DNA of 64,000 nucleotides, taken from positions 1 to 64,000 of the IMG/VR virus record IMGVR_UViG_3300020596_000014; one strand, 5' to 3'. Position 1 is the first letter of the stretch. Each line of letters opens with the position of its first letter. Origin of the DNA: a virus. A program made the translations under genes and the position numbers. Below are positions 1 to 64,000 of this stretch, one piece after another. The notes beneath the pieces were generated by a model. The model did not search any database and was not told the DNA's origin. It worked only from the letters and a program-made list of their open reading frames with translations.

Positions 1-1250
1 ATGCGCGATTGCGCATTACGAAGCAGCGGGATGAGCTCCTTGAGATCATCAGGCAATGGCGCATCGAGGCCGCCGATCGCCTTCTTCTTGTTTCTTACGC
101 TCACCGAGCTACGCACAGCTGTGGCAATCGGTGCAGATGGCGTCACAGGGAAACGCATGACCAAGGAACTGATCACACGAATCGTGTTTGGCTCGACATT
201 GTGCGACGACCCGCCGCCGTAGCGGTACGAGATTGTGACAACAGCATCGGTCGCAGTCACGCCAAGCGTCTTAGTGTCAAGCAGCTTTTGCGGGTTCAAC
301 GTTGTACGTGAGAAGGTCGTTTTGCCGTAAAGTGGTAACGCGAACAGCGAGGGGTCAGGTACTGCGTCATCTTCCAGTGTGTCAGCCGAGCCGCCGCCGA
401 ATACAAGCGTAGTAGCGCGACTGTCTAGAGACACTCGAGTGGTGTAGCGGTACGGCGCCGGCATCAGTTGCATCACAGACGAGACGCGATCTGAGTCGTA
501 ACCGACGTTCGCATGTGCCTTATAAACGACGTCCTCAGCGAGGTTACCCACGCCGTAATAAACGTTCCCGAGCGAGTCGGTCACGGCGGCGAGTGACGTC
601 ACATTGATATTCCCGAGCGTCACGCGTCGGAAGGGCACGAAACCGCTGAAGGTAAACGACTCCGATGTCGAGAAGCCAGACACCGCGAGAGCCTCACCTC
701 GCAAGGTGAACGTAAGCGGGACCCCGTTAGAGTTTGTCTCACCCACCTGGTACTCGGTCGTAAGGTTACCGTCAGAATCTACCTTTGTGTAATCGATGTC
801 CTGCACGAGTTCGAACTTGATACCGTTCTCGGCGGTACACACACTGCCAGCCTCGATGACAGGAAGCGCCGCAGGTAGTGGACGCAACACGCCGTTGACG
901 CTGGTTGCAGGTGTCTCGATGAAGATTGAGAGATACACAACGGCCGGCGAGGCGCCGATGATGTCCACACCCGCACGTCGGAGCTGTCGCTCGATGTTCT
1001 CGGTTTCGACCGCCGTCTCCGGGTCGAGCTCACTGAACTGGTGATCAAGATAGAACGAGAGCGAGTCGCCGATGTAGGCCGGCATGTCCATGAGCAATCC
1101 GCCCATGCTCGCCTCGGAGAGATCAACGATCTTGTCGCCGTAATATGAGCGCGCGTACTCCACTAGGTCCTGTCGGAAACCGTCGAACTCCTTGTTCAGG
1201 TATCGACGCTGCCGAACTGATTTGATGGCTTCTCGTTTTGTATCTGACAT
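1..1250 (-). CDS. gp6: T4 gp6-like baseplate wedge protein (C-terminus beyond left edge)
   Basis: About 416 codons are open from the ATG at 1250 to the window edge, so the C-terminus is missing. The N-terminus has the gp6 layout: a short basic start, then a segment around FDGFRQDLVEYARSYYGDK, SMGGLLMDMPAYIGDSLSFY and LDHQFSEL, which matches the conserved helical region of T4-type gp6. A beta-rich part follows with repeated strands, as in baseplate J-like proteins. A GAGGGA ribosome-binding site lies about 10 nt upstream of the ATG and overlaps the stop of the gp25 gene. In T4, gp6 joins the wedges into a ring around the hub. Its position directly after gp25 supports the call. Confidence 0.85.
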   Translation of the reverse strand, partial: MSDTKREAIKSVRQRRYLNKEFDGFRQDLVEYARSYYGDKIVDLSEASMGGLLMDMPAYIGDSLSFYLDHQFSELDPETAVETENIERQLRRAGVDIIGASPAVVYLSIFIETPATSVNGVLRPLPAALPVIEAGSVCTAENGIKFELVQDIDYTKVDSDGNLTTEYQVGETNSNGVPLTFTLRGEALAVSGFSTSESFTFSGFVPFRRVTLGNINVTSLAAVTDSLGNVYYGVGNLAEDVVYKAHANVGYDSDRVSSVMQLMPAPYRYTTRVSLDSRATTLVFGGGSADTLEDDAVPDPSLFALPLYGKTTFSRTTLNPQKLLDTKTLGVTATDAVVTISYRYGGGSSHNVEPNTIRVISSLVMRFPVTPSAPIATAVRSSVSVRNKKKAIGGLDAPLPDDLKELIPLLRNAQSR

Positions 1251-1261
1251 TCAGCTTTCCC

Positions 1262-1753
1262 TCAGGTGAGACCCACGACCACTTCAAGCGATTGTTTTGG
1301 AGAATTAATCGAGGGAACATCATAAGTGAGGAGATAACGTCGAAGCGCCACACGAGTCACGTTCGAGCGAATCTCGGCATCCTCAGCCGAATCTAGCGGA
1401 ACCATCTCCTGCAAGACCACGTAAGGCATCCACTTCTCGACGGCTGCCCTGATGCGGAATGCAATCTCTTGGTCGTAATCTTCGCGTGCGAGCCGTTCGG
1501 CTGCTAGCTCGAAGAGATTAGCCCCGAAGTCGTACTGCCCCAGTCGCTCACCCCAGTTCGTGAGAATGAGGTTCCGAAGGTTGTCTCTGATCTGATCAAA
1601 CAAGTCTGTGTGCATCTCAAACAATGCTGCGTTCCCGTATCGGATCGGGGTCTTGATGCCGATAGGAATGACCGAGCGCGCAGTCTCAACCTCAGAACGC
1701 ACGACGATCGTGCTCTTCCCAACTGACTTGAACGAGATAGCCGACGCTGTCAC
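1262..1753 (-). CDS. gp25: Baseplate wedge protein, gp25/GPW lysozyme-like family
   Basis: The protein has 163 residues from a GTG start. The middle carries the gp25 family signature: residues around LRNLILTNWGERLGQYDFG followed by LFEL and a C-terminal domain of strands and helices (VALRRYLLTYDV). In T4, gp25 is a small wedge component that nucleates sheath polymerisation. It is about 30 residues longer than T4 gp25 (132 aa), mainly at the N-terminus. It lies 11 nt upstream of the gp6-like gene, the usual order in T4-like baseplate operons. Confidence 0.88.
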   Translation of the reverse strand: MTASAISFKSVGKSTIVVRSEVETARSVIPIGIKTPIRYGNAALFEMHTDLFDQIRDNLRNLILTNWGERLGQYDFGANLFELAAERLAREDYDQEIAFRIRAAVEKWMPYVVLQEMVPLDSAEDAEIRSNVTRVALRRYLLTYDVPSINSPKQSLEVVVGLT

Positions 1754-1769
1754 GACTCTAACTAGACTT

Positions 1770-2702
1770 TCACGCGAGACCCAGCGCCGAGCCGATCGTC
1801 TTCACGACGAGACCTGTGCCGATGATCTGACTCACGACCATACAAAGTAACGCGATGACCATGTTTTGGATCATCACAATGAATGTAGCGACGAGAAGCT
1901 TGGGTAGAATGGCGAGCAGACCAACCTTCGCTAAGATGTCAAGGATCAGAGGAAACACGATCTTGAGCACAAGATTAAAAAGATCCGGCGGGGATGGGAC
2001 GAGCAACCCTGGGATGTCAACCGATAGTTCTCCGATCAAGTCAGGCAGTAACGTGATCGGTAACGTCAGTAAAAGCTCAAATAACGCGGGGAAAATAACG
2101 AAGTCAAAGGCCGGGATGGGGATGCTAGGGAGGCTAGGGATAGATGGAAACGCCGGCAAAAGGGCCACGATATCCGCTGCTATCGAGATATCAATATTGA
2201 ACTTTGCTTTGAGAGCCGGAGGTGTTGGGAGTAAGGCAAGTATTTTTGGCAAGTCGGGGAGTGTGACTGAGATGCTGGGAGGCAAGAAGCCGGTGTAATC
2301 AAGGATCGGCGGCGCGGCCGCGGCCCCGGGAACGTTCATCATCTTCATGAGCGGCGCATAGAGATTGTCGACAATGATCTTCTGGTAATCACCTTCCGGG
2401 TCACGTAGCGTGTCAAAGGTGAGAGGTGCGAACGGCGACGGGTCGAACCAGAAGAGATCACCGAGTAGATTGGTTGGGTTAGTGAGCAGCCTATCTGGGT
2501 CGAACAGTTTGATCCCTGACGGAGGCGGGAATGGAATGTCGAGCAGGCTTGAGATTTTGGCTCCTTTTCCGTCGGCATTCCCGCTCGTGAGCAGTGTGAC
2601 AACCTGTAATGTGAACGAATCACGAGCAGCGACAGTCAGTTTCTCGTCCGACGTGAGAACGCCGACACCAACAGGTCCAAGACATTTTTCGGTGTGCGGC
2701 AT
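1770..2702 (-). CDS. Hydrophobic proline-rich protein in baseplate operon, unknown function
   Basis: The protein has 310 residues and I do not recognise the family. The N-terminal third is soluble-looking and contains a PFPPPSG segment. From about residue 130 it is extremely rich in Leu, Ile, Pro and Ala (LALLPTPPALK, PSIPSLPSIPIPAF), and the last 60 residues could span a membrane several times. The start overlaps the preceding stop as TAATG. Its place between the gp5-like and gp25-like genes suggests a virion role, for example a hub or tail-tip component that contacts the host membrane, but this is inference from context and composition. Confidence 0.6.
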   Translation of the reverse strand: MPHTEKCLGPVGVGVLTSDEKLTVAARDSFTLQVVTLLTSGNADGKGAKISSLLDIPFPPPSGIKLFDPDRLLTNPTNLLGDLFWFDPSPFAPLTFDTLRDPEGDYQKIIVDNLYAPLMKMMNVPGAAAAPPILDYTGFLPPSISVTLPDLPKILALLPTPPALKAKFNIDISIAADIVALLPAFPSIPSLPSIPIPAFDFVIFPALFELLLTLPITLLPDLIGELSVDIPGLLVPSPPDLFNLVLKIVFPLILDILAKVGLLAILPKLLVATFIVMIQNMVIALLCMVVSQIIGTGLVVKTIGSALGLA

Positions 2703-2986
2703 TACACAGAAACTTTCATGTACGATCTACGCCTGTAAAAATCTGTCGGCAACGAAGTGATATGACCACGCTCTAAAATTCTAGAGATCACGGTTCGTAG
2801 CGTTCGATAATATTTTTCAAATCCGTCATTGACCATTCGAATGATGCCGACATGCAACCCATCAAGCGTTTTTTCACTGATCGTTCGAACGTGATGTTTC
2901 CAATGTTCTTTCATATTCGTCTGTGTGTAATCGATGTACATCAAATTAGTAACGGCGGATTTGTGACAATAAATCGCGAATAACAT
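2702..2986 (-). CDS. Degenerate GIY-YIG-like small protein, probable homing endonuclease remnant
   Basis: The protein has 94 residues. It follows the order of a GIY-YIG domain: FAIYCHKSAVTNLMYIDY resembles GIY...YVG, then NMKEHWKHHVR resembles the ERW.KH helix, then GIIRMVNDGFEKYY resembles the IVRAIAKHGSENF segment of the intact endonuclease at 61880. The catalytic residues are altered: GIY is AIY, YVG is YID and the helix Arg is His. The catalytic Glu region is absent. The gene is more AT-rich than its neighbours. It starts 4 nt after the gp5-like stop. It could be a remnant or a domesticated domain. Confidence 0.5.
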   Translation of the reverse strand: MLFAIYCHKSAVTNLMYIDYTQTNMKEHWKHHVRTISEKTLDGLHVGIIRMVNDGFEKYYRTLRTVISRILERGHITSLPTDFYRRRSYMKVSV

Positions 2987-2990
2987 TCAA

Positions 2991-4364
2991 TTATTCAACG
3001 AGGACTTTTCGAGCGTACTCCCCATTTTCGCCACCCTTGCCATGTTGTGAACCAATAGTTGACGTGATCGGCAGAGCCTTGACTGTGCCACCGGCCGGCG
3101 TTGCCGCGGGATTCGTCAAAATGGCCTTCGTCGCGTTCTTTCCGAGCTTGATGTAACCCTTCTTAGAGGGGATGAAGATGACGTCACCGTCCTTGATGAG
3201 CACTCCTGCACATTCGGACTCGGGCGCGTCAGCCTCTGGCTGCACGAGCATCTTGACGGTCTTCCGCGCGATCAGACGAATGTGGTCGGTTTTGACGACG
3301 GTAGCTGGTCCAGGGCTCTCTTTACTGGCGAAGTTGATCGCGAAGTTACCATCAGCATCGGTGCTCATAGAAACGTATACGCGAGACAGGTCGAGCGCGA
3401 AATCTGGGTCACCCTCCTCTTTGTTTTCGTCGGCCTTCCGTTTCGAGACTTCCTTGCGACCGAGTGAATTGTCGATCTCCTTAGGGGCCGTTTTCTTCGA
3501 TCGACCGCGCCCCGCGACGATGTCGATGGTTCCGGCGAGACCCTTCTTGTCTTTGACCGGCTTGCCCTTCACACGTTTTCCCTTGGGAGTGGACTCGAAC
3601 TCAGCTGACCGACCTGTGCGATCCGTGCCGAGCATGATGAGTGTGTTGTTGGAGCCCTGAAAAGCTGTGTCGCCCGGCCGCTTACGATAGCGTGGTACCG
3701 ACTCGTACTCAGCCGCCTTCGAGGAGTCGGTCTCCTTTAGCAACTTTTCGTAGGCCTTCGCGTCGGGGTCACTTGAGCTAGCGGAAGATGCAGCTGTGAC
3801 AACTTCGCCGTTAGTCACGTACGTGGGGCCGTTGTCAAACCCGGGCGTTGGGTTCACGGCCTTTTCGTGCTTATCAGCTGAATCCTGCGCACGCTCTTGC
3901 ACATGGTACTTGCGATCAGCATGAGTGTGATTGAGATCGTCGACGTGACGAGGCTCCGAGATCCTGCACATCCAGAACCCGTGATCCACTAACTTTCCTT
4001 GTTCAAAGAATGTCCAAACATGCTCACCAGCCTGGACCGGCAACTGAATGTGCGGAGGCAGCAGCGGGAACAAGTAATGGTGTCTTGCATGCCCTGAGGC
4101 CGTCTCGTTCACTACTCGCCCGATGAGCGTCATCGGCGGCATTTGTTTGAGAAACGCGGCCTCGGTGAGACCGTACTTGGCCTGGATGTCCTTGATACGA
4201 TCGTCGTCAAGCTCCATTGGGTCGAAGATGACCTCTTCTACTAAGAAACGACTGAGGAACCTATCGCCACCTTGTGTCGCCCCCGCGAGCGCGACGGCAG
4301 CGATGGCTTCGCCCATACGGCCTTCAGCGGCTGCAGACGAAGCATTATTCCCGTCGTGACTCAT
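2991..4364 (-). CDS. gp5: gp5-like baseplate hub/spike protein without lysozyme domain
   Basis: The protein has 457 residues. Residues about 75-140 form an OB-fold-like segment (TLIGRVVNET, LPVQAGEHVWTFFEQ, DHGFWMCRISEP) typical of the N-terminal domain of T4 gp5-type spike proteins in distant T4 relatives. The YRKRPGDTAFQGSNNTLIML block and the later strand-rich C-terminus (IRLIARKTVKMLV, GVLIKDGDVIFIPSKKG) resemble the beta-helix spike region. I see no lysozyme domain. The middle (about 250-310) is highly charged and low in complexity. ATGA overlaps join it to the gene upstream. Its position next to gp25 and gp6 fits a hub or spike. Confidence 0.7.
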   Translation of the reverse strand: MSHDGNNASSAAAEGRMGEAIAAVALAGATQGGDRFLSRFLVEEVIFDPMELDDDRIKDIQAKYGLTEAAFLKQMPPMTLIGRVVNETASGHARHHYLFPLLPPHIQLPVQAGEHVWTFFEQGKLVDHGFWMCRISEPRHVDDLNHTHADRKYHVQERAQDSADKHEKAVNPTPGFDNGPTYVTNGEVVTAASSASSSDPDAKAYEKLLKETDSSKAAEYESVPRYRKRPGDTAFQGSNNTLIMLGTDRTGRSAEFESTPKGKRVKGKPVKDKKGLAGTIDIVAGRGRSKKTAPKEIDNSLGRKEVSKRKADENKEEGDPDFALDLSRVYVSMSTDADGNFAINFASKESPGPATVVKTDHIRLIARKTVKMLVQPEADAPESECAGVLIKDGDVIFIPSKKGYIKLGKNATKAILTNPAATPAGGTVKALPITSTIGSQHGKGGENGEYARKVLVE

Positions 4365-4747
4365 TGACGCTTGCCGACTTTTTTGGGTTCTTCAGCAAAC
4401 TTCGCGTAGAGAACATCGGTCGTCATGCTTTCTTCGCCGTCACCTTGTTTTTCAAGCGCAACCGCCACGAGCTCGGCGAGCTTGAGCAGTTGGTCGTTGG
4501 CCTTGCTCATGCGCTCGATGTATTTTGCAATGTTTGGGCCGTGCAGCGCGTGCTGTTGAGCGTCCGCGGCGACGAACCCCGATAAATGTGTATACATCTG
4601 CAGCGAGTAATCGCGATCCTGTAACGCGTTTGTGTAGATGTCTTGCCAGAGGACTTTACGCTTGTCCTTCATGGTCGTAATCGTGTCGAGAAGATCCTTG
4701 AAATCGGCGATCTTCTTGTTGATATCCTCGTTGATTGTAGTTCCCAC
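4361..4747 (-). CDS. Helical hypothetical protein
   Basis: The protein has 128 residues, is almost entirely predicted helical and charged, and has no cysteine and no membrane segment. Heptad-like spacing (INKKIADFKDLLDTITTMKDKR, split here by eye) suggests a coiled coil at the N-terminus. The C-terminus ends in a basic KKVGKRQ. It lies between gp55 and the spike gene and overlaps the latter by 4 nt. Function is unknown; a small structural or chaperone role in baseplate assembly is possible from position only. Confidence 0.65.
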   Translation of the reverse strand: MGTTINEDINKKIADFKDLLDTITTMKDKRKVLWQDIYTNALQDRDYSLQMYTHLSGFVAADAQQHALHGPNIAKYIERMSKANDQLLKLAELVAVALEKQGDGEESMTTDVLYAKFAEEPKKVGKRQ

Positions 4748-4768
4748 GAGTCTAAGATAACACTCTTA

Positions 4769-5539
4769 TCAGAGATCGAGAATACCAACGCGCTCGAGTC
4801 GATAGCGTCGCTTGATAGATTGCAGCGCCGTCGTCAATTGTTTTGAGGTCAACCCCGACAGCTCACGCAAGTAGAGAAGAATACCGCTCTTGTTAAGGAT
4901 ATCAGGCGCGTTGTGTCCGTTCACCAGCTCAAACAGTCTTGAGATCGAGTCAATACAGAGAGACTCATTCGGGTTCGTCGTCTCGTGACGAAGCTCACTC
5001 AACATGGCTACAATTTTCCTAGAGATGAGCCCATCAGGCCTGTTCTCGTCGTCGAACGCGCGTTGCGAGTCCTCCATGATCTGGTTCTCGAAAGGCGCGA
5101 TCTGGTCTTCGTCATCAATAGAGACAAGCTTGCGTGCCTTCGTGTTCTTCTGCTTCGTGCGGATGATGAGCCAGTTCTTGGCCACCACATTGAAGTAAGA
5201 GAACGCGTTCGTACCCCTGGTTGAATCGAACTTGTGGATCGTCTCGAACAAGAAGTGAACGCAATCAAACTTGAGCTCTTCTGACGTCTCGTTCGCGGCT
5301 GTGAAGCGGTGTATGTTGACGAGGTTGCCAACTAGTGCGGTAAAGGCTGGCGATATCCTCGTAATATAGACGTTGTCTTTCGATTTCTTGTCATCACCCA
5401 GCCCTTGATACTCGACAATGGCCGCCTGAGTATCGGCGTTGAAGTACATGCGAGATGGATCTGTCTTACCAGGTTTTCGCTTGATCTTTCGACGCGGCTT
5501 GCTGTTCGTGTTGTTTATGTTATTTTTAAGAATCGTCAC
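4769..5539 (-). CDS. gp55: Late-transcription sigma factor, T4 gp55-like
   Basis: The protein has 256 residues from a GTG at 5539 that lies inside the end of the upstream gene; a longer TTG frame exists but lies wholly over that gene. The core has a sigma region 2-like helix set: CVHFLFETIHKFDSTRGTN followed by AFSYFNVVAKNWLIIRTKQ, which is the gp55 family pattern of a KFD...G.NAF.Y box and a basic helix. The N-terminus is very basic (RRKIKRKPGKTD). T4 gp55 replaces sigma70 on host RNA polymerase to read TATAAATA-type late promoters with the sliding clamp. The C-terminal 90 residues are helical and may contain a clamp-binding tail, which I cannot define. Confidence 0.78.
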   Translation of the reverse strand: MTILKNNINNTNSKPRRKIKRKPGKTDPSRMYFNADTQAAIVEYQGLGDDKKSKDNVYITRISPAFTALVGNLVNIHRFTAANETSEELKFDCVHFLFETIHKFDSTRGTNAFSYFNVVAKNWLIIRTKQKNTKARKLVSIDDEDQIAPFENQIMEDSQRAFDDENRPDGLISRKIVAMLSELRHETTNPNESLCIDSISRLFELVNGHNAPDILNKSGILLYLRELSGLTSKQLTTALQSIKRRYRLERVGILDL

Positions 5540-5852
5540 TGACTGGAGCTTTCTTTTCTTCTTCGTGGTTCCAGGCCGAGGTAAGACGAGCTGCCACAAC
5601 CAAGAGGTTGGCGTGGATTCGTTTGAGCTCCTTGTGGATCTGGATGATCTGATTGTCGTTTGAAGCGAGTGACATCTGGAGGATATTGCCGACAATGCCG
5701 TACGATGTGTTCAATAGGTCCAAGAACTCCTCGACTGTGCTCGCCCCTGTGGTCAGCACGCGATCAATCTTGAGCGCACGCTGCGTGACAAGCACACTGT
5801 AAGTGAGACTCGCTACCAATAGAACCGACAAGATGATGACAGCGATGATCAT
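5526..5852 (-). CDS. Small membrane protein with N-terminal transmembrane helix
   Basis: The protein has 108 residues. Start chosen at the ATG that overlaps the glycosyltransferase stop as ATGA; a longer frame would run into that gene. Residues 1-22 (IIAVIILSVLLVASLTYSVL) are a clear membrane anchor or uncleaved signal. The rest is helical (VEEFLDLLNTSYGIVG, QIIQIHKELKRIHANLLV) and ends in an acidic DDS. The stop overlaps the GTG of gp55. It has spanin- or holin-like size but no lipobox or other signature, so no function is assigned. Confidence 0.7.
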   Translation of the reverse strand: MIIAVIILSVLLVASLTYSVLVTQRALKIDRVLTTGASTVEEFLDLLNTSYGIVGNILQMSLASNDNQIIQIHKELKRIHANLLVVAARLTSAWNHEEEKKAPVSDDS

Positions 5853-7045
5853 CCGCTTACCTTGCGAAGCATGTTCTCGAACGTTGCTGACCAGGCTGCA
5901 GCGATCGCGTCTTGACTGTAATTCGCTCGGATCTTTACGCCTAGGTCGCGCGCCCACTCGCGCGGGATGCTGCTTGACGTGTGAAACTTGCGCACTCGAC
6001 GCTTGAAGTCATCTTCGGAAACCTCAGCCCACTTTGCGCCGGCAGGGAAGATGTTGTCGACGCGTTCCTTTGGGATAGGTTGAAGTGTACAAGGGAGGTC
6101 AACGTAGCGGCCGAGACCAAGGAACTCAGTGTGCGCCGACCAGCCGGTGGCAATGACAGGTAGGTCGCAGGCCGCCGCCTCGAGCAACGGGAGGCCAAAT
6201 CCTTCGCCTCGAGTCGCGCTGACAAGCGCCTTTACGTTCGAGTGTCGGTAGAGAGCAGCAACATCGTCGTCATTGAGATCGCCATGCACGAGCTGCAATT
6301 CAGGAAGTTTTCTCGAGGTCTTTGCGGCTACGCTCTTCACGATCAGTCGAACGATGTTCTCGGTGTGATAGGTGTCGAACACCGTTGACCGACCTTGATT
6401 CGTCTTCAGCAGAATGCCAACATCCTCGTCGCCCGCAAACTCCTCAAGCATCCAACGGATCGTGTTATGAAGGTTCTTACGGTCGACTCGGGCATTGTCC
6501 TGCCCTGTCATTTGGCCGAACAAAAGAAAGGTGAACGGGCGGAGTGGGTCGAGCGCTGTCGTGGTAACGTTGGCATTCAACAACGCATTTGGGAAACTTT
6601 CGCCAATCACATGCGCCGCGCCGTCGCGCGGCTTCCAGCCGGCTGCGAGCAAGCTCTTCATTGAATGTTGCGATGGGACGACGACATGATTCATTGCGTC
6701 GCACGATTTTGCCCACTCAGACACAGCGCGATCGGTCTCCACGGCCGCGGTCACGCCAACGTTCACCGTCGCCAGCTGAGGGTCCCACTCGTTGGGTAGT
6801 TGTAGCTGAAAGCTCACGTCGGGCTGTCGAGGCACCTTCTTGCAACGCATCATGAGCGCGTTCACGAGCGGGTCGCGGTCAATGTTCGTGATCCACGTCG
6901 TGATTCCCCATTGGAGGGGCTCACAGTAGAGCTCGATTGAGTCGGCGTTAACTAGTCGCATCAGCCACTCGCCGATCTGGCGAGCATGAGTACCGTAGCC
7001 GGAGAGTGTCAAGATGGGCGCTCGAAGCAGGACGAGCGGTTTCAC
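5849..7045 (-). CDS. Glycosyltransferase, GT4/GT-B family
   Basis: The protein has 398 residues. The N-terminal Rossmann domain begins LRAPILTLSGYGTHARQIGEWL, the GT4 acceptor-domain start with its glycine-rich turn. The C-terminal donor domain has VSATRGEGFGLPLLEAAACD, the EGFGLPLLEA motif with the E-x7-E pair that binds the nucleotide sugar. Such enzymes move a sugar from an NDP-sugar to a glycan, lipid or protein; donor and acceptor cannot be read from the sequence. It is translationally coupled (ATGA) to a second GT4 enzyme upstream. Confidence 0.88.
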   Translation of the reverse strand: MKPLVLLRAPILTLSGYGTHARQIGEWLMRLVNADSIELYCEPLQWGITTWITNIDRDPLVNALMMRCKKVPRQPDVSFQLQLPNEWDPQLATVNVGVTAAVETDRAVSEWAKSCDAMNHVVVPSQHSMKSLLAAGWKPRDGAAHVIGESFPNALLNANVTTTALDPLRPFTFLLFGQMTGQDNARVDRKNLHNTIRWMLEEFAGDEDVGILLKTNQGRSTVFDTYHTENIVRLIVKSVAAKTSRKLPELQLVHGDLNDDDVAALYRHSNVKALVSATRGEGFGLPLLEAAACDLPVIATGWSAHTEFLGLGRYVDLPCTLQPIPKERVDNIFPAGAKWAEVSEDDFKRRVRKFHTSSSIPREWARDLGVKIRANYSQDAIAAAWSATFENMLRKVSG

Positions 7046-8304
7046 TTGATCACCTTCTTTGTCCAGCGAGGCCTGCGTGAGCGCCAGTTAGTGATCACAT
7101 CTTCTAGTCCTTCGTCCCACGTCTTGATGAGGTTCTCCAAGTTGAACTCCTGATGTGCGTAACGCATGGCCTTGAGACCGAGCTCCTTACGAGCGTCATT
7201 TCCGAGCTTGTACATGTCCCAGTAGGCTTCGGCGACTCTCTCTGGCTTGACGATGTCTTCGACGATATACGGCGTCGCCTGACTGCCGACTAACTTTTTA
7301 CAATCGACGTCGAGCGGGATGCCGTTGAACGTGCCGTCACGGTGGTCGATGACCTGTCGCGTCATGCCACCGGTCTTGACAGCGATGATTGGCTTGCCGC
7401 ACATCATCGCCTCGAGCGTGCCTAGACCGAACCCTTCGGCGTACGAGATGTTGACAACCGCGTCCGTGATACCATAGAGCATGCGCATGTCGTCGAGATT
7501 GAGTTGCTCGCGCGAGAAAACGACGTTGTCATTAAGCTTGAGAATATCGAGCACGTGGAGAAGATTCGGGCCTTCGACATCGTTTGGATCCGTGTGCATC
7601 AACAGCGTGGCCTTTTGGTGACCTTCTTCAGCCTTGAGCTTGTCTAGAAACATCTTGAACGCCCACATCACGTCGGCGGGTCGCTTTCGATGTGCGTTGC
7701 GATTGACCCATGAGACGAGGAAATGATCAACGCGACCAGGGATGAGCTGATTGCGCTTCATTTGTCGCTCGCCATCGCTGATCGGATAGAAAACTTCCTT
7801 GGGGAGGGCGTGCGGCGCCCACTTGACCTTTGCGTCGCCATAAATCGGCTGCAGGAACTCGTACGTCGGCCGATTGATGCAGAAGAACATGTCTACGGTG
7901 TCGTACACGTTCTTGTTGTAGAGCGGCGGGTACTCACACTGGTCCCACAAATGATTGTACACAATGGGGCACACCTGATGGACCTCGTCATGCACCTCAA
8001 ACAGGTTCATAAAGAATCTTGGATCGTTGAATATGACAATTGCGTCAGGTTTCTCGGATGTAATAAGTTGACGGTATAGATTTTTATCTCCAAACCCATC
8101 GATAGGCTTCACGATGATGTCAAAGCCAGGTACCTCGACATTGTCGTATTTGTCATGCTTGATAGCGGCGCCAAGTTGACAGATCTTGTACTTGTTTGTC
8201 ATTGCCAGACCGCATGCCAAATATCTTGATTGCGTTCCGACCCCAGAACATGCCAACAAATTGTCTGAAATAAGAACGATTTTTCGCTTACTCAAGGCGT
8301 TCAA
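7042..8304 (-). CDS. Glycosyltransferase, GT4/GT-B family
   Basis: The protein has 420 residues from a TTG start; another TTG at 8295 gives MSKRKIVLIS and is equally plausible because it lies at the stop of the endonuclease gene. Near the N-terminus it has SGVGTQSRYLACGL. The donor domain has ISYAEGFGLGTLEAMMCGKP, the GT4 E-x7-E motif, and a TGGMTRQVID segment. It overlaps the next glycosyltransferase by 4 nt, so the pair probably acts on the same glycan. The 5-prime end has been met by a homing-type nuclease gene. Confidence 0.87.
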   Translation of the reverse strand: MNALSKRKIVLISDNLLACSGVGTQSRYLACGLAMTNKYKICQLGAAIKHDKYDNVEVPGFDIIVKPIDGFGDKNLYRQLITSEKPDAIVIFNDPRFFMNLFEVHDEVHQVCPIVYNHLWDQCEYPPLYNKNVYDTVDMFFCINRPTYEFLQPIYGDAKVKWAPHALPKEVFYPISDGERQMKRNQLIPGRVDHFLVSWVNRNAHRKRPADVMWAFKMFLDKLKAEEGHQKATLLMHTDPNDVEGPNLLHVLDILKLNDNVVFSREQLNLDDMRMLYGITDAVVNISYAEGFGLGTLEAMMCGKPIIAVKTGGMTRQVIDHRDGTFNGIPLDVDCKKLVGSQATPYIVEDIVKPERVAEAYWDMYKLGNDARKELGLKAMRYAHQEFNLENLIKTWDEGLEDVITNWRSRRPRWTKKVIK

Positions 8305-9409
8305 GCTCCATCTTGATGGATTCTAGCTGCTCTACTGGGTTCTGTTTCCAATCGCGTTCCCAAACGATATGAACTCTATATCCAGCAGCCTCTAATTCTG
8401 ATTGACGTTTGGCGTCCGAACGCCATTTGTCTTCGACTACCGTCGAATAATCCGAGCCGATCAGATCGTTAAAGTCATATATTTCGGGATTTCCATGCCA
8501 CCAATCTCCATAATATTCAACAACTAGTTTTTGTTCTGGGAACAGACAATCCACGCGACATTTTCGATGACCAAGATTAATAGTTTGCTCCGGAGGTAGT
8601 AAAGTGTAACCAAATTTTGACATTGCTTCGTGAAGTTCTAATTGTCCCTTCGAAGGCCCATTGTGGTACGGACAACCGTAACGTTTGACAATAAGATTGT
8701 TGAACGTTTTGGAAAAAACTCGTTCACAACTCGTACACTTAAACTCTTCGTGTTGGTGAACGTTTCTGATCTTTCGCGGGTTGAGCCACGTTATCTCGTC
8801 ACCGTGAATCTCTTTTATTCGTTTGAGATATTCGAAAGCGTCTACTGACACGTTGTTTAGAAAACATGTTCGACAGCCTCCGCTAGTGGTATGGAGATGA
8901 ACGTAAGGCGTTGTTCTGAACGACAACACACATACCCTACAAGTCAACATCACAGGTCGATGACTAGATTCATACGTTATGATGACGTCGTCGAGCGCAA
9001 AACGTTCGACTCCAAATCGATTTCTTGATCTTTCCACAAAAGATTCAGCTCGTCGCAATCTCGTGGATACATGCGGGTTATTTTTAGACGTTTGCGCAAT
9101 AGTCGCATCTTGAACAATCACTGCGTTCTTGGTTTGCCGCGTCCAATGTGCGTCTCCTTGTGGGACGGGGTTATGTGAATGGATGTAAGTTGCGTAACCG
9201 TATCGCCACCCATTCCACGATGTTTGAGTACCACATCCACAAGCACATGATGGTCGGCTGACGCTGAACAGCAAATCAAAAGCATCTTGCGAAGACAAAT
9301 CATGCGTGATAAGCATGTGTCTCTCGACATTGCTTATTCTTTTTAAACGATCGTCGCAGAAAGAACACAAAGGACAACACAAATTTGGGATGTATTTTAG
9401 TCGTTTCAT
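8288..9409 (-). CDS. Homing endonuclease-like protein, zinc-finger N-terminus and Vsr/EDxHD-like nuclease C-terminus
   Basis: The protein has 373 residues. The N-terminus has CPLC with a following HMLITH, then a CACGCGTQTSW motif; the middle has CRVC, CRTC and CTSCERVF pairs, so several small zinc knuckles are likely. The last 110 residues look like a Vsr/DUF559-type nuclease: CRVDCLFPEQKLVVEYYGDW then WHGNP, a DKWRSDAKRQSELEAAGY helix and VHIVWERDW. These are the D...E.G..WH and R...L...GY.V pattern. The gene is AT-richer than its neighbours and sits between two operon genes, overlapping one by 17 nt and the other by 4 nt, as free-standing homing endonucleases do. Confidence 0.72.
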   Translation of the reverse strand: MKRLKYIPNLCCPLCSFCDDRLKRISNVERHMLITHDLSSQDAFDLLFSVSRPSCACGCGTQTSWNGWRYGYATYIHSHNPVPQGDAHWTRQTKNAVIVQDATIAQTSKNNPHVSTRLRRAESFVERSRNRFGVERFALDDVIITYESSHRPVMLTCRVCVLSFRTTPYVHLHTTSGGCRTCFLNNVSVDAFEYLKRIKEIHGDEITWLNPRKIRNVHQHEEFKCTSCERVFSKTFNNLIVKRYGCPYHNGPSKGQLELHEAMSKFGYTLLPPEQTINLGHRKCRVDCLFPEQKLVVEYYGDWWHGNPEIYDFNDLIGSDYSTVVEDKWRSDAKRQSELEAAGYRVHIVWERDWKQNPVEQLESIKMELERLE

Positions 9410-9648
9410 GCCAGTCTTCGACGGTCACGAAAATTTTCGTACGGGAGCGCGTCGAGCTCCCACCACGTGGAGACCGTGCCGTTTTCAGTGTTGAGAAAAC
9501 TGTGAGCGCTTCCAGGCGTGTCATAAGTCTCATGCGTCTCGGAGCGCACCGACGGTTGAATCACGATGTACACGACGCGATGCGGGTTTTCCGGGTCGAA
9601 TATCCTAGTCAGGTCAAACTCCCACACCTGTCCGATGCGGTCGATCAC
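9406..9648 (-). CDS. Small hypothetical protein
   Basis: The protein has 80 residues and overlaps its neighbours on both sides as ATGA, which is strong evidence that it is read. It starts with a compact beta-like segment (GQVWEFDLTRIFD, RVVYIVIQPSVR) and contains a WWELDALPYENF motif near the end. I do not recognise the family. It lies between the RecB-like nuclease and the homing endonuclease. Confidence 0.6.
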   Translation of the reverse strand: MIDRIGQVWEFDLTRIFDPENPHRVVYIVIQPSVRSETHETYDTPGSAHSFLNTENGTVSTWWELDALPYENFRDRRRLA

Positions 9649-10469
9649 GGGCAGTACTTTGTGGCCTTGTATTCACACCACATGCAACTCTTTTGACTCT
9701 TGTTCTTGATGGCCATCCCACGCTTGATGCTGCCGACGAAGTTGTTGAGCACCGTAAGCGTGCGATGTGAAGTCGTTGGCCCGACTGAGACAGGAATGAA
9801 ACTGCACAGCTTGCCAGGCTTCGCCGATTTCACCACGACGATGTACGCGCATCGGATGCGATCGAGCGGAATGTCCGTCTTCTTCGCCCAGAAGTTCTTA
9901 TAGAGAGAGAGCTGATACGTGACTTTCGGGTCCATCAGTTTGTCTTTTCCCCAAGGACGTGAGGCCGTCTTCCAGTCGATGATCCAGAAGATCGTCCCCT
10001 GCTTCTTATCAGGCACCTCGATGATGAGATCGATGAAGCCTTTGAACGCGTGGTCAGGGTGATTCGCGGGCCCGAGCTCGATTTTTTCATAGAGGTCTTG
10101 CTCAGTTTTCACAAGCTTCCACTTCGGGAATTTCGTGTTGAGAAACTGCATCGCCTCGACAGACATGACGATCGCGCGCTCGACGTTCGCTTCAGGGTCG
10201 AACTTGTTTCGCTCTTCTAGATCCGTGACGAGCGTCAACTCTTGTTTGACGACACTCAAGATCTTCGTGCGATCCGGTTCGAGACCGTTGACGCGCGCTT
10301 CGACACAGCTGTGGAAAGCTTTGCCGATGATCGTCGCAACGCCTCTTTTGTCGAGATCGATCTTCTGGATATGTTTCAGCTTGTGACGCCAGGAGCATTG
10401 CATCCAATCAGACTTTTCTGAATACGAGACGTGTGGCTTGCCATTAGGAAGAAGTTTGTATTCGCTCAC
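9645..10469 (-). CDS. PD-(D/E)XK nuclease, RecB/Cas4-like, probable Fe-S protein
   Basis: The protein has 274 residues. An early H (GKAFHSCVEA, His53) is followed by the catalytic strands: GFIDLIIE (Asp147) and IIDWKTAS (Asp165, Lys167), the D...D-x-K signature of RecB/Cas4 nucleases. A single Cys near the N-terminus (C25 in WMQCSWRHK) and three near the C-terminus (CMWCEYKATKYC) match the one-plus-three cysteine arrangement that holds a 4Fe-4S cluster in Cas4 and AddB. Expected role is a DNA exonuclease in phage recombination or end processing. The gene is transcribed away from the plus-strand gene at 10535. Confidence 0.82.
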   Translation of the reverse strand: MSEYKLLPNGKPHVSYSEKSDWMQCSWRHKLKHIQKIDLDKRGVATIIGKAFHSCVEARVNGLEPDRTKILSVVKQELTLVTDLEERNKFDPEANVERAIVMSVEAMQFLNTKFPKWKLVKTEQDLYEKIELGPANHPDHAFKGFIDLIIEVPDKKQGTIFWIIDWKTASRPWGKDKLMDPKVTYQLSLYKNFWAKKTDIPLDRIRCAYIVVVKSAKPGKLCSFIPVSVGPTTSHRTLTVLNNFVGSIKRGMAIKNKSQKSCMWCEYKATKYCP

Positions 10470-10488
10470 GGTCTGAAGCTAACGCTCT

Positions 10489-10533
10489 GAGGCGAAAAGA
10501 GCCGTAGGTATGATCTCGAAAGGCTCTCGCCTC
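10489..10533. promoter_or_regulatory. Inverted repeat abutting a start codon
   Basis: GAGGCG-AAAA-GAGCC at 10489-10503 and GGCTCTCGCCTC at 10522-10533 are complementary apart from a few unpaired A residues, with an 18-nt loop between. The 3-prime arm ends two bases before the ATG at 10535, so in mRNA it would hide the ribosome-binding region, or in DNA it could be an operator in this divergent gap. If translation really starts at the ATG at 10559, the structure is a leader hairpin. Confidence 0.6.
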
Positions 10534-10534
10534 G

Positions 10535-11047
10535 ATGGAAGTTCGAATAGCTAAGATCATGAACAACCGTCAGAAGGTGAACGCTTTGGTTGAAGCTGTT
10601 GCGCGCCGTCTCGTGGAAGCCCAGCCGGCTCCTACAGCCAAGACAGGAAATTTCCGCTACAACAACGACGGCACCTCGACGAGCGAACGTCCGGACGGGA
10701 CAACCCCCACGTCAGGCACAGCGAACACGCAGATGCCTCCGACACAACATCCGCCGACTGTGGCTGCGAGCGCGAGCGCGGCCGAGGCTGGCGCGACCGC
10801 AGACGGCGCCGGGAAGGGTTCGCACATCAACCAGAACCCGAACCGAATCGGGGCGGCGCCTTCTCAGAAGAACATCAAGGTCAACTCCATCAAGAAGGCG
10901 TTGGACACGCAAGGTTACTCGAAAAACCCTGCCGGCGCGAAACGCATGAACACTGCGCTCACCGGTTGGTACGATCAGCTCGATCCCGCGGACGCTTTGG
11001 TCGCGACCGCTGATGAACTCGCACTCCGCTTCGCCGGCGAAGGATGA
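10535..11047 (+). CDS. Low-complexity protein with head-targeting-like N-terminus
   Basis: The protein has 170 residues; an internal ATG at 10559 gives 162 residues and the tidier leader MNNRQKVNALVEAVARRLVE. That leader is amphipathic and ends in LVE-A, a T4 prohead-protease-like site. The rest is a disordered Ser/Thr/Pro/Ala linker (about 40-105) and a small helical C-terminal domain (NSIKKALDTQGYSKNPAG, TGWYDQLDPADALV). It is coupled by ATGA to the kinase-like gene. Function is unknown; packaging in the head is inference from the leader. Confidence 0.65.
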   Translation: MEVRIAKIMNNRQKVNALVEAVARRLVEAQPAPTAKTGNFRYNNDGTSTSERPDGTTPTSGTANTQMPPTQHPPTVAASASAAEAGATADGAGKGSHINQNPNRIGAAPSQKNIKVNSIKKALDTQGYSKNPAGAKRMNTALTGWYDQLDPADALVATADELALRFAGEG

Positions 11048-12024
11048 GTTCACTCCGGGCTCTCATTCGAGCTGTCCTTCTCGAAGACGACGAGAAGCTC
11101 AAGAAGTGGGTTCTTGCTGACGGGAATCCGGTTGAGCGTGAGCTTGTGAAGATCGGCATCGTTCCTCTACGTCGAGGCGCAGAACAGATCTCAAAGCTCG
11201 GTGAAGGACAAAACAACGTTGTTCTTGACGTCGTTTATAATGGCAAACGCGCTGCCGCTCGCATCTCAGAAGAGATGGAGGAGCTTGACTCGCTTACGAC
11301 CTTCGTAGCTCATGTGAAGGCGATGCCGACAAAGTACCACAAACACTTCCCAAATATCTACAAAACTTTTGAGATCAAAACTAGGTCTAGGTGGGATAAT
11401 CAGTACTACTACGGTGCCGTTGTTGAGATGCTTGATCCTTTGCCGCCCGGTCTCGAGTTCGACCTCGACTTTCAGAGCATAAATGGGAACCTGCAGCGCG
11501 CGCGCGTCGCAGCATTGATGGCCGACAACTGGGTGCTTGAAGGCATCATTCAAGACTCTACAGAACAACGTGACGTGCAAGCGGAGCTTCTTCACTTGTA
11601 TGAAGAGAACATTCGTTCTCAGCTGTTGTCGTGGGTGAACAAGCCGCTGAGTGATTTCGACGAGTGGCTGAACAACGTGATCGACAAGCACACCGTAGGC
11701 ATGACGCAAAACGAGTCAAAGCCTTATTACATCTTCAACAAGGGATTGCTAACAGCATTGAAGGGCGCTGTCATCCCGACCGAACCAACTCAATCGCGAC
11801 AACAATCCCGCATGCCGGACAATCACGTTTCTGCAAAGGTTAGGGAATTCTACGAATTCCTTCAAGCACTTGAAGAGTCCGGCATGAAGCACGGAGACCT
11901 TCACACCGGAAACTTCATGGTGCGTCGTAGCACAGGCGACTTTGTGATCGTTGATCCTGGCTATTTCGATTCAAGCAACGACGAATCAGGCTCTAGAAGC
12001 TTCTACCCATCTAGCGGATCGTAG
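11044..12024 (+). CDS. Protein kinase-like protein with head-targeting-like N-terminus
   Basis: The protein has 326 residues. Residues 1-14 (MSSLRALIRAVLLE) form an amphipathic leader ending in LLE-D. Kinase-fold marks follow: glycine-loop-like LGEGQNN (52-58), strand AAARIS where the usual VAIK lysine is Arg (70-75), hinge-like VVEML (126-130), catalytic-loop HGDLHTGN (283-290, compare HRDLKxxN) and IVDPG (302-306, compare DFG). The spacing and HGDLHxGN form are nearer to aminoglycoside-kinase or RIO/ABC1-like enzymes than to Ser/Thr kinases. Asp285 and Asn290 suggest activity; the Lys-to-Arg change leaves it open. It converges on a gene next to a phosphatase. Confidence 0.7.
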   Translation: MSSLRALIRAVLLEDDEKLKKWVLADGNPVERELVKIGIVPLRRGAEQISKLGEGQNNVVLDVVYNGKRAAARISEEMEELDSLTTFVAHVKAMPTKYHKHFPNIYKTFEIKTRSRWDNQYYYGAVVEMLDPLPPGLEFDLDFQSINGNLQRARVAALMADNWVLEGIIQDSTEQRDVQAELLHLYEENIRSQLLSWVNKPLSDFDEWLNNVIDKHTVGMTQNESKPYYIFNKGLLTALKGAVIPTEPTQSRQQSRMPDNHVSAKVREFYEFLQALEESGMKHGDLHTGNFMVRRSTGDFVIVDPGYFDSSNDESGSRSFYPSSGS

Positions 12025-12205
12025 CCTTCGAGACCTTACCATTCTCGATCTCGATACAGACACGATCCGTGCACTCGTCTTCCGGGTAAGAGAGGAACGG
12101 GTCGCCGTCGATGCTGATGAGTCGAAAGATCAGATTCTTGAGCTCGGCCACGTCCTGCGCGCGCTTCTTCGTCATACCAATAAAGTCGATGATCGGTGCG
12201 GTCAT
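12011..12205 (-). CDS. Small hypothetical protein
   Basis: The protein has 64 residues. It is coupled by ATGA to the phosphatase gene and its end overlaps the end of the convergent kinase-like gene by 14 nt. The sequence looks structured: a helix (TKKRAQDVAELKNLIFRL), a YPEDECTD segment and a final strand (RVCIEIENGKVSKATIR). I do not recognise the family. Confidence 0.6.
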   Translation of the reverse strand: MTAPIIDFIGMTKKRAQDVAELKNLIFRLISIDGDPFLSYPEDECTDRVCIEIENGKVSKATIR

Positions 12206-12687
12206 GCACTCGACTCTACGTCGAGAATAGGCAACATGGGACTTTCAGATTCTTTCAAGTTGTCGATGAGCCATTTGGCGAAGGTTTCGTTGTACAACGC
12301 CATCTGACGCTTGCTTTGGATGTGCGCAACGCACTTCTCGCCGGACCACCCGGTGTGCAAATACAGAGCCATCGCTGTGACCATACCAGACCGATTGAGA
12401 CCCGCCATGCACGTGACGAGCACCTTTTTTCCCGTTTCGAGTAGTTGGGCAACACGTTGAGCTGCGAGCATCCACGTTGGCAGGTATCGCATCATGCGAT
12501 TCACACACGCGTCATCCTTGCCAGGGGCGAGGATGACCTGTATGTTTGTGTAGAGTTCGTCATGTTGGTTCTCGTCCGCGCAGAGCACGAGGACTTCGAA
12601 CCCACGTTTGGCGAGCTCGTCTCCGAATGGTGGTAAGGATCCCTGATACAATCTCTCGCAAATCTGGTTAACGTCGAGTGAAGGCAT
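12202..12687 (-). CDS. Dual-specificity (Cys-based) protein phosphatase
   Basis: The protein has 161 residues, the size of a compact dual-specificity phosphatase. The P-loop is VLVTCMAGLNRSG: Cys93-x5-Arg99 with the following Ser, where Cys forms the phospho-enzyme and Arg binds phosphate. The usual HC is TC here. Asp58 or Asp59 in PGKDDACV is a candidate general acid. The N-terminus has the family pattern of ICERLYQGSLPPFGDELAKRG, split as ICERLYQGSL and FGDELAKRG. Substrate could be phosphoprotein, phospho-sugar or RNA 5-prime end. It is the nearest minus-strand enzyme to the kinase-like gene. Confidence 0.85.
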   Translation of the reverse strand: MPSLDVNQICERLYQGSLPPFGDELAKRGFEVLVLCADENQHDELYTNIQVILAPGKDDACVNRMMRYLPTWMLAAQRVAQLLETGKKVLVTCMAGLNRSGMVTAMALYLHTGWSGEKCVAHIQSKRQMALYNETFAKWLIDNLKESESPMLPILDVESSA

Positions 12688-12700
12688 GGTTCCAAACTAG

Positions 12701-13051
12701 TCAGCGGCAGGCCAACGGAAGACCTGCACAAAGTTCTTGCAACTGCGTAACGTCCGGCTCAAGAACAACACATGTCAACGCATCATTCCAATCAGGCTCG
12801 CGAAACGATGAGACAGCCAAACCGTTCTCGGACTTATTGCTGATGCGCTCAGCATCCCAGAACAGCTTGTAGAGCGCGTCTTCGTCGGGCACCGTGAGGC
12901 ACACGACGAAGTTCGATTCACGCTCCCAACTAGCGAACGTGCACGGGTAATCCTTGGCGAACGTCGCCATCCCGTGGACGAGCTGCACAGCCTGCGAGCC
13001 GTGTCGTAGGTCCGCTCGAGTGACTAGGTAAAGTTTTGCGGTCGAGTTCAC
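12701..13051 (-). CDS. Peptidyl-tRNA hydrolase 2 (Pth2)-like protein
   Basis: The protein has 116 residues from a GTG that overlaps the upstream stop (GTGA); the longer frame lies over the upstream gene. KLYLVTRADLRHGSQAVQLV-H resembles the Pth2 start K.vlVvR.DL.mG.Gk.aaQ..H, followed by a strand with FVVCLTVPDEDALYKLFWDA and ALTCVVLEPD, as in the second half of Pth2. Active-site details are altered (no obvious Lys-Gly pair), so it may be a divergent member. Pth2 frees tRNA from peptidyl-tRNA. Confidence 0.55.
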   Translation of the reverse strand: MNSTAKLYLVTRADLRHGSQAVQLVHGMATFAKDYPCTFASWERESNFVVCLTVPDEDALYKLFWDAERISNKSENGLAVSSFREPDWNDALTCVVLEPDVTQLQELCAGLPLACR

Positions 13052-13665
13052 GAATCCACCTCGGCAAAATGCTCTTCGCAGTACGTTGTTAGCCAAGCGT
13101 GCGCCATTTTACCCTCTTCTATCCAGCGAGGAACGTGAACGACCCATTGATCATACGCCCACCCTGAATTGGGATCGTGTATGAGTTGATAAGTCTCTAA
13201 CCAAAGTATCGCCTCTTTGATGTTACTTAAATTCGCAAAGGCTGCATTGATCTTTGTAGCGGCATGTTTTTCAAGACCTTTAAGTGTGTTGATACCAAGT
13301 AAATTTTCTGTATAGCATTTCGCACAGCTACACGCGACACAGATACAATCGCCTACATGTGGATTTAGAAGATCTTGTACAAGAAGAGCGGCGCGCTCGT
13401 CTAACTGTTCGCATAACGACTTGCCGTTGTGTTTCACATCGTCCAACAAATAGTCAATGTCTAGCGTTCGCAAAGCTGCCGCAATGCGCTCTTCGGGAGT
13501 CTTGGATTGGTTGGGAAGCGATAGTTTTGCGTCTAGATCACAACAAGCAGACACAATACAATCTTCGAGATACTGGGACTTAAGACGTTCTTTCAACAAT
13601 GTCAAGTCAGCAGTGTCTAGCTCGACACGAGTGGACAACGGGTTCTCTGCCCATACAATTTTCAT
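13048..13665 (-). CDS. Hypothetical protein with Cys cluster
   Basis: The protein has 205 residues and I do not recognise it. The middle has GDCICVACSCAKCYTENLLG with five cysteines in 15 residues, which may bind zinc. The rest is helical. It is more AT-rich than the flanking genes, particularly at 13170-13330, which may mark recent arrival. GTGA and ATGA overlaps on both sides show that it belongs to the operon. Confidence 0.6.
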   Translation of the reverse strand: MKIVWAENPLSTRVELDTADLTLLKERLKSQYLEDCIVSACCDLDAKLSLPNQSKTPEERIAAALRTLDIDYLLDDVKHNGKSLCEQLDERAALLVQDLLNPHVGDCICVACSCAKCYTENLLGINTLKGLEKHAATKINAAFANLSNIKEAILWLETYQLIHDPNSGWAYDQWVVHVPRWIEEGKMAHAWLTTYCEEHFAEVDS

Positions 13666-13994
13666 TCGTTCACCTCAACTTTGTCTTTCTTGACACGCGG
13701 AGTCTTCTTTATCCAAACGACGAGAGCATTCACAGCGTCGTAGATCTCATGCGGGACGCAACGGAACTCTCCGTTCTCTACCGACTTCGGGTGCTCAGAA
13801 AACGCCCCAAGGGCCCACAAACAGGCCTCCACTCCCATACAGAGCGGGTTGTCGTTACAGCAACGCTCCATACGCTCGTAGGGCACACCTCGCACAAGCC
13901 CGTAGGCAAGATGTTCCGCTCGGCCCCACGTGTTCCACGGGCCGAACAACTTCGTCATTTTCGCAAACGCTTCGTACTTTTTCATCTTCAACAT
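13662..13994 (-). CDS. Small hypothetical protein
   Basis: The protein has 110 residues. The start at 13994 is chosen because AAGGA lies 8 nt upstream; ATGs at 14000 and 14012 are also in frame. The sequence has a helix-rich body with CCNDNPLCMGVEACLWALG, and a basic C-terminus (KKTPRVKKDKVEVNE). I do not recognise the family. The gap of about 110 nt upstream to the tRNA probably holds its promoter, but no clear consensus is visible. Confidence 0.55.
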   Translation of the reverse strand: MLKMKKYEAFAKMTKLFGPWNTWGRAEHLAYGLVRGVPYERMERCCNDNPLCMGVEACLWALGAFSEHPKSVENGEFRCVPHEIYDAVNALVVWIKKTPRVKKDKVEVNE

Positions 13995-14122
13995 GGTCAT
14001 ATTCCTTTTCAAGTCACATCGTCACACGCGTTTTCACACGGACGGGACAGGGAGGATCACGAGGTGAATGGTTATAGTGATAGCTGGATGTTCATGATAT
14101 CTTAGATAGTAGTCGGAAGTTG

Positions 14123-14198
14123 CGATCCCGGCGGGATTCGAACCCGCGATCTTCCAGTTCTATCGGCTGTTTGCTCTAGACCACTGAGCTACGGGATC
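14123..14198 (-). tRNA. tRNA-like gene with irregular anticodon arm, identity unclear
   Basis: Reading the minus strand: acceptor GATCCCG/CGGGATC (7 bp), then TA, D-arm GCTC-AGTGGTCTA-GAGC, and T-arm GCGGG-TTCGAAT-CCCGC, all canonical. Between D- and T-arms are 25 nt instead of the usual 22-23. Only CAG/CTG pairs in the anticodon arm, closing a 9-nt loop CCGATAGAA; a 7-nt-loop folding needs a C-A mismatch and lacks T33. No CCA is encoded. It may be a frameshift-type tRNA, one with a processed insertion, or a decaying gene. I do not assign an amino acid. Confidence 0.7.
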
Positions 14199-14214
14199 AG
14201 GTCAACGAATCGGC

Positions 14215-14493
14215 TTACGGGTTTGCTTCGAGCCAGAGCTCGTCGCGACGTGTCTTGACATGAGTGTAGACGTCTCTATCGATCTTTCCTGCGTAGACGG
14301 TAAGCCAATCATCGATCTGACGATGATCACGTGAACGTAAAGCTTCGCACAAATCGTGTTGCATGAGATCTTCGTTGAGATGTTTGCGCGTGATCTCAAC
14401 GCCAGTTCGTTTCACCATACTAACGAACATGGAAGTGCCTAGACCAATGGTAACGAGCCCTGCGCATATAACAATGAATTCGGCGATAATCAT
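14215..14493 (-). CDS. Small membrane protein
   Basis: The protein has 92 residues. Residues 1-28 (IIAEFIVICAGLVTIGLGTS and following) form a transmembrane helix. The remaining 60 residues are charged and helical (VEITRKHLNEDLMQHDLCEA, DELWLEANP). The gene lies just upstream of the tRNA in transcription order. No family is recognised; the single-anchor layout is like that of several small proteins in this genome (5526, 24260, 25819). Confidence 0.65.
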   Translation of the reverse strand: MIIAEFIVICAGLVTIGLGTSMFVSMVKRTGVEITRKHLNEDLMQHDLCEALRSRDHRQIDDWLTVYAGKIDRDVYTHVKTRRDELWLEANP

Positions 14494-14559
14494 AGCTTCT
14501 TGGGTGTCATCTGAAGAATGACGTTTGGGTTGGGAGGAAGTATCAGTCTATTTCTTCAT

Positions 14560-14578
14560 GAGTCGGATAGTACGACTC
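14560..14578. terminator. Hairpin in short intergenic gap
   Basis: GAGTCG-GATAGTA-CGACTC is a perfect 6-bp stem with a 7-nt loop, in the 99-nt gap between two minus-strand genes. There is no long U-run on either side, so it is a weak terminator at best; an RNA-processing or attenuator role is possible. Confidence 0.35.
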
Positions 14579-14592
14579 TAAATGTTGAGTGC

Positions 14593-14778
14593 TTACTCTT
14601 TCGGCGTAGCAAGTGTGTCATCGTCCCATTCCAACACTCGAAGTTGCGTTGGCAAAACAAAACCCTCGATGACCAACGCAACACCTTTTGTGGGAGTCGG
14701 CATCTCGCTAAACATCTTGAAAAGTGCTTCAGGATCGCGCAAAAGCCCTGCCTTCACCCAATTAAATAAAGCTGACAA
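14593..14778 (-). CDS. Small hypothetical protein
   Basis: The protein has 61 residues from a TTG at 14778, placed 5 nt after the stop of the dehydrogenase; the in-frame region upstream lies over that gene. It reads as a compact domain (LFNWVKAGLLRDPEALFKMF, KGVALVIEGFVLPTQL, LEWDDDTLATPKE). I do not recognise it. The start codon is uncertain because the Shine-Dalgarno match (GGGA) is distant. Confidence 0.5.
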   Translation of the reverse strand: MSALFNWVKAGLLRDPEALFKMFSEMPTPTKGVALVIEGFVLPTQLRVLEWDDDTLATPKE

Positions 14779-14783
14779 GTAAA

Positions 14784-15764
14784 TTACTGTCCCGTATTTG
14801 TCTTTTTTGTTACCGCGCGACCGATCATTTTCTCCCAATCTTTGCCCGATCTGACTTCCAGGTTCTTCTTCCAAGTCGCTTCGAGCATCGTTGGCTCCAA
14901 CCCGAGTTCTTTTTCCTTGTGGATCAAGGCGTTAAGGTCCTTCGGGAAACAACTTAAAGAGAACCCAAACAGGGGCTTCCCGGCTTCGTCGGTTTCGAAC
15001 GAAGGGACGCGCCAATGGCTTTTCCCTAGCCTGTCATCAAGTGTCGCGCATTCGACAACACGGTCATAATCGACGTCGCAACCGGACTTGCTGAGGGCTT
15101 CACACAGGAAGTACATCTCATTCGCGAACGAGACCTTCATTGAGAGGAAGCAATTCGTGATGTATTTGCACAGTTCGGCGTTCGTGCTGCTTGTCTTGAT
15201 GATCGGGACCTGCGGGAAGGCGGACTGGAAAACTTGTTTCACGCGATTGATATGAGGACGCGGGCCTCCGAGTACGATGCGGTTTTGATTCCGCATGTCA
15301 TCGAGCGCAGATGCTTCGCGCAGAAACTCCGGCGAGAACACGACGCGTAAAGGCGTCCCTTCGTATTTCTTGTTCCACCGCTCCGTCGAGCCGGGTGGCA
15401 CGGTTGACTTAACGACAGCAATGCGATGCTGCCCGCTAGCGCCGGTTGTGCCTGTGATCGGCAAACTTGCAAGTTCATCGAGCACTCCCTCGACGATACT
15501 CAGATCAGCCGAGCCGTCCTCATACATTGGTGTAGGGAGACAGACGAAGTAGACGCCTGTGAAGGTCTTCGCCACAGTCTCGTACTGTTCGCAGTAGTCG
15601 ACTAGACCACTTATACCAGGAAAAGTCGGTGGAATTTGTTTACCGCCGACAGCAACCTTTCCCGTCTTGTCGTAAATGTACACGTCGAAACCGCGTTCGC
15701 TAAAACAAGTTGTGAGAGAGCCGCCGACAAAACCATTTCCAATTACACCAATCGACTGCTTCAA
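14784..15764 (-). CDS. UDP-glucose/GDP-mannose dehydrogenase family protein lacking the C-terminal domain
   Basis: The protein has 326 residues. GNGFVGG (9-15) is the NAD-binding loop; STVPPGST (120-127), SPEFLREASALDD (144-156), NRIVLGG and TNCFLSMKVSFANEM (203-217) are family blocks; LSCFPKDLNAL holds the catalytic Cys272. These enzymes oxidise C6 of an NDP-hexose to a uronic acid in two steps. Usual length is 390-450, with a C-terminal Rossmann-like domain that closes over the sugar nucleotide; this protein stops about 50 residues after the Cys, so that domain is absent. Catalysis may still occur if the site is completed another way. Confidence 0.85.
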   Translation of the reverse strand: MKQSIGVIGNGFVGGSLTTCFSERGFDVYIYDKTGKVAVGGKQIPPTFPGISGLVDYCEQYETVAKTFTGVYFVCLPTPMYEDGSADLSIVEGVLDELASLPITGTTGASGQHRIAVVKSTVPPGSTERWNKKYEGTPLRVVFSPEFLREASALDDMRNQNRIVLGGPRPHINRVKQVFQSAFPQVPIIKTSSTNAELCKYITNCFLSMKVSFANEMYFLCEALSKSGCDVDYDRVVECATLDDRLGKSHWRVPSFETDEAGKPLFGFSLSCFPKDLNALIHKEKELGLEPTMLEATWKKNLEVRSGKDWEKMIGRAVTKKTNTGQ

Positions 15765-16093
15765 GCTGATTTGATCCTTTCAACCAACGTGTCAAATGGT
15801 AGCGTGTCAAACTCAATGTCAGTAATCCTGACGAGTTTCAAGTTTTTACTCTTAAACCAAGAGTCTTGCACTCTATCGTTGTGCCATCGTTGAACGATTT
15901 CTTGATCATGTGAATTTGTTCCAAGTGCAATCTCATCAATTGGTCGATCAAGGCCGTGCCAATAAACACCGTCAAATTGAACGTACACGTCAAGATCTAC
16001 GAGCCAGAAATCGATGGGACGTCTATGGCCTTTTGCTCTCTTTTGTCGTTTTACACCATCGCCAAAAACTTCAACAAGACGCTCGCAGAACAA
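15761..16093 (-). CDS. Fragment of a Vsr/DUF559-like homing endonuclease
   Basis: From the TTG at 16093 there are 110 residues; the frame stays open upstream to 16147, reading EEEHCDCGVSKAENLFCERL, with no ATG or GTG in that stretch. GVSKAEN...ERLVEVFG, RRPIDFWLVDLDVYVQFDGV and YWHGLD, and a C-terminal VRITDIEF strand match the nuclease core seen also at 8288-8600. An upstream Cys pair (HCDC) looks like the end of a lost zinc domain. The frame runs into the C-terminus of the upstream gene, so the N-terminal part is missing. It is AT-rich. Either a remnant or a minimal nuclease. Confidence 0.5.
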   Translation of the reverse strand: MFCERLVEVFGDGVKRQKRAKGHRRPIDFWLVDLDVYVQFDGVYWHGLDRPIDEIALGTNSHDQEIVQRWHNDRVQDSWFKSKNLKLVRITDIEFDTLPFDTLVERIKSA

Positions 16094-16133
16094 ATTCTCG
16101 GCTTTTGAAACCCCACAATCGCAATGCTCTTCT

Positions 16134-16991
16134 TCACGCCTCGTAATTTAGCTTATCGAGGGCTGGTTGAACTATTCTGCCCCAATCTTTCATGTTAGGG
16201 TGGGACTTAACAAGAAGTTCGTACACGTCTTCTTCGTGATCGGTCAACCAGGTCAACGCCTTCATCTGCGCTTCGCCGCCTTTTTGAACAGCTTTCACGA
16301 GCTCCGACAACAATTCTACAGGCGCGGGCTCGTTGAGCAGGTCATCGAGTGAATGCCGCGTCTTACTGATGTCGGCATGAGCGCGCTGGAAGCCGTTCTC
16401 GGCGGCGTCTCTTATCATGTCGACGACGTCGTCGCGTGTCCACTCATTCGAAGAAGCCGCTGCCTTGTTGATCACTCGATCTCCTTCTTTTAAGGCTGTC
16501 TCAATGTCGAACCCAACAGGGCCAAGATAGGCAGCCCTGAGGAAGTCGGGGGCATGCTTATCTCTATTAACATCAGCGTCTCGTTCGATCAGTGCGCGGT
16601 TATCCTTGTTTTGCTCAAAGTAGCGTTTGATGACTTGTTGTGCAGCCGGACTAACATTGTTATCGGCGAACACAGACTTCCAATGTTCCAGCGCGCCAGC
16701 TAGCAAAACAACAGAGACGACAGCATTGTCACCGTATAAGAGTTTAAGTCTGTAGTTCCCGTCGTACTCGTGTTTGACCTGTGCGTACCCCAACACCAGT
16801 GGTATCGGCGTTCCCTCATGTACAACGATCTTCGACGTGGAAAGCGCAATCAAGGATACTCTGCCGCTACTACTGCTCTTTAGGAGTGTGAACGCGATGT
16901 GACCAAGCTGTCGGTTCGCGAGTCCAATAACATTAGCCTCTTGAATGAGCTGCGACCGAACGTATTGGCGCAGTTCTTTGAGAGTGACCAT
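16134..16991 (-). CDS. Unknown protein with head-targeting-like N-terminus
   Basis: The protein has 285 residues. Residues 1-18 (MVTLKELRQYVRSQLIQE) form an amphipathic leader ending in IQE-A, like the leaders at 11044 and 57344. A beta-rich domain (about 30-110: HIAFTLLKSSSSGRVSLIAL, PLVLGYAQVKHEYD) is followed by a helical half (VIKRYFEQNKDNRALIERDA, LLSELVKAVQKGGEAQMK). I recognise no family. The minus-strand position among glycan genes differs from its likely virion role; packaging is inferred from the leader only. Confidence 0.6.
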   Translation of the reverse strand: MVTLKELRQYVRSQLIQEANVIGLANRQLGHIAFTLLKSSSSGRVSLIALSTSKIVVHEGTPIPLVLGYAQVKHEYDGNYRLKLLYGDNAVVSVVLLAGALEHWKSVFADNNVSPAAQQVIKRYFEQNKDNRALIERDADVNRDKHAPDFLRAAYLGPVGFDIETALKEGDRVINKAAASSNEWTRDDVVDMIRDAAENGFQRAHADISKTRHSLDDLLNEPAPVELLSELVKAVQKGGEAQMKALTWLTDHEEDVYELLVKSHPNMKDWGRIVQPALDKLNYEA

Positions 16992-17009
16992 TGCTCTAAG
17001 TAGAAACGC

Positions 17010-18020
17010 TCACTCGTACACTGTTCTTCTGTTATCGATTGTGCCGTCTAAACAGGCATCAACGAATCCGTCGAGTGTTTTGATGACATATTCCCCAACG
17101 GCCTCGTGAGTCATGAACGGTCGAAGCTTGGCTGCACGTCGTCCGATGTCGGCGCGAATGCCACTGTGAGCGAGAAGATGGTCGATGTTCTTCTCGAGTT
17201 CAACGTAGTTGTAGTCCGGCCTGTAGTCGATCGTCCTGAGAGAAGCGTAATGTTCCCACTCCTTGAGATGCCAACAACAGTTGTTCTGTGGTAGCGCGAG
17301 CACGCACTTTCCAAGCACAATAAACTCGTAGAATTTACGACTCGACACACCGATGCCCGGGAAGTCAAGACACAATTTCGTGCGATTAATGACGTCGTAA
17401 TACTCGTTCGCCGGCATGAGCCCGTCGTACGTGATGATGTTGAGATCCTTGCGACGCTCCTTTATCTCGAGAAGCTTCGCATATCCGATGCGACGGTTGG
17501 TAGGCCAATGTTGGTTAGTGTTGCGGTTCTTGGGCCAGCAGTACGGGTAGTTGTGGTCATGCACCCGACCGCCAACGAAGAGCACGTCGATGTCCTGCTC
17601 GACACTCGGAAGCGAGTCAGCGATCTTGACGATATGGTCAGGATCGTTGGTCATCAACGCAAGTGGGTAAACATCCCGTTTGAATGGATAGAACATGCGC
17701 TGTTCGGAGATAGAAGCGAATTGGATCTTGAAAACCATGTAATCATCCACTTTGTAGTGGTTGATCAGGTTCTGGAAGCGCGTCCAGTTCAACTTACAGT
17801 CAGAAGGCGTGCCGCCAGACCCGTCATCACCATCAAAGAAGCAAAGAAACTTCTTCGCGTCGCGCTCGTACAGGAAACACGACCAATTCTTCCCGAGCGT
17901 CTGCGGCGTCATGTGCTCGTCACGCACGCCGACCGACGCGTTCTTCTTGTATAACTTCTCGAGAAAGTGGACGAGGTGGTCGCGATCGTCGACGCCGTAT
18001 CTTGAGATGGTGCCTTTCAT
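17010..18020 (-). CDS. Glycosyltransferase, CgeB-like GT-B
   Basis: The protein has 336 residues. The middle reads DIDVLFVGGRVHDHNYPYCW, then YAKLLEIKERRKDLNIITYD, and the donor domain has CLDFPGIGVSSRKFYEFIVL-GK, the pattern of CgeB-type and related GT1-like transferases where the RKFYE glutamate contacts the nucleotide. It overlaps the methyltransferase upstream by 4 nt, so the two may act in turn on one glycan. Substrates are not predictable. Confidence 0.75.
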   Translation of the reverse strand: MKGTISRYGVDDRDHLVHFLEKLYKKNASVGVRDEHMTPQTLGKNWSCFLYERDAKKFLCFFDGDDGSGGTPSDCKLNWTRFQNLINHYKVDDYMVFKIQFASISEQRMFYPFKRDVYPLALMTNDPDHIVKIADSLPSVEQDIDVLFVGGRVHDHNYPYCWPKNRNTNQHWPTNRRIGYAKLLEIKERRKDLNIITYDGLMPANEYYDVINRTKLCLDFPGIGVSSRKFYEFIVLGKCVLALPQNNCCWHLKEWEHYASLRTIDYRPDYNYVELEKNIDHLLAHSGIRADIGRRAAKLRPFMTHEAVGEYVIKTLDGFVDACLDGTIDNRRTVYE

Positions 18021-18835
18021 ATGTGTTCTGCGATGAGATAGACTTGGTTGACGTGCTTACTGCGGAATTTCCCGTGTTCGATCAAAGTGAATGGGCCAAG
18101 ACGACTCATCACTTGGTCAACATTTGGCTGTCGAACGTGCCCAAACGGCTCAACATCAGGCACACCTCCGCGAGTGAGAGCAACCTCAGGAAAGGTGATC
18201 AGCACCTTACATTCTTTTGCGGTTATATCCTTAAAACCAGACAAGAGTCTTTCTTCTTCGCTGTCACGCAAATGTTCGAGAAACTCTGTACACGTCACGA
18301 GGTCAAAGTTAGACTCAACATACAGAGCCGCAATCGAGTCATGCGTGGCATTGAAGTACTCAACCTCGATCCCGCTAAGCGCGAGTAACTTGTTGTAACA
18401 TGGAAGCATGTCACATGAGTGATATTGTAACGGGATCTTGAATATGTCACGAAAAAGCAATAATCCATGATGTCCGTGAGCTGGTGCAATGTCTAGTAAT
18501 TTCGTTCCCGTGAAACGAGTAAAGAAATTGTCTTTTGCCCAATCAGGACGCGGAAAACTAGTGCCTTCTCGACTCCATACGGTTCGCGCAAAACTGTTCA
18601 TCGTGTGATCGCGAAGGAGTTTTCTATCTGTTTCATCAAGATCTGAAAGCTTTCGTTTGAACTCATCGATCTCAGCCTTCAGATGCGCTGAGTCGTTTGA
18701 TGTCGTCTTTGATAAACGTTCCATGTCTTCGTTTGTGTACGCAAACGAATGATGCGGATAACCCCAACCGATGATGCCGTTCGTGAACTCCGAGCCACCA
18801 ATCATTTCCAACAGAAGTTTTACTTGGTTATTCAT
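18017..18835 (-). CDS. SAM-dependent methyltransferase (class I)
   Basis: The protein has 272 residues. Motif I is LLDIAPAHGHHGLLLFRD, motif II contains YHSCDMLP and motif IV is FDLVTCTEFLEHLRD, typical of class I methyltransferases acting on small molecules or sugars. The N-terminal 100 residues are helical and may bind substrate. The stop overlaps the start of the CgeB-like glycosyltransferase. Target unknown; sugar methylation is the likely role from the neighbourhood. Confidence 0.75.
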   Translation of the reverse strand: MNNQVKLLLEMIGGSEFTNGIIGWGYPHHSFAYTNEDMERLSKTTSNDSAHLKAEIDEFKRKLSDLDETDRKLLRDHTMNSFARTVWSREGTSFPRPDWAKDNFFTRFTGTKLLDIAPAHGHHGLLLFRDIFKIPLQYHSCDMLPCYNKLLALSGIEVEYFNATHDSIAALYVESNFDLVTCTEFLEHLRDSEEERLLSGFKDITAKECKVLITFPEVALTRGGVPDVEPFGHVRQPNVDQVMSRLGPFTLIEHGKFRSKHVNQVYLIAEHI

Positions 18836-18859
18836 TTTGATGTACGCAAACCGTGTGAA

Positions 18860-19588
18860 TCATTCGTTAGTCCAAATTAATTCTTTAGAATGATGATGCT
18901 GATTCGCCTTGCGACGGCTAGTCACTACGCAATGGGAATCAACGAATGGTAACCAAGGAGGAATCTCATTAGTCACGGGGCATCTCGCTTCACATACAAT
19001 GACTTGTCCTAACAGGTTGCGAACCGTAGTACCCAACTTTGTATAATCGAGTAAATCTTGTCGATATTTGTAATTGCTAAAATATGGCGGGTCAACGAAC
19101 CAGGTTGCCGGTTCAAGATGGTTCTTCATCAAAGCAAGACCATCATCGACAACCGTCCAATGTTTGACTAAGTGGATCTCACTTGCGACACGACTTCGTG
19201 TGTTCTCTGTCCATTGTCCTGACAGGTTCCCCCATGACGAGATTGTCCAACACGAGCCGACATTGTTGGTTCGCTGCCACGTCTTGAGTAGCAATGCCTG
19301 TCCGTCGCTCAACCCAATCTCACGAATGTCAGTCCCTATCGGTAACCCAAGTGGGATAGCACGCACATCAGTCTCAGTTGCTTCCGTGACGATCCACTTC
19401 CATAACTGCGAAATATGCGGATCCGTTTCAGCGATGGTAACTTTTGTGGCAAAGTGACGTAGCGAGTAACCAGCTCCGCCTGCGAACGGTTCGATAACAC
19501 TCTCATATTTCGGTGTAGGGTAATGCTTGGACGCCGTCCATTTTGAGCCAAACCACTTAAAAAGCGGACCAGTGATTTTGTCACTCAT
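18860..19588 (-). CDS. dam: DNA N6-adenine methyltransferase, D12 (Dam) class
   Basis: The protein has 242 residues. FKWFGSKW (10-17) is the N-terminal SAM-binding motif of Dam-type enzymes (compare KWxGGK), PFAGGAGYSLRHF follows, TIAETD binds the ribose, and FVDPPYF (DPPY 166-169) is the catalytic motif. It would methylate adenine in a short DNA target, which could protect phage DNA from host restriction. It is inserted in the glycan operon with ATGA overlap to a glycosyltransferase, an unexpected neighbourhood. Confidence 0.88.
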   Translation of the reverse strand: MSDKITGPLFKWFGSKWTASKHYPTPKYESVIEPFAGGAGYSLRHFATKVTIAETDPHISQLWKWIVTEATETDVRAIPLGLPIGTDIREIGLSDGQALLLKTWQRTNNVGSCWTISSWGNLSGQWTENTRSRVASEIHLVKHWTVVDDGLALMKNHLEPATWFVDPPYFSNYKYRQDLLDYTKLGTTVRNLLGQVIVCEARCPVTNEIPPWLPFVDSHCVVTSRRKANQHHHSKELIWTNE

Positions 19589-20487
19589 TGTAAAATATCC
19601 ATGAACATCTGGCGATAAGCACTCATGCCTCCAGGCAGTTTCATGTCTTCTACATCAGGAATGGCGGGTGTGGCGAGCGTCACGTCATCGTTGATGGCGT
19701 AGGCAGGCAGAACTTGCTCAGCAATACCAACAGGGGTGGAGACCATAGGCAAGCCGACGAGGCCGGCTTCAAGCAATGATTGTGGACCGCCTTCTTCTCT
19801 TGCTGTCACGACGTAGAGATCGGCACATTGATAGAGCTCGTTGAGCGTCTCCTGCGGAGGTCGCTCGATGTAAGTGAAAGGCACGCCGGCGGACGTCAGA
19901 CGTCGGACAACATATTGTCTACGCCACCCACCTAAGAGAATGTGAACGTTTGGGTCTTGACGAAAGAACTCGATAAACGCGTCCGCGAGTCTGTCGGCCC
20001 CTTTTTCAAGTTTGGGAGACATGAGATCATTCCCTTCAGTGTCACGTTGTGCCGACATCAGAATACGTGCGCTAGCAGGTAGCTTGTATTTCTCTCTTAA
20101 CGTAACCTTCTCGCCAGTGGCGCGCCAACGGTGCTGATTAGCCCAATACGGAACGAGGTGAATTGGTTTCACGGTCAACTGTCGAACAAAATCGAGAGTG
20201 CGACTGTTGTAGACATGGTACGCATTCGTGATCTCGTCACGCTCAGCAAAATCACGACGCGCAGTCTCGTCGAACTTGTCCTTGACAATGTGGTGGACGG
20301 TCGTCAAAACCATCTTCTCACGAAGCTGTTGAATACTTACAGAACGCCATCGCCAGTCGCTGAGAAGCCACAGCAATGTTGCGTCGCGTGGTGTATGAGC
20401 AACAATGTCACGGCACATAAATTGGAAATCCTCGACCAACAGGTCACATATCCAGTTTTCTTCGGCTGGCAAAACCCACACCTTCAT
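19585..20487 (-). CDS. Glycosyltransferase, GT4
   Basis: The protein has 300 residues, short for GT4 (usual 350-420). It has LPASARILMSAQRDTEGND, a HILLGGWRRQYVVRRLTSAG segment, and VVTAREEGGPQSLLEAGLVG, the donor-binding E-x7-E motif. The N-terminal domain is reduced. The start is 23 nt from the divergent plus-strand gene at 20511, so the gap must hold regulatory sites for both. Confidence 0.8.
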   Translation of the reverse strand: MKVWVLPAEENWICDLLVEDFQFMCRDIVAHTPRDATLLWLLSDWRWRSVSIQQLREKMVLTTVHHIVKDKFDETARRDFAERDEITNAYHVYNSRTLDFVRQLTVKPIHLVPYWANQHRWRATGEKVTLREKYKLPASARILMSAQRDTEGNDLMSPKLEKGADRLADAFIEFFRQDPNVHILLGGWRRQYVVRRLTSAGVPFTYIERPPQETLNELYQCADLYVVTAREEGGPQSLLEAGLVGLPMVSTPVGIAEQVLPAYAINDDVTLATPAIPDVEDMKLPGGMSAYRQMFMDILQ

Positions 20488-20510
20488 GTCAGGAAGTCTA
20501 GATTGTCTAC

Positions 20511-21044
20511 ATGAACTTTTCCGGGAAATATGCTTTACTGTGTCGTCTTATCCGCGATCATAACTGTCAGAGTTTCGTGGAAACTGGCACATACGAGGCG
20601 CGGATGAGTCTTGCCATCTCTGACATCCTTCCGAACGTGCGTACGATCGAGTTGAGCGAGACACTACATCGAGACAACGTTGAACGTATCGCGAAGGCGA
20701 AGAAGGAGAATACCATCATGCTCATTTGTGATCACAGCGTAAAGGGTCTGCCAACGGCTCTACACGACGCCGTACGACCACTTGTCTGGCTCGACGCTCA
20801 CTGGTCAGCGGGGAAGACCGCGCGCGACGACAGTGGCAGTGACACGCCGGTTGTTGCGGAACTTCAGTCTCTAAGAGCACTGCTCACTGTCGATGGAGTT
20901 GTCGCGATCGACGACATCTGGTGTTTCGATGGACAGAATGGGTACCCGACGGTCGCTGCCTTGACAGAGCTCATCGTCACACAGTGGCCTGAGGCCGTGC
21001 CAACTCGTGAAGACGACGTCATTTGGTTTATCACCAAAGTGTGA
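20511..21044 (+). CDS. Methyltransferase-like protein (class I fold)
   Basis: The protein has 177 residues and is the only plus-strand gene between 12.0 and 41.1 kb. SFVETGTYEARMSLAISDI is the motif-I-like strand and loop; VRTIELSE ends in the acidic ribose contact; PLVWLDAHWSAG and GVVAIDDIWCFDG resemble the metal-linked acidic residues of macrocin-O-methyltransferase/Methyltransf_24-type proteins. A small-molecule or sugar O-methyltransferase is likely. It converges on the dioxygenase gene with 45 nt between stops. Confidence 0.65.
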   Translation: MNFSGKYALLCRLIRDHNCQSFVETGTYEARMSLAISDILPNVRTIELSETLHRDNVERIAKAKKENTIMLICDHSVKGLPTALHDAVRPLVWLDAHWSAGKTARDDSGSDTPVVAELQSLRALLTVDGVVAIDDIWCFDGQNGYPTVAALTELIVTQWPEAVPTREDDVIWFITKV

Positions 21045-21089
21045 CGTCGTAACTCTCGAGACTATCAAGTAGCTTCTTACGTTAGAGTC

Positions 21090-22070
21090 TCACGTGATCT
21101 TGTCAGCGACGCGACCCTTGTTCCTCTTCATACGAAGCTCGTTGATTTCTACACTGTCCGGGTCTTCCGGACGCTTCTTGAATTGCGTAGACTTGTACTC
21201 ATGCCGATCCCATTCTTCGGGTGACATAGGAACGTAAAAATACAACGCAAGTGATTTTCGTGTCATTCCCTCAGGGCATGCGAGCGGATCGGGATGACCA
21301 TGGTTTGACTTCATATCTGTTCGGAAGATGACAACGCGGTTGAACACCGGCGACACCTTCTTCATACAACATGTCATGTCAGCGTTCCACAACTGAAGCT
21401 CTCCGCCGTAGCTGTCATCCCAGTTCTCGTTGACATAGACGATCATGTTGACCTTGCGAAAGGCTTTCATGGGACGGTGAATGTTGTAGTCTTCGTGCAC
21501 ATCGAGCTTACCGCCAGGCTTGATCTGGTGAAGTCCGCCGCCGTTCAACGTATGGTCAGGGACGAGATTCTCGAGACCTGTGAGACGTCCAAGCTGACCT
21601 ACCACGTCAGACGAGTTCGCCTCGTCGAAGAACTCACGAAAGTCTACATCGAGCTGTGACAGGTCGTTGAACGCAAACTTGCGCTCAAGCGGGTTGTCGT
21701 ACTGCCACCACTTTTTCTCCTCGACACTCGGGTACTTCGGGATAAGCCCACGAAGTGCTTCTGAATCGAGCAGGTTATCGATGACGACATACGGGAACGG
21801 CTGCGCCGAGTTGAAGATCTCGATAGTCGCGGCGGTGTCAATGCGTTTGGTGAAGAACTTCATTTTTTTGTTCATCAAGCGATGAACGTATTTTTTCGCG
21901 AATCCAAACGTCAGCTCTCTTCCGACGATTCGAACGCGCGCTGAGGGTGTAGCAGGAATACGATACACCGTGAACCTTTTCCGGCGGCCGGCAGCGTGAT
22001 CGGGGACGATGACGAAGTAACAACCATAATAACCCACGCGTTTCTCTGTCGTGATCGTTGTGTGCTTCAC
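21090..22070 (-). CDS. 2-oxoglutarate/Fe(II) dioxygenase, prolyl-4-hydroxylase superfamily
   Basis: The protein has 326 residues. The iron site is visible: VHEDYNIH (His-x-Asp) and, about 80 residues later, SNHGHPDPL with the distal His, then RKSLALYFYVP with the Arg that binds 2-oxoglutarate. GGELQLWN is the strand usual between them in Tpa1/P4H-like enzymes. The first 70 residues (about to KKMKFFTKRID) are extra, basic and beta-rich; the ATGA overlap at 22070 supports this long start. It could hydroxylate a protein, lipid or sugar. Confidence 0.82.
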   Translation of the reverse strand: MKHTTITTEKRVGYYGCYFVIVPDHAAGRRKRFTVYRIPATPSARVRIVGRELTFGFAKKYVHRLMNKKMKFFTKRIDTAATIEIFNSAQPFPYVVIDNLLDSEALRGLIPKYPSVEEKKWWQYDNPLERKFAFNDLSQLDVDFREFFDEANSSDVVGQLGRLTGLENLVPDHTLNGGGLHQIKPGGKLDVHEDYNIHRPMKAFRKVNMIVYVNENWDDSYGGELQLWNADMTCCMKKVSPVFNRVVIFRTDMKSNHGHPDPLACPEGMTRKSLALYFYVPMSPEEWDRHEYKSTQFKKRPEDPDSVEINELRMKRNKGRVADKIT

Positions 22071-22504
22071 GGTTTGTACTTCTCGTGCCAGGCGTTGAGA
22101 ACGTGTCGGTAGACCAACATGTTCGGTCGGTAACGTGGGTTGCCGAAGATTGGCTTGTCACTGCCGTTGAGAACAAGGTGAAGCGCTGCAGCGACTGCCG
22201 CCGAACGACTCTTACCAGCGGTGCAATGGATCACAATTCGTTGAGCGTCGGGATGAGCAAGAACGAGATCAACAACCCTTTCGCCATCACTTGGTTGAGC
22301 GAGCGGACAGCTCTCTTGAGTCTGTCCTGCGGAGTGAGTGTCCAGATCCCAAAAGAAAAGGTTGAGCCGGCCAAGGGTATGCTCATTCACTTTGATGTTA
22401 GCCGGGTCTTCGCCCGGGCAATTGATAGAAATGAAGATGTGCGGCACATCGTGAGGCTCCATGGCCTCGATGAGCGGGCGACTGAAGACTTGGATATCGA
22501 TCAC
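22067..22504 (-). CDS. Cys-based protein tyrosine phosphatase-like protein
   Basis: The protein has 145 residues. VIHCTAGKSRSAAVAAAL is a full PTP P-loop (Cys94-x5-Arg100) after a strand and helix. FFWDLDTHS before it supplies candidate acidic residues. The form is that of the small predicted phosphatases annotated as tyrosine-phosphatase-like in bacteria and phages. It is coupled by ATGA to both the epimerase and the dioxygenase, so a role in the glycan pathway, for example on a phospho-sugar, is possible. Confidence 0.8.
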   Translation of the reverse strand: MIDIQVFSRPLIEAMEPHDVPHIFISINCPGEDPANIKVNEHTLGRLNLFFWDLDTHSAGQTQESCPLAQPSDGERVVDLVLAHPDAQRIVIHCTAGKSRSAAVAAALHLVLNGSDKPIFGNPRYRPNMLVYRHVLNAWHEKYKP

Positions 22505-23469
22505 GGGTTCACCATGTTGTTGATCCAGAGGTAGGTTTCAGACATGTGATCAACCAGTTTTATGGTGGGTTCCCACCCAAGCTTCTCTTTGATCAATTTG
22601 TTACAAGAAACACGCCCATTGACACCAACGGGTCCTGTGATGTGATTGAGCGTAAGTTTCTTTCCAGAGATGGTAATGATCATGTTCGCCAACTCGTCGA
22701 TCGTGACCATCTCCGTCGATCCAATGTTCACAGGACCCTGGAAGTCCGAACGCATCAAACGAAGCGTTCCCTCAACACATTCACTGACGTGGAGAAAGCT
22801 TCGCGTTTGCTGTCCGGTCCCCCAGATGTCGATCGAAGTGCCGTCGTTGGCTAGCGCAACTTTACGACACAGAGCCGCCGGTGCCTTTTCACGACCACCT
22901 TGATACGTTCCCATTTTTCCGTAAATGTTGTGGTACCTGGCAATCCTGACGGTTAGTCCCTTGTTACGAGCAAACGCGTCATACAGTCGCTCGCTGAAGA
23001 TCTTCTCGAGTCCGTAAGGCGAATCAGGCGAAGCAGGCCAAGCAGAACTTTCTTCGCAGTTCGGGTTGAGCGAGTCTTTCTGATTCTCCTCAGCGTAGAC
23101 GCATGCACTTGAGCTCCAGAAGATCCTGGATTGCGGGCAATGCTTCGCGATCGCGTTCAGTGTGTTCACGTTGATCGCGACGCTGTTGCTCATGATCTCA
23201 GCGTCATGTTGCCCAGAAAATATATGGAGAGCTCCTCCCATGTCGGCCGCCAGAGCGTACCACTCGGTTATGCCTTGCTTTGCGAGGTTATCGGCGACGT
23301 ACGGATCACGGAGGTCGCCTTGCGCGAAGGTCTCGCCAGGAAGCAAGTCACGGAACTCCGGCTTCTTGACATCAACAATAATGGTCTCGTATCCTTCAGA
23401 GATAAGATGCTCAGAAAGATGAGAACCGATAAACCCGCCGCCGCCCGTGATGATCGCTCGCTTAGTCAT
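22501..23469 (-). CDS. GDP-mannose 3,5-epimerase-like SDR enzyme
   Basis: The protein has 322 residues. TGGGGFIGSH (8-17) is the NAD loop. LAADMGGALHIFSGQHDAEI, SSSACVYAE (Cys123), YGLEK (Tyr152, Lys156), RYHNIYGKMGTYQGGREKAP and WGTGQQTRSFLHVSECVEG closely follow the GDP-mannose 3,5-epimerase family, in which the Cys and a Lys do the epimerisation and Tyr/Lys the NAD chemistry. Product would be GDP-L-galactose or GDP-L-gulose from GDP-mannose. The extended-SDR fold is certain; the exact substrate rests on these motifs. ATGA overlap ties it to the phosphatase. Confidence 0.82.
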   Translation of the reverse strand: MTKRAIITGGGGFIGSHLSEHLISEGYETIIVDVKKPEFRDLLPGETFAQGDLRDPYVADNLAKQGITEWYALAADMGGALHIFSGQHDAEIMSNSVAINVNTLNAIAKHCPQSRIFWSSSACVYAEENQKDSLNPNCEESSAWPASPDSPYGLEKIFSERLYDAFARNKGLTVRIARYHNIYGKMGTYQGGREKAPAALCRKVALANDGTSIDIWGTGQQTRSFLHVSECVEGTLRLMRSDFQGPVNIGSTEMVTIDELANMIITISGKKLTLNHITGPVGVNGRVSCNKLIKEKLGWEPTIKLVDHMSETYLWINNMVNP

Positions 23470-23471
23470 TG

Positions 23472-24263
23472 TTACCGCAGAAGATAAGCCGCCTCGGTGA
23501 GAACCCGATCTTTGGTCTTCTCATAACAGTGATGCATCACCCATGGATAACTCTCTAAGATCGGCACCTTGTTGACACACATGAAGTAGTTGACTGCCGT
23601 TTGCTCTGATGCATTCCACACCTTCGCCTTCGTGCCTGGCGAATCTGGAAAGTGTGACACATCTGAGATGTCAACAGCGATAAGCTTCTCGCAATACCCC
23701 ACAATGTCAGTCGCCGCGGCGTGATACTCCGTGCTTAAGCCAAGCGTACCCATGTTGAAGATGGGGAAATCCTCGGTCCCGAGACCGACACGCGCTGCCT
23801 TGCGCTCGCCCCAATACTCTCGCCCTCCAGAGCACAGACGTTCACGCTTCCAGGCGATACCGCCTTTATGCTGCAATAGGTCAACGATCGGCTTGAGACA
23901 GGTGAGATCGTTGTCGAGCTTCAGCGAAGTGCCCTTGCCGTCATTGTTCATCTGCACGATCTTGACGAGCGGCCAGAATGAGTACCAGTGTGATTGCCAC
24001 TCCTTGATCTCTTTTGAGAGATCGACGGTATCAACGAAGTCCAGCGACACGTTGTACCGATCAAGCTTGTCGAGAATGAGCGCGCAGTCATCAGTGAAGA
24101 CGCGGTACAACATCTTGGGGTTGTGATGTAAGAAGGTCGCGATAGAGGCTGCTGTATACGAGAAGATGTAGTCCTTCGACTTGTAGACGTCTTTTGCCCA
24201 ATGCCGGCCCGAGTCGGTCACAGTCTTGAGATCGTAATCAAAAACAAGAGAATAAACGCTCAC
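23472..24263 (-). CDS. Glycosyltransferase-like protein (GT-A type)
   Basis: The protein has 263 residues from a GTG that overlaps the stop of the small membrane gene upstream. The start VYSLVFDYDLKTVTD, HNPKMLYRVFTDDCALILDK and the GTSLKLDNDLTCLKPIVDLL segment (DND as a likely DxD metal motif) resemble GT-A enzymes of the GT8 or related type. FPIFNMGTLGLS is like the F-N-x-G-V/T motif of such proteins. Donor and acceptor are unknown. Confidence 0.65.
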   Translation of the reverse strand: MSVYSLVFDYDLKTVTDSGRHWAKDVYKSKDYIFSYTAASIATFLHHNPKMLYRVFTDDCALILDKLDRYNVSLDFVDTVDLSKEIKEWQSHWYSFWPLVKIVQMNNDGKGTSLKLDNDLTCLKPIVDLLQHKGGIAWKRERLCSGGREYWGERKAARVGLGTEDFPIFNMGTLGLSTEYHAAATDIVGYCEKLIAVDISDVSHFPDSPGTKAKVWNASEQTAVNYFMCVNKVPILESYPWVMHHCYEKTKDRVLTEAAYLLR

Positions 24264-24370
24264 TTTAGCCACCTCTTCACACGCGCCAATGCTACGTCGC
24301 CCCAGGCAATGATCACCACGAGAGCAGAGATGGCTCCGATGACGCTGCAGGTCGCTTGCAAGTAGATCAC
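24260..24370 (-). CDS. Tiny membrane protein, paralog of 25819-25983
   Basis: The protein has 36 residues from a GTG overlapping the stop of the methyltransferase gene (GTGA), ending in a TGA that overlaps the next GTG. It reads MIYLQATCSVIGAISALVVI then IAWGDVALARVKRWLK: one transmembrane helix followed by a basic tail. It shares MIY(L/V)Q, C, G-IS-L-VII, WGDVA and Lys with the protein at 25819. Dual overlap and the paralog make it real despite its size. It may be a membrane anchor or regulator for the adjacent sugar enzymes. Confidence 0.68.
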   Translation of the reverse strand: MIYLQATCSVIGAISALVVIIAWGDVALARVKRWLK

Positions 24371-25128
24371 GACGTTGAGCTCCACACAAGTACTTGAAAT
24401 TCACTCTTCTTCACGTCTTCTTGTTGAATGCGTGATTCGCCAGAAACACTGTCTTGAAGCTCAGCGAGTGAGTATTGATTGTCGGCGTTTCGTGGCTGCG
24501 AGTTGAAGGTTACGTACCCGCTCGACGCACGCTTCATCAGTCTGTTGACGTACTGATCTTGTACGTCACGCGTGAGCTCGGTCAGCGCATAGTTGCTGAT
24601 GAACGTATCGACAGACAACACGTCGTACTCGAAGCAGCTCATGTAGTTGACGTTCGTGATGCCGTACGACTCTAGAAAACGCTTCGTGAGCGCTAACGCC
24701 TCAGGTAGATCGACGATCGTGTAGCTCTTCGGCGTGTGGAAAGCATGAATCATGCGACAAAGACCGCCGTATCCGCCTCCAACCTCCACGACGTCAGCGA
24801 AATCGAGCTGTACGCCATTCTGGCGCATGTCGAGCACGTTCCAGGTGTAACGCAGTGTAGTAGACGTCCAAGCTTGACCTTCAATGAGAAACAAACGTGG
24901 CCCACCAATCTTATCGTTCAGCTGGATCTTCTCGAGATTCTCCTTGAAAAACTCGGTGTTCTTTAGCTTCACATGATAGCCGAAGCCGACGCAGTCCGGC
25001 ACTCCTTCCACAATCTCGCGAACACCCGGTTCGCGACGAAAGAAGTTGAAGACGACATCGTCTTCAGCAGCTCTCTTGAGTGAGTCGATGTATCGATTAA
25101 TACAATCCACGGGTGCGAGCCAAGTCAT
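24367..25128 (-). CDS. Putative sugar O-methyltransferase
   Basis: The protein has 253 residues. It matches the putative sugar O-methyltransferase family: YTWNVLDMRQNGVQ, then DVVEVGGGYGGLCRMIHAF as the SAM loop, SYTIVDLPEALALTKRFLES as the ribose-binding stretch, then DTFISNYALTELTRDVQDQY. Enzymes of this kind cap or modify sugars in surface glycans. The stop overlaps the tiny membrane gene. Confidence 0.82.
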   Translation of the reverse strand: MTWLAPVDCINRYIDSLKRAAEDDVVFNFFRREPGVREIVEGVPDCVGFGYHVKLKNTEFFKENLEKIQLNDKIGGPRLFLIEGQAWTSTTLRYTWNVLDMRQNGVQLDFADVVEVGGGYGGLCRMIHAFHTPKSYTIVDLPEALALTKRFLESYGITNVNYMSCFEYDVLSVDTFISNYALTELTRDVQDQYVNRLMKRASSGYVTFNSQPRNADNQYSLAELQDSVSGESRIQQEDVKKSEFQVLVWSSTS

Positions 25129-25150
25129 ATGTTGAGCTTCTGAATGATCG

Positions 25151-25828
25151 TCACGTGTCTCTCACCGCATCCAGGTCATGTTTTCTTTTTGTCACATATA
25201 ACGCATCACCCCATTCACGGTTAGTCATTGTGATATGCTCGCGTTTAAAATTGAAATTTTCCAGATATTGATCTAGCTCAGAAAGCTGGACACATTCGCT
25301 GTATAATTCAGCTGTGTTTACTTCTATCATAAGATAATCAAAATTGCTAAGCAATTCACCTATCCCTTGAAGAACAAGCAATTCGGCTCCTTGAACGTCG
25401 ATGTTGAGAAAGTTAAAATCTGACATTGTCAAGTTATTTTTGGACGCAAAAGAATCAAATCTAGTAGTTTTTAGACTAATTTGCTCGCGAACTTTCACAT
25501 GTGGGTAATAAACCAAGTGTTTGTTAAGTTTGAGCATCGACGAAGAGCCTGTGTTACCTCTGCCATTATCAGTTACTTGAAATTCTACTTTAGAATCATC
25601 TTTATCGGCTAAAAGTAAACAATGGGCTTCATGTCCATGATACGAATCAATATTCTCACAGAGTGATTTGTATGTTTGCGGGTTTGCTTCAAACCATACA
25701 ACACGTGTGATACCGTGATCGCGATATTCATCACGCTCACAGCCAACGTATGCACCAATGTGTATCACACCTTTTATAGGGAGAATTGAGTTATACTGTT
25801 TGTGAATATCGTTAAAATTTAATAGCAT
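25151..25828 (-). CDS. FkbM-family methyltransferase, AT-rich
   Basis: The protein has 225 residues from the ATG that overlaps the end of the small membrane gene; a longer frame would cover that gene. GVIHIGAYVGCERDEY is motif I, VVWFEANPQTYKSLCENI holds the acidic ribose contact, and FLNIDVQGAELLVLQG-IG is the FkbM NIDVqG.E core. It is visibly more AT-rich than its neighbours, which suggests recent acquisition. Likely an O-methyltransferase for a sugar. Confidence 0.83.
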   Translation of the reverse strand: MLLNFNDIHKQYNSILPIKGVIHIGAYVGCERDEYRDHGITRVVWFEANPQTYKSLCENIDSYHGHEAHCLLLADKDDSKVEFQVTDNGRGNTGSSSMLKLNKHLVYYPHVKVREQISLKTTRFDSFASKNNLTMSDFNFLNIDVQGAELLVLQGIGELLSNFDYLMIEVNTAELYSECVQLSELDQYLENFNFKREHITMTNREWGDALYVTKRKHDLDAVRDT

Positions 25829-25983
25829 TTGACTCCGTCTTCTAAGCCGTACTCGTAAGTCTGTCGTATAACATCTGCCACCCATGCCTTTGCTTTCATC
25901 CACGCTACGTCGCCCCATGTAATGATCACGATGAGTGACGAGATGCCGCCGAGGATGTTACAGGCGAGCTGCACGTAGATCAT
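25819..25983 (-). CDS. Tiny membrane protein, paralog of 24260-24370
   Basis: The protein has 54 residues. ATG overlaps the stop of the FkbM gene upstream (ATGA), and the end overlaps the next start by 10 nt. It reads MIYVQLACNILGGISSLIVI, ITWGDVAWMKAKAWVADVI, then a hydrophilic tail ending CY. The first 30 residues match the paralog at 24260, in both protein and DNA (the stretch encoding IIxWGDVA is nearly identical). It has one transmembrane helix and a longer cytoplasmic or periplasmic tail than its paralog. Confidence 0.7.
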   Translation of the reverse strand: MIYVQLACNILGGISSLIVIITWGDVAWMKAKAWVADVIRQTYEYGLEDGVKCY

Positions 25984-26678
25984 TGTGTGTACGAGAAATC
26001 AACGCGGGATGCAAGATAGTTCTTGTACTCGTAATCCTCGGGGAAGGACGTGGTGTGATTCAATCCATCTTTCTCGATGGTGTAGAAATGTTCGAACCCG
26101 CATGTGCGAAGATAGTTGACAACGGTCTCGAGTGTGATGTTCGCGTCGATGTAGGTCCCGCCATACTCAAACTGGATGTACTTGGCTGACGTGAGTAGAG
26201 CGGGCGCGCCTAAGAGCACGTTGAGCTCGTAGCCTTCAACGTCGATCTTGATGAAGTCGACAACATGTTGAACAAGGTTGTCAAGTCGATCGTGACCAAC
26301 TTGGATTGACGTTGCGTTGATCTCGCGCGGCACCGATTTGCGCCACAATATCGATTCAGACGTCGCGTAGTACGGGACCGTGCCATCAGAAGAGATGTCA
26401 GCTGCCACGCAATGGATCGTGACGTTTGATCGATCACGATACACAGTGTTCAGCGTGTTGTAGTGAGATGGGTTTGGCTCAACCAAGTCAAAGCGACACG
26501 CATCTTGTTCAGCTTTTGTTAAGTGATCGATCAACGTCGACGCGTTGCACGCTCCCACGTCGATTGCGATGCAAGCGTTATACTCACGATGAAGCCATAG
26601 CCATGTTGCCACTTCACCGTTTTGCAACGGATCACACTGTTTATGCGCCAAAAGCGGTCGTTCGTAGATTTCCATCAA
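25980..26678 (-). CDS. FkbM-family methyltransferase
   Basis: The protein has 232 residues. CIAIDVGACNASTLIDHL is motif I, FDLVEPNPSHYNTLNTVY the ribose-binding strand, and VVDFIKIDVEGYELNVLLGA the FkbM IDVEG.E core. It is not closely similar to the FkbM protein at 25151 outside the motifs, so the two are not a recent duplication. Its stop overlaps the ATG of the tiny membrane protein. Confidence 0.85.
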   Translation of the reverse strand: MMEIYERPLLAHKQCDPLQNGEVATWLWLHREYNACIAIDVGACNASTLIDHLTKAEQDACRFDLVEPNPSHYNTLNTVYRDRSNVTIHCVAADISSDGTVPYYATSESILWRKSVPREINATSIQVGHDRLDNLVQHVVDFIKIDVEGYELNVLLGAPALLTSAKYIQFEYGGTYIDANITLETVVNYLRTCGFEHFYTIEKDGLNHTTSFPEDYEYKNYLASRVDFSYTQ

Positions 26679-27583
26679 GAATCCCTCAACGCGTCCAAAT
26701 TTAGAACAATATTCTTGTAGAGTTTCACGATGTGATCGATGTGAAACAGCTCGCCTACGGCGAGCGCGCTCGCGCTTTCGGTTACAGAGAGAGAACTACC
26801 TCCAATGAGGTACTCCAAGCTTTCCATCATGCCGTCACGAGTGTCCTCAAAGCGTGTTGCTTTGCCGCCGAACTCGAGATAGCTCTCGTAGGGTGTACAC
26901 ACTGTTCGAATCCCGAATGACTGAAAGTTGGACAGCTTTGTATTCGGCTTGTGACGTCTCATCAGCTCAGCGAACCGCGGCTTGAGATGCCCATCAGCCT
27001 CAGCGAATACAACACCGACGTCAATGGACTTCATGACTTCGACGCATTCTTCACGCGTGTTCGGATGGATAGAAACGAACTCGACTCTCATGTCCGCACA
27101 AAGCTTCTCGATGTTATCTTTCGCCGAAAGCTGCTCAGGCAGACCGACGTAACCGACGCGCTCGACCCGCTTCACTGTATTGATGTGTTTGTCGTAGTTG
27201 ACTGTGTGATGCGGGATCACGTAGATCGGCTTATCGTTCGCGTACGGTTCAAGATCATTCAACGTCACTGTGTTGTTAACAATGTAGAAGTCGCACTCGG
27301 CGTGAGCGTACGCGGAGAGGTTCTCAACTTTTGCGTCACGAAAGAAAGCGTCTCCGCACATAGAATCAGCAATGTCGTAACCGATTTTGTGACCCATTGA
27401 CTTGAGCTGGCGCGCGACGTTCGCGTCATACGTGCGAACAAAGAGTGACACAGAGTTGATGGCTTGTGAGTAATCCATATTGTGGATGTCGAGTGCTCGA
27501 GCGTCGCTGCCTAACGCAGTTGCGACTTGACGACCACGAATTTCTCCGCTTGTGCGAGAAACCATACACACGAAGTTGATCAT
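26675..27583 (-). CDS. Glycosyltransferase-like GT-B protein
   Basis: The protein has 302 residues from the ATG that overlaps the upstream stop (ATGA). The N-terminal part has VSRTSGEIRGRQVATALG and a YDIADSMCGDAFF stretch; the C-terminal part has ERVGYVGLPEQLS, IDVGVVFAEADGHLKPRFAE and TKLSNFQSFGIRTVCTPYES, the arrangement of a GT-B donor domain in which NFQSFG takes the place of the usual E motif. Catalytic class is uncertain. It lies between an FkbM and a GT-A gene. Confidence 0.6.
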   Translation of the reverse strand: MINFVCMVSRTSGEIRGRQVATALGSDARALDIHNMDYSQAINSVSLFVRTYDANVARQLKSMGHKIGYDIADSMCGDAFFRDAKVENLSAYAHAECDFYIVNNTVTLNDLEPYANDKPIYVIPHHTVNYDKHINTVKRVERVGYVGLPEQLSAKDNIEKLCADMRVEFVSIHPNTREECVEVMKSIDVGVVFAEADGHLKPRFAELMRRHKPNTKLSNFQSFGIRTVCTPYESYLEFGGKATRFEDTRDGMMESLEYLIGGSSLSVTESASALAVGELFHIDHIVKLYKNIVLNLDALRDS

Positions 27584-28320
27584 CGACGACGTATTCCTCG
27601 GATGCTCGTGTCGATATTGTACCGCGTCATGAGCTCCTTCATGATCTCCGGATACTCGTCCATGGCCCACTGCCCTTTACAAACCGCCGTACAGACATAT
27701 GGAAATACTTTAGAATCATGATGGAATTTGCCGATTTGCGGCTCCCCATGCCAGACGAAAGCACCCTTGATCCCAAGCTCACGGCATCCGACGTTCCAAT
27801 GTTCACCCTCGAGCCATTTCACCGATTTGACGTGGTTGTACAGCTTGATGAACTCAGATTTTTTCCAGAGGGTGGCTTGCTGCGAAAAAGCATCGTTCGT
27901 GTCCATGTGAACACCAAAGATGTTGTCGCGCACGTGAAGATCAAGCGGTGTTTGATACCCGCAACGGATGAGCCTCGTGTACGAGTAATCGGTTTCAACG
28001 AGGAAATCTCGATACTTCGCAACGAGCTCGTGATTGACGTCGTCGTACAAAAAGAAGTCGTCTTGGAGGTAGATGATGTACTCCTCCTTCACACTCTTCA
28101 ACCCGTCGAGCCACTGCGTGTAGTACGGAGCGCTGTCGTCGTGCTCGATCAGTTCGTGCTCTTTGAAGTCGAACTTCTGGCTCGATCCCTTGTCAGAGAA
28201 CACGTAGGACTTGATGCCACCTAGGTGCTTCGTCAGCTGACCGAAGTGGACGGGCCAGAGGTCGGCGTACTTGGAGGTCGTGTAGGTGACTACAGCGACG
28301 TTGGAGAGTGAATTATTCAA
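27580..28320 (-). CDS. Glycosyltransferase-like protein (GT-A type)
   Basis: The protein has 246 residues from a TTG at 28320 that overlaps the upstream stop (TTGA); the longer frame to 28359 is possible. VAVVTYTTSKYADLWPVHFG opens a nucleotide-sugar fold, and EEYIIYLQDDFFLYDDV carries the DxD-like metal site. KWLEGEHWNVGCRELGIKGA and FVWHGE follow. The pattern is common in phage and bacterial glycan clusters, often without a family number. Confidence 0.62.
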   Translation of the reverse strand: MNNSLSNVAVVTYTTSKYADLWPVHFGQLTKHLGGIKSYVFSDKGSSQKFDFKEHELIEHDDSAPYYTQWLDGLKSVKEEYIIYLQDDFFLYDDVNHELVAKYRDFLVETDYSYTRLIRCGYQTPLDLHVRDNIFGVHMDTNDAFSQQATLWKKSEFIKLYNHVKSVKWLEGEHWNVGCRELGIKGAFVWHGEPQIGKFHHDSKVFPYVCTAVCKGQWAMDEYPEIMKELMTRYNIDTSIRGIRRR

Positions 28321-28535
28321 CAGGTCCTCACATATCCTTCGTCTCGAAGTTTCGTCCATCTGCCCTCACCCGCGTAGAAAAGCGCAGGATGATTCGATTC
28401 AAGACACAAGACGAAATGTGAATTTCCGTCAACTTCGAGAACCAGATGTTCTATGCCAAGAAATTCCCATTCCCAGATCTGGTCAGATTCGATCGGGTCA
28501 CTTTGAGAAAACAGAGTCGAGGATTCGTTGAGCAC
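28317..28535 (-). CDS. Small hypothetical protein
   Basis: The protein has 72 residues and overlaps the upstream glycosyltransferase end by 38 nt and the next start by 4 nt. The sequence looks structured (IWEWEFLGIEHLVLEVDGNS, LCLESNHPALFYAGEGRWTK) and beta-rich, perhaps a small binding domain. I do not recognise the family. Confidence 0.55.
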   Translation of the reverse strand: MLNESSTLFSQSDPIESDQIWEWEFLGIEHLVLEVDGNSHFVLCLESNHPALFYAGEGRWTKLRDEGYVRTC

Positions 28536-29439
28536 GGTGCTGAGCCGTATGATAGCGCAACGCGTGCTCTAGACCTCGTTTGCCAATCTCAGCAACGCGC
28601 TCTACATCTAGCTCCTGGATTGCTGCGCGCAGCTCCCACGAGGTCGTGAATGAGACCGCGTGGACGTCGTCGATAAACGGGTCAGACATCACAATGTTGT
28701 ACCGCTGATACAAAACACAAGCTCCGGAACCTACAGCGTCCCAGAAACGGTCACAGATGTCGCCGCCACCCCAGCAATCGATGACGAAACGCGAGCGTGT
28801 TAGAGTGTCACGGTACTCACTTTCCGACATCCCTGTTTTCACGACAACGTTGAGCTCACCAGCCAGCGATTGTGCCACTTCAATGGCTTCTTTTCGCAGA
28901 CCAGTCTTGGTGTGACTGAACGAGCAAAGCACATCAATGTCACGTGGAGCATTGGATCGCAGAATGTGCTTCTCGCGCAACGCAAACGGGAGCGGAATGA
29001 CTCCGCGTGTCAGATCATCCGGGTAACACTCGCGCTTGAAGTAGAAGCCACACTCTTTTCGCATGTCTTCGTTGAGCCACGGCTCACCGCGTCGAAGTCG
29101 CGGATCGACAAGCGAACCAGCAACTTGTTCTGGCGTATCCCAACCGTCAGCACGCCATTCAGAACCACAGATGTAAGCCTTGCGCTCGCGAGACTGGTGG
29201 ATCTGCGAAAGCAGGTAGTGACGCGGAGGCGCGTTGTTGCGCACCTTGCCAAAGCAGGCGATGACGAGATCACATCTGTTCGCGGCCTCGACGAACGTGT
29301 CGTCCGTCATGCGAGCATCGCAGAAGCCATTGCCTGGGTCTGACACGATGAGCTCGTGACCGAGTTGATGGAAGCCTTCTAGAACGGTCTCGACCAAGTA
29401 ATCGCGTTTACCTTGCGGCGTGATGAAGGCGATCTTCAT
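28498..29439 (-). CDS. Glycosyltransferase, CgeB-like GT-B
   Basis: The protein has 313 residues. The start at 29439 overlaps the upstream stop as TGATG; the longer frame covers that gene. It opens MKIAFITPQGKRDYLVETV, has FGKVRNNAPPRHYLLSQI, then RDIDVLCSFSHTKTGLRKEA, and a donor-domain CWGGGDICDRFWDAVGSGA with RFWDA in place of RxxE. This resembles CgeB-type and other phage GT-B transferases. It is coupled to another GT-B enzyme. Confidence 0.7.
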   Translation of the reverse strand: MKIAFITPQGKRDYLVETVLEGFHQLGHELIVSDPGNGFCDARMTDDTFVEAANRCDLVIACFGKVRNNAPPRHYLLSQIHQSRERKAYICGSEWRADGWDTPEQVAGSLVDPRLRRGEPWLNEDMRKECGFYFKRECYPDDLTRGVIPLPFALREKHILRSNAPRDIDVLCSFSHTKTGLRKEAIEVAQSLAGELNVVVKTGMSESEYRDTLTRSRFVIDCWGGGDICDRFWDAVGSGACVLYQRYNIVMSDPFIDDVHAVSFTTSWELRAAIQELDVERVAEIGKRGLEHALRYHTAQHRAQRILDSVFSK

Positions 29440-30371
29440 CACATCCTCATCAACACATCGAGGTACTTCGCACACATCGTTTCGGAGCTCAGATCGGCCG
29501 ACTCCGCCGACGCTGCGTAGTTTCGGTAGTGGTTTCTGATCTTTGTCAACGCCGCTTTGAGCTCGGACACGTCGCTGATGCCCTCGCCGTAACGCTTGCA
29601 GAGCTCCACAACTCCTCCGCCGTCGTTGTGATAAACAATCGGAAGCCCCGATGCCGCTCCTTCGACGTGGTGTGAGCCACATGCTTCCCAACGCGCGGCC
29701 GTGACGTACACGTCATGCTTGCGCAGCTCATTGCCGAGCGCCTCCCCGTAGAGAGGTGCGATGATCTTGGTGTGACGTGCCATAGTCACGAAATCTTTTG
29801 GGTATCGTCCAACATATGTGAACTCGATGGGGGCGCCAACATCAATGAGTTTGTCGATGTGCCTGTATAGGTCTAAGCCCTTGGAAACGTTATCAGACCA
29901 ATGGTGTGTGACAAGCTTAAGCGTGTTGCTCAACTCGCGTTGTTGTTTGGGATAAAAGAACTTCTTCTCACAACCGTTGGTGATGACGGTCGATTTGCTC
30001 GACGTCAGACCTTTCGTCACGAAGTAGTCAGCGACCCACTTAGAGATGAACACGGTGGCGTCAGCGACCATTCGATTGGCATTGATGATGATGTTATCGA
30101 GTACATCACCGCCACGAGTTTTTCCTGTGTCGTTGACTCGATGAAGAACCTGCGTGACCGGGAAGTTCCGCTTGTATGAGTCAATATTATGAACGTCGAA
30201 CCCGCCTTCCTCCTGTCGTGGATCAAGCATGATGATGACATCGATGTCGTTCTCAAGACGATGCACGACCTCGTGTCCGCGCGCGGTCAGGTAGTCCGCA
30301 AACGTAGTCGCAAAGTGGGCGCCGCCGCCCCAAGGTGAACGTCGGATCGCGCGGTTGAACGCGATCTTCAT
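29439..30371 (-). CDS. Glycosyltransferase, GT4
   Basis: The protein has 310 residues. It begins MKIAFNRAIRRSPWGGGAHF, a glycine-rich GT-B acceptor start, has FISKWVADYFVTKGLTSSKS and VITNGCEKKFFYP, then VTHHWSDNVSKGLDLYRHI, and the donor motif VTAARWEACGSHHVEGAASG. The E-x7-E spacing holds with GSHHVE. It is coupled by ATGA to a 60-residue gene. Confidence 0.82.
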   Translation of the reverse strand: MKIAFNRAIRRSPWGGGAHFATTFADYLTARGHEVVHRLENDIDVIIMLDPRQEEGGFDVHNIDSYKRNFPVTQVLHRVNDTGKTRGGDVLDNIIINANRMVADATVFISKWVADYFVTKGLTSSKSTVITNGCEKKFFYPKQQRELSNTLKLVTHHWSDNVSKGLDLYRHIDKLIDVGAPIEFTYVGRYPKDFVTMARHTKIIAPLYGEALGNELRKHDVYVTAARWEACGSHHVEGAASGLPIVYHNDGGGVVELCKRYGEGISDVSELKAALTKIRNHYRNYAASAESADLSSETMCAKYLDVLMRM

Positions 30372-30550
30372 CCGCTAATCATTCTCACGACGAGTGCGTT
30401 AAACAGCTCAACCTGCTGCTCGTGTGTGATATCGTCTAATTTACTCATGAACGCCGCAAATATGGAGTCAGTAATCCGCTTTCGGTGCGATGTCAACGCG
30501 TCGTACATTTGACTTTCCAAATTGAAGGCGGAGTTCTCGATGTCATTCAT
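30368..30550 (-). CDS. Small helical hypothetical protein
   Basis: The protein has 60 residues and overlaps both neighbours by 4 nt. It is fully helical and amphipathic (FNLESQMYDALTSHRKRI, FAAFMSKLDDITHEQQVE), with no Cys or Trp. It may be a subunit of a glycosyltransferase complex. No family is recognised. Confidence 0.6.
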   Translation of the reverse strand: MNDIENSAFNLESQMYDALTSHRKRITDSIFAAFMSKLDDITHEQQVELFNALVVRMISG

Positions 30551-31491
30551 GCGAACCTCTGATAATAATGGTCGATCGTCTTCTTGAGAGCCACGTCGAA
30601 CGGGGTGAAAGCGTTGGTCGGGATGTCACTTTCGATCCAGTACCGCCGATCGTGGCCGAGCCGATCTTCGACGTGCTTGATGCGCTCCGGGTTGGCCATG
30701 TAACCGCGTTCGTCGAGTACATCTACAACACGTCTGATTGTCTCGATATTTTCCAGCGAGAACCCGCTCGAGATATTCAGGATGCGGTTGCGTTCGCCGG
30801 TCACAATCGTGTCGCGGATCGCTTTGACGGTGTCGCCGGCGTACGTCCACTCGCGGACCTGGCGACCATCTCCGTAAAGAGGAAAGATTGCTTTCGCATC
30901 ATACGAGATGAGCGTCTCAACAAGCTTGGGCAAGAATTTCTCAGCGTGCTGACGCGGCCCGAAGTTGTTCGATGGTCGGAAAATGAGATATGACTGCTTG
31001 AATGTGTTGTGATACGAGAGTAACATCATGTCGGCCGCGGCCTTCGTGACCGAGTACGGGTTGCGAGGTCGGAGAGGGTCCGTTGTCTCGAATCCGATGT
31101 CGGAGTCGACCGCGTCGCCGTAGACCTCGTCAGTCGACAGTTGACAGAAGAGCGTCTCGTATTCGCGCGCGAGATCCATTAAAACTGTCGCGCCAGCAAG
31201 ATTGGTTTGGACGAACGGAGCGCTATCTCGAATTGAATTGTCAACATGAGTTTCCGCGGCAAAATTGACGACAACATCAAAGCGGTTCTCGCGGAAAACC
31301 GCACGCATTGTTGAGACGTCGCAGATGTCGGCATTCTCAAATGTGAACGGACGCGGCATATCGTCAAGGTTCTCGAGCTTGCCGGCATATGTGAGCTTGT
31401 CGACGATGAACACATCGTCGTCGCAGGAGAGGAAATGATGGACGGCGTGACTACCGATGAAGCCGGCTCCGCCGGTAATGAGAACTTTCAC
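30547..31491 (-). CDS. rmlB: dTDP-glucose 4,6-dehydratase (RmlB)-like
   Basis: The protein has 314 residues from a GTG overlapping the RmlD-like stop (GTGA). GGAGFIGSHAVHHFL is the NAD loop; VVNFAAETHVDNSIRDSAPF, LCQLSTDEVYGD, split here as QLSTDEVYGD with the catalytic Thr-Asp-Glu, and NPYSVTKAAADM with Tyr-x3-Lys are RmlB hallmarks, as are SNNFGPRQHAEKFLPKLVE and YGDGRQVREWTYAGD. It removes water from dTDP-glucose to give the 4-keto-6-deoxy sugar, the branch point for many deoxysugars. Confidence 0.9.
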   Translation of the reverse strand: MKVLITGGAGFIGSHAVHHFLSCDDDVFIVDKLTYAGKLENLDDMPRPFTFENADICDVSTMRAVFRENRFDVVVNFAAETHVDNSIRDSAPFVQTNLAGATVLMDLAREYETLFCQLSTDEVYGDAVDSDIGFETTDPLRPRNPYSVTKAAADMMLLSYHNTFKQSYLIFRPSNNFGPRQHAEKFLPKLVETLISYDAKAIFPLYGDGRQVREWTYAGDTVKAIRDTIVTGERNRILNISSGFSLENIETIRRVVDVLDERGYMANPERIKHVEDRLGHDRRYWIESDIPTNAFTPFDVALKKTIDHYYQRFA

Positions 31492-32408
31492 GACGTCTTC
31501 CCGTAGTTCTCTACACACCAATCGATGACCTCGGCTGCTGTGCGAGGATGGTACCCAGTCGACTTGAGCTTGTCAATGTTAAGCACGGTGTTCACACGTT
31601 TCACGTCGATGGAATCAAGATATTCCTGGTAATCGACAGGCTGCGGATTGAGTGTGGGGTTGAGTTTGGTTAGCTTGACCGCGATCTCGTAAGGCGAGAT
31701 TGTACCTTCGTTTGCACAGTTGAAGATGCCGGTCGCGTCGCACGTGAGCAGGTGATCGATCATCTCGGCGAAGTTTTCGATACATGTGATGCTGTTCGCC
31801 GACTCAATGAAACGCGCTGGCTGAGGCACACTGAGAAACTTCGTGAGAAGGTTTGTCTTGTACGGGACCGCGCTGACAAGCTGTCGCGGACGCAAGATGA
31901 GAACTGGGATGTCAAGCTTCGCGCCGAGAATGAAGTTGTCAGCCTCAGCTTTTGAGTTCGCGTAGAAGCTCGCAGGTGTGGGCACGTCCTTCTCGGTGTA
32001 GGCCTTGCCAGTGCCCATGCCATCAAAAATGCAACCGCTCGAGATGTGGACAAGCTTGAATCCAAGCACATTACACGCTAGAGCTACGTTGAGCGCGCCG
32101 CCGGTGTTGACAGCCCAACATTGCTCTTTATTTTGATCGCACCACTCGAGATTGATCATGGCGGCCGTATTGATGACAACTGGTGCAATCTCGGGTAAGT
32201 GCCATACATTTCCCATACGATTAGGATTCGCATTGTGAATCGCGACATGATCACGTGCACTTGAATTTCCGCGATCACAAGCTTCGCGTAGAACTTTGGC
32301 TAGTTTAAGCGGCTCATCACAGATCTCGATATCTTTGTGACCGAGGACAACGTCTCCTGGTTTTTTGATCTGCTGCGCAACCTTACCGTTGCCGATGATA
32401 ATTCTCAT
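31488..32408 (-). CDS. rmlD: dTDP-4-dehydrorhamnose reductase (RmlD)-like SDR
   Basis: The protein has 306 residues. MRIIIGNGKVAQQIKK is a modified NAD(P) loop, PVVINTAAMINLEWCDQNKE matches the family NxAAxTxVDxxE box, HISSGCIFDGMGTGKAYTEK matches ISTDYVFDG...Y.E, and FYANSKAEADNFIL has the Tyr-x3-Lys. These enzymes reduce the 4-keto group of a dTDP-deoxysugar. The catalytic Thr of STDYVFDG is Ser or Gly here (SSGCIFDG), so substrate may differ. Lies between RmlB and RmlA. Confidence 0.82.
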   Translation of the reverse strand: MRIIIGNGKVAQQIKKPGDVVLGHKDIEICDEPLKLAKVLREACDRGNSSARDHVAIHNANPNRMGNVWHLPEIAPVVINTAAMINLEWCDQNKEQCWAVNTGGALNVALACNVLGFKLVHISSGCIFDGMGTGKAYTEKDVPTPASFYANSKAEADNFILGAKLDIPVLILRPRQLVSAVPYKTNLLTKFLSVPQPARFIESANSITCIENFAEMIDHLLTCDATGIFNCANEGTISPYEIAVKLTKLNPTLNPQPVDYQEYLDSIDVKRVNTVLNIDKLKSTGYHPRTAAEVIDWCVENYGKTS

Positions 32409-33127
32409 TGTTTACTCCAAATCATCTTACAAGCTCTTTCGTAAGAATCGTGAGTGCCAGCGTCGATCCAGCCGCCCGCGACGCGATGCACAACACCATT
32501 TTGATTCTTGACGACGTAGCGATTCACGTCGCTGATCTCGTACTCGCCACGGGCTGACGGTTTCAGCTTCTTGATAATGTCGAAGACCGAAAAGTTATAG
32601 AGATACAAGCCGAGAACAGCGTCATTGCTTGGCGGGTTGATCGGCTTCTCGACGACGTCGTCCACGAAGTTGTCTCTGTCGTACGACACGACGCCGAACC
32701 GTTGAGGGTCTGGTACTTCCTTGACAAACAAGCCATATGTGTGGTCAGAACTATCGAACGCAGCGATGTCGGCACTAACTGTGTCAAGATCCTCAAAGAT
32801 GTTATCTCCTAGGATGACAGCGAACTTGTCATGACCCACGAAAGCCTCACACATGCCGAGCGCCGCGGCGATTCCGTTTGCTTCCTCTTGAACTCTGTAA
32901 GTCATCTGGCAACCGTATTCCTTACCAGAGCCAAGTGAGGCCACAATCGCGCCCATGTGTTCTGACCCCGTGATCAGCATCACATCAGTGATACCAGCCT
33001 TCAGCAACACATCGAGCACATGAACGATGATGGGACGACGACCCATCGGAAGCAACGACTTGTTGACTGCGCGTGTCAGAGGTGCAAGGCGAGAACCGGT
33101 GCCGCCGGCGAGGATAATGCCCTTCAT
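32405..33127 (-). CDS. rmlA: Glucose-1-phosphate thymidylyltransferase (RmlA)-like
   Basis: The protein has 240 residues, at the short end of the family (240-300). LAGGTGSRLAPLTRAVNKSL is the nucleotide-binding signature; FAVILGDNIFEDL holds the metal-binding Asp; FGVVSYDRDNFVDDVVEKP and AVLGLYLYNFSVFDIIKKLK are conserved blocks, as is RGEYEISDVNRYV and GGWIDAGTHDSY. It makes dTDP-glucose from Glc-1-P and dTTP. It opens the RmlA-RmlD-RmlB run, read in that order. Confidence 0.9.
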   Translation of the reverse strand: MKGIILAGGTGSRLAPLTRAVNKSLLPMGRRPIIVHVLDVLLKAGITDVMLITGSEHMGAIVASLGSGKEYGCQMTYRVQEEANGIAAALGMCEAFVGHDKFAVILGDNIFEDLDTVSADIAAFDSSDHTYGLFVKEVPDPQRFGVVSYDRDNFVDDVVEKPINPPSNDAVLGLYLYNFSVFDIIKKLKPSARGEYEISDVNRYVVKNQNGVVHRVAGGWIDAGTHDSYERACKMIWSKQ

Positions 33128-34191
33128 TAGCGCGAAATATAGCGCTTATTTTGGGAACAGTTCCTGATTGCCATCAAGAGATTGAAGTCGGTCCAGCCTT
33201 GCTGTGCGTTGTATAGAAGCTTCATGTCTCCGCTGGAGCTGACGTGATCAGCAAAGTTGTCGACAATGACCTTAAGAGCTTCTTGTTGATCAGTCAGGTC
33301 GAGCGTCGATGAGTGCCAGTTACACAACAGCTTCCCATTCTTTTCGTAAGCTTCGATCGAACGCGTCTTGCCAGCAAGGTTGAGATGACAATCCACCTTG
33401 ATCTCACGTGAATTTGCGTCTTCCGTGGCGACACGCACCTCGAAGTCGTTGTCGTCGTTCGAAATGGTGGCGCGGTCTGTGTAGATCCGAAGCGATCGCG
33501 GCTTGCGATACGGACACCGATTGTACAGAGAGCTAAAGTTGTAGACGACCATCGCGCCGTTGGCGAAACGGACCTGGCCATTGTCCCAGTTCTCAGTGTG
33601 ACCACGTTGTTCAACTCCATTGCCATCCTTGAAAGGGGCGAGAGGAGAGGAGTGCGACATGCCGCAGATGTCGATGGCGGGAACATCGAAGCCGATGTAG
33701 CGACGCAGCTGCGCGAAGCCATGATACTCGAACGTGCGATTGTCGTTCACAACTGTGTGCGGCACGCCGAACATCAGCGGATGAGCGGCGAGCATCTTCA
33801 TTTTGATCTGCTCGCTTGGCAGGTAAGGGGTCTGCTCGGCGATGGCGAGAGAGACATTGGAACGTGTAGCTTCCTCCACAACTTGTTTGGTCCACACTGG
33901 CGTTTCGGCCAAAATTGGCTTGCGGTAGCCGATGCACTGCATCGTCACCTCGGTGAGCACCGAGGAGTTGACAGCAATGATGAGAGCATCGCAAGCGTTC
34001 GACAGTTTGTCGAGCTCGGAGTAGCGTGTGTAGCCAAACGCGTCGGTTAGCTTCTGACCCTTCGCGGCATCACGGTTCCAGAAGCCGACAACGTCGATGT
34101 TAGAGTTCGACTTCAGCACCGGCGCATACATGTCATGAACACGTCGACCTGCGCCGACGATCCCGACACGAAGCTTGCCTTCATTCACCAT
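33127..34191 (-). CDS. Gfo/Idh/MocA-family oxidoreductase
   Basis: The protein has 354 residues. LRVGIVGAGRRVHDMYAPVL is the NAD(P) loop and VVGFWNRDAAKGQKLTDAFG the second strand. ALIIAVNSSVLTEVTMQCIG leads to KPILAETPVWTKQVVEEA, where the family EKP motif reads ETP, so the usual catalytic Lys is missing. The C-terminal alpha/beta domain is present. Such enzymes oxidise or reduce sugar ring carbons. The start overlaps the dioxygenase end by 11 nt. Confidence 0.8.
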   Translation of the reverse strand: MVNEGKLRVGIVGAGRRVHDMYAPVLKSNSNIDVVGFWNRDAAKGQKLTDAFGYTRYSELDKLSNACDALIIAVNSSVLTEVTMQCIGYRKPILAETPVWTKQVVEEATRSNVSLAIAEQTPYLPSEQIKMKMLAAHPLMFGVPHTVVNDNRTFEYHGFAQLRRYIGFDVPAIDICGMSHSSPLAPFKDGNGVEQRGHTENWDNGQVRFANGAMVVYNFSSLYNRCPYRKPRSLRIYTDRATISNDDNDFEVRVATEDANSREIKVDCHLNLAGKTRSIEAYEKNGKLLCNWHSSTLDLTDQQEALKVIVDNFADHVSSSGDMKLLYNAQQGWTDFNLLMAIRNCSQNKRYISR

Positions 34192-35089
34192 TTTTCTTCT
34201 CCTTGATGTATTTGATGTGGCTCAACACGTCTTTCCAAGCGTCAACTCGGCCATCGTACTTGAGCTCAGCCTCCAGATCGTTGACGTACGGGTTGCCACC
34301 GTAGCCGTCACTGAGACGCTTCTTCACGTACTCATTTATGTTCTCGAGCAATGTGTCAGACTTGCTCTCACGACCACGCAGGTACTGATCGTGTAGCCTT
34401 CGGTGATGATCTTTTGAGGCGAACCTCTTCTCATACTCGTGTTCCAACGCGAACGAGTACATCACACGGATCGAACCCTTCGGGTTCACGTCTGGAACAA
34501 CGCCATGTAGCATCGACGACTCAAAGAGAAGTGCGCTCTCATTTGATGACTCGATGATCTCGTTTTCGTATTTTCCAACAAGCATCGCGTCGAAACGTGC
34601 GTCGTTCACCATGCAACGATGTGAGCCTCGAATGAACTTCAAGCGTGGCTCAGTGTCTTCGAACTTCGGGTAGAAGTTGAGCTTCACTGCAGCTGGGAAA
34701 GCGCCAACGATAGGGTCTGATGCGTATTGATAAGCGTCACGGTGCCAATCCTGGTAGGACGGCCCGGGAAGGGTTTTGACGACCTGGATGTGATAGAGGC
34801 ACAGGCGACGACCTGTGAGCTCCTCGAGCCTCTCGGGCACGCGGTTCCCCCACAAGAAGTACAAAAAGTGTGGGCTGTACTCGAACGCCGACGGTCGTAA
34901 GTGAAAGGAGTTTTGACCCTTCTGTTCCCACGTGAAGTCAGCACGCGTTTGACCATCCCATAGTTCACGTAGATCTTCAAGCAGACGAGGGTTGTACCCT
35001 GTGGTGCCAACCGGGATCGATTCCAGTCCGTTGGCGAAGAACCTCTCGGCTGGGAGGAGGGTAGACTGATTAAAGTCGACGAGCTTCAT
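34181..35089 (-). CDS. Phytanoyl-CoA dioxygenase-like 2-oxoglutarate/Fe(II) oxygenase
   Basis: The protein has 302 residues from the ATG overlapping the glycosyltransferase stop (ATGA). The iron site is WHRDAYQY (His-x-Asp), followed by AVKLNFYPKFEDTEPRLKFI and RGSHRCM; the distal His and Arg are in LHGVVPDVNPKGSIRVMYSF. This is the PhyH fold, distinct from the P4H-type enzyme at 21090. A role in hydroxylating a sugar, lipid or amino acid is likely. It is followed by an oxidoreductase. Confidence 0.8.
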   Translation of the reverse strand: MKLVDFNQSTLLPAERFFANGLESIPVGTTGYNPRLLEDLRELWDGQTRADFTWEQKGQNSFHLRPSAFEYSPHFLYFLWGNRVPERLEELTGRRLCLYHIQVVKTLPGPSYQDWHRDAYQYASDPIVGAFPAAVKLNFYPKFEDTEPRLKFIRGSHRCMVNDARFDAMLVGKYENEIIESSNESALLFESSMLHGVVPDVNPKGSIRVMYSFALEHEYEKRFASKDHHRRLHDQYLRGRESKSDTLLENINEYVKKRLSDGYGGNPYVNDLEAELKYDGRVDAWKDVLSHIKYIKEKKNGE

Positions 35090-36018
35090 TTCAATGCAGA
35101 CCGTAACACGTCTGCATATGCTTCCGAGCACTTCATAATGTCTACGGTAGCAGGATCGACACTAAACATCATCTCGGAGAGATTAGGGACGTTTAGTGGA
35201 ACTCTTGGTGGGTTGTCGTAATCGACGAGCTCGTAATCGTATGAGTCTTTGTCGGCGATGACGATGCCGTTGTTTGGAAGCACAAGCTCTTTCGTACCGC
35301 CCTCGCTGGAGCAGATAATGGGGCATCCTTGCCCGATGGCCTCAACCACAACGTTCGGGCAATGGTCGAGCCACGCCAAATGGATCATCCAGTCGGCCAT
35401 TGAGTAGACCTCGGCACACAAGTCGTGACGGATGCTGCCCGTGTAAAAGATACCCTTATCAGCAACCTGGTAGTCCGGATTGTTTCCCAGAACTATGAGA
35501 CACGAGTTGGGGTATTGTGTGGATCGGATGTGACGGAACATCTCAACGTTGTCGCATAGACGTTTCTGCGGATGCCAATTCGCCGAACAGACGAATACTT
35601 TGTCGAAGCGATTTCGGATCTCGATCAACACCTCACTCCGTAGTGTGACTTGTTTGATCTCCACGCCGTTCGAGATGACTGATCCCTTCCGCTCACCAAA
35701 CCACTTAGAGCTCATCGTGCGGTCGAACTCGCTCTGCCAAACGACGCTAGCGGCAGCATCGTAAGCAGCATGGATGCCACGATTCATTCCGCCGTGCATC
35801 TGCTCGGGAGCAAACCAAATTCCGTCAAGTCGTTGAATAAACGGTTTTCGCATATTCAGCTGTGTCGTCGGCTCTATGAATACTAAGGCGACGTCGTAGT
35901 CGTCTGAGTCCGCTACCGAGATATCCAGATGAGCAAGCTGCATAGCTAGCCGCTTCGCAAAACAGTTAGGGCCGGTGTGCTCGGCTTCGAAGTTGACGCC
36001 GTCGAAAAAAACCTTCAT
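35086..36018 (-). CDS. Glycosyltransferase, GT4
   Basis: The protein has 310 residues. It begins MKVFFDGVNFEAEHTGPNCF with a GPN turn, has WFAPEQMHGGMNRGIHAAYD and a VVWQSEFDRTMSSKWFG segment, VISNGVEIKQV, then CSANWHPQKRLCDNVEMFRH, and the donor motif HLAWLDHCPNVVVEAIGQGC with the E-x-like pair reduced to a single Glu. A GT4 member with a compact N-terminal domain. It is coupled to the PhyH-like gene. Confidence 0.8.
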   Translation of the reverse strand: MKVFFDGVNFEAEHTGPNCFAKRLAMQLAHLDISVADSDDYDVALVFIEPTTQLNMRKPFIQRLDGIWFAPEQMHGGMNRGIHAAYDAAASVVWQSEFDRTMSSKWFGERKGSVISNGVEIKQVTLRSEVLIEIRNRFDKVFVCSANWHPQKRLCDNVEMFRHIRSTQYPNSCLIVLGNNPDYQVADKGIFYTGSIRHDLCAEVYSMADWMIHLAWLDHCPNVVVEAIGQGCPIICSSEGGTKELVLPNNGIVIADKDSYDYELVDYDNPPRVPLNVPNLSEMMFSVDPATVDIMKCSEAYADVLRSALK

Positions 36019-36039
36019 GCATCATCAATTTAGTCGCTC

Positions 36040-36168
36040 TCACCAGGTGTTGGTGAGAACTGCTTTTGTTAGGCGATATACAAGCGTCGCGTCAGTCGAG
36101 ACGATCGGCAACATCAGCAACGTGAAGCAAAACGGATGGGTGTTCGCGAAGATCCAGACATCACTCAC
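36040..36168 (-). CDS. Tiny hydrophobic protein
   Basis: The protein has 42 residues from a GTG that overlaps the upstream stop (GTGA). It contains one hydrophobic stretch (FCFTLLMLPIVSTDATLVY) flanked by aromatic and basic residues. It is not similar to the paralog pair at 24260 and 25819. The coupling makes it likely to be translated; function is unknown. Confidence 0.5.
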   Translation of the reverse strand: MSDVWIFANTHPFCFTLLMLPIVSTDATLVYRLTKAVLTNTW

Positions 36169-36461
36169 AGTTTGAGCTTCAGTTTGCGCGTCAACGGCAT
36201 CGACCAACCTGCCTCGAGTGCTTTCTTTTCCCACGCCTGCAAACCTTTTGGTTTTACAGGAAAGGTTCCACCCCAACCGCAATGGTAGCAGTTTGCCTCT
36301 GGGCAAGGCTTAGCAAAGGATGTTCCATGATCTTGACCGGTATCGTCAGAGCAATCACAGATGAAACCAGAACAATCATCACTATTAAAATTAAGACACA
36401 TGCCTTTGCCGTGCTCGTTCGCATCGGCATCGCACTTCGGGCATGCCCAATCGAACTTCAT
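36165..36461 (-). CDS. Small zinc-ribbon protein
   Basis: The protein has 98 residues with nine cysteines: WACPKCDA, then GMCLNF, DCSGFICDCSDD, and KPCPEANCYHCGWGG. At least two zinc sites are likely, one of them a CPxC...CxxC ribbon. The C-terminus is basic (LTRKLKLKL). The N-terminal part resembles small zinc-binding proteins of phage recombination regions (compare the zinc-ribbon of gp-type primases), but no family is certain. Confidence 0.6.
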   Translation of the reverse strand: MKFDWACPKCDADANEHGKGMCLNFNSDDCSGFICDCSDDTGQDHGTSFAKPCPEANCYHCGWGGTFPVKPKGLQAWEKKALEAGWSMPLTRKLKLKL

Positions 36462-36664
36462 GCGAGCACCGTCGGAGTAGAAAGTTTGCGTTTATAGAAC
36501 GCGCGGACATGCGCCGAGGACGGCTCATCGACAACCGACACAAGCTCCCAACCCTCTGCGCCAGGACCGTCAAGCTCGATCTGGATTCGCGCATCGGTTA
36601 CGACGTCGTCGGTGTCTAGCATGACAGAGATCTTCTTAGTCTTGTACTCCCACTTTGTGATCAC
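36458..36664 (-). CDS. DUF4177-like small protein
   Basis: The protein has 68 residues. It begins ITKWEYKTKKISVM and contains GPGAEGWELVSVVDEP and a final AFYKRKLS, matching the DUF4177 pattern (WEYK...G.eGWELv...KR). Function of that family is not known. It is coupled to the zinc-ribbon gene and the 153-residue gene. Confidence 0.65.
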   Translation of the reverse strand: MITKWEYKTKKISVMLDTDDVVTDARIQIELDGPGAEGWELVSVVDEPSSAHVRAFYKRKLSTPTVLA

Positions 36665-37122
36665 CGTGCGCCTCGCCTCTTCAGCTCGTCGAGAATCTCA
36701 CTCGCGAAACTTGCCTCGCTGAACAACCCAGCAATGAGTCGAAGATCTTGTAGCGGAACGTGATCGAGCTTACACTTCAAGTAGACCGGATGCACGTCAT
36801 GCTTCCATGTGTCTTCCTCGCGCGTGATGATTGGACTGTCGCCGACTTTGATCGTCTCATACATTTTCTGGGCGATCCAGCAGCGAGCGTCCTCGCTGAT
36901 GTTCTGCGAACCTTTTGCGAAGACGTTGTGAATGGTCTCGGAGACGCAATCAAACATCTCCTCCATTGAATCCTTCGTGAGCGTCTTGCCAACAAACTTC
37001 TGGAGCTTGATGCCGAGGTGGTAGCAGAGGACGTCGACGAACCGCGGACCACCGGGCTTGCCAACGTTCTTGGGGATCTGGACAGGATACGGGTTGGTCG
37101 GAGGGTTGTCTTGATCGTTCAT
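36661..37122 (-). CDS. Hypothetical phage protein
   Basis: The protein has 153 residues from the ATG at 37122; a longer frame runs over the glycosyltransferase end. It begins with a Pro/Asn-rich stretch (DNPPTNPYPVQIPKNVG), followed by helices (LCYHLGIKLQKFVGKTL, MEEMFDCVSETIHNVFAKGS) and a C-terminus LAGLFSEASFASEILDEL. I do not recognise the family. Confidence 0.55.
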   Translation of the reverse strand: MNDQDNPPTNPYPVQIPKNVGKPGGPRFVDVLCYHLGIKLQKFVGKTLTKDSMEEMFDCVSETIHNVFAKGSQNISEDARCWIAQKMYETIKVGDSPIITREEDTWKHDVHPVYLKCKLDHVPLQDLRLIAGLFSEASFASEILDELKRRGAR

Positions 37123-37142
37123 GACTATCGTAGATTCTTGAT

Positions 37143-38039
37143 CTATTTCAGCGTTTCGAGCGTCTTGAGTGACAACTGTTCGTGTTTTGGTAGCAAAAAC
37201 TTCAAACGATCGTTCAGGTTGTCGAGTTCGACCCACTCGTCGGAGGTCATGCCGTCGTTTCGCATCTTCTTACCAGCTAGCATGTCACGACGCTCAATTT
37301 CGTCCATCGACATGTTAAGCAACCCACGCTTGCGCAAGAAATCGGCTTCCTCTTTCTGAAACTTGGCATCGTCCGTCTGAAATGTCTCCGGGTTCATGTC
37401 ACAACGATAGGCGTACATCGTGACTGGCACGTGAACGCGTCGCTTCGCGAGGGCAAGCACCGGCAGATAGATCGCTTGATCGCCGGCGCGTTTGATGTAC
37501 TCATCGTCGACGCCTCGATAGTTTGCGTCGAACACCTGCTTCGAGACGCTTTTTTTCCAAGTCTTGAAGTGACTGGAGACCCAGGAGTGTTTGTATGGAT
37601 CAGCTCCGTTGGGGAGTGCGGCCGAGATGTTCTGATTCGTAACGCCATTAGCGTCGTACCACCTGTGATTACTCCAAGCGGCCTCAAGATCCGGTATTTT
37701 CTCATATGCGCGAGCCATGATCTCAAGCGCGTTGAGGTCGCAGAGATAGTCATCGAGGTCGAGGCGACAGACAATCTCTTCATCACCCATCCATGACATG
37801 GCCTCGAGTACGTTGGAGACTTCCCAGCGTCGCTCATCATTACGTACAACGCGAATCTTGTCAGCGATCCCAAGCGATAATGCGACCGTCTCAACGTAGT
37901 CGGGTGTGCCATCGGTCGAGCAATCATCAACGATGACGGCGTGCCAATCTTTGTAACTCTGCCCGGCTAACGACACTAGCGCTTGCCAAGCGGTCTTGCT
38001 ACTGTTTCTGGTCGGGATCGCAAAGGCGAAGATGTTCAC
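37143..38039 (-). CDS. Glycosyltransferase, GT2
   Basis: The protein has 298 residues from a GTG at 38039 overlapping the upstream stop (GTGA). FAIPTRNSSKTAWQALVSLA, HAVIVDDCSTDGTPDYVETV and RLDLDDYLCDLNALE (DxD-type motif) are GT2 hallmarks, and ERRWEVSNVLEAMSW follows the family. An added helical tail of about 60 residues (MSMDEIERRDMLAGKKMRND) may bind the acceptor. It adds one sugar, probably to a growing glycan. Confidence 0.85.
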   Translation of the reverse strand: MNIFAFAIPTRNSSKTAWQALVSLAGQSYKDWHAVIVDDCSTDGTPDYVETVALSLGIADKIRVVRNDERRWEVSNVLEAMSWMGDEEIVCRLDLDDYLCDLNALEIMARAYEKIPDLEAAWSNHRWYDANGVTNQNISAALPNGADPYKHSWVSSHFKTWKKSVSKQVFDANYRGVDDEYIKRAGDQAIYLPVLALAKRRVHVPVTMYAYRCDMNPETFQTDDAKFQKEEADFLRKRGLLNMSMDEIERRDMLAGKKMRNDGMTSDEWVELDNLNDRLKFLLPKHEQLSLKTLETLK

Positions 38040-38812
38040 CAGTCCCAAGTTTCTGCGACAACGCTCTTCTTCGCCTTTGCCTCAACGGCCCCAACACGAG
38101 TTAACAGCAACTGTCCGTAACGGATCTTCTCGTCCGACCAGCGACGGTCGTCGATGAAGATGCGACGATCCATGATCACGAGCTCAGCCTTGACGCCTTC
38201 CGGTAGATCGCAATTAGCAAGAGCCTCATGTACCTGGATCGCGACGTCGTTGCCCGTGTCCATGTGCCAGTCGTCGAACAAACAGAAGCAGTCCCAAAGG
38301 TCCTTAACTCCCTCCCAGTCACCACGAACTGCGGCAGATGTGTGATCACCGTCAATATAGACAAGGTCGTACTTGTCGGTCATCTTCGGCAGTACGTCAT
38401 GTGACGTGCCGCGCGCGATCTGGATGCGACTAGTCCACTCGGGCGGAAACATCTGTCCGAGCATCTGCATGTGGTTGTCATCGAGATGAGGCTCGATGAC
38501 CATCACCTGACCGTCGTTGCCGAGCTCAGCGAAGGCCTTGGCTGCACACAAGGCTGAGTAACCGCGACCAAAGCCGACCTCAAGATACGACTCCAACTTG
38601 TACTTCTTGATGAGCGAGTAGATCAAAATACCTCGTTCGACGTTCGGCACAAAGAACGCGCCGGCGGTTCTCCATAATTCCGAATTAGGATCGCGCATCT
38701 TTTTAGCAGTTGGCTCAGCAATGTATGAAAAATCACCTAATGAAAGTGTCTCAACTGGCATACCAATCTCGACGAGCTTGTCGTTGATGTTGACGTTCTT
38801 CTCTGGTTTCAT
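38036..38812 (-). CDS. SAM-dependent methyltransferase (Methyltransf_24-like)
   Basis: The protein has 258 residues. SYLEVGFGRGYSALCAAKAF is motif I, VMVIEPHLDDNHMQMLGQMF the acidic strand, and DLVYIDGDHTSAAVRGDWEG the metal-binding IDGDH loop, then FCLFDDWHMD. The pattern is that of cation-dependent O-methyltransferases acting on sugars or small molecules. It lies between two glycosyltransferases. Confidence 0.78.
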   Translation of the reverse strand: MKPEKNVNINDKLVEIGMPVETLSLGDFSYIAEPTAKKMRDPNSELWRTAGAFFVPNVERGILIYSLIKKYKLESYLEVGFGRGYSALCAAKAFAELGNDGQVMVIEPHLDDNHMQMLGQMFPPEWTSRIQIARGTSHDVLPKMTDKYDLVYIDGDHTSAAVRGDWEGVKDLWDCFCLFDDWHMDTGNDVAIQVHEALANCDLPEGVKAELVIMDRRIFIDDRRWSDEKIRYGQLLLTRVGAVEAKAKKSVVAETWDW

Positions 38813-38815
38813 GTG

Positions 38816-40807
38816 CTACTCGCGACGATAGAGCGTCTGCAGCTCCGCAGGCGGGCTTACCTGCGACAGTGTCATGTGGGGAGTCGCCTGACCCTTCCAC
38901 TTCGAGTGCCACACATGGCCACCCGTCTTCTCGGCGAGCTCCTTCGCTCGAGACTTGATGTCGACGTCTGATACATCCTTCCATTTTTTGTCGAAGAACA
39001 TGTTCGTCTCGGCAGTGTCGACGTACTCCTTGCCGTTCAGGACGGTCCAATGACGCGTCCAGAAGTCGCGGTAGAGGCGGATCTTGCGCTCGATATCGAG
39101 CCAGCTAGCGTGATACACGGTCGGAACGTTCTGCACGACGCGTGTCAGCCAACCTTCGTAGGCGACGAGAGCTTTTGCATCACCGGCCAGTGCCTGGTTT
39201 CGCGCCTGCTCCATCTCGTTCGTCAGGAAGCCAAGAAACACGATCGGCTCACCGCTAGCGACGTCGACCGGGTCGCAACCATCGGTACCGAGCAAAGCGA
39301 TGTCGCGACCCTCAGAGTCCTTTGAGCGGAGCTGAGTCGGCACGCCGTGGGTGATCCGCGGCGAATTGCGACTCATGCGCCACTTCCACGGCGTGACGTC
39401 GAGACGGATCTTATCGAACCCGCCCCAGTACTCGACAACTGGGAGCGAAAGCATGGGGACACCCTTAGGGAAGTTCTGCACAATCTCACGGATCTTCGAG
39501 CAATCCTCGGCCCGCACAACTTCGTCGACGTCCATCTGCCAGACGAAATCGCCCGTGCATCGTCGTCGAGCCTCAGCCTTTTGCATGCCGTCGAAGAGGG
39601 CAGATCGAGGGTTAGTCCAGTCACGTTCGACAACGTACACCTTTAGTCTCGAGTGCTGATTCATATCGTTGAACGCGGCTTCGTGAGACGAGTACGACGT
39701 TATGTGTCCATCACCATGCTCGACCTGTAATGTTCCGAGCTTTGCGAGCGTGTTGTCGATTGAGCCGGCGTCGACAACGACAACCTCGTCGCAGAACGCG
39801 AGCATGGACGTGATGCATTCCTCGAACGGGTACTCCTGCTTGACACAGTTGTACGTGGTAGCGTACCCTGAGAGGGTGTACGCCCGTCGCATGTGCTTCG
39901 CGACGTCGCGCCAAAAGACGCTTGGCGAGGCTCGCAAGTAATCTTCCATGACTGTGATATCATCGGTGTCGAACCAAGCCTCGCAGGCGTGCTGAACGTT
40001 ATCGTTCAGGATCAACTCGCAACCGAGCAGCTTCGCCTCGATGACCAGACGAGGGCAGGTGTCGCCGCCGACCGGGGTGTACACAAGGCCTTTCGCTGTG
40101 GCCAAAGCTTTGAGCATGACGTCGTACGAGACATCGCCGAGCGAGTCATAGGCGAGCTCGCGCTCGTCAGCGAGTTTCCTCGCAGTCTCTGAGCCTTTGA
40201 TCCAAGACTGAGCATCAAGCACAAGCCAGCGATCTCCCTTAGTCACTTCAGATCGAAGCTTCGCAATCGACTCGAAGAACTCGTCATTGAAGACGCTAGA
40301 GAGCACGCTTTGCGGGTAATCTGCCAAGTAAGGAAATCTCATGAGATACAGATCACGCTGCTTCTCGCTCATCCACCAGATATGTTCTGCAGCGGACATG
40401 AAGCCCGAAACTGCGCTGCCGATCGGGCCTTTGTCACAGTCGCAAGAAACGCCTTCGATTTCGAGATGCTTCTCTACGGATCGGTGCTTACAAAATTTGT
40501 AATCACATTCGACGATCGAGAAGCGACAGTTCGCCGCGATCATCGCGAATAGTCTCGGGTCGAGCGAAGCGTAGTTCCCGAAAACCCAGAACTTTTGGGT
40601 CCCTTGCTTCAGATGCTCGATCGTGAGTTGAGAGGCCAGCACCTTGTGTGTCTTAACAGGTGCGGTGTCGATCAGTGCTTGAAGTGTGAGTTCAGCACCC
40701 CCGATCAACTGTTCGGGGAACGCGTCTGAGACGAAGATCACCTCGGCGTCTTTCGGGACGAGAAGGTTTGAGATCGGCTTTGAGAATAGAGAAACGTCTT
40801 GACGCAT
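38816..40807 (-). CDS. Two-domain glycosyltransferase (GT-B-like plus GT2)
   Basis: The protein has 663 residues. The N-terminal half (to about 300) is GT-B-like: VIFVSDAFPEQLIGGAELTL, KFWVFGNYASLD, and GLVYTPVGGDTCPRLVIEAK with a donor-domain Glu. The C-terminal half is GT2-like: CDEVVVVDAGSIDNTLAKLG, GDFVWQMDVDEVVRAEDCSK with DxD, and a long acceptor region ending VYHASWLDIERKIRLYRDFW. It may add two different sugars in sequence. As the first gene of the minus-strand block, its promoter should lie in the gap at 40808-41115. Confidence 0.8.
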   Translation of the reverse strand: MRQDVSLFSKPISNLLVPKDAEVIFVSDAFPEQLIGGAELTLQALIDTAPVKTHKVLASQLTIEHLKQGTQKFWVFGNYASLDPRLFAMIAANCRFSIVECDYKFCKHRSVEKHLEIEGVSCDCDKGPIGSAVSGFMSAAEHIWWMSEKQRDLYLMRFPYLADYPQSVLSSVFNDEFFESIAKLRSEVTKGDRWLVLDAQSWIKGSETARKLADERELAYDSLGDVSYDVMLKALATAKGLVYTPVGGDTCPRLVIEAKLLGCELILNDNVQHACEAWFDTDDITVMEDYLRASPSVFWRDVAKHMRRAYTLSGYATTYNCVKQEYPFEECITSMLAFCDEVVVVDAGSIDNTLAKLGTLQVEHGDGHITSYSSHEAAFNDMNQHSRLKVYVVERDWTNPRSALFDGMQKAEARRRCTGDFVWQMDVDEVVRAEDCSKIREIVQNFPKGVPMLSLPVVEYWGGFDKIRLDVTPWKWRMSRNSPRITHGVPTQLRSKDSEGRDIALLGTDGCDPVDVASGEPIVFLGFLTNEMEQARNQALAGDAKALVAYEGWLTRVVQNVPTVYHASWLDIERKIRLYRDFWTRHWTVLNGKEYVDTAETNMFFDKKWKDVSDVDIKSRAKELAEKTGGHVWHSKWKGQATPHMTLSQVSPPAELQTLYRRE

Positions 40808-41115
40808 CGATCTGTCACTCTAGCTGCTGATCGGCTCTGTAGCAGCCGGAATCCTTCGGATTCGTGTGGCTACGCCCACTCGACTCTTATTTGTTAAGAG
40901 ATCGAAAACTCTTAAACAATTGTGCTTCTTCTTTATTACAATCAAGGTTGGTTGGGGCGGGGATGGAGGTTGAGATTAAGATCCTTTGTGATTGCTCGAG
41001 ATGCCTAGCGCGCCTATCATTCGGGGTCGTGAGTCGTTTACTCGAAATCCAAACTCTTGTTGAAATTCTTCGTGAACGCGTCATTTGAGAGAGTGACCGA
41101 GTATCTCAACCGTCG
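40808..41115. other. Divergent intergenic region with hairpins
   Basis: This is the only gene-free stretch of about 300 nt that is not decayed coding sequence. It holds GCTGCT/AGCAGC (40825-40848), GAATCC-TTC-GGATTC right after it, and CTCTTA-TTTGT-TAAGAG (40883-40899), with CTCTTAA repeated just downstream. These stems may be operators, terminators or processing sites between the two divergent operons. No clear -10/-35 pair is visible on either strand. A 41-codon plus frame starting at 40963 (CDC...C) could be a small gene but is not supported enough to call. Confidence 0.5.
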
Positions 41116-41610
41116 ATGAAGTCTTGTTCGCTACTTACCCACATGCCTCGACGCTCTTTAAATGACGAGAGTCTTGAGCTTCTTATCTCAGAGATCCATT
41201 CCAAGCTCGACGGTGTTGTCTTCAACGGTGGGTTCGAGACCCTTGTCTCGAACGTTCAGAACATCCAAAAGACGCAACAGGAGATGTTAATCAAAATGGA
41301 GGATGTTCACAAGGTCATCTACGAGCCGGACGACGGTCTCTTTGCCCGTGTCAAGAAAGTCGAGACGATTCACAATCGCGAGCTCGAGCCGCTTCGTCGC
41401 GAGCTTGCTGATATCAGCGAGTGGAAGGACATCTTGACCGCGAAGGAGGGCCCGTTGGCTCAGGCCGTGAAGGACCACGACAGCGTCGACGAGCTCAACG
41501 CTTGGAAAAAGCGCATCATCGCGCTTGTCATCACTGCCGCCGGCAGCACGTTCTTGATGGCTGTGAAGACGTTATACGACGTTCTGAAAGACCATGTTTC
41601 ACTGCGCTAA
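41116..41610 (+). CDS. Coiled-coil protein with C-terminal transmembrane helix
   Basis: The protein has 164 residues; an internal ATG at 41143 gives 155. The middle is helical with heptads (FETLVSNVQNIQKTQQEMLI, VKKVETIHNRELEPLRRELA), and residues 130-150 (IIALVITAAGSTFLMAVKTL) form a transmembrane segment near the C-terminus. The layout is that of tail-anchored phage proteins such as some holin or spanin partners, but no family is recognised. Confidence 0.65.
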   Translation: MKSCSLLTHMPRRSLNDESLELLISEIHSKLDGVVFNGGFETLVSNVQNIQKTQQEMLIKMEDVHKVIYEPDDGLFARVKKVETIHNRELEPLRRELADISEWKDILTAKEGPLAQAVKDHDSVDELNAWKKRIIALVITAAGSTFLMAVKTLYDVLKDHVSLR

Positions 41611-41619
41611 CATCGTGAC

Positions 41620-42825
41620 GTGAAACTGGGAAAGACGTCAGTCGTCAAAGCGATATCGGCCGCGAAGACCCACCTACGAGGCAATCTCGCCGCCCTCGGT
41701 CGTGAATCCCTCGATCGTATCGCTGTTGTGGGTCCGCTTGGGTTACTACTGAACACGCGAGCACCTGTTGACCTCGACACAGACGCAGTCCATCCGTTCT
41801 TGATAACGTTGGAGCACGCGCGTGCCAGTGAAACTCTAGGGCCTGGCTCGATGCGCGCCGTCATCGCTTACGCTGACAGGATCCTTCGAGGCGGCCCTCA
41901 GACGCCGCATTCGCTGTCCGGGCGGGCGTTCACCCGTTCTGATGTCTCGCGCATCGCCCGGGGCATCCTGGAAGAAGACGACATTGAGGCCATGACCGCA
42001 TTCGTGGCCGAGGCCGGCGCTAGCCGCTACGTTGTTGAGCGCACTCCATCACGAGTTGATAATGTCGAATTTGTCGACAGCTACGAGTTCAAGCACGGTT
42101 CCATGCCTATCGACGGCACCGTCTCAATGGACGGGGCTCGCGTGCTCGTCGCCGACGGATATGTTGAGACGGTTGCTGAGATCCACGGCATCCTCGACCG
42201 ATGCGGTCGCGACAGGGAGAGGCTACTCATCTGTGGTCGAGGCTTCTCGGATGAGGTGATGTACACGCTAGCAGTTAATCGTCAGCGCGGCACGCTGGTT
42301 GCTTACGCTTTGACGTTCCCGTTCGATGACGTGGACGCCAACGCTTTGGTCGATATCGCCACAATCGTTGGCGGCGACGTGCTCTCATCACTCAAGGGAC
42401 AGCTCTTCACTAATGTAATGGTTTCAACGCTACCTCGCGTACCGTATGCTCGCTTGAGAGGCAACACGCTCGACTTTCGCGGCGAGGGCACAAGGGATCG
42501 CGTGGCGCTCGTGATGTTAGGCGTTCAGAGTAAGGCTGCTGAGGCCGAGGAACCCGCGCGCTCCATCTTAGATAAACGTGTGCGTCGGCTCGCTGGCGCG
42601 TGCATGATCATCCGCTTAGGTGACAGCATCGGTCACCTCGCTCGAATAGAGGCTTGGGACTTAATGATGCGCAGCCTTCGTCAGTCTACGTGCGGTGTGA
42701 TTGACGTGACAGACAATGAAGCTTGGCCCGATCGAGACGTCGTTCCACTTTCGTCGATGGCAACGGCACATGACATGGCGCGCAAGCTTGTCTCAGCACT
42801 AGAGTCGCTGGACTCCTACGTGTGA
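41620..42825 (+). CDS. Divergent GroEL/Hsp60-like chaperonin, short
   Basis: The protein has 401 residues from a GTG; GroEL has about 545. Residues 200-260 match the apical domain: RLLICGRGFSDEVMYTLAVN-RQRG then DIATIVGGDVLSSLKG, compare GroEL [20 protein letters not shown], RG and DIATLTGG. SILDKRVRRLAGACMIIRLG (315-334) matches the [21 protein letters not shown] stretch. The GDGTTT ATP motif aligns with GPGSMR (74-79), so the catalytic Asp is gone, and the C-terminal equatorial part is short. The subunit ring may still form but ATP hydrolysis looks impaired. It may fold phage proteins or help a host chaperonin. Confidence 0.68.
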   Translation: MKLGKTSVVKAISAAKTHLRGNLAALGRESLDRIAVVGPLGLLLNTRAPVDLDTDAVHPFLITLEHARASETLGPGSMRAVIAYADRILRGGPQTPHSLSGRAFTRSDVSRIARGILEEDDIEAMTAFVAEAGASRYVVERTPSRVDNVEFVDSYEFKHGSMPIDGTVSMDGARVLVADGYVETVAEIHGILDRCGRDRERLLICGRGFSDEVMYTLAVNRQRGTLVAYALTFPFDDVDANALVDIATIVGGDVLSSLKGQLFTNVMVSTLPRVPYARLRGNTLDFRGEGTRDRVALVMLGVQSKAAEAEEPARSILDKRVRRLAGACMIIRLGDSIGHLARIEAWDLMMRSLRQSTCGVIDVTDNEAWPDRDVVPLSSMATAHDMARKLVSALESLDSYV

Positions 42826-43836
42826 TTACTTGACAGGAGCGGCCGCCGGCGCCGCCGGAGCACCAGCTGCGAGTTTCGGCGAGGGCTTCGCGGGGACTGG
42901 GATGTCATTGAGACCATTTGCTTTTGCGAGTGCCTGAATGATCTTCGTCGCAGTCTCCTTGTCAACGCCGGATTGACTAGCAAGGAAGTACGCGATGTCG
43001 TTGATCTTCTGAGCGTCAGCCGCGGGGTCAAGCTTCTTGTTGGCGGCCGCCGCCGCTGCAGGCGCTGCCACCTTGGAAGCCGTCGGCGGAATCGCTGCTT
43101 TCGCGCCTTGAGTCGGCGCTGCTGCCGTAGTTCCAGCCGTCGGAGTGGGTGCTGCTTGGCCGGCGGTGGCGGGCGCTGCTGCTTGCCCTGCTGCAGGCGT
43201 TGCCGCGGCCGGATCGGCTTGAGCTGCCGCAGGGTCAGCAGGCTCGGGTGCTGCAACCTGAATAGTGGCTGCTTGCTGTCCAAGCTTGTACGCGCCGTTC
43301 GGCGCGACGTTCTGCATGAGCTCCTGAATGGCAGCCTTGAGGTTCGAGATGTAAGGCATGTTGTTGTTAGTGAACAACCCCTTGATGTCTCCGCCGAGCG
43401 TTCCAGAACCGAGTGCCGGCGCGAAAGCCTTCTGCATAGTAGCAAGGAACTCTTCTTGAGTCTCTTGCGGAACGAGTTCAAGACACGACTTCTGTCCTTC
43501 GTTCTCCATCCCCTTGGGAAGGTTCAACTTGAGAATGCCAGGCAGCGCGACGAATCCGGCTTTCACTGCTCCAAGCATCGCGTCGGTCTTCACTAGCGGA
43601 TTGACAAGAACGTTCTTGAGACCCTGAAGTACACCACCTCTTGCATACTTCTGCAAATCAGCCTTGGCAGCCTTTAAAGCAGCCTGAAACATGGCCGCCC
43701 CATCAGGTAAAAGCCCTGTCAGCTTGTCTACCGTTGCCGCTGCTGCGTTGACCTTCGTCATGTCGATAGCCTCAGTCACTACGCGCCGCTCGCGTTGCTC
43801 GTAAACGTTCTTGAGGGTGCGATCTTTGAGTCTCAT
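42826..43836 (-). CDS. Ala/Pro-rich protein with head-targeting-like N-terminus
   Basis: The protein has 336 residues. The N-terminus (MRLKDRTLKNVYEQRERR then VVTE-A) is a basic amphipathic leader ending in VTE, like the others noted. Residues 25-190 are helical. From about 195 to 270 it is an Ala/Pro/Thr linker (QAAAPATAGQAAPTPTAGTT), then a small helical domain (DIAYFLASQSGVDKETATKI) and a final Pro/Ala tail. It is the only minus-strand gene among the plus-strand genes from 41.1 to 60.7 kb. A packaged or structural role is inferred. Confidence 0.6.
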   Translation of the reverse strand: MRLKDRTLKNVYEQRERRVVTEAIDMTKVNAAAATVDKLTGLLPDGAAMFQAALKAAKADLQKYARGGVLQGLKNVLVNPLVKTDAMLGAVKAGFVALPGILKLNLPKGMENEGQKSCLELVPQETQEEFLATMQKAFAPALGSGTLGGDIKGLFTNNNMPYISNLKAAIQELMQNVAPNGAYKLGQQAATIQVAAPEPADPAAAQADPAAATPAAGQAAAPATAGQAAPTPTAGTTAAAPTQGAKAAIPPTASKVAAPAAAAAANKKLDPAADAQKINDIAYFLASQSGVDKETATKIIQALAKANGLNDIPVPAKPSPKLAAGAPAAPAAAPVK

Positions 43837-43876
43837 TGACAGTAACTAGACGTTTGGTGACTTACTATACATCATC

Positions 43877-44140
43877 ATGCAGAAGCAACGAAACGCAGTG
43901 GAGAAGTCTTATCTTGGGCTCTCGGACAGCATTAAGACGATCGTCACCCAGCGCCTTTATGGCGCCTTGGGTGAGATCAAGGTCGAACGGCAGCAGGCGC
44001 ACAAGATCCTCGCTGTCGTCATTGCCGCGATCGACGAGACGTACGGGCGCTCGTCGAAACATTTCGACAAGTCCATTGATGCGCTCGTGTCGGCTGTCAA
44101 GGAGGACAGCCGGCTCAAGAGCACCAAAAGTGCGGAGTGA
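43877..44140 (+). CDS. Small helical hypothetical protein
   Basis: The protein has 87 residues and is fully helical and charged (GLSDSIKTIVTQRLYGALGE, KVERQQAHKILAVVIAAIDE). It is divergent from the Ala/Pro-rich gene across a 40-nt gap in which TACTATACA could be a -10-like element. No family is recognised. Confidence 0.6.
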   Translation: MQKQRNAVEKSYLGLSDSIKTIVTQRLYGALGEIKVERQQAHKILAVVIAAIDETYGRSSKHFDKSIDALVSAVKEDSRLKSTKSAE

Positions 44141-44155
44141 AGGCTGGTTGACCCG

Positions 44156-44629
44156 ATGGCGAAACAGGGTGTCAAGCATCTTGTTGCGTGCAGCTGTGTA
44201 CTGCCGCAGCTCAGCAAGCTAAAGAAACCTCCTTCACACGAGTTTGTCGTGTTCTCAACCTTCGATGATGAAGCCAAGACATTTGAGTCGACTTTCGTTC
44301 AGTGCGACAACTGTGGTGTGGTTCACAAGATCACTGACGTTTGCGCCTCTTCTATTCTTCACGGTCGCGACGAGCTCAAGACTATCGTCACTCTCGATGA
44401 TGTCAAACCGTCAGTGCCGTCGAAGCTCGCTGACGTGCTGGAGCAGCACAAGGTCGATCTCCCAACGTGGCAGCAGGTCGCTTGGATAATCGAAGAAAAC
44501 CGATGGGGCACGCCGGTTATCCTGACTTCGGAGTACGTTGACGGCGCTCGGCAAGGAAAAACAATGATCATCTTGGGAGAAACGCTCTATAAGATTAGCA
44601 ACTTCATGAACGAAACGGTGGCAGGATGA
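44156..44629 (+). CDS. Zinc-ribbon-containing phage protein
   Basis: The protein has 157 residues. The N-terminus has LVACSCVLPQL and, at about 49-55, VQCDNCGVVHKITDVC, together a likely four-Cys zinc ribbon. The remainder (TIVTLDDVKPSVPSKLADVL, WGTPVILTSEYVDG) is a mixed alpha/beta domain. The stop overlaps the next start (ATGA). Known in several large phages as a conserved protein of unknown function, to my reading; it may act in transcription or DNA binding. Confidence 0.6.
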   Translation: MAKQGVKHLVACSCVLPQLSKLKKPPSHEFVVFSTFDDEAKTFESTFVQCDNCGVVHKITDVCASSILHGRDELKTIVTLDDVKPSVPSKLADVLEQHKVDLPTWQQVAWIIEENRWGTPVILTSEYVDGARQGKTMIILGETLYKISNFMNETVAG

Positions 44630-44877
44630 ACGAGAACTACGCGAACGTGAGCATTGGCGAGTCAGACGCTGACAAGAAGACAAAAGACATCCAACTCTGT
44701 CGCGATGTAATCTTGGAGATCATGAATCTTAACCCGTCTCAGAATCAGATCCTCATGATGATCCAGCTCCTTGGTTGCGAACTCGTCCATCACGAACAGA
44801 TGGTCGAAGTGGTCACGATGACTAAAGAGTTTATGAAGGGTCAGAACATGCTTCTCGTCCCTGACGAAGAGTCGTGA
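44626..44877 (+). CDS. Small hypothetical protein
   Basis: The protein has 83 residues, coupled by ATGA to the zinc-ribbon gene. It is acidic and helical (KDIQLCRDVILEIMNLNPSQ, MMIQLLGCELVHHEQMVEVV). No family is recognised. It precedes ClpP by 18 nt. Confidence 0.6.
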   Translation: MNENYANVSIGESDADKKTKDIQLCRDVILEIMNLNPSQNQILMMIQLLGCELVHHEQMVEVVTMTKEFMKGQNMLLVPDEES

Positions 44878-44895
44878 GCGTACCAGCTTGTCAAC

Positions 44896-45486
44896 ATGGG
44901 ACGATCAACAGTTCTCAACGGCAACGCCACGCTCGGCTCGGGCGACGAATCGACAGCTTTTCAACTAGCAGAACGCATCGTCTATCTGGCAGGTGAAGTG
45001 AGCGAGCAATCGATCGCTCATGTGACAGCAACGATCATCGCACTAGCGAACATCGACAAGTCCACGCCTATCAAGCTCATAATCAGTACGTACGGAGGCT
45101 CTGTCGACGAGATGTTCAGTCTCTACGACGTCATAAAGTACGTTCCGTGCCCGGTTCACACCATTGCTATCGGCAAGGTGATGTCGGCCGGTGTGCTGCT
45201 CGTTGCCTCAGGTTCGCGTGGGAATAGGCTTATCGGTCGCTCCACACGTTTGATGATCCACCCGATCTCAGCAGGTCAAGAAGGCACAGTCTTCCAGATG
45301 AAGAACGAGCTAGCCGAGACGACGCGCATGCAGGCTCTGATGGAAGAATTGCTGGTTGCAAACACCAAGATGACCAAGACGCAGGTCGCAACCCTCATGA
45401 AAAAAGGTCACGACTCGTATCTTACTGCAAAAGAAGCAGTCAAACTAGGCATCGTTGATGCTATCTTTGAAGCACGGGAGAAATGA
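44896..45486 (+). CDS. clpP: ClpP-like serine protease
   Basis: The protein has 196 residues, the normal length of ClpP. The triad is visible: Ser97 in GKVMSAGVLLVASG, His122 in RLMIHPIS and Asp173 in KKGHDSYLTAKEAVKLGIVD. ISTYGGSVDEMFSLYDVI matches the substrate-binding strand and helix. It could form a tetradecamer with host ClpX or ClpA, or act alone as a head-maturation protease, a role S14 proteases play in some phages. The stop overlaps the Hc1-like gene (ATGA). Confidence 0.9.
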   Translation: MGRSTVLNGNATLGSGDESTAFQLAERIVYLAGEVSEQSIAHVTATIIALANIDKSTPIKLIISTYGGSVDEMFSLYDVIKYVPCPVHTIAIGKVMSAGVLLVASGSRGNRLIGRSTRLMIHPISAGQEGTVFQMKNELAETTRMQALMEELLVANTKMTKTQVATLMKKGHDSYLTAKEAVKLGIVDAIFEAREK

Positions 45487-45722
45487 CAATGGAAGACACT
45501 CTGAAGGAAAAGGTCGACGCGCTCAAGACGCTTCTCGACTCGATGGATGAAGATATCACGAAGAGCGACGAAGGCACCATCGCTGCCGGCGGACGTGTTC
45601 GCAAGGATCTGCAGGAGCTCAAGCGGCTCGCCCAAGTGGCGCGCGTCTTTTGTCTCAAGCGTGATCACGAACGTAAGACCGTCGCGAAGGTGAAGCGAAC
45701 ACCCACGCAAGTGGGTAGTTAA
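45483..45722 (+). CDS. Histone H1-like (Hc1-type) protein
   Basis: The protein has 79 residues. KVDALKTLLDSMDEDITKSD, AAGGRVRKDLQELKRLAQVA-R matches the Hc1 core (E.D..K....k.AAGtRvRk.mq.Lk.lAqeiR). The tail is Lys/Arg-rich (KTVAKVKRTPTQV). Bacterial Hc1 homologs bind and compact DNA; here it may coat phage DNA or the host nucleoid. It sits between ClpP and a Lys-rich protein. Confidence 0.68.
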   Translation: MTMEDTLKEKVDALKTLLDSMDEDITKSDEGTIAAGGRVRKDLQELKRLAQVARVFCLKRDHERKTVAKVKRTPTQVGS

Positions 45723-45729
45723 CTGCAAC

Positions 45730-46086
45730 ATGCCTTCTTCTAAAGCCATCCTCCGTGACATCGCCGATTTTAAGCTCGATCCCAAAGTGGCACACACCAA
45801 GGCTGGAGCAGATGGTCGCGTCCATGGTAAGGAAGCGCCTCTTCCCAAGAAGGAAGCTCTCAAGGTGAAGGCAAAAGAAGATGTTGTGTTGGAAACGAAG
45901 ACGCCGGCGGAGGAAAAGAAGTCTAAGCAAACCCCGCCGGCGCCTATCCAGTCTACATCCAAGAACAACAAGAAGGCAGTCAACGCGAATGACAGTGTCG
46001 AGAGCAGTGCCCCCGCGGGCAAGCAAGAAGCAGTCGAAGTCTCGGAACCTGCAACGGTCACCGACATCGACCCCGTCGTCGTCTAA
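45730..46086 (+). CDS. Lys/Ala/Pro-rich low-complexity protein
   Basis: The protein has 118 residues. After a short conserved-looking start (PSSKAILRDIADFKLDPKVA) it is a low-complexity stretch of Lys, Glu, Ala and Pro (KKEALKVKAKEDVVLETKTP). It could be a DNA- or protein-binding linker, perhaps functionally linked to the Hc1-like protein. Its last third overlaps the likely start of the PhoH gene in another frame. Confidence 0.55.
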   Translation: MPSSKAILRDIADFKLDPKVAHTKAGADGRVHGKEAPLPKKEALKVKAKEDVVLETKTPAEEKKSKQTPPAPIQSTSKNNKKAVNANDSVESSAPAGKQEAVEVSEPATVTDIDPVVV

Positions 46087-47413
46087 GACTTTTGTTCTCG
46101 ATACAAACGTATTGCTTAGCGACGTTGACGCGATCGACTCGTTTGGTGATAACGATGTAGTCATCCCGCTGGCTGTTTTGGAGGAGCTCGACTCCAACAA
46201 GAAGCGTATGGACGAAGTCGGACGCAACGCGCGTATGGCGTGTCGTAAGCTCGACTCGCTCCGCGAGGTTGGGAGTCTACACGATTGGGTACCGCTAGCC
46301 AACGGTGGTCGCATCTGCGTGCGCTCCAACAAGGCGAGCGCAAAGGATGTTCTGCCGTCTGAGCTACTGCATGACAAGAACGATAACTTGATCATCGCTT
46401 GTGCTCTCCAACTAAAGGACAAGCGCGCGATCGTCGTGTCGAAAGACATCAACGTCCGTGTGAAGTGCGATGCTCTTGGAGTGCTTGCGCAAGACTATCT
46501 GAAGCAGCGCGCGGCCGACCAGGCTGAAGACCTGTACACCGGTGTGCTCGTAACTCAGCTAGAAGATGATCTCGTCGCCGCCGTGTGGGCCACTCGTCAG
46601 CTTGAGTTGGGCGACATTCCACACGATACACACCCTAACCAGATCATCGTCATCCCACGAAGTGACGACAGCGGTTCGACAACCATCCTCCGACATGTCA
46701 AGGATCGCTATCGTGTCGTCAAGGAACATCGCGACGTGTTTGGGCTTGAACCTCGCAACAAGGAGCAGAATTTCGCTCTTGACTTGCTTCTCGACCCTAA
46801 CGTGAAGCTTGTCACTTTGGTTGGCGCCGCGGGCTGCGGTAAGACTCTCATTTCGCTTGCCGCCGGTCTCGCCCAGACACTTGGTGTTCAACCTTTGTAC
46901 GACAAACTGGTCGTTACTCGACCCATCGAGCCGCTCGGCCGTGACATCGGGTTTCTGCCCGGCACGTTTGAGGAGAAGATGGCTCCTTGGATTGCTCCTA
47001 TCAGGGATAATCTCGGTTTCTTGCTCTCACACAAGAGCAAGAACGGCAAAAAATCATCTAAGGACCTCGACGGCGACCCGTACATCAATCTCTTATTCGA
47101 GCAGAAGAAGATCGAGATCGAGGCGGTCGCGTACATTCGCGGTCGCTCCATCCCTAACTCTTTCATCATCATTGATGAAGCACAGAACTTGACAGTTCAT
47201 CAACTGAAGACGATTATCACGCGATCAGGCGAAAACACGAAAATCGTGCTCTGTGGTGACATTCATCAGATCGACGCAAGTCACATGGACGCGGTTTCGA
47301 ACGGGCTCTCGTATGTTGTCGAAGCGTTCAAGAACGAAGATATGGCAGGACACGTCACGTTGATTAAAGGTGAAAGATCATCTCTTGCAACGCGTGCTGC
47401 TGAACTTTTATAA
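45989..47413 (+). CDS. phoH: PIN-PhoH fusion ATPase/nuclease (PhoH2-like)
   Basis: From the ATG at 45989 the protein has 474 residues; the first 32 are basic and low in complexity and overlap the preceding gene, and no ATG is closer to the PIN domain, so the true start is uncertain (GTG at 45995 and 46007 also possible). PIN domain: TFVLDTNVLLSD, LAVLEELDSNKK, DKNDNLIIACAL and VSKDINVRVK give the acidic site of an RNase. PhoH ATPase: GAAGCGKT (Walker A), VTRPIEPLGRDIGFLPG, IIIDEAQNLT (Walker B) and GDIHQID. PhoH2-type proteins combine RNA unwinding and cutting. Confidence 0.88.
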   Translation: MTVSRAVPPRASKKQSKSRNLQRSPTSTPSSSKTFVLDTNVLLSDVDAIDSFGDNDVVIPLAVLEELDSNKKRMDEVGRNARMACRKLDSLREVGSLHDWVPLANGGRICVRSNKASAKDVLPSELLHDKNDNLIIACALQLKDKRAIVVSKDINVRVKCDALGVLAQDYLKQRAADQAEDLYTGVLVTQLEDDLVAAVWATRQLELGDIPHDTHPNQIIVIPRSDDSGSTTILRHVKDRYRVVKEHRDVFGLEPRNKEQNFALDLLLDPNVKLVTLVGAAGCGKTLISLAAGLAQTLGVQPLYDKLVVTRPIEPLGRDIGFLPGTFEEKMAPWIAPIRDNLGFLLSHKSKNGKKSSKDLDGDPYINLLFEQKKIEIEAVAYIRGRSIPNSFIIIDEAQNLTVHQLKTIITRSGENTKIVLCGDIHQIDASHMDAVSNGLSYVVEAFKNEDMAGHVTLIKGERSSLATRAAELL

Positions 47414-47414
47414 T
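47385..47414 (+). promoter_or_regulatory. Candidate sigma70 promoter upstream of virion operon
   Basis: TTGCAA (47385-47390), an 18-nt spacer and a consensus TATAAT (47409-47414) lie at the end of the PhoH gene, ahead of the 42-residue gene and the virion genes. The TATAAT is also the loop of a perfect 7-bp inverted repeat, GAACTTT/AAAGTTC at 47402-47421, which could form a hairpin in a read-through transcript and modulate it. A T4-like late promoter (TATAAATA) is not seen here. Confidence 0.55.
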
Positions 47415-47468
47415 AAAGTTCAATGTTAGCGTAGATTACACGACCAAATCGCTTTGACCAAATCTTCT

Positions 47469-47597
47469 ATGAGAGACAAAACTCATTCACTCAAAGTCAA
47501 GGAAAAGATGCAACAGGCTCGATTATGGAAGACGTCGTGGAACAAGCGCGGTGACATTGCTCTTCTGGAGCCTGAATCCGACAGCCTTGTTACCTAG
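47469..47597 (+). CDS. Small basic protein
   Basis: The protein has 42 residues. It is basic and opens MRDKTHSLKVKEKMQQARLW, which resembles the NUMOD3-type motif (HS.e.keKm..A) of homing endonucleases, then WNKRGDIALLEPESD. It occupies the gap between PhoH and the virion operon, which is otherwise short of genes. It may be a remnant of a homing gene or a genuine small protein. The ribosome-binding site is not clear. Confidence 0.45.
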   Translation: MRDKTHSLKVKEKMQQARLWKTSWNKRGDIALLEPESDSLVT

Positions 47598-47608
47598 AGT
47601 CATCTCCA

Positions 47609-48565
47609 ATGGGGCTGCTCGATCCGAAATCACGTGTTCTCGACGTTGTGCTGACCGAACAGGGTCGCGAGGCCTTGGCGCGCTCGGCGCTAAAGATCGC
47701 GTACTACAGCCTCACCGACTCCACCATGTTTTACGAGACCGACGTCAGCGGGTCGTCTGACGTCACGCAACGAGTGTACGCTGAGGTGGCCTCTAACCTG
47801 CCTCAGAACGTCATCAGCCTGCTCGCGAACGATGCCGGCCAGATCACGCGCGTGCGCTCTACAGCTATTCCTGACGTGCAGGTGTTCGGTGGCCAGGTCC
47901 TGTCTGGCTCTTACCAAAATGAGACAGTGTTGACGGGCGCTGCTTTCGCTTCGATGGCCGGGCAGATTCTGTCGTCGTCGTTGGATAATCTCAAGAACAA
48001 CTTCGTCCTCGGAACTGTTGATGAATTCTTTGAGGACGAGGAATTCAAGCTTGGACCTGCTCGCGTCGAGTTCGCGTTGACTTCACATGACGATCAGCAC
48101 TCTGTAGGGTCTACCGCCGTAATGAATATGGGCACTGTCAACGTCACGACACTAGAGAGCTTTTTCCAGGATCCGCTGTTGAGTCACATCCCTAACTTCC
48201 AGTTCATGCCTCCGGTGAACAAGCAACGATCCAGCGATCAAAATCAAGTGCCACTCGGGGAATACAAGTCAATTAGTGCCGGCGCTCGTATGAGCTACGA
48301 AGATGTCAAGCAGGAATTGTCAGACGCTCGTAGAATAGGCAATCTACGCACGTTCAAGTTTGACCCGGCCCCACGCACCAACAACGTTCATTTGCAGTTC
48401 TTCGAGCAAACCAACACAGGGATGACAAAGCTAGACACCATTGATTTCGGCACGTACCGCGGCGAAGGCGGAGCCCCTGTCCGCGTCGTGTTCGTCGGTA
48501 AAGTGTACTGGGACGACTACGACACCGAAACGTTCGTTAGACTCTTCACGGTTACGTTGGAATAA
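47609..48565 (+). CDS. Virion-type protein sharing N-terminal module with 62792 gene
   Basis: The protein has 318 residues. The first 45 residues (MGLLDPKSRVLDVVLTEQGR, EALARSALKIAYYSLTD) match the start of the protein at 62792 (MGFLDSSTNNILVDCVLTDS, GRQFLARNDGSFSLVKFALG). The rest is beta-rich with Gln, Ser and Asn and lacks Cys. It opens the run of four large virion-like genes. Such VLTxxGRxxLA starts are known in tail or neck-region structural proteins of large phages, as far as I recall. Role within the virion is unknown. Confidence 0.65.
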   Translation: MGLLDPKSRVLDVVLTEQGREALARSALKIAYYSLTDSTMFYETDVSGSSDVTQRVYAEVASNLPQNVISLLANDAGQITRVRSTAIPDVQVFGGQVLSGSYQNETVLTGAAFASMAGQILSSSLDNLKNNFVLGTVDEFFEDEEFKLGPARVEFALTSHDDQHSVGSTAVMNMGTVNVTTLESFFQDPLLSHIPNFQFMPPVNKQRSSDQNQVPLGEYKSISAGARMSYEDVKQELSDARRIGNLRTFKFDPAPRTNNVHLQFFEQTNTGMTKLDTIDFGTYRGEGGAPVRVVFVGKVYWDDYDTETFVRLFTVTLE

Positions 48566-48566
48566 C

Positions 48567-50975
48567 ATGTACATTCAACTTCAATCCTCGTACCAGATCG
48601 TGTCCTTGCCAGACGATTACCTCACATTGAAGGAAGTCGATGGCGAGAATCTTACGTTTGAATTGAAGTACATGTTCGACCAAGAAATAGGGATCAAACA
48701 GAACATCACAAATGTACACATCGAGATCGCAAAGAAGTCACCTCCGAAGCTTGCGATCGTGAATGACTCTCGAAACCTCGTCGCTGACATTCAGCGTCAG
48801 AAGAATGCGCATATACAACTCATCAAGTCATACGTCAAGAACGATCTGCTCGCGACGGTCGCTAGCGATCCAACGAAGAGCATAAGCAACGAGGTCGTCC
48901 CGCTCTTCAAAAGAGGTTACACCGCAAGCCAGTTACCGCAACTCTTAAAGCGTGTTCTGATGCCAGTGCGTATCGCGGACGCTCGCAATTACCTGCCGCC
49001 GGTGAACGCACAGCACGACGTTGGCAACCCCGGCTCGGCGCAGCAGCTCGCGGAACAGCTTCTGCTTCTGGGGCACGACCCTTCGTCCGCGTACAAGATC
49101 AACAATCTGGGTCTTTCTCAGGCCGAGGCTCATCGTGGTATTCGACAGAACAGTCCCTCGGTCTTCAATAGTCTCGCCGAAAAAATCTTATACAAGTACA
49201 AGATTTTACCTTATCTCAAGCCAATCAATCAGCATTCAGCCGGTGATCCAGGCATTGTTCTCAATGGTGAGGACGACCCTGTTGATCAGTACACACTCGA
49301 ACGTGTGACAGTAGAGAGTCGACATGTGTCAGTGTTGGACATTCTCAAATTCAATTTACCATCGACAAGCGACAGACTCACGCTCGTTGTGAAGGTGAAA
49401 AACAACGCGGGCGTGACCGTACAGGTCTTGGAACGCATCTTTTCACCTCGTGAGTATATCAAGTACTACAGCATCCCAACCCAACCCCCTATTGTTTTGG
49501 TGAACAATCAAGCAAATAAGACACATGTGATGCTTGCCATCAAACAAGTTGATCCTGCAGCGACCGGTGTCCGCATCTATAAACGTTTGTATGATCACAA
49601 TACCTTCACGGACGAGCCCTATGTGTTCGTGAACGCGCTGACTGTCAGTCCGACGAGCGGCTGGGTATACATCCCAGTTGACGTGTCGCTTGGGAACACA
49701 AACATCTATAGGGTTATTCCGACTAGCGCTCTCGGCACCTACGGGTGTGACTTCGCTACTGCCGTTGTTCGACCAAAGATGCGAAACGCAACTATTAAGC
49801 GAGTTGTCATCACGACTAAGCCTCAGCTTAAAGGTGTTTTGCTTGAGATCTCGAAGTTGCCGTCCGACTGCGTGTCGTTCCAGATTATTCGCGAGGATGT
49901 CACGATCGACAAGGGCACGAAGGAGTTCGTGCAGACACCCGTCAGGGTAGAGTCAAACGATGCGAATCGTGTGTACACGTTCACTGACATAGGTGTGAAA
50001 CCAAACCACTTATACATGTATTACTGCCGCATCTTCCGCAAAACCGGCAGTCACGAAGATCGTCTTGCGGCAAATTATGAGCACATTCCGCTCGTGGAAA
50101 ACATTGTTGAGACAAAGATCAAAAACTCTTCGTTGCATCTCACCGACCGCGGATTTGACGTTCAGTTTACCATCGAGACAACAGTTGTGAGTACCAACGT
50201 GGACCTGGTGAAGCAGCTGTTGGAGCGACAGGGTCTCTATGAGATCTTCAAGTCTGACATCGCCGACGTGCGTGATCAGCTTGAGAAATTGATCGCTCAC
50301 AACGTGAAGCGTGTCGACCTCACGACCGGCGCAGTGGAGGACTTTGGAACAGTGCAAACCGTCACCTTTTCCGACCTTGAAGCGAGGAATGTCGCCGGCG
50401 TCTCCGATCTCCGCATCGGGCACAAGTATCGTTACATTGTGACTGCATTACTTCGCGCTCCGGAAACATTGTTAGAGTCTTACGTCAAAACGTCACGTGA
50501 CGTTTTGACGAATCGTGAGTACTCATACAAACCTTTCAAGTTCTTGCATCCTGTTGTTGCCAAGTACGGGAACATTGTGACGCCGAGCTCGATCCGAGCA
50601 AATTATTCTAAGAATCCCATGACCTTCGGTGAGATCGGAAGTTACACCATTATCGAGGTTGCGCTAGACAAGCAGAAGTCTATTATCACCACCGCGATAC
50701 GCGAGAAGAAGGGCAGCAACATCGACGTTCTACAGTGGGTTCTTAACGGCACATCAAAGGATGTTGATCACTTTCAAGTGATCGTCGAACACGGTGGAAA
50801 GAAGAATATTGTGGGAAAAGTCGCTTGCGTCCCTGAAACTGATAATTTTGTATATGTGCGTAAACTTGACTCAACGGAGGTTGGCCTTGATTTGCGATAC
50901 TCGGTTTGTCCTGTCTATCACGACTTCACACGTGGATTAGAAGTGCTTGTCTCTAACACGGAGTACAACTCGTGA
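48567..50975 (+). CDS. Large virion-like protein with Fn3-like stretches
   Basis: The protein has 802 residues. The ATG at 48567 is chosen 1 nt after the previous stop; a longer frame lies over that gene. The protein is beta-rich. Segments such as RIYKRLYDHNTFTDEPYVFV followed by TNIYRVIPTSALGTYG, and YTFTDIGVKPNHLYMYYCRI, look like repeated Ig- or Fn3-like domains. It ends in GTGA overlap with the 1244-residue protein. Similar proteins line phage tails or baseplates. No catalytic motif seen. Confidence 0.65.
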   Translation: MYIQLQSSYQIVSLPDDYLTLKEVDGENLTFELKYMFDQEIGIKQNITNVHIEIAKKSPPKLAIVNDSRNLVADIQRQKNAHIQLIKSYVKNDLLATVASDPTKSISNEVVPLFKRGYTASQLPQLLKRVLMPVRIADARNYLPPVNAQHDVGNPGSAQQLAEQLLLLGHDPSSAYKINNLGLSQAEAHRGIRQNSPSVFNSLAEKILYKYKILPYLKPINQHSAGDPGIVLNGEDDPVDQYTLERVTVESRHVSVLDILKFNLPSTSDRLTLVVKVKNNAGVTVQVLERIFSPREYIKYYSIPTQPPIVLVNNQANKTHVMLAIKQVDPAATGVRIYKRLYDHNTFTDEPYVFVNALTVSPTSGWVYIPVDVSLGNTNIYRVIPTSALGTYGCDFATAVVRPKMRNATIKRVVITTKPQLKGVLLEISKLPSDCVSFQIIREDVTIDKGTKEFVQTPVRVESNDANRVYTFTDIGVKPNHLYMYYCRIFRKTGSHEDRLAANYEHIPLVENIVETKIKNSSLHLTDRGFDVQFTIETTVVSTNVDLVKQLLERQGLYEIFKSDIADVRDQLEKLIAHNVKRVDLTTGAVEDFGTVQTVTFSDLEARNVAGVSDLRIGHKYRYIVTALLRAPETLLESYVKTSRDVLTNREYSYKPFKFLHPVVAKYGNIVTPSSIRANYSKNPMTFGEIGSYTIIEVALDKQKSIITTAIREKKGSNIDVLQWVLNGTSKDVDHFQVIVEHGGKKNIVGKVACVPETDNFVYVRKLDSTEVGLDLRYSVCPVYHDFTRGLEVLVSNTEYNS

Positions 50976-53900
50976 GCGGACTGCCTGTAAGAAAATCGTT
51001 TGCTAACTTCGCTAGATTGGCGATACAGCCAAAAACACGTGGAACTCTCAATTTTGCGAAGTATGATACAGGAGTCATACGTGAGCTTCTTTATATAACG
51101 ACGCCTAGAGACACACGATATAATGACGAGCTCCCTGCATCAACCGCAAAGTTCAGCCCCTTTGAGGAGCTGAGCGGTATCCCGTCGACTCGGCCTGAGA
51201 TCATCAGTGTCGCTGAGTTTAAGCCATTATTCAACGCTAACAATCAGAGCTATACGCCGGCTGGTGAATTCCTTGACGCACAGGTCAAACTTATGAACCT
51301 ACGTCACGAAGCTGTTAGCAAGCTTGTCAATGACCTCAAGAAGAACCCCGACCTAGCTGAAAAACTGGACCAGATCGAGGGTAACTTCTTGAAGCACGTG
51401 AATAACCTGAAGTCACACGCCGATTTTCTTGGAATTCTGCAACAGTACATCGAACGTATTAGCAAGCTTTTTGACTTGCGAGACTCTGGTACGCGGATCG
51501 ATGCTGCATCTCTGTTAGGCCAGTACTACACTTCAGTTTACAGCAACATTGTCGATGCGAAGCTTTCGCTTCCTGTTTACACGTACACTGATCTATTGGG
51601 GCAACATGGGTACAACAAGACGAACGTACTGGGCTTCAGCAGCACGAAGATTTTTATTCAAACCCTTTTTGAGGCTCGTAAAATGTTGCGAGCTGGCAGT
51701 GATGATCTCATTGGTGTCGATCCTTCTCTGACCTTACGTGACAAGGATGCCTCAACCATCAATCGACGTAAATATAAAGATTTACACGTAATTCTTGGCA
51801 AATTAGATGGGTTTCCGACATTCGCTAATCTGGCAGAACGGCGTATATACGAGTCTGACAATCAGCTCACTTCATATCTGCAAGAGCTTGAAACCGCTTT
51901 CCGTGACATCGATGAGGCATACGCCGGAGTATCGTCCGATGAAATCGCGTACACACTGAAAATTCGAACGTTAACTCGTGAGTGTGTGTATTCTAACGCT
52001 TTGGCTGATCCTGCTGTATTAAGCTTGCTTAGCCAGTACGGATACCCTGTAAATGCTACACTTGGTAATCAACAACTCTTTGATGCTGTCTACGGACAGC
52101 TTGGTAATCGAATTACTGACGATCGTTCAAACACAAACACAAATTCGCTCAGCTCAATTGCGTCACGTTTAACGAAGGACACAGCGGTGTTGACATACGA
52201 GGTAGACTACCTGGAAGATGATCAGGGCAGTGTGTTCACTCCAGGAGCACCTTTCTATGTCGCTTCAACTGTTCGCCCAGGAGACAACGGATTCTCTATT
52301 GAGAACGCCAGTGAACTCATCACTAGGATGACAAACGTGGTCGAAAAATATGTCGATTTCGTTGGAAAATTCAATATCTTACCAAAGACTGGTAACGTTC
52401 TTGTGTCACAAGACGCACGTGTTCGTCTAGCATTTGACGCTTCTACGATGACGGAGACCCTGTATGGAATCTTCGTTAACCCCGCAAATGGGCTTTTGAA
52501 AGATGACGTGAATGGCTCTCCGATTGTGGATCTACTCGCAGAAGCAGCCACTCATCCTCAGTTGCGTGCGAATCTCTATGCATTCATGTGCATTGCCTCT
52601 GACACAGCTGCAGATAACAAGGGTAGTAATAAAACTGATCAAGTAAATCTAGATTTGAAAAAAGAAGCTGGTCGGTTGCCAGGAAGAGCTGGTGTCACGA
52701 TCGATAAACTTGCCAAGAATTGTGCAAATTATTATAGACAGATCACTGGTGACAGCGCAGCTGCAATTCAGGTTGAAAATAATCTCAAGAACTATGAAAG
52801 TCAAGGGCCACTTCCTCGATGTATTGCGTACGTGCGCATATTGAAGAATGTGTACAAGCAGACGTTGGTTGAAAATAAAACCCGTTATTCGCACTTATCT
52901 GACAACATGATGATTGCGCTCGCCGTTCAAAGCATTTTCGACTCGGCTCGTCGATACGCGTACACGTCAATTCGCAAGAACACAGCTGTGATGATCAACA
53001 CGAATTTTGCAAAATACGGCGACGCGTCGTCAGCGTTCATTCAACACATCGTACCAGTCGCGAATACGACTTCCAGAGAGGTAAGTGTAAAGTCTTCAGT
53101 AAAATCGTCTGGTAGAGTTAATATTGTCTCACCGATAGCAAAGAACATCTTTACTGGAAACTTCATTTCAAAATCGCCATTAAAGCAAGCTATCATAACA
53201 CGTCTGACGCGCGAGGACGATCTTACCATTCGAACAGCACTTGCGCCTTTGAACGCGATCCGTGTGCTGCGAGATAGTCTGAAGGATTACATCGTCTTTC
53301 TTCAGCGCCCTGCGAGCACGAAGGTTATCAATGCAGTGCTCGAGATTGTTGGAGATCGAAAGCTTGTCGAGTTACTCAGCGATCGCGGTCAAGTTCAACT
53401 TCTCATCAATACTGTGGATTCGATTCTCGATCGGGTGAATCCCGATCGTGCGGCAAACACGGGGACCGATCTGAGTGACGAGGTGTCATTGACACGCTCG
53501 GCCAGTGCTGATGATGATCTCAAGATCTTCGATGACTCATTTATCACAAGCCGAACGGCAAACGTTCTCAAAGCGGTGTTCTCGAACGCGAAATTCAGTA
53601 TCGCTCGTGGCTCTAACATCCGTGTGTTGACGTTTGGTCTTCCGCATGGTTTCAGTTCCAGACTGAAGAACAAGTTTAAGATCAGTAGCTTCGCTGAGCA
53701 AGTACAGAAGAAATTGAAACAGAACGACGTCGTGATTGCGGATGTGTATCGCATCGACGTTCGTTACCCCGATCTCATTTTCAAGCCGGTGCCCAAGATC
53801 TTTGAACTGAGTCGTTTCCCCAACCGAGACGAGAAGACGTTCGCTCGCGCGAGCGTTGGCACGAAGCTGAGTGATGCGCTCGATTCTGTTGGAACACGCG

Positions 53901-54706
53901 ATTACTCTAACTTTGATCCAGAACCGATCTCGTTTCAAAACCGTCAAAATAAGTCTTCTAAGAAGCCAGCATACTCCTTCATGTCAGACGTTGATTACGT
54001 TGAGATGCAACGCAATCATGTGATGAGCTACATGCTCGAGCTCTACTTTCGGTTGTTAACCGGCATTCCGTTGAACGAGCGTGAGCTGTACGTTGAAGAT
54101 CCGAACGAGAAGGATCAGCCGATTCCGTTTGTCTCGCGTGCCATTCTCGCGAACACTGCAGAGAAGATCTTCAAGGTTCCTACGCCGCCCCCGCCGCCTC
54201 CTGCTCCTCCTACGACTCTATCTGGAATATTCGGGTCGATGACCTCACAGCTGTCCGAGATGACTGATGAGGTCTTTGCTACGCTGGTTTTTGTGCCGAA
54301 TGAGGCGCAACAGGCTGCACGTGCAAAGGCAAAAGCAATAGCAGCCGCAGCAGCCGCAGCAGCCGCAGCGGCGGATTTAGCCAAGAAGAAGACCGTCTAT
54401 GTCGACCATACTGTCGCTGGCAAATACATGATGTCTCCAAAACTCTTCGAGCGTGTTTTCTTTGTTCATGTGGATCCAGATGAATTCGAGATTGATCATG
54501 TCGAGACATTCAAGTCTGAGACTGGTCGATCGACGTTTGCTCAACTGCAGCAGGCTGGTGAGATCGTTACCGTCTCCGAACGCGTTGGAAATTCAACTCG
54601 TGACAGTTTCAAGCTTCGTGATCACACGACTGAGAAACAGATGATCTTTGAGAAGTTCTTCATCGTCGTGAGATCCTACTCACCACTCTCCACAAGGTCA
54701 ACGTGA
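50972..54706 (+). CDS. Very large virion-like protein (1244 aa) with Pro and Ala linker
   Basis: The start GTG overlaps the preceding stop. The N-terminal 300 residues are helical (LMNLRHEAVSKLVNDLKKNP, FLGILQQYIERISKLFDLRD). A proline run (PTPPPPPPAPP) and later a poly-Ala run (AIAAAAAAAAAAADLAKKK) mark flexible linkers near residues 1070-1140; the Ala run is coded by a 9-nt repeat. The rest is mixed alpha/beta and rich in Asn, Ser and Asp. It may be a tail or baseplate component; no fold is recognised. The stop overlaps the next gene (GTGA). Confidence 0.65.
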   Translation: MSGLPVRKSFANFARLAIQPKTRGTLNFAKYDTGVIRELLYITTPRDTRYNDELPASTAKFSPFEELSGIPSTRPEIISVAEFKPLFNANNQSYTPAGEFLDAQVKLMNLRHEAVSKLVNDLKKNPDLAEKLDQIEGNFLKHVNNLKSHADFLGILQQYIERISKLFDLRDSGTRIDAASLLGQYYTSVYSNIVDAKLSLPVYTYTDLLGQHGYNKTNVLGFSSTKIFIQTLFEARKMLRAGSDDLIGVDPSLTLRDKDASTINRRKYKDLHVILGKLDGFPTFANLAERRIYESDNQLTSYLQELETAFRDIDEAYAGVSSDEIAYTLKIRTLTRECVYSNALADPAVLSLLSQYGYPVNATLGNQQLFDAVYGQLGNRITDDRSNTNTNSLSSIASRLTKDTAVLTYEVDYLEDDQGSVFTPGAPFYVASTVRPGDNGFSIENASELITRMTNVVEKYVDFVGKFNILPKTGNVLVSQDARVRLAFDASTMTETLYGIFVNPANGLLKDDVNGSPIVDLLAEAATHPQLRANLYAFMCIASDTAADNKGSNKTDQVNLDLKKEAGRLPGRAGVTIDKLAKNCANYYRQITGDSAAAIQVENNLKNYESQGPLPRCIAYVRILKNVYKQTLVENKTRYSHLSDNMMIALAVQSIFDSARRYAYTSIRKNTAVMINTNFAKYGDASSAFIQHIVPVANTTSREVSVKSSVKSSGRVNIVSPIAKNIFTGNFISKSPLKQAIITRLTREDDLTIRTALAPLNAIRVLRDSLKDYIVFLQRPASTKVINAVLEIVGDRKLVELLSDRGQVQLLINTVDSILDRVNPDRAANTGTDLSDEVSLTRSASADDDLKIFDDSFITSRTANVLKAVFSNAKFSIARGSNIRVLTFGLPHGFSSRLKNKFKISSFAEQVQKKLKQNDVVIADVYRIDVRYPDLIFKPVPKIFELSRFPNRDEKTFARASVGTKLSDALDSVGTRDYSNFDPEPISFQNRQNKSSKKPAYSFMSDVDYVEMQRNHVMSYMLELYFRLLTGIPLNERELYVEDPNEKDQPIPFVSRAILANTAEKIFKVPTPPPPPPAPPTTLSGIFGSMTSQLSEMTDEVFATLVFVPNEAQQAARAKAKAIAAAAAAAAAAADLAKKKTVYVDHTVAGKYMMSPKLFERVFFVHVDPDEFEIDHVETFKSETGRSTFAQLQQAGEIVTVSERVGNSTRDSFKLRDHTTEKQMIFEKFFIVVRSYSPLSTRST
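54341..54367 (+). repeat. Tandem 9-nt repeat coding poly-Ala
   Basis: GCAGCCGCA repeats three times perfectly, then drifts (GCGGCG). It encodes the poly-Ala run of the 1244-residue virion protein. Repeats like this can change copy number by slippage without breaking the frame. Confidence 0.85.
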
Positions 54707-56565
54707 GTTCTTCCAAACCTTCTCGTGAAGTTCATGTTATCGACGTTCCCGACGCTGGTGGGTTCACTGCTCGATTCGTGTACAATTACCACTCGAAAGA
54801 CGAGGGTACGAAGGCCGACGCCGGTGTGACAAATACCCTTCTCACGAAGTCAGGAGAGTACTTCGACGCGCGTATTATCGATTATTTGGGTTCAGCTCGA
54901 GCACCACGCTACGTGGTACTGACCTGGAAGTCCACAAGCTACCGTGACCGTCTATATGGGCAATCCCCATATTTTCAAGACGACAACGTCCCCAAAAACT
55001 ATATCCGTAATAACTTGTCGAAGATCCTGAGCGAAGAACACTTCAGCTCGGAACAGTTTACAAGCTTCAATATTAGCGATCAAAGTATTGATCGAAAGTT
55101 GTTTACCTATATCTCGGCCTCAGCAAACATCCTGAACGCGCAACGTCAGAATGCTTCAACACAGCACGGACTCGCGCTTCAGACCGCCGCTCTTACCTCA
55201 AATGAGATTGATTTCGATTTCCTGTCCAAATACCTCGTGCAACCCGCTGAGGATGGAGTCTTCTTTTACACACGTGACTCAAATCGTATTCGCAACGAAG
55301 TCGTTAACAAGCTAAAGGGATTCAATATCCAAGTTCAACTTAACAACAGCGTCATCCATACGCTTATCAAGCGAGCCGTTGCGTTCCCGGAATCAACGTT
55401 CGACAGCGTGCACGCGTCAATGTACGAGGTCTCGCGAAAGTTACAAGGGAAGGCGCAGACACGTGGCATGAGAGAACTACGAGCGGACGACTATCGCACC
55501 GTTGCCCCCGAATATGTCAGTCTTCAGACGATGAAGTCTGTCGATCCCGGTCTAGCAACGCGAGCTCGCATCGTAGGGTACATCGTCAATCGCTACGAGA
55601 TGCTCTCGACAGGAGAGAGCGTAGCTCTTGACCCAATCACAGTGGAAAACCCTACAGCTTCGACGACTGTCGATCTCAACGTAAAGTACTACGCACATTA
55701 TCAGTACACGATTCGCTCGGTCGCTGAATTCAGTATTCCTTCAATTGTAGAAGACACTGGTGAACTTGTCGTCTCCAAGTTTCTCATCGCCTCACGCCCA
55801 AGCGCACCGCAATTTGTCTCGTGTGTTGAGATTGTCCCTCCGCCGCCTCCGGCCGACGTGCGTTTCACCTGGGACTGGGACAACGACAAGCTATTCATCA
55901 GCTGGGCCTTCCCCCCGAACTCGCAACGTGACGTCAAGCAATTTCAAGTCTTTCGTCGTCGCACCATAAACGAACCGTTCGAGCTCGTTAAGCAGATCAT
56001 GTTCGACGATTCAACGACCTCGTCACCTTATGCGGAGAAGCCCGATCCTCGTCTGGTCGAGACCGTCGTGAACCCCAAGCTCTATTGGGTGGACGATGAG
56101 TTCACTCGCGAGACCAGCTTTATCTACGCGCTCGGGACGATAGACGCGCACGGGATCGTGTCTGCGTACGGCCCGCAGTCGCAGGTCGTGTATCAGAAGT
56201 ACAAGAACAAGCTCACCGTGACGCGTCTGTCTCCTGGTGGAGCTCCCAAGCCATACCCGAACCTCTATCTCAGCACCGACACGTTTGTCGACAGCGTCGT
56301 TGATTCAAAGAAGCACACGATGAAGATTGCCTTCCAACCGGAGTATGATCGACTCGTCGACAAGCATAACAATGATCTCAACTTCATCGCGACGGAAGAC
56401 AAGGGCGGACGTTACAAGGTGTTGGCGATGAATACCGACCTTGCTGCAGCGCAGACCGTGGAGATCGTGATCAAAGATCGTCGACCAGCCTCGATCGCGC
56501 AGAAGCCGGCTAGCGCCCTTTCTATCCCTGACTACGGTGACAGAGTGTCGAAGCAATCGAAGTGA
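54703..56565 (+). CDS. Large virion-like protein with Fn3-like domain
   Basis: The protein has 620 residues from a GTG overlapping the previous stop. The first 370 residues are mixed and without known motifs. About residues 385-510 look like an Fn3 domain: PPPPPADVRFTWDWDNDKLF, ISWAFPPNS, KQFQVFRRRTINEPFELVKQ, and FIYALGTIDAHGIVSAYGPQ. It is the last of the four large proteins read together and its stop overlaps a small gene. A tail or fibre-linked role is inferred from the Fn3 part. Confidence 0.65.
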   Translation: MSSSKPSREVHVIDVPDAGGFTARFVYNYHSKDEGTKADAGVTNTLLTKSGEYFDARIIDYLGSARAPRYVVLTWKSTSYRDRLYGQSPYFQDDNVPKNYIRNNLSKILSEEHFSSEQFTSFNISDQSIDRKLFTYISASANILNAQRQNASTQHGLALQTAALTSNEIDFDFLSKYLVQPAEDGVFFYTRDSNRIRNEVVNKLKGFNIQVQLNNSVIHTLIKRAVAFPESTFDSVHASMYEVSRKLQGKAQTRGMRELRADDYRTVAPEYVSLQTMKSVDPGLATRARIVGYIVNRYEMLSTGESVALDPITVENPTASTTVDLNVKYYAHYQYTIRSVAEFSIPSIVEDTGELVVSKFLIASRPSAPQFVSCVEIVPPPPPADVRFTWDWDNDKLFISWAFPPNSQRDVKQFQVFRRRTINEPFELVKQIMFDDSTTSSPYAEKPDPRLVETVVNPKLYWVDDEFTRETSFIYALGTIDAHGIVSAYGPQSQVVYQKYKNKLTVTRLSPGGAPKPYPNLYLSTDTFVDSVVDSKKHTMKIAFQPEYDRLVDKHNNDLNFIATEDKGGRYKVLAMNTDLAAAQTVEIVIKDRRPASIAQKPASALSIPDYGDRVSKQSK

Positions 56566-56840
56566 ACTACAGTGACGAAAATATGAGTCTTCCTATCCCT
56601 ATGTGTCACGCGACCGGCAAAATATGCATCGCCGACAATATCGGTCGGCGCTTGGATGTTGACCTAGAGATGTTCGTTTGTCAACGTTGCGGTCAAGGCT
56701 GGGTGCAGGACACGAGCTCGTGCGCAAGACTGCAGGAATCACTAAAGCGCTTCGAGATCGCGATCAAGAATGTTAACGTGGCACAGGTGAAGATGACAAA
56801 AGCCTTCCAAAAGCTTTCCGACTCGCTTGCAAAGATTTAG
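56562..56840 (+). CDS. Small zinc-finger-like protein
   Basis: The protein has 92 residues from a GTG (ATG at 56583 also possible). A Cys pair, MCHATGKICIADN, is followed by MFVCQRCGQGWVQDTSSC, so a zinc ribbon is likely. A helical tail follows (LQESLKRFEIAIKNVNVAQV). It overlaps the end of the 620-residue protein (GTGA). Confidence 0.6.
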   Translation: MNYSDENMSLPIPMCHATGKICIADNIGRRLDVDLEMFVCQRCGQGWVQDTSSCARLQESLKRFEIAIKNVNVAQVKMTKAFQKLSDSLAKI

Positions 56841-56842
56841 CG

Positions 56843-57334
56843 ATGAGTGTCATCCTTGATACGGAAGGACGTGGCGCCATCGCTGAGATTTTCGCTGACC
56901 TCAAAATGAAATGTGAGGTGCCGGAAAACAGTGAAGAATGGTTAGCTGCTCTCGTGGCATGGATGGTTGACGACCTAGTCACGTCGCATCATAACGAGGC
57001 CACTTTCGCCGATGCTTTGCAATTAACATGGGTGGTTGGCTCGCGCTTGGAGTCTGAACTCTGTGGACGTTTCAAGAAGATCGTCCCCGTAGTAGCGAAC
57101 GTTTTCCCCTTCGAAGGTCCAAACGGAGAACTCTCAGCCGGCATTACAGATACAGTGATACTTGATCCGATAAACGAAGATCCAAGAGAAATAACGTGCA
57201 CTTTAGCTGCCGAGATCAAGAAGGCTGATCCTAATCATGATACACTTTTCATTTTATCGTTGATCAGGAAGACCATCTTGCTAAACGGCAATTACCGTTA
57301 TGACACGCGCTTCGCGACAGCCAAGACTGTGTAA
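56843..57334 (+). CDS. Hypothetical protein
   Basis: The protein has 163 residues, acidic and mostly helical (EIFADLKMKCEVPENSEEWL, ALVAWMVDDLVTSHHNEATF). It ends in a strand-like segment (KADPNHDTLFILSLIRKTIL). No family is recognised. Start follows the previous stop by 2 nt. Confidence 0.6.
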   Translation: MSVILDTEGRGAIAEIFADLKMKCEVPENSEEWLAALVAWMVDDLVTSHHNEATFADALQLTWVVGSRLESELCGRFKKIVPVVANVFPFEGPNGELSAGITDTVILDPINEDPREITCTLAAEIKKADPNHDTLFILSLIRKTILLNGNYRYDTRFATAKTV

Positions 57335-57343
57335 TTACCGTTC

Positions 57344-57745
57344 ATGAACGAACTGGCTATTCGGAAGTATGTGCGACTTGTACTAGAGCGCGCAATAACG
57401 GTCTCTCCCGACCAACTACTCTTGAAGATCAACGCGAGGAATGGTGGATCGATCCCCGCCGACGAGCTCACGTCCGAGGAAACCACCGTGGCTATGTCAC
57501 TTGTCAAGTGTGACTTGCTCCATCACGTCCCGGCCGGTCATGGCATATCAAATGTTGGTGGCATGCGAGGATTCTACGGCGACAACATGACCGTGACTGG
57601 TGGTCGCAATGAGCCAACGCCTGTCGATCCAAAAGTCGCGCATCGATACCCGGAACGCTACGTCGTCACGTCCGGCGGCAGTCACTCGACAGACACTTTC
57701 AAGAGCGACACGCTGCGAGATGAGCTCCCGCGTCGTCGTCGTTAA
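57344..57745 (+). CDS. Unknown protein with head-targeting-like N-terminus
   Basis: The protein has 133 residues. Residues 1-15 (MNELAIRKYVRLVLE) form a leader that closely follows the one at 16991 (LRQYVRSQLIQE) and ends in VLE-R. A small winged-helix-like part may follow (LKINARNGGSIPADELTSEE, TVAMSLVKCDLLHHVPAGHG), then Gly/Arg-rich residues to a basic PRRRR tail, perhaps for DNA contact. Packaging is inferred. Confidence 0.6.
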   Translation: MNELAIRKYVRLVLERAITVSPDQLLLKINARNGGSIPADELTSEETTVAMSLVKCDLLHHVPAGHGISNVGGMRGFYGDNMTVTGGRNEPTPVDPKVAHRYPERYVVTSGGSHSTDTFKSDTLRDELPRRRR

Positions 57746-57766
57746 GACAGCTATATTGTCGGCAGA

Positions 57767-58525
57767 ATGCACTTCCATTGGCAGAACCTGACCGACGAAC
57801 GCAAGCAACGAACAAAGACCTGGCCATATCACGGGAGAGCGTGGCTTCATCCCGATTCGGGCGCCGTGGATTCCTTCTGTTTCTCATGGAATCTGTGGTC
57901 GCGCTTCTGCGGCGTTTCTTTCTTCGCGTCGTCTGACCGCGAAGACAGTCTCGCAGTCTCGCTCGCTTTCCCACCATTTGCATTCTGGTTCACGATCGAC
58001 GCGCGCAGTTGGTTGCTGCGTTTCGTCACGTGGATAGTCGCTCTTCAACCGTCTGACATGGGGAACAAGTGGTCGGGTCGCGAGTTATCGATCCGCGTGC
58101 ACGACTGGGCGATCTGGTGGAGCGTCTGGGTCGACGACTCTGGTTGGACTAGTTCGCGCTCTAAGTGGCGCGACGGATGCTTTCACTTACTGGGGCACAA
58201 CTGTCGTCAAGGTGACGTAGAGGAGATCCTGACACGCATGGATTACATCCAGATGCCTGAGCGGAAGTACGAATGCAAGGTCACGCTCGAGCGCGTGAGA
58301 TTCGGCTGGGATCGACTTCCTCGCTTCTTCGACAAGATCATCACACGTGGTCATGTCGATATGCTCGACGGCGAACATATCCCGTTCCCGGGTAAGGGGA
58401 CTTGCTCACACAACTGTGACGCCGACGCGATGTACAGTTGGAACGGGCTAGTCGATTCTATCCCAGATGCGCTCGAGAAGGCGGCGGCTAGTGTCACGTG
58501 TGATAGAAAACGGTACCCGCTGTGA
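57767..58525 (+). CDS. Trp-rich hypothetical protein
   Basis: The protein has 252 residues with an unusual number of Trp (about 17), for example RFVTWIVALQPSDMGNKW and DWAIWWSVWVDDSGWTSSRS. The C-terminal third has DCFHLLGHNC-like Cys/His (DGCFHLLGHNCRQGD) and GKGTCSHNCDADAMYSWNG, perhaps metal sites. I do not recognise the family. The stop overlaps the next gene (GTGA). Confidence 0.6.
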   Translation: MHFHWQNLTDERKQRTKTWPYHGRAWLHPDSGAVDSFCFSWNLWSRFCGVSFFASSDREDSLAVSLAFPPFAFWFTIDARSWLLRFVTWIVALQPSDMGNKWSGRELSIRVHDWAIWWSVWVDDSGWTSSRSKWRDGCFHLLGHNCRQGDVEEILTRMDYIQMPERKYECKVTLERVRFGWDRLPRFFDKIITRGHVDMLDGEHIPFPGKGTCSHNCDADAMYSWNGLVDSIPDALEKAAASVTCDRKRYPL

Positions 58526-58743
58526 ATCACGAGAACCGCCCTGACTTGCAGATGCTAGCTTTGCTGTTTCTCCTTAGTAAGCAGTCGCCGATGACGCTTG
58601 AGAACCGCACCTGGTTTGTCGAGCTCGGCACAACCATTCTCGACCCTAACGACTTCACACCGCGTGCCACATTGCTCATCAATGGTGTCAAGGTCGACAT
58701 GGTAAACATGATGCAGCTGCAGAACTATCTGATCTGCGCGTGA
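58522..58743 (+). CDS. Small hypothetical protein
   Basis: The protein has 73 residues from a GTG overlapping the previous stop. A helix (LQMLALLFLLSKQSPMTLEN) is followed by TWFVELGTTILDPNDFTPRA. No family is recognised. Confidence 0.55.
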   Translation: MNHENRPDLQMLALLFLLSKQSPMTLENRTWFVELGTTILDPNDFTPRATLLINGVKVDMVNMMQLQNYLICA

Positions 58744-58819
58744 CGTGAAGACTGATCGTGAAGTTTGATACGACGAGAGTCACGACCGGGCGAGAACTCG
58801 ACTGGGCTAGCCTGTAAAC

Positions 58820-59221
58820 ATGAGCGAAAGCAAGGATTGGGTCATGATTCTGATCAAGAACTGCGTCGACAGTCACTACAAAAACACATTGGGTGTGGAC
58901 AAGCAGCAGGAACTGGCGCAGTTAACGGCTGACGTGTCTGTCGCCGTGAAAGAACTGCTACCTGTCACATTCACGCACGTCGAGACTGTCACGTCGTCTG
59001 AGTTCCAGTACGCTAACGCGCGGGTGTTCGTGAACACCTACGCGGTCTCCGTGACCACCTCAGACTCGCGTGCAAAGAAGGTCGTGGACTTAGCAGAGCA
59101 AGTCGTGCGCATCGCGATGGCAAAAGGCGGCACGCGCTTCTTCCCGTACGTGCTGCTGACGCCGGTCGCCGAGTCGTCGTCTGACCGTGAGTGGTACCAT
59201 ACTAGGTTTGCGACGTCGTGA
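58820..59221 (+). CDS. Hypothetical protein
   Basis: The protein has 133 residues. It alternates helix and strand (DWVMILIKNCVDSHYKNTLG, FQYANARVFVNTYAVSVTTS, RFFPYVLLTPVAESSSDREW). The stop overlaps the next start (GTGA). Unknown family. Confidence 0.58.
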   Translation: MSESKDWVMILIKNCVDSHYKNTLGVDKQQELAQLTADVSVAVKELLPVTFTHVETVTSSEFQYANARVFVNTYAVSVTTSDSRAKKVVDLAEQVVRIAMAKGGTRFFPYVLLTPVAESSSDREWYHTRFATS

Positions 59222-59532
59222 GAAAGACCAAACTACAGCAACTTCGCATGTCGAAGCGGGAGAACAAGATCTTCTCGTGCCCGGTCTCCAAGCTCAGCGA
59301 ACACGTCGAGGAGCTTAATATGTTGTTCGCCGATGGGTGGCTAGCGGAAGACACAATGGTCACGCACGATCAGTATGTCGTCCTTCTAAAGAAGGAACAT
59401 GAGGGTAAGAAAGTGTTCTACGTTGACGTGACCGGGCTTGCGCAGGATAAAATCAACGAATACATGCTGCGCGTCAAGGAGCTGGTATCCAACCCGGACC
59501 CGGACAGCGATTTCTTCATCCCGTGCAGGTGA
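59218..59532 (+). CDS. Hypothetical protein
   Basis: The protein has 104 residues from a GTG overlapping the previous stop. A helical, charged start (KTKLQQLRMSKRENKIFSCP) is followed by mixed strands (QYVVLLKKEHEGKKVFYVDV, VKELVSNPDPDSDFFIPCR). Unknown family. Confidence 0.55.
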   Translation: MRKTKLQQLRMSKRENKIFSCPVSKLSEHVEELNMLFADGWLAEDTMVTHDQYVVLLKKEHEGKKVFYVDVTGLAQDKINEYMLRVKELVSNPDPDSDFFIPCR

Positions 59533-59551
59533 GAGACCTAGATTACCGCGC

Positions 59552-59905
59552 ATGAACCTCGACGACCTGGTGGGCGAGACTGTGGACTTCTACGGCGTGG
59601 ACTGCAACGTCTTCTGTGTGCAGACCGAAGACGGCGAGCGCCTCGCGTTCGAAGCCGTTGAGGATGAGAGCGACGGCTACCGCTCAATGCTCGAGGAGGT
59701 GAAACAGGCCCCGCTAGATGGCAACATCTTCTTCGACGCGCCGCTCGCGAGAGTGACGATTAGCGAGGTCAGCGAACCAGGCGGGTTCTCGGGTTACGAG
59801 CTCATGAGCGACGACGGCCACGTGTGGCTGCGCGTTGGCACAAGAAATCACGACGACTGGTACCCGTGCTTCACGTTCAGCTACGATCCGCCGAGAGACT
59901 CGTGA
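59552..59905 (+). CDS. Acidic beta-rich hypothetical protein
   Basis: The protein has 117 residues from the ATG at 59552, after the preceding stop; a longer frame overlaps that gene. It is acidic and beta-rich (DFYGVDCNVFCVQTEDGERL, YELMSDDGHVWLRVGTRNHD, CFTFSYDPPRDS). It looks like a small binding domain. No family is recognised. The stop overlaps the next GTG. Confidence 0.58.
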   Translation: MNLDDLVGETVDFYGVDCNVFCVQTEDGERLAFEAVEDESDGYRSMLEEVKQAPLDGNIFFDAPLARVTISEVSEPGGFSGYELMSDDGHVWLRVGTRNHDDWYPCFTFSYDPPRDS

Positions 59906-60114
59906 CGAACGCGTATCTGCTGCTGGCGCTCGTCGAGTTGCCGTCGGCGAACTCAACGGTGAAGCTGGAGATCAGTCGCACGTACTATGAACTCGAAGAC
60001 TTCTGTTCTCGCAAAAGTGTTCGAGTCAACGACTCTCAAGTCTTTACGGTCACGCAGGCGGAGCTTGACGCCGCGCAGGTAAGCTCCGAGTCGTACAGCA
60101 AGTACGTGGTCTAA
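59902..60114 (+). CDS. Small hypothetical protein
   Basis: The protein has 70 residues from a GTG that overlaps the previous stop. Strand-rich start (AYLLLALVELPSANSTVKLE) and a short tail with QVFTVTQAELDAAQ. Unknown family. Confidence 0.5.
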   Translation: MTNAYLLLALVELPSANSTVKLEISRTYYELEDFCSRKSVRVNDSQVFTVTQAELDAAQVSSESYSKYVV

Positions 60115-60151
60115 TAGTTCGCTGGTTGTGGTGGAAGCCTAATTACATCAT

Positions 60152-60700
60152 GTGCGCATCCTCAAGAAGCCATTAGCGCCGTCAGGCGATCTCTGGTTCC
60201 AACACAAGAGCCCGCACGGACCGTTCAACAGACTTGAGTCGCAGACGTACGAGACGCTGATCGATCAGCGCTCGGAGGACATGGACCCTGAGAACGCCGT
60301 TTACTACGTCGAAGAACGTGAAGAACACGAGATGCTTTACCACGAGCTGCTCGGCAGCGACGCGAGTCATAGCTTCACATATGCTACCATCGTAGGCTTT
60401 GAACTTATGGAGTCACCTGAGGATTACCCGGGCAACACACATTACTTTAAGCTGACAATACAACAGCTCAATGAATGTGTATTTGAACTCATTGCGGGAA
60501 AAGATCACGCGTTGGACGTTGAACCGTCTGTTGGTATGAAAGGTTTGCTAGCGTGCACCACAGCCTGGTCGGCTCATTCCGAAGAGTACGAGCCGTACCA
60601 GGACGATGTTGTGGGAGGAACAATTGACCCGCGCATCGAAGTCATCATCCCGTTTACAGTGGGGGTGCTAGCTGTGTACCCTGAGAAAGAGCTCCGCTAG
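60152..60700 (+). CDS. Acidic hypothetical protein
   Basis: The protein has 182 residues from a GTG. It is acidic with mixed helix and strand (ENAVYYVEEREEHEMLYHEL, YFKLTIQQLNECVFELIAGK, DPRIEVIIPFTVGVLAVYPE). No family is recognised. It converges on a minus-strand gene across 55 nt. Confidence 0.58.
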   Translation: MRILKKPLAPSGDLWFQHKSPHGPFNRLESQTYETLIDQRSEDMDPENAVYYVEEREEHEMLYHELLGSDASHSFTYATIVGFELMESPEDYPGNTHYFKLTIQQLNECVFELIAGKDHALDVEPSVGMKGLLACTTAWSAHSEEYEPYQDDVVGGTIDPRIEVIIPFTVGVLAVYPEKELR

Positions 60701-60709
60701 TCGTTGACA

Positions 60710-60721
60710 GTCATATATGAC
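60710..60721. repeat. Perfect 12-bp palindrome in a convergent gap
   Basis: GTCATATATGAC lies in the 55-nt gap between two converging genes. It could be a binding site for a dimeric protein or part of a weak bidirectional terminator; there is no U-run. Confidence 0.5.
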
Positions 60722-60755
60722 CGCTAGCGAGTAGCCTCGATGCGTGCCGCTCGAC

Positions 60756-61094
60756 TCAGAGCGGGTCGCCCTCGCGTGCCGCTTCCTCGTCCCATACCTC
60801 CAAGAGGATCTCGTCAAACCTATCGCGGTATTGCATTTCTAGTTCCCCGGCCCGTTCGAGGCGATCCATCGCGTCGTCCATAATCTTGTCGGGCATATCA
60901 TCAGGATCCGGGTATCTGTCGGTGAGCGCTGCTACCTGCGCGTCCCAATCGTGGTTGAGCAATTGTGAGTCAGGCTGTTCCTTCAGCCAAGCGCGCGCCC
61001 GCCTTCTAGCCTCGATATACGAGGGACAAAAGAAATGTCCTGCGTCTGACTGATCGGTCCCCTCGATACGGTTGCAGCCACGTTCACGCGTCAT
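60756..61094 (-). CDS. Acidic helical hypothetical protein
   Basis: The protein has 112 residues. It begins with a possible Cys pair (GCNRIEG, HFFCPSYIEARRRARAWL) and continues as charged helix (MDDAMDRLERAGELEMQYRD, ILLEVWDEEAAREGDPL). It is coupled by ATGA to the gene upstream. Unknown family. Confidence 0.55.
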   Translation of the reverse strand: MTRERGCNRIEGTDQSDAGHFFCPSYIEARRRARAWLKEQPDSQLLNHDWDAQVAALTDRYPDPDDMPDKIMDDAMDRLERAGELEMQYRDRFDEILLEVWDEEAAREGDPL

Positions 61095-61792
61095 CGCTTC
61101 GTACTTCTAGAGAGCGAACGCTTCTTCGTTGTCGGAGGCGATGACCTTCGGGCTACCCAGGTATCCACGCGAGACTGTTCCGCTGCTTTTTCATGTGTCA
61201 CAGCGTCTGTTGCGGCTTTTTTCTGCGCGGCTTCTGCCGCCTCCACCGCGATCTGCAATGCCGGGGTGATGACGTTAATGATCTCTGCCCACCACGGACC
61301 ATCCTCAAAGTGCCACGGAGCGTTCATGTAGACCTGCTTCCAGTGACGGGGCTCGTCACAATTACTATTGGGATACCCTCCAACAGGTACCGGGCCGCCA
61401 AGAACGACATGTATCTCGCCGCCAATCGTTAGATTGCCAGGATCATCGTGATACGGGACATAGGCAATATCTCGGTGCTCCCCTAGAACTATAGCCGTCG
61501 CGCGATAGCCAATGTTGATGCGCTCTCCAACTCTGCCATCGGCTCGATACAGCCGAGCCATGAGAGTGCACAGGGCATTACCCGGTGCGCGTTGCAGCTC
61601 TCCGTCCGCGTAGGCTTTCACTAGCGCAGCTTGGCTCGCCAGCCACTCCGCGCTAGGGACATAGATCGGTTCCGGATGCGCCAAGGCGTACGCGCGATTC
61701 TTTGCGATTGCTTTTTTCCATCGTTCACTACATGCCATCTGATTCGTCCTCAGTGTTGATTCGTCAACGCCTTTAGGAGCTAAGAGCAACAT
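61091..61792 (-). CDS. Hypothetical protein
   Basis: The protein has 233 residues; an internal start (MACSERWKKAIAK) at 61738 is also possible. The middle has ALCTLMARLYRADGRVGERI and VLGEHRDIAYVPYHDDPGNL, TIGGEIHVVLGGPVPVGG. The C-terminus is Ala-rich helix ending in a basic Ser/Arg tail (TTKKRSLSRSTKR). No family is recognised. It is divergent from the homing endonuclease. Confidence 0.55.
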   Translation of the reverse strand: MLLLAPKGVDESTLRTNQMACSERWKKAIAKNRAYALAHPEPIYVPSAEWLASQAALVKAYADGELQRAPGNALCTLMARLYRADGRVGERINIGYRATAIVLGEHRDIAYVPYHDDPGNLTIGGEIHVVLGGPVPVGGYPNSNCDEPRHWKQVYMNAPWHFEDGPWWAEIINVITPALQIAVEAAEAAQKKAATDAVTHEKAAEQSRVDTWVARRSSPPTTKKRSLSRSTKR

Positions 61793-61801
61793 GCCCCGTT
61801 T

Positions 61802-61817
61802 CCACGCGCTAGCGTGG
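61802..61817. repeat. Short inverted repeat
   Basis: CCACGC-GCTA-GCGTGG forms a 6-bp stem with a 4-nt loop, just upstream of the minus-strand gene in the divergent gap. It may be an operator or part of the leader of the 61091 gene. Confidence 0.4.
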
Positions 61818-61841
61818 CCTCAACCTCTAGCTGTAAAGCCT

Positions 61842-61873
61842 AGAGTAACACGTCGTCGAGACTGTGTTACTCT
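61842..61873. promoter_or_regulatory. 10-bp hairpin just before the GIY-YIG start
   Basis: AGAGTAACAC (61842-61851) and GTGTTACTCT (61864-61873) are perfectly complementary with a 12-nt loop. The stem ends 6 nt before the GTG at 61880 and leaves no visible Shine-Dalgarno. T4 homing genes such as I-TevI are known to be held back by a hairpin at their ribosome-binding site; a similar control is possible here. TATAAAG follows the stem, close to a T4-like late -10 (TATAAATA). Confidence 0.6.
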
Positions 61874-61879
61874 TATAAA

Positions 61880-62782
61880 GTGACATCTTTCATCATCTAC
61901 CTGATCACATGCACCGTCAACGGCAAAAAGTACGTTGGCCAGTCCGAGGTGCCTCTCGAAGAACGTTGGCAGAAGCATGTTGCAAGCTCGCGTTGCCCCA
62001 CATCGAAGGCTTACAAGAAGATGTCGATCGTTCGAGCGATCGCGAAGCATGGTTCTGAGAACTTCATTAGAGAAGTGATCGAGAAGTGTTCCTCTTACGA
62101 CGCGATGGACGTCGCCGAGATCGACTGGATTGCGAAGCTTGAGCTGACGAACCCGGACGTTGGTTACAACATCGCGAAGGGAGGCAACGCTCCGATGCGC
62201 GGTCGAAAGCACACGGCGGCCTCAAAGGCTCTGATGCGTATGGCGAAGCTCAATCCGACGGACGAGACTCGAGCGTCGTTGAAGGCTGGGCAGGCGAGAG
62301 CTAATGCCGATCCAGAGACAATACAGAGGAAGGTCGAAGCCGCGAAGCGGCGCGGTGTGCACTCGAAGCTTCTGGAAGGTCATGCTCGCTTCTTTGAGAA
62401 CGGTATGCCGGAAGAGACGAAGCAGAAGTTGAGCGTCGCGATGTCAGGTGAGAAGAACGCGAACTACGGGAAGCCGGTACCTGCCGAGCGAAAGAAGAAG
62501 CTTTCGGCTGCCCATCAAGGTAAAATCTTGTCAACTGAACACAAAGCAGCCATTGCTCGCGGAGTCGTCGGGAAGTGTTCGTCGCGCGGTCTCAACCGTC
62601 GCCCTGTGCACGTTTACGAGAACGATGAGCACGTTGCTAGCTACCTCAGGCTAGAGTTCGTAGCTGAAGACATGGGCGTCAGCGTCAAAACGTTGCGAGC
62701 TTGGTTGTGCTCTGGGAAGAAATTCGGCAACCGTCGCTACGTACAAGACGAAAGTACGATCAGCGCATTGCGCTCTAAGTAA
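61880..62782 (+). CDS. GIY-YIG homing endonuclease with NUMOD3 repeats
   Basis: The protein has 300 residues from a GTG. FIIYLITCTVNGKKYVGQSE is the GIY-YIG strand pair; LEERWQKHV holds the catalytic Arg; AIAKHGSENFIREVIEKCSS leads to the catalytic Glu in AMDVAEIDWI. NUMOD3-like DNA-binding repeats follow (GRKHTAASKALMRMA, GEKNANYGKPVPAERKKKLS, GKILSTEHKAAIARG) and a helix-turn-helix end (RLEFVAEDMGVSVKTLRAWL). It appears to be free-standing, beside virion genes, 10 nt upstream of the next start. Confidence 0.88.
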   Translation: MTSFIIYLITCTVNGKKYVGQSEVPLEERWQKHVASSRCPTSKAYKKMSIVRAIAKHGSENFIREVIEKCSSYDAMDVAEIDWIAKLELTNPDVGYNIAKGGNAPMRGRKHTAASKALMRMAKLNPTDETRASLKAGQARANADPETIQRKVEAAKRRGVHSKLLEGHARFFENGMPEETKQKLSVAMSGEKNANYGKPVPAERKKKLSAAHQGKILSTEHKAAIARGVVGKCSSRGLNRRPVHVYENDEHVASYLRLEFVAEDMGVSVKTLRAWLCSGKKFGNRRYVQDESTISALRSK

Positions 62783-62791
62783 AGGATATCA

Positions 62792-63508
62792 ATGGGTTTC
62801 TTGGATTCAAGCACGAACAATATTTTAGTTGACTGCGTTCTAACCGACTCTGGAAGACAATTCCTCGCCCGCAACGACGGGAGCTTCTCTCTCGTCAAGT
62901 TTGCCCTTGGCGACGACGAGGTCGACTACTCGAACATCAAGAAGTACGGTCGCACGGTTGGCAAGGAGCGCATCGAGAAGCTCACGCCAGTGCTCGAGGC
63001 CCTGACCAACCAGTCATACGCGATGAAGTACAAACTTATCAGCGTGTCTAATCCAAACCTCGTCCGACTCCCGCGTCTGACCCTGTCCGGCGACTCTAGC
63101 GTCTCTAGCTCCACCAGCCTTGTCACGCTCGGTCGCACGACTCAGAAGACGTCCGTTGTCTCCATCGAGCAGACGATCCAGGGCGAGTCGACCATCGATG
63201 TTGAGCTGCGCGACCAGGTGTTTCAGGTCGAGATGAGTAATCTATTCCTGCAGATTCTGCAGGGCACGCCGGACGCCGTCGATGGACAGTCGCGCGCGAC
63301 CTATCTGATCCCGCGCTCGTCTAGCGAGAACAGTCAGGGAGGCTCTACCCTGCAGTTCACGCTCGCCGCCAAGTCGATCCCGGATGCACAGTTCACTGTC
63401 TACGGGTCGACTTCTAACAAGAACATCATCTCGACGTACGTACGCGTGACCGGTCTGCAGTCGGGCGCCGTCCTCGAGTACCGTGTTAACATCAACAAGA
63501 GTCTGTGA
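62792..63508 (+). CDS. Virion-type protein sharing N-terminal module with 47609 gene
   Basis: The protein has 238 residues with AAAGGA 6 nt upstream of its ATG. The first 45 residues (MGFLDSSTNNILVDCVLTDS, GRQFLARNDGSFSLVKFALG) parallel the 318-residue protein at 47609. The remainder is Ser/Thr-rich and beta-like (LTLSGDSSVSSSTSLVTLGR, FTVYGSTSNKNIISTYVRVT). It may be a neck or tail component. Two endonuclease insertions flank it, one intact and one dead. Confidence 0.68.
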   Translation: MGFLDSSTNNILVDCVLTDSGRQFLARNDGSFSLVKFALGDDEVDYSNIKKYGRTVGKERIEKLTPVLEALTNQSYAMKYKLISVSNPNLVRLPRLTLSGDSSVSSSTSLVTLGRTTQKTSVVSIEQTIQGESTIDVELRDQVFQVEMSNLFLQILQGTPDAVDGQSRATYLIPRSSSENSQGGSTLQFTLAAKSIPDAQFTVYGSTSNKNIISTYVRVTGLQSGAVLEYRVNINKSL

Positions 63509-63589
63509 CACCATCTCGGTTGCTTTCGACGGCCGGGCGGTGAGACGTGGCCTTTGCTCTTCAAGCCGGGACGTCTAGCTTCTTGCTGT

Positions 63590-63870
63590 GTGATCTACCG
63601 AGTCGACAACAGGGAGGCGGGCTTGACCTACGTCGGGCAGACCGTCCTGCCGCTCGAGGATCGTTGGAAGGCACACCGATGAAACGAAGAAAAGCTAGCA
63701 AACCGGTGAGACAACTCACGTCGCTTGGCGACGTTGTTGCTATCTTCGAGTCGTTGACAGCCGCGGCAAAGGCGAACGGGTACTCGAAAGGTGCCGTATG
63801 TAACAACATTCGGGACTCAGAGCGATGACCGCTCAAGGACGTCAAGTTCGAGCACGTTACTACGTAAGGA
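63590..63870 (+). pseudogene. Remnant of a GIY-YIG homing endonuclease
   Basis: From a GTG at 63590, 30 codons read IYRVDNREAGLTYVGQTVLP then LEDRWKAHR and stop at 63680: the N-terminal GIY-YIG segment with the Arg. At 63679 an ATG (ATGA overlap) opens 49 codons, MKRRKASKPVRQLTSLGDVV then AIFESLTAAAKANGYSKGAV, a NUMOD1-like DNA-binding helix-turn-helix; after its stop the reading DVKFEHV resembles the usual protein end. The part with the catalytic Glu is deleted. It is the decayed relative of the gene at 61880. Confidence 0.75.
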
Positions 63871-63878
63871 ACAAGTAA

Positions 63879-64000
63879 ATGGCAATCTACAAAGAGCTCA
63901 GCTCGGATAACTTAAAAACGGCACGCTCGTTTTTGTCACAGCTCGTTGAAGTCTTGCAGCAAGACATCTCTGGCTCCTCCACACGACGCAAGTATCAGCA
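63879..64000 (+). CDS. Start of a virion-type protein (cut by right edge)
   Basis: Forty codons are visible from the ATG at 63879, preceded by AAGGA. The sequence (MAIYKELSSDNLKTARSFLS, QLVEVLQQDISGSSTRRKYQ) looks like the start of a structural protein and resembles starts I recall from large-phage virion genes. The rest lies outside the window. Confidence 0.6.
   Translation, partial: MAIYKELSSDNLKTARSFLSQLVEVLQQDISGSSTRRKYQ

Follow-up and report, generated by a model that had tools for sequence, protein, structure and literature searches.

The gene at 11044..12024 (+) in the window (the 64,000-nucleotide stretch analysed here, bases 1-64000 of the 132,549-base record of an uncultured, T4-related phage) encodes a minimal kinase-like protein of 326 aa with an N-terminal leader. 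By analogy with known packaged enzymes, it is best read as a head-packaged, injected kinase-like effector that probably works like T4 Alt. The leader resembles those on head-assembly proteins, and hence the protein is probably packed in the phage head and injected into the bacterium.

The ATG-start open reading frame is supported by homologues, a structural model and a family profile. Family alignment locates a glycine-rich loop (LGEG, residues 52-55, 11197..11208 (+)), the position of the VAIK lysine, here Arg73 (AAARI, residues 70-74; codon CGC, 11260..11262 (+)), a catalytic loop (HGDLHTGN, residues 283-290, 11890..11913 (+)) with Asp285 and Asn290, and a DxG motif (IVDPG, residues 302-306, 11947..11961 (+)) with Asp304, while the hinge-like VVEML (residues 126-130, 11419..11433 (+)) lies at the end of a model strand spanning residues 119-128. 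The reading frame and all motif positions agree with an initial annotation made from the DNA letters, and the motifs do not reflect chance, as they are kept in homologues only 25-29% identical. A profile built from seven family members matched PKA and STE20 kinases in the PDB (E about 2e-5), the PKA match spanning the N-lobe and the catalytic/DxG region. Single-sequence Pfam searches yielded matches below cutoff to ABC1 (PF03109, 5e-4, 19.6 vs 22.9 bits), APH (PF01636, 4e-3, 17.3 vs 23.2 bits) and Pkinase (0.085). An AlphaFold model of the window protein, of moderate confidence (pLDDT 65.7, pTM 0.52), displayed the order of a kinase N-lobe, with five strands plus helix C, and all 50 of its listed Foldseek matches in the PDB were kinase entries, with low TM-scores of about 0.2. 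The better model of a relative (pLDDT 83.9, pTM 0.76) likewise returned kinase entries for 50 of 50 listed matches, aligning to protein kinases over about 200 columns. Both models and the profile thus bear out the kinase fold proposed in the initial annotation, and the modelled protein almost certainly has this fold. The suggested aminoglycoside kinase and RIO kinase families did not give the best match, since APH and ABC1 stayed below the Pfam cutoffs and the fold matches are to eukaryote-type protein kinases.

The gene is rare among the phages searched. A first scan of viral contigs, a tblastn search of 50,697 annotated phage records with the window protein, and a search with a degenerate DNA pattern for HGDLHTGNF each returned no match. 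A full-length homologue, 29% identical, was found in a 140-kb record (G006) by searching phages with a related capsid protein, and chained searches led to further relatives in records of 309, 340, 145 and 324 kb, as well as in the 484-kb metagenomic phage LR756508 and several further contigs. Among 46 records with a related capsid gene, many of them fragments, a kinase match was obtained only in G006 and, by profile, in G029. The 324-kb phage (G050) carries three kinase genes inside about 8 kb, in an island (L144:9689-17728) where the three divergent, leader-bearing kinases are accompanied by further small leader-bearing proteins. The kinases of L144, L166 and L167 had no match among annotated phage records. 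Neither a plasmid search for kinase relatives nor one bacterial-genome scan with the jumbo-phage subgroup identified a relative or a clue to the host. These kinase-like proteins form a phage family for which we found no earlier description in the literature searched.

The leader, predicted by the initial annotation at residues 1-14 (MSSLRALIRAVLLE, 11044..11085 (+)), proved real, and is supported by its motif rank, a model helix and a comparison with T4 gp24. Several proteins in the window genome and its relatives begin with a pattern of roughly L-R/K-x-x-I-x-x-x-L-x-E, which was observed in six genes vs 0.8 expected in G000, seven vs 0.7 in G006, and nine vs 1.6 in G016. In the surroundings of related capsid genes, 48 of 1,059 genes carried the pattern vs 4.6 expected, most of them coding for one conserved small protein with a start like MKITKQQLKAIVKECLVEILAEG. 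In many relatives its gene lies about 3 kb upstream of that for the capsid protein. With an independent motif trained only on this conserved head-cluster protein, the window kinase came second among the 147 genes of its genome, with only the training protein ahead of it. Two kinases of G050 ranked third and fourth of 446, and other kinases ranked more modestly (17 of 179 in G006, 24 of 388 in G029, and another 34 of 446). The combined P for six kinases is about 6e-6, a value that is not fully independent because the six are related. A looser leader rule, written after the kinases had been seen, was passed by 10 of 14 family members vs 7.9% of genes and 4.4% of shuffled N-termini. The four failures comprise two members that are leader-bearing by eye (G050 copy b and L166) and two without a leader (L165 and L168), while L163 passes with a leader not of the usual type. 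We consider it quite likely that the window protein is targeted to the head.

The genome encodes a T4 gp21-type prohead protease (PF03420, E 2e-27) together with T4-type capsid, portal and terminase genes, and portal, protease and capsid follow the T4 order. In related capsid proteins, Glu60 is invariant (52/52) and Leu58 nearly so, and this L58-x-E60 site of the major capsid protein aligns with the known cut of T4 gp23 at LTE65. Head proteins of the giant phages phiKZ and SPN3US are likewise trimmed after Glu (PMC5694885). The leader of the window protein ends in L-L-E14|D15, a predicted gp21-type cut whose motif is consistent with the T4 and capsid-protein sites. In the model, a low-confidence helix (residues 2-14) is followed by a very-low-confidence stretch (15-26), and T4 gp24 offers a comparison in its start, MAKINELLRE|S, from which the first ten residues are trimmed. 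T4 provides a precedent, as its packaged Alt and internal proteins are ejected and fusions to the CTS are delivered as well (PMC9026906). On the opposing side, the kinase gene lies at a distance from the head cluster, and scanning the window, L002, L003 and L004 gave no T4-type late promoter (TATAAATA). We consider injection of the window protein into the host likely.

Similar leaders also occur on other proteins. A NUDIX hydrolase (2e-20) with the leader MKFLRQYIRTLICEAV is encoded in the kinase-carrying G006 phage (L089:2686-3246), and an Acb1 anti-CBASS homologue (Pfam 3.9e-9, above cutoff) with the leader MSLLREYIQNLITEK lies downstream of a capsid gene (L073:11582-12115). From its sequence, the latter is a possible virion-delivered anti-CBASS protein, and both proteins could plausibly serve as counter-measures delivered by injection. 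On other evidence, earlier work has proposed that NUDIX and ADP-ribosyltransferase proteins are packaged (PMC9503650). The same start as in the L073 Acb1 homologue is seen in L074 and L075. In LR756508, seven consecutive genes precede the kinase (L118:170-5811), and the majority open with a short leader, for example MKFKNLLFE. Six of the proteins can be aligned as paralogues and share conserved Arg, Ser and Phe-Ala residues, which may be of the ADP-ribosyltransferase kind; these leader paralogues had no Pfam match, and an ADP-ribosyltransferase identity could not be established. Leader-like starts were also noted on predictions without assigned function in the window (16134-16991 (-) and 57344-57745 (+)) and elsewhere in the same genome (L003:7493-8113, L003:13378-13884 and L003:15665-16636), all candidate head cargo.

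Immediately upstream of the kinase, an open reading frame at 10535..11047 (+) overlaps the kinase start (ATGA). Its possible start, MNNRQKVNALVEAVARRLVEAQ, is leader-like and leads into a flexible Pro/Ala-rich region, and family searches with this gene gave no match. Just downstream, on the opposite strand, lies a dual-specificity phosphatase (12202-12687 (-), Pfam DSPc 1e-12). A second phosphatase-like reading frame, with HCTAGKSRS identified by eye, is found at 22067-22504 (-), and neither phosphatase has an evident leader. Other features of the window include a tRNA-Tyr (14122-14198 (-)) with a reported anticodon of ATA, unusual for tyrosine, and a ClpP-like protease frame recognised by eye (44896-45486 (+)), present besides the genome's gp21-type prohead protease.

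Active sites were compared across 14 family members, the window protein included. None of the 14 lacks the catalytic-loop Asn or the DxG Asp, and the catalytic Asp is present in 13, with Gly in its place in LR756508. The DxG motif is DPG in six members, DLG in four, DVG in three and DGF in LR756508, so that the DPG of the window protein, with Pro for the Phe of DFG, is one that recurs within the family. At the VAIK lysine, 13 members have Lys and the window protein alone has Arg. The initial annotation had stressed both departures; both are present, but only the Arg is specific to the window copy. All 14 chains end 4-27 residues past DxG, and the family thus lacks the C-terminal kinase subdomain. 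In the window protein, 20 residues follow DPG, without an activation segment, APE or C-terminal subdomain. Protein kinases usually lose phosphotransfer when the VAIK position is occupied by Arg. Because Arg73 replaces the ATP-anchoring lysine, the window copy may be weak, mechanistically altered or binding-only, and its sequence indicates that it may be a weak kinase or a pseudokinase. We rate real phosphotransfer by this copy at slightly below an even prospect. The codon CGC matches neither AAG nor AAA, the two Lys codons, at any of its three positions, and Arg73 is therefore no sequencing slip. These three changes, in a residue unique among the 14 members, also speak for a packaged pseudokinase, head-targeted and injected, which would bind nucleotide or a host partner without phosphorylating. 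We regard such a protein as unlikely, as Asp285, Asn290 and Asp304 are all retained, which would be unusual in a long-dead kinase.

Other explanations concern the leader and the destination of the protein. If the leader placed it in the prohead core, it could act in assembly or be digested rather than injected, as would befit the similar leader on the conserved head-cluster protein, a probable core component, and the fate of the T4 core proteins gp22, gp67 and gp68, which are cut up by gp21 (PMC9026906). Yet a head-assembly factor is improbable given the accessory distribution of the gene, found only in G006 and G029 among the capsid-related records, many of which are fragments, and known head assembly needs no kinase domain. 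It is more doubtful still that the protein is a small-molecule or glycan kinase, APH- or ABC1-like, that serves the large surrounding glycosyltransferase cluster and bears its leader incidentally. The window is indeed rich in glycosyltransferase-like genes by eye, and the weak ABC1 (5e-4) and APH (4e-3) matches point the same way, but the leader recurs across genomes, the family has no C-terminal substrate domain, and the fold and profile matches are to protein kinases. Aminoglycoside kinase, ABC1 and glycan kinase identities were set aside. Similarly, we see very little chance that the leader is a fortuitous resemblance or serves some different end, perhaps contact with a membrane or a role like that of the cargo tags of bacterial microcompartments. 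Short amphipathic helices are common, and shuffled N-termini pass the loose rule in 4.4% of cases; however, its rank of 2/147 with the independent motif, its recurrence across kinases and its protease-consistent L-x-E end argue against coincidence.

The proposed head-packaged, injected kinase-like effector can be set beside several known systems. T7 gp0.7 (phrog_15752), a phage kinase acting on host proteins, resembles the role proposed for the window protein, and a weak profile match was obtained (E 0.006), although there is no clear sequence kinship. T7 gp0.7 is made after entry, and to our knowledge it has no leader of the capsid-targeting type. The best phage-family match was to a "kinase" family, phrog_18305 (E 2.7e-6), covering the catalytic segment only (residues 266-310). 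With T4 Alt, a head-packaged ADP-ribosyltransferase, and IPI-III, the window protein shares a short capsid-targeting leader at the N-terminus that stops close to a Glu, and a gp21-type protease in the genome, and with Alt the character of an enzyme cargo that would be expected to work ahead of phage gene expression. The parallel with Alt drawn in the initial annotation holds as a likeness in mode of working. Unlike Alt, the window protein is kinase-like rather than an ADP-ribosyltransferase, its packaging is predicted from sequence, and its leader, at 14-20 residues, is longer than the roughly 10 residues of Alt and IPI-III. Polyvalent-protein kinases, predicted to be injected, have also lost the whole C-terminal subdomain while keeping the active site (Iyer 2017, PMC5512222), and jumbo-phage members of the window family share with them a Gln at the hinge strand. 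In contrast, polyvalent-protein kinases have His and Asp separated by an insert, which is missing from the window family (HGD in the window protein), and they occur in (pro)phages of Verrucomicrobia, Chlamydia and Bacteroidetes, whereas the window family consists of stand-alone short proteins with a capsid-targeting leader, several using DPG, in T4-related phages.

In the mechanism we propose, the first 14-20 residues would fold as a short amphipathic helix like those of T4 capsid-targeting leaders. Judging from this similarity, the helix would carry the kinase-like protein into the prohead core. The gp21-type protease would then trim the leader after the L-x-E site, probably at Glu14, and the trimmed protein would remain with the DNA and enter the host at infection, as T4 Alt does. 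Its body, as sequence and models indicate, is a minimal kinase domain made of the N-lobe and the catalytic/DxG segment without the C-terminal subdomain. The family would most likely phosphorylate a host protein before phage genes are read, possibly for host takeover or the disarming of a defence.

ADP-ribosyltransferases are well-known examples of phage enzymes packaged in the head, and in the literature searched we found no report of a head-packaged kinase with a capsid-targeting leader. If the proposal is true, the leader would offer a sequence-only means of listing injected cargo in many uncultured T4-related phages, one that already points to the Acb1 anti-CBASS homologue and the NUDIX hydrolase, and the family would provide a minimal kinase without a C-terminal subdomain together with a natural Lys-to-Arg variant. 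More broadly, there is about an even chance that uncultured T4-related and jumbo phages pack truncated protein kinases via T4-type leaders and inject them within a modular arsenal of kinases, NUDIX, Acb1 and perhaps other proteins, such that host or defence proteins would start to be phosphorylated as the DNA enters the cell.
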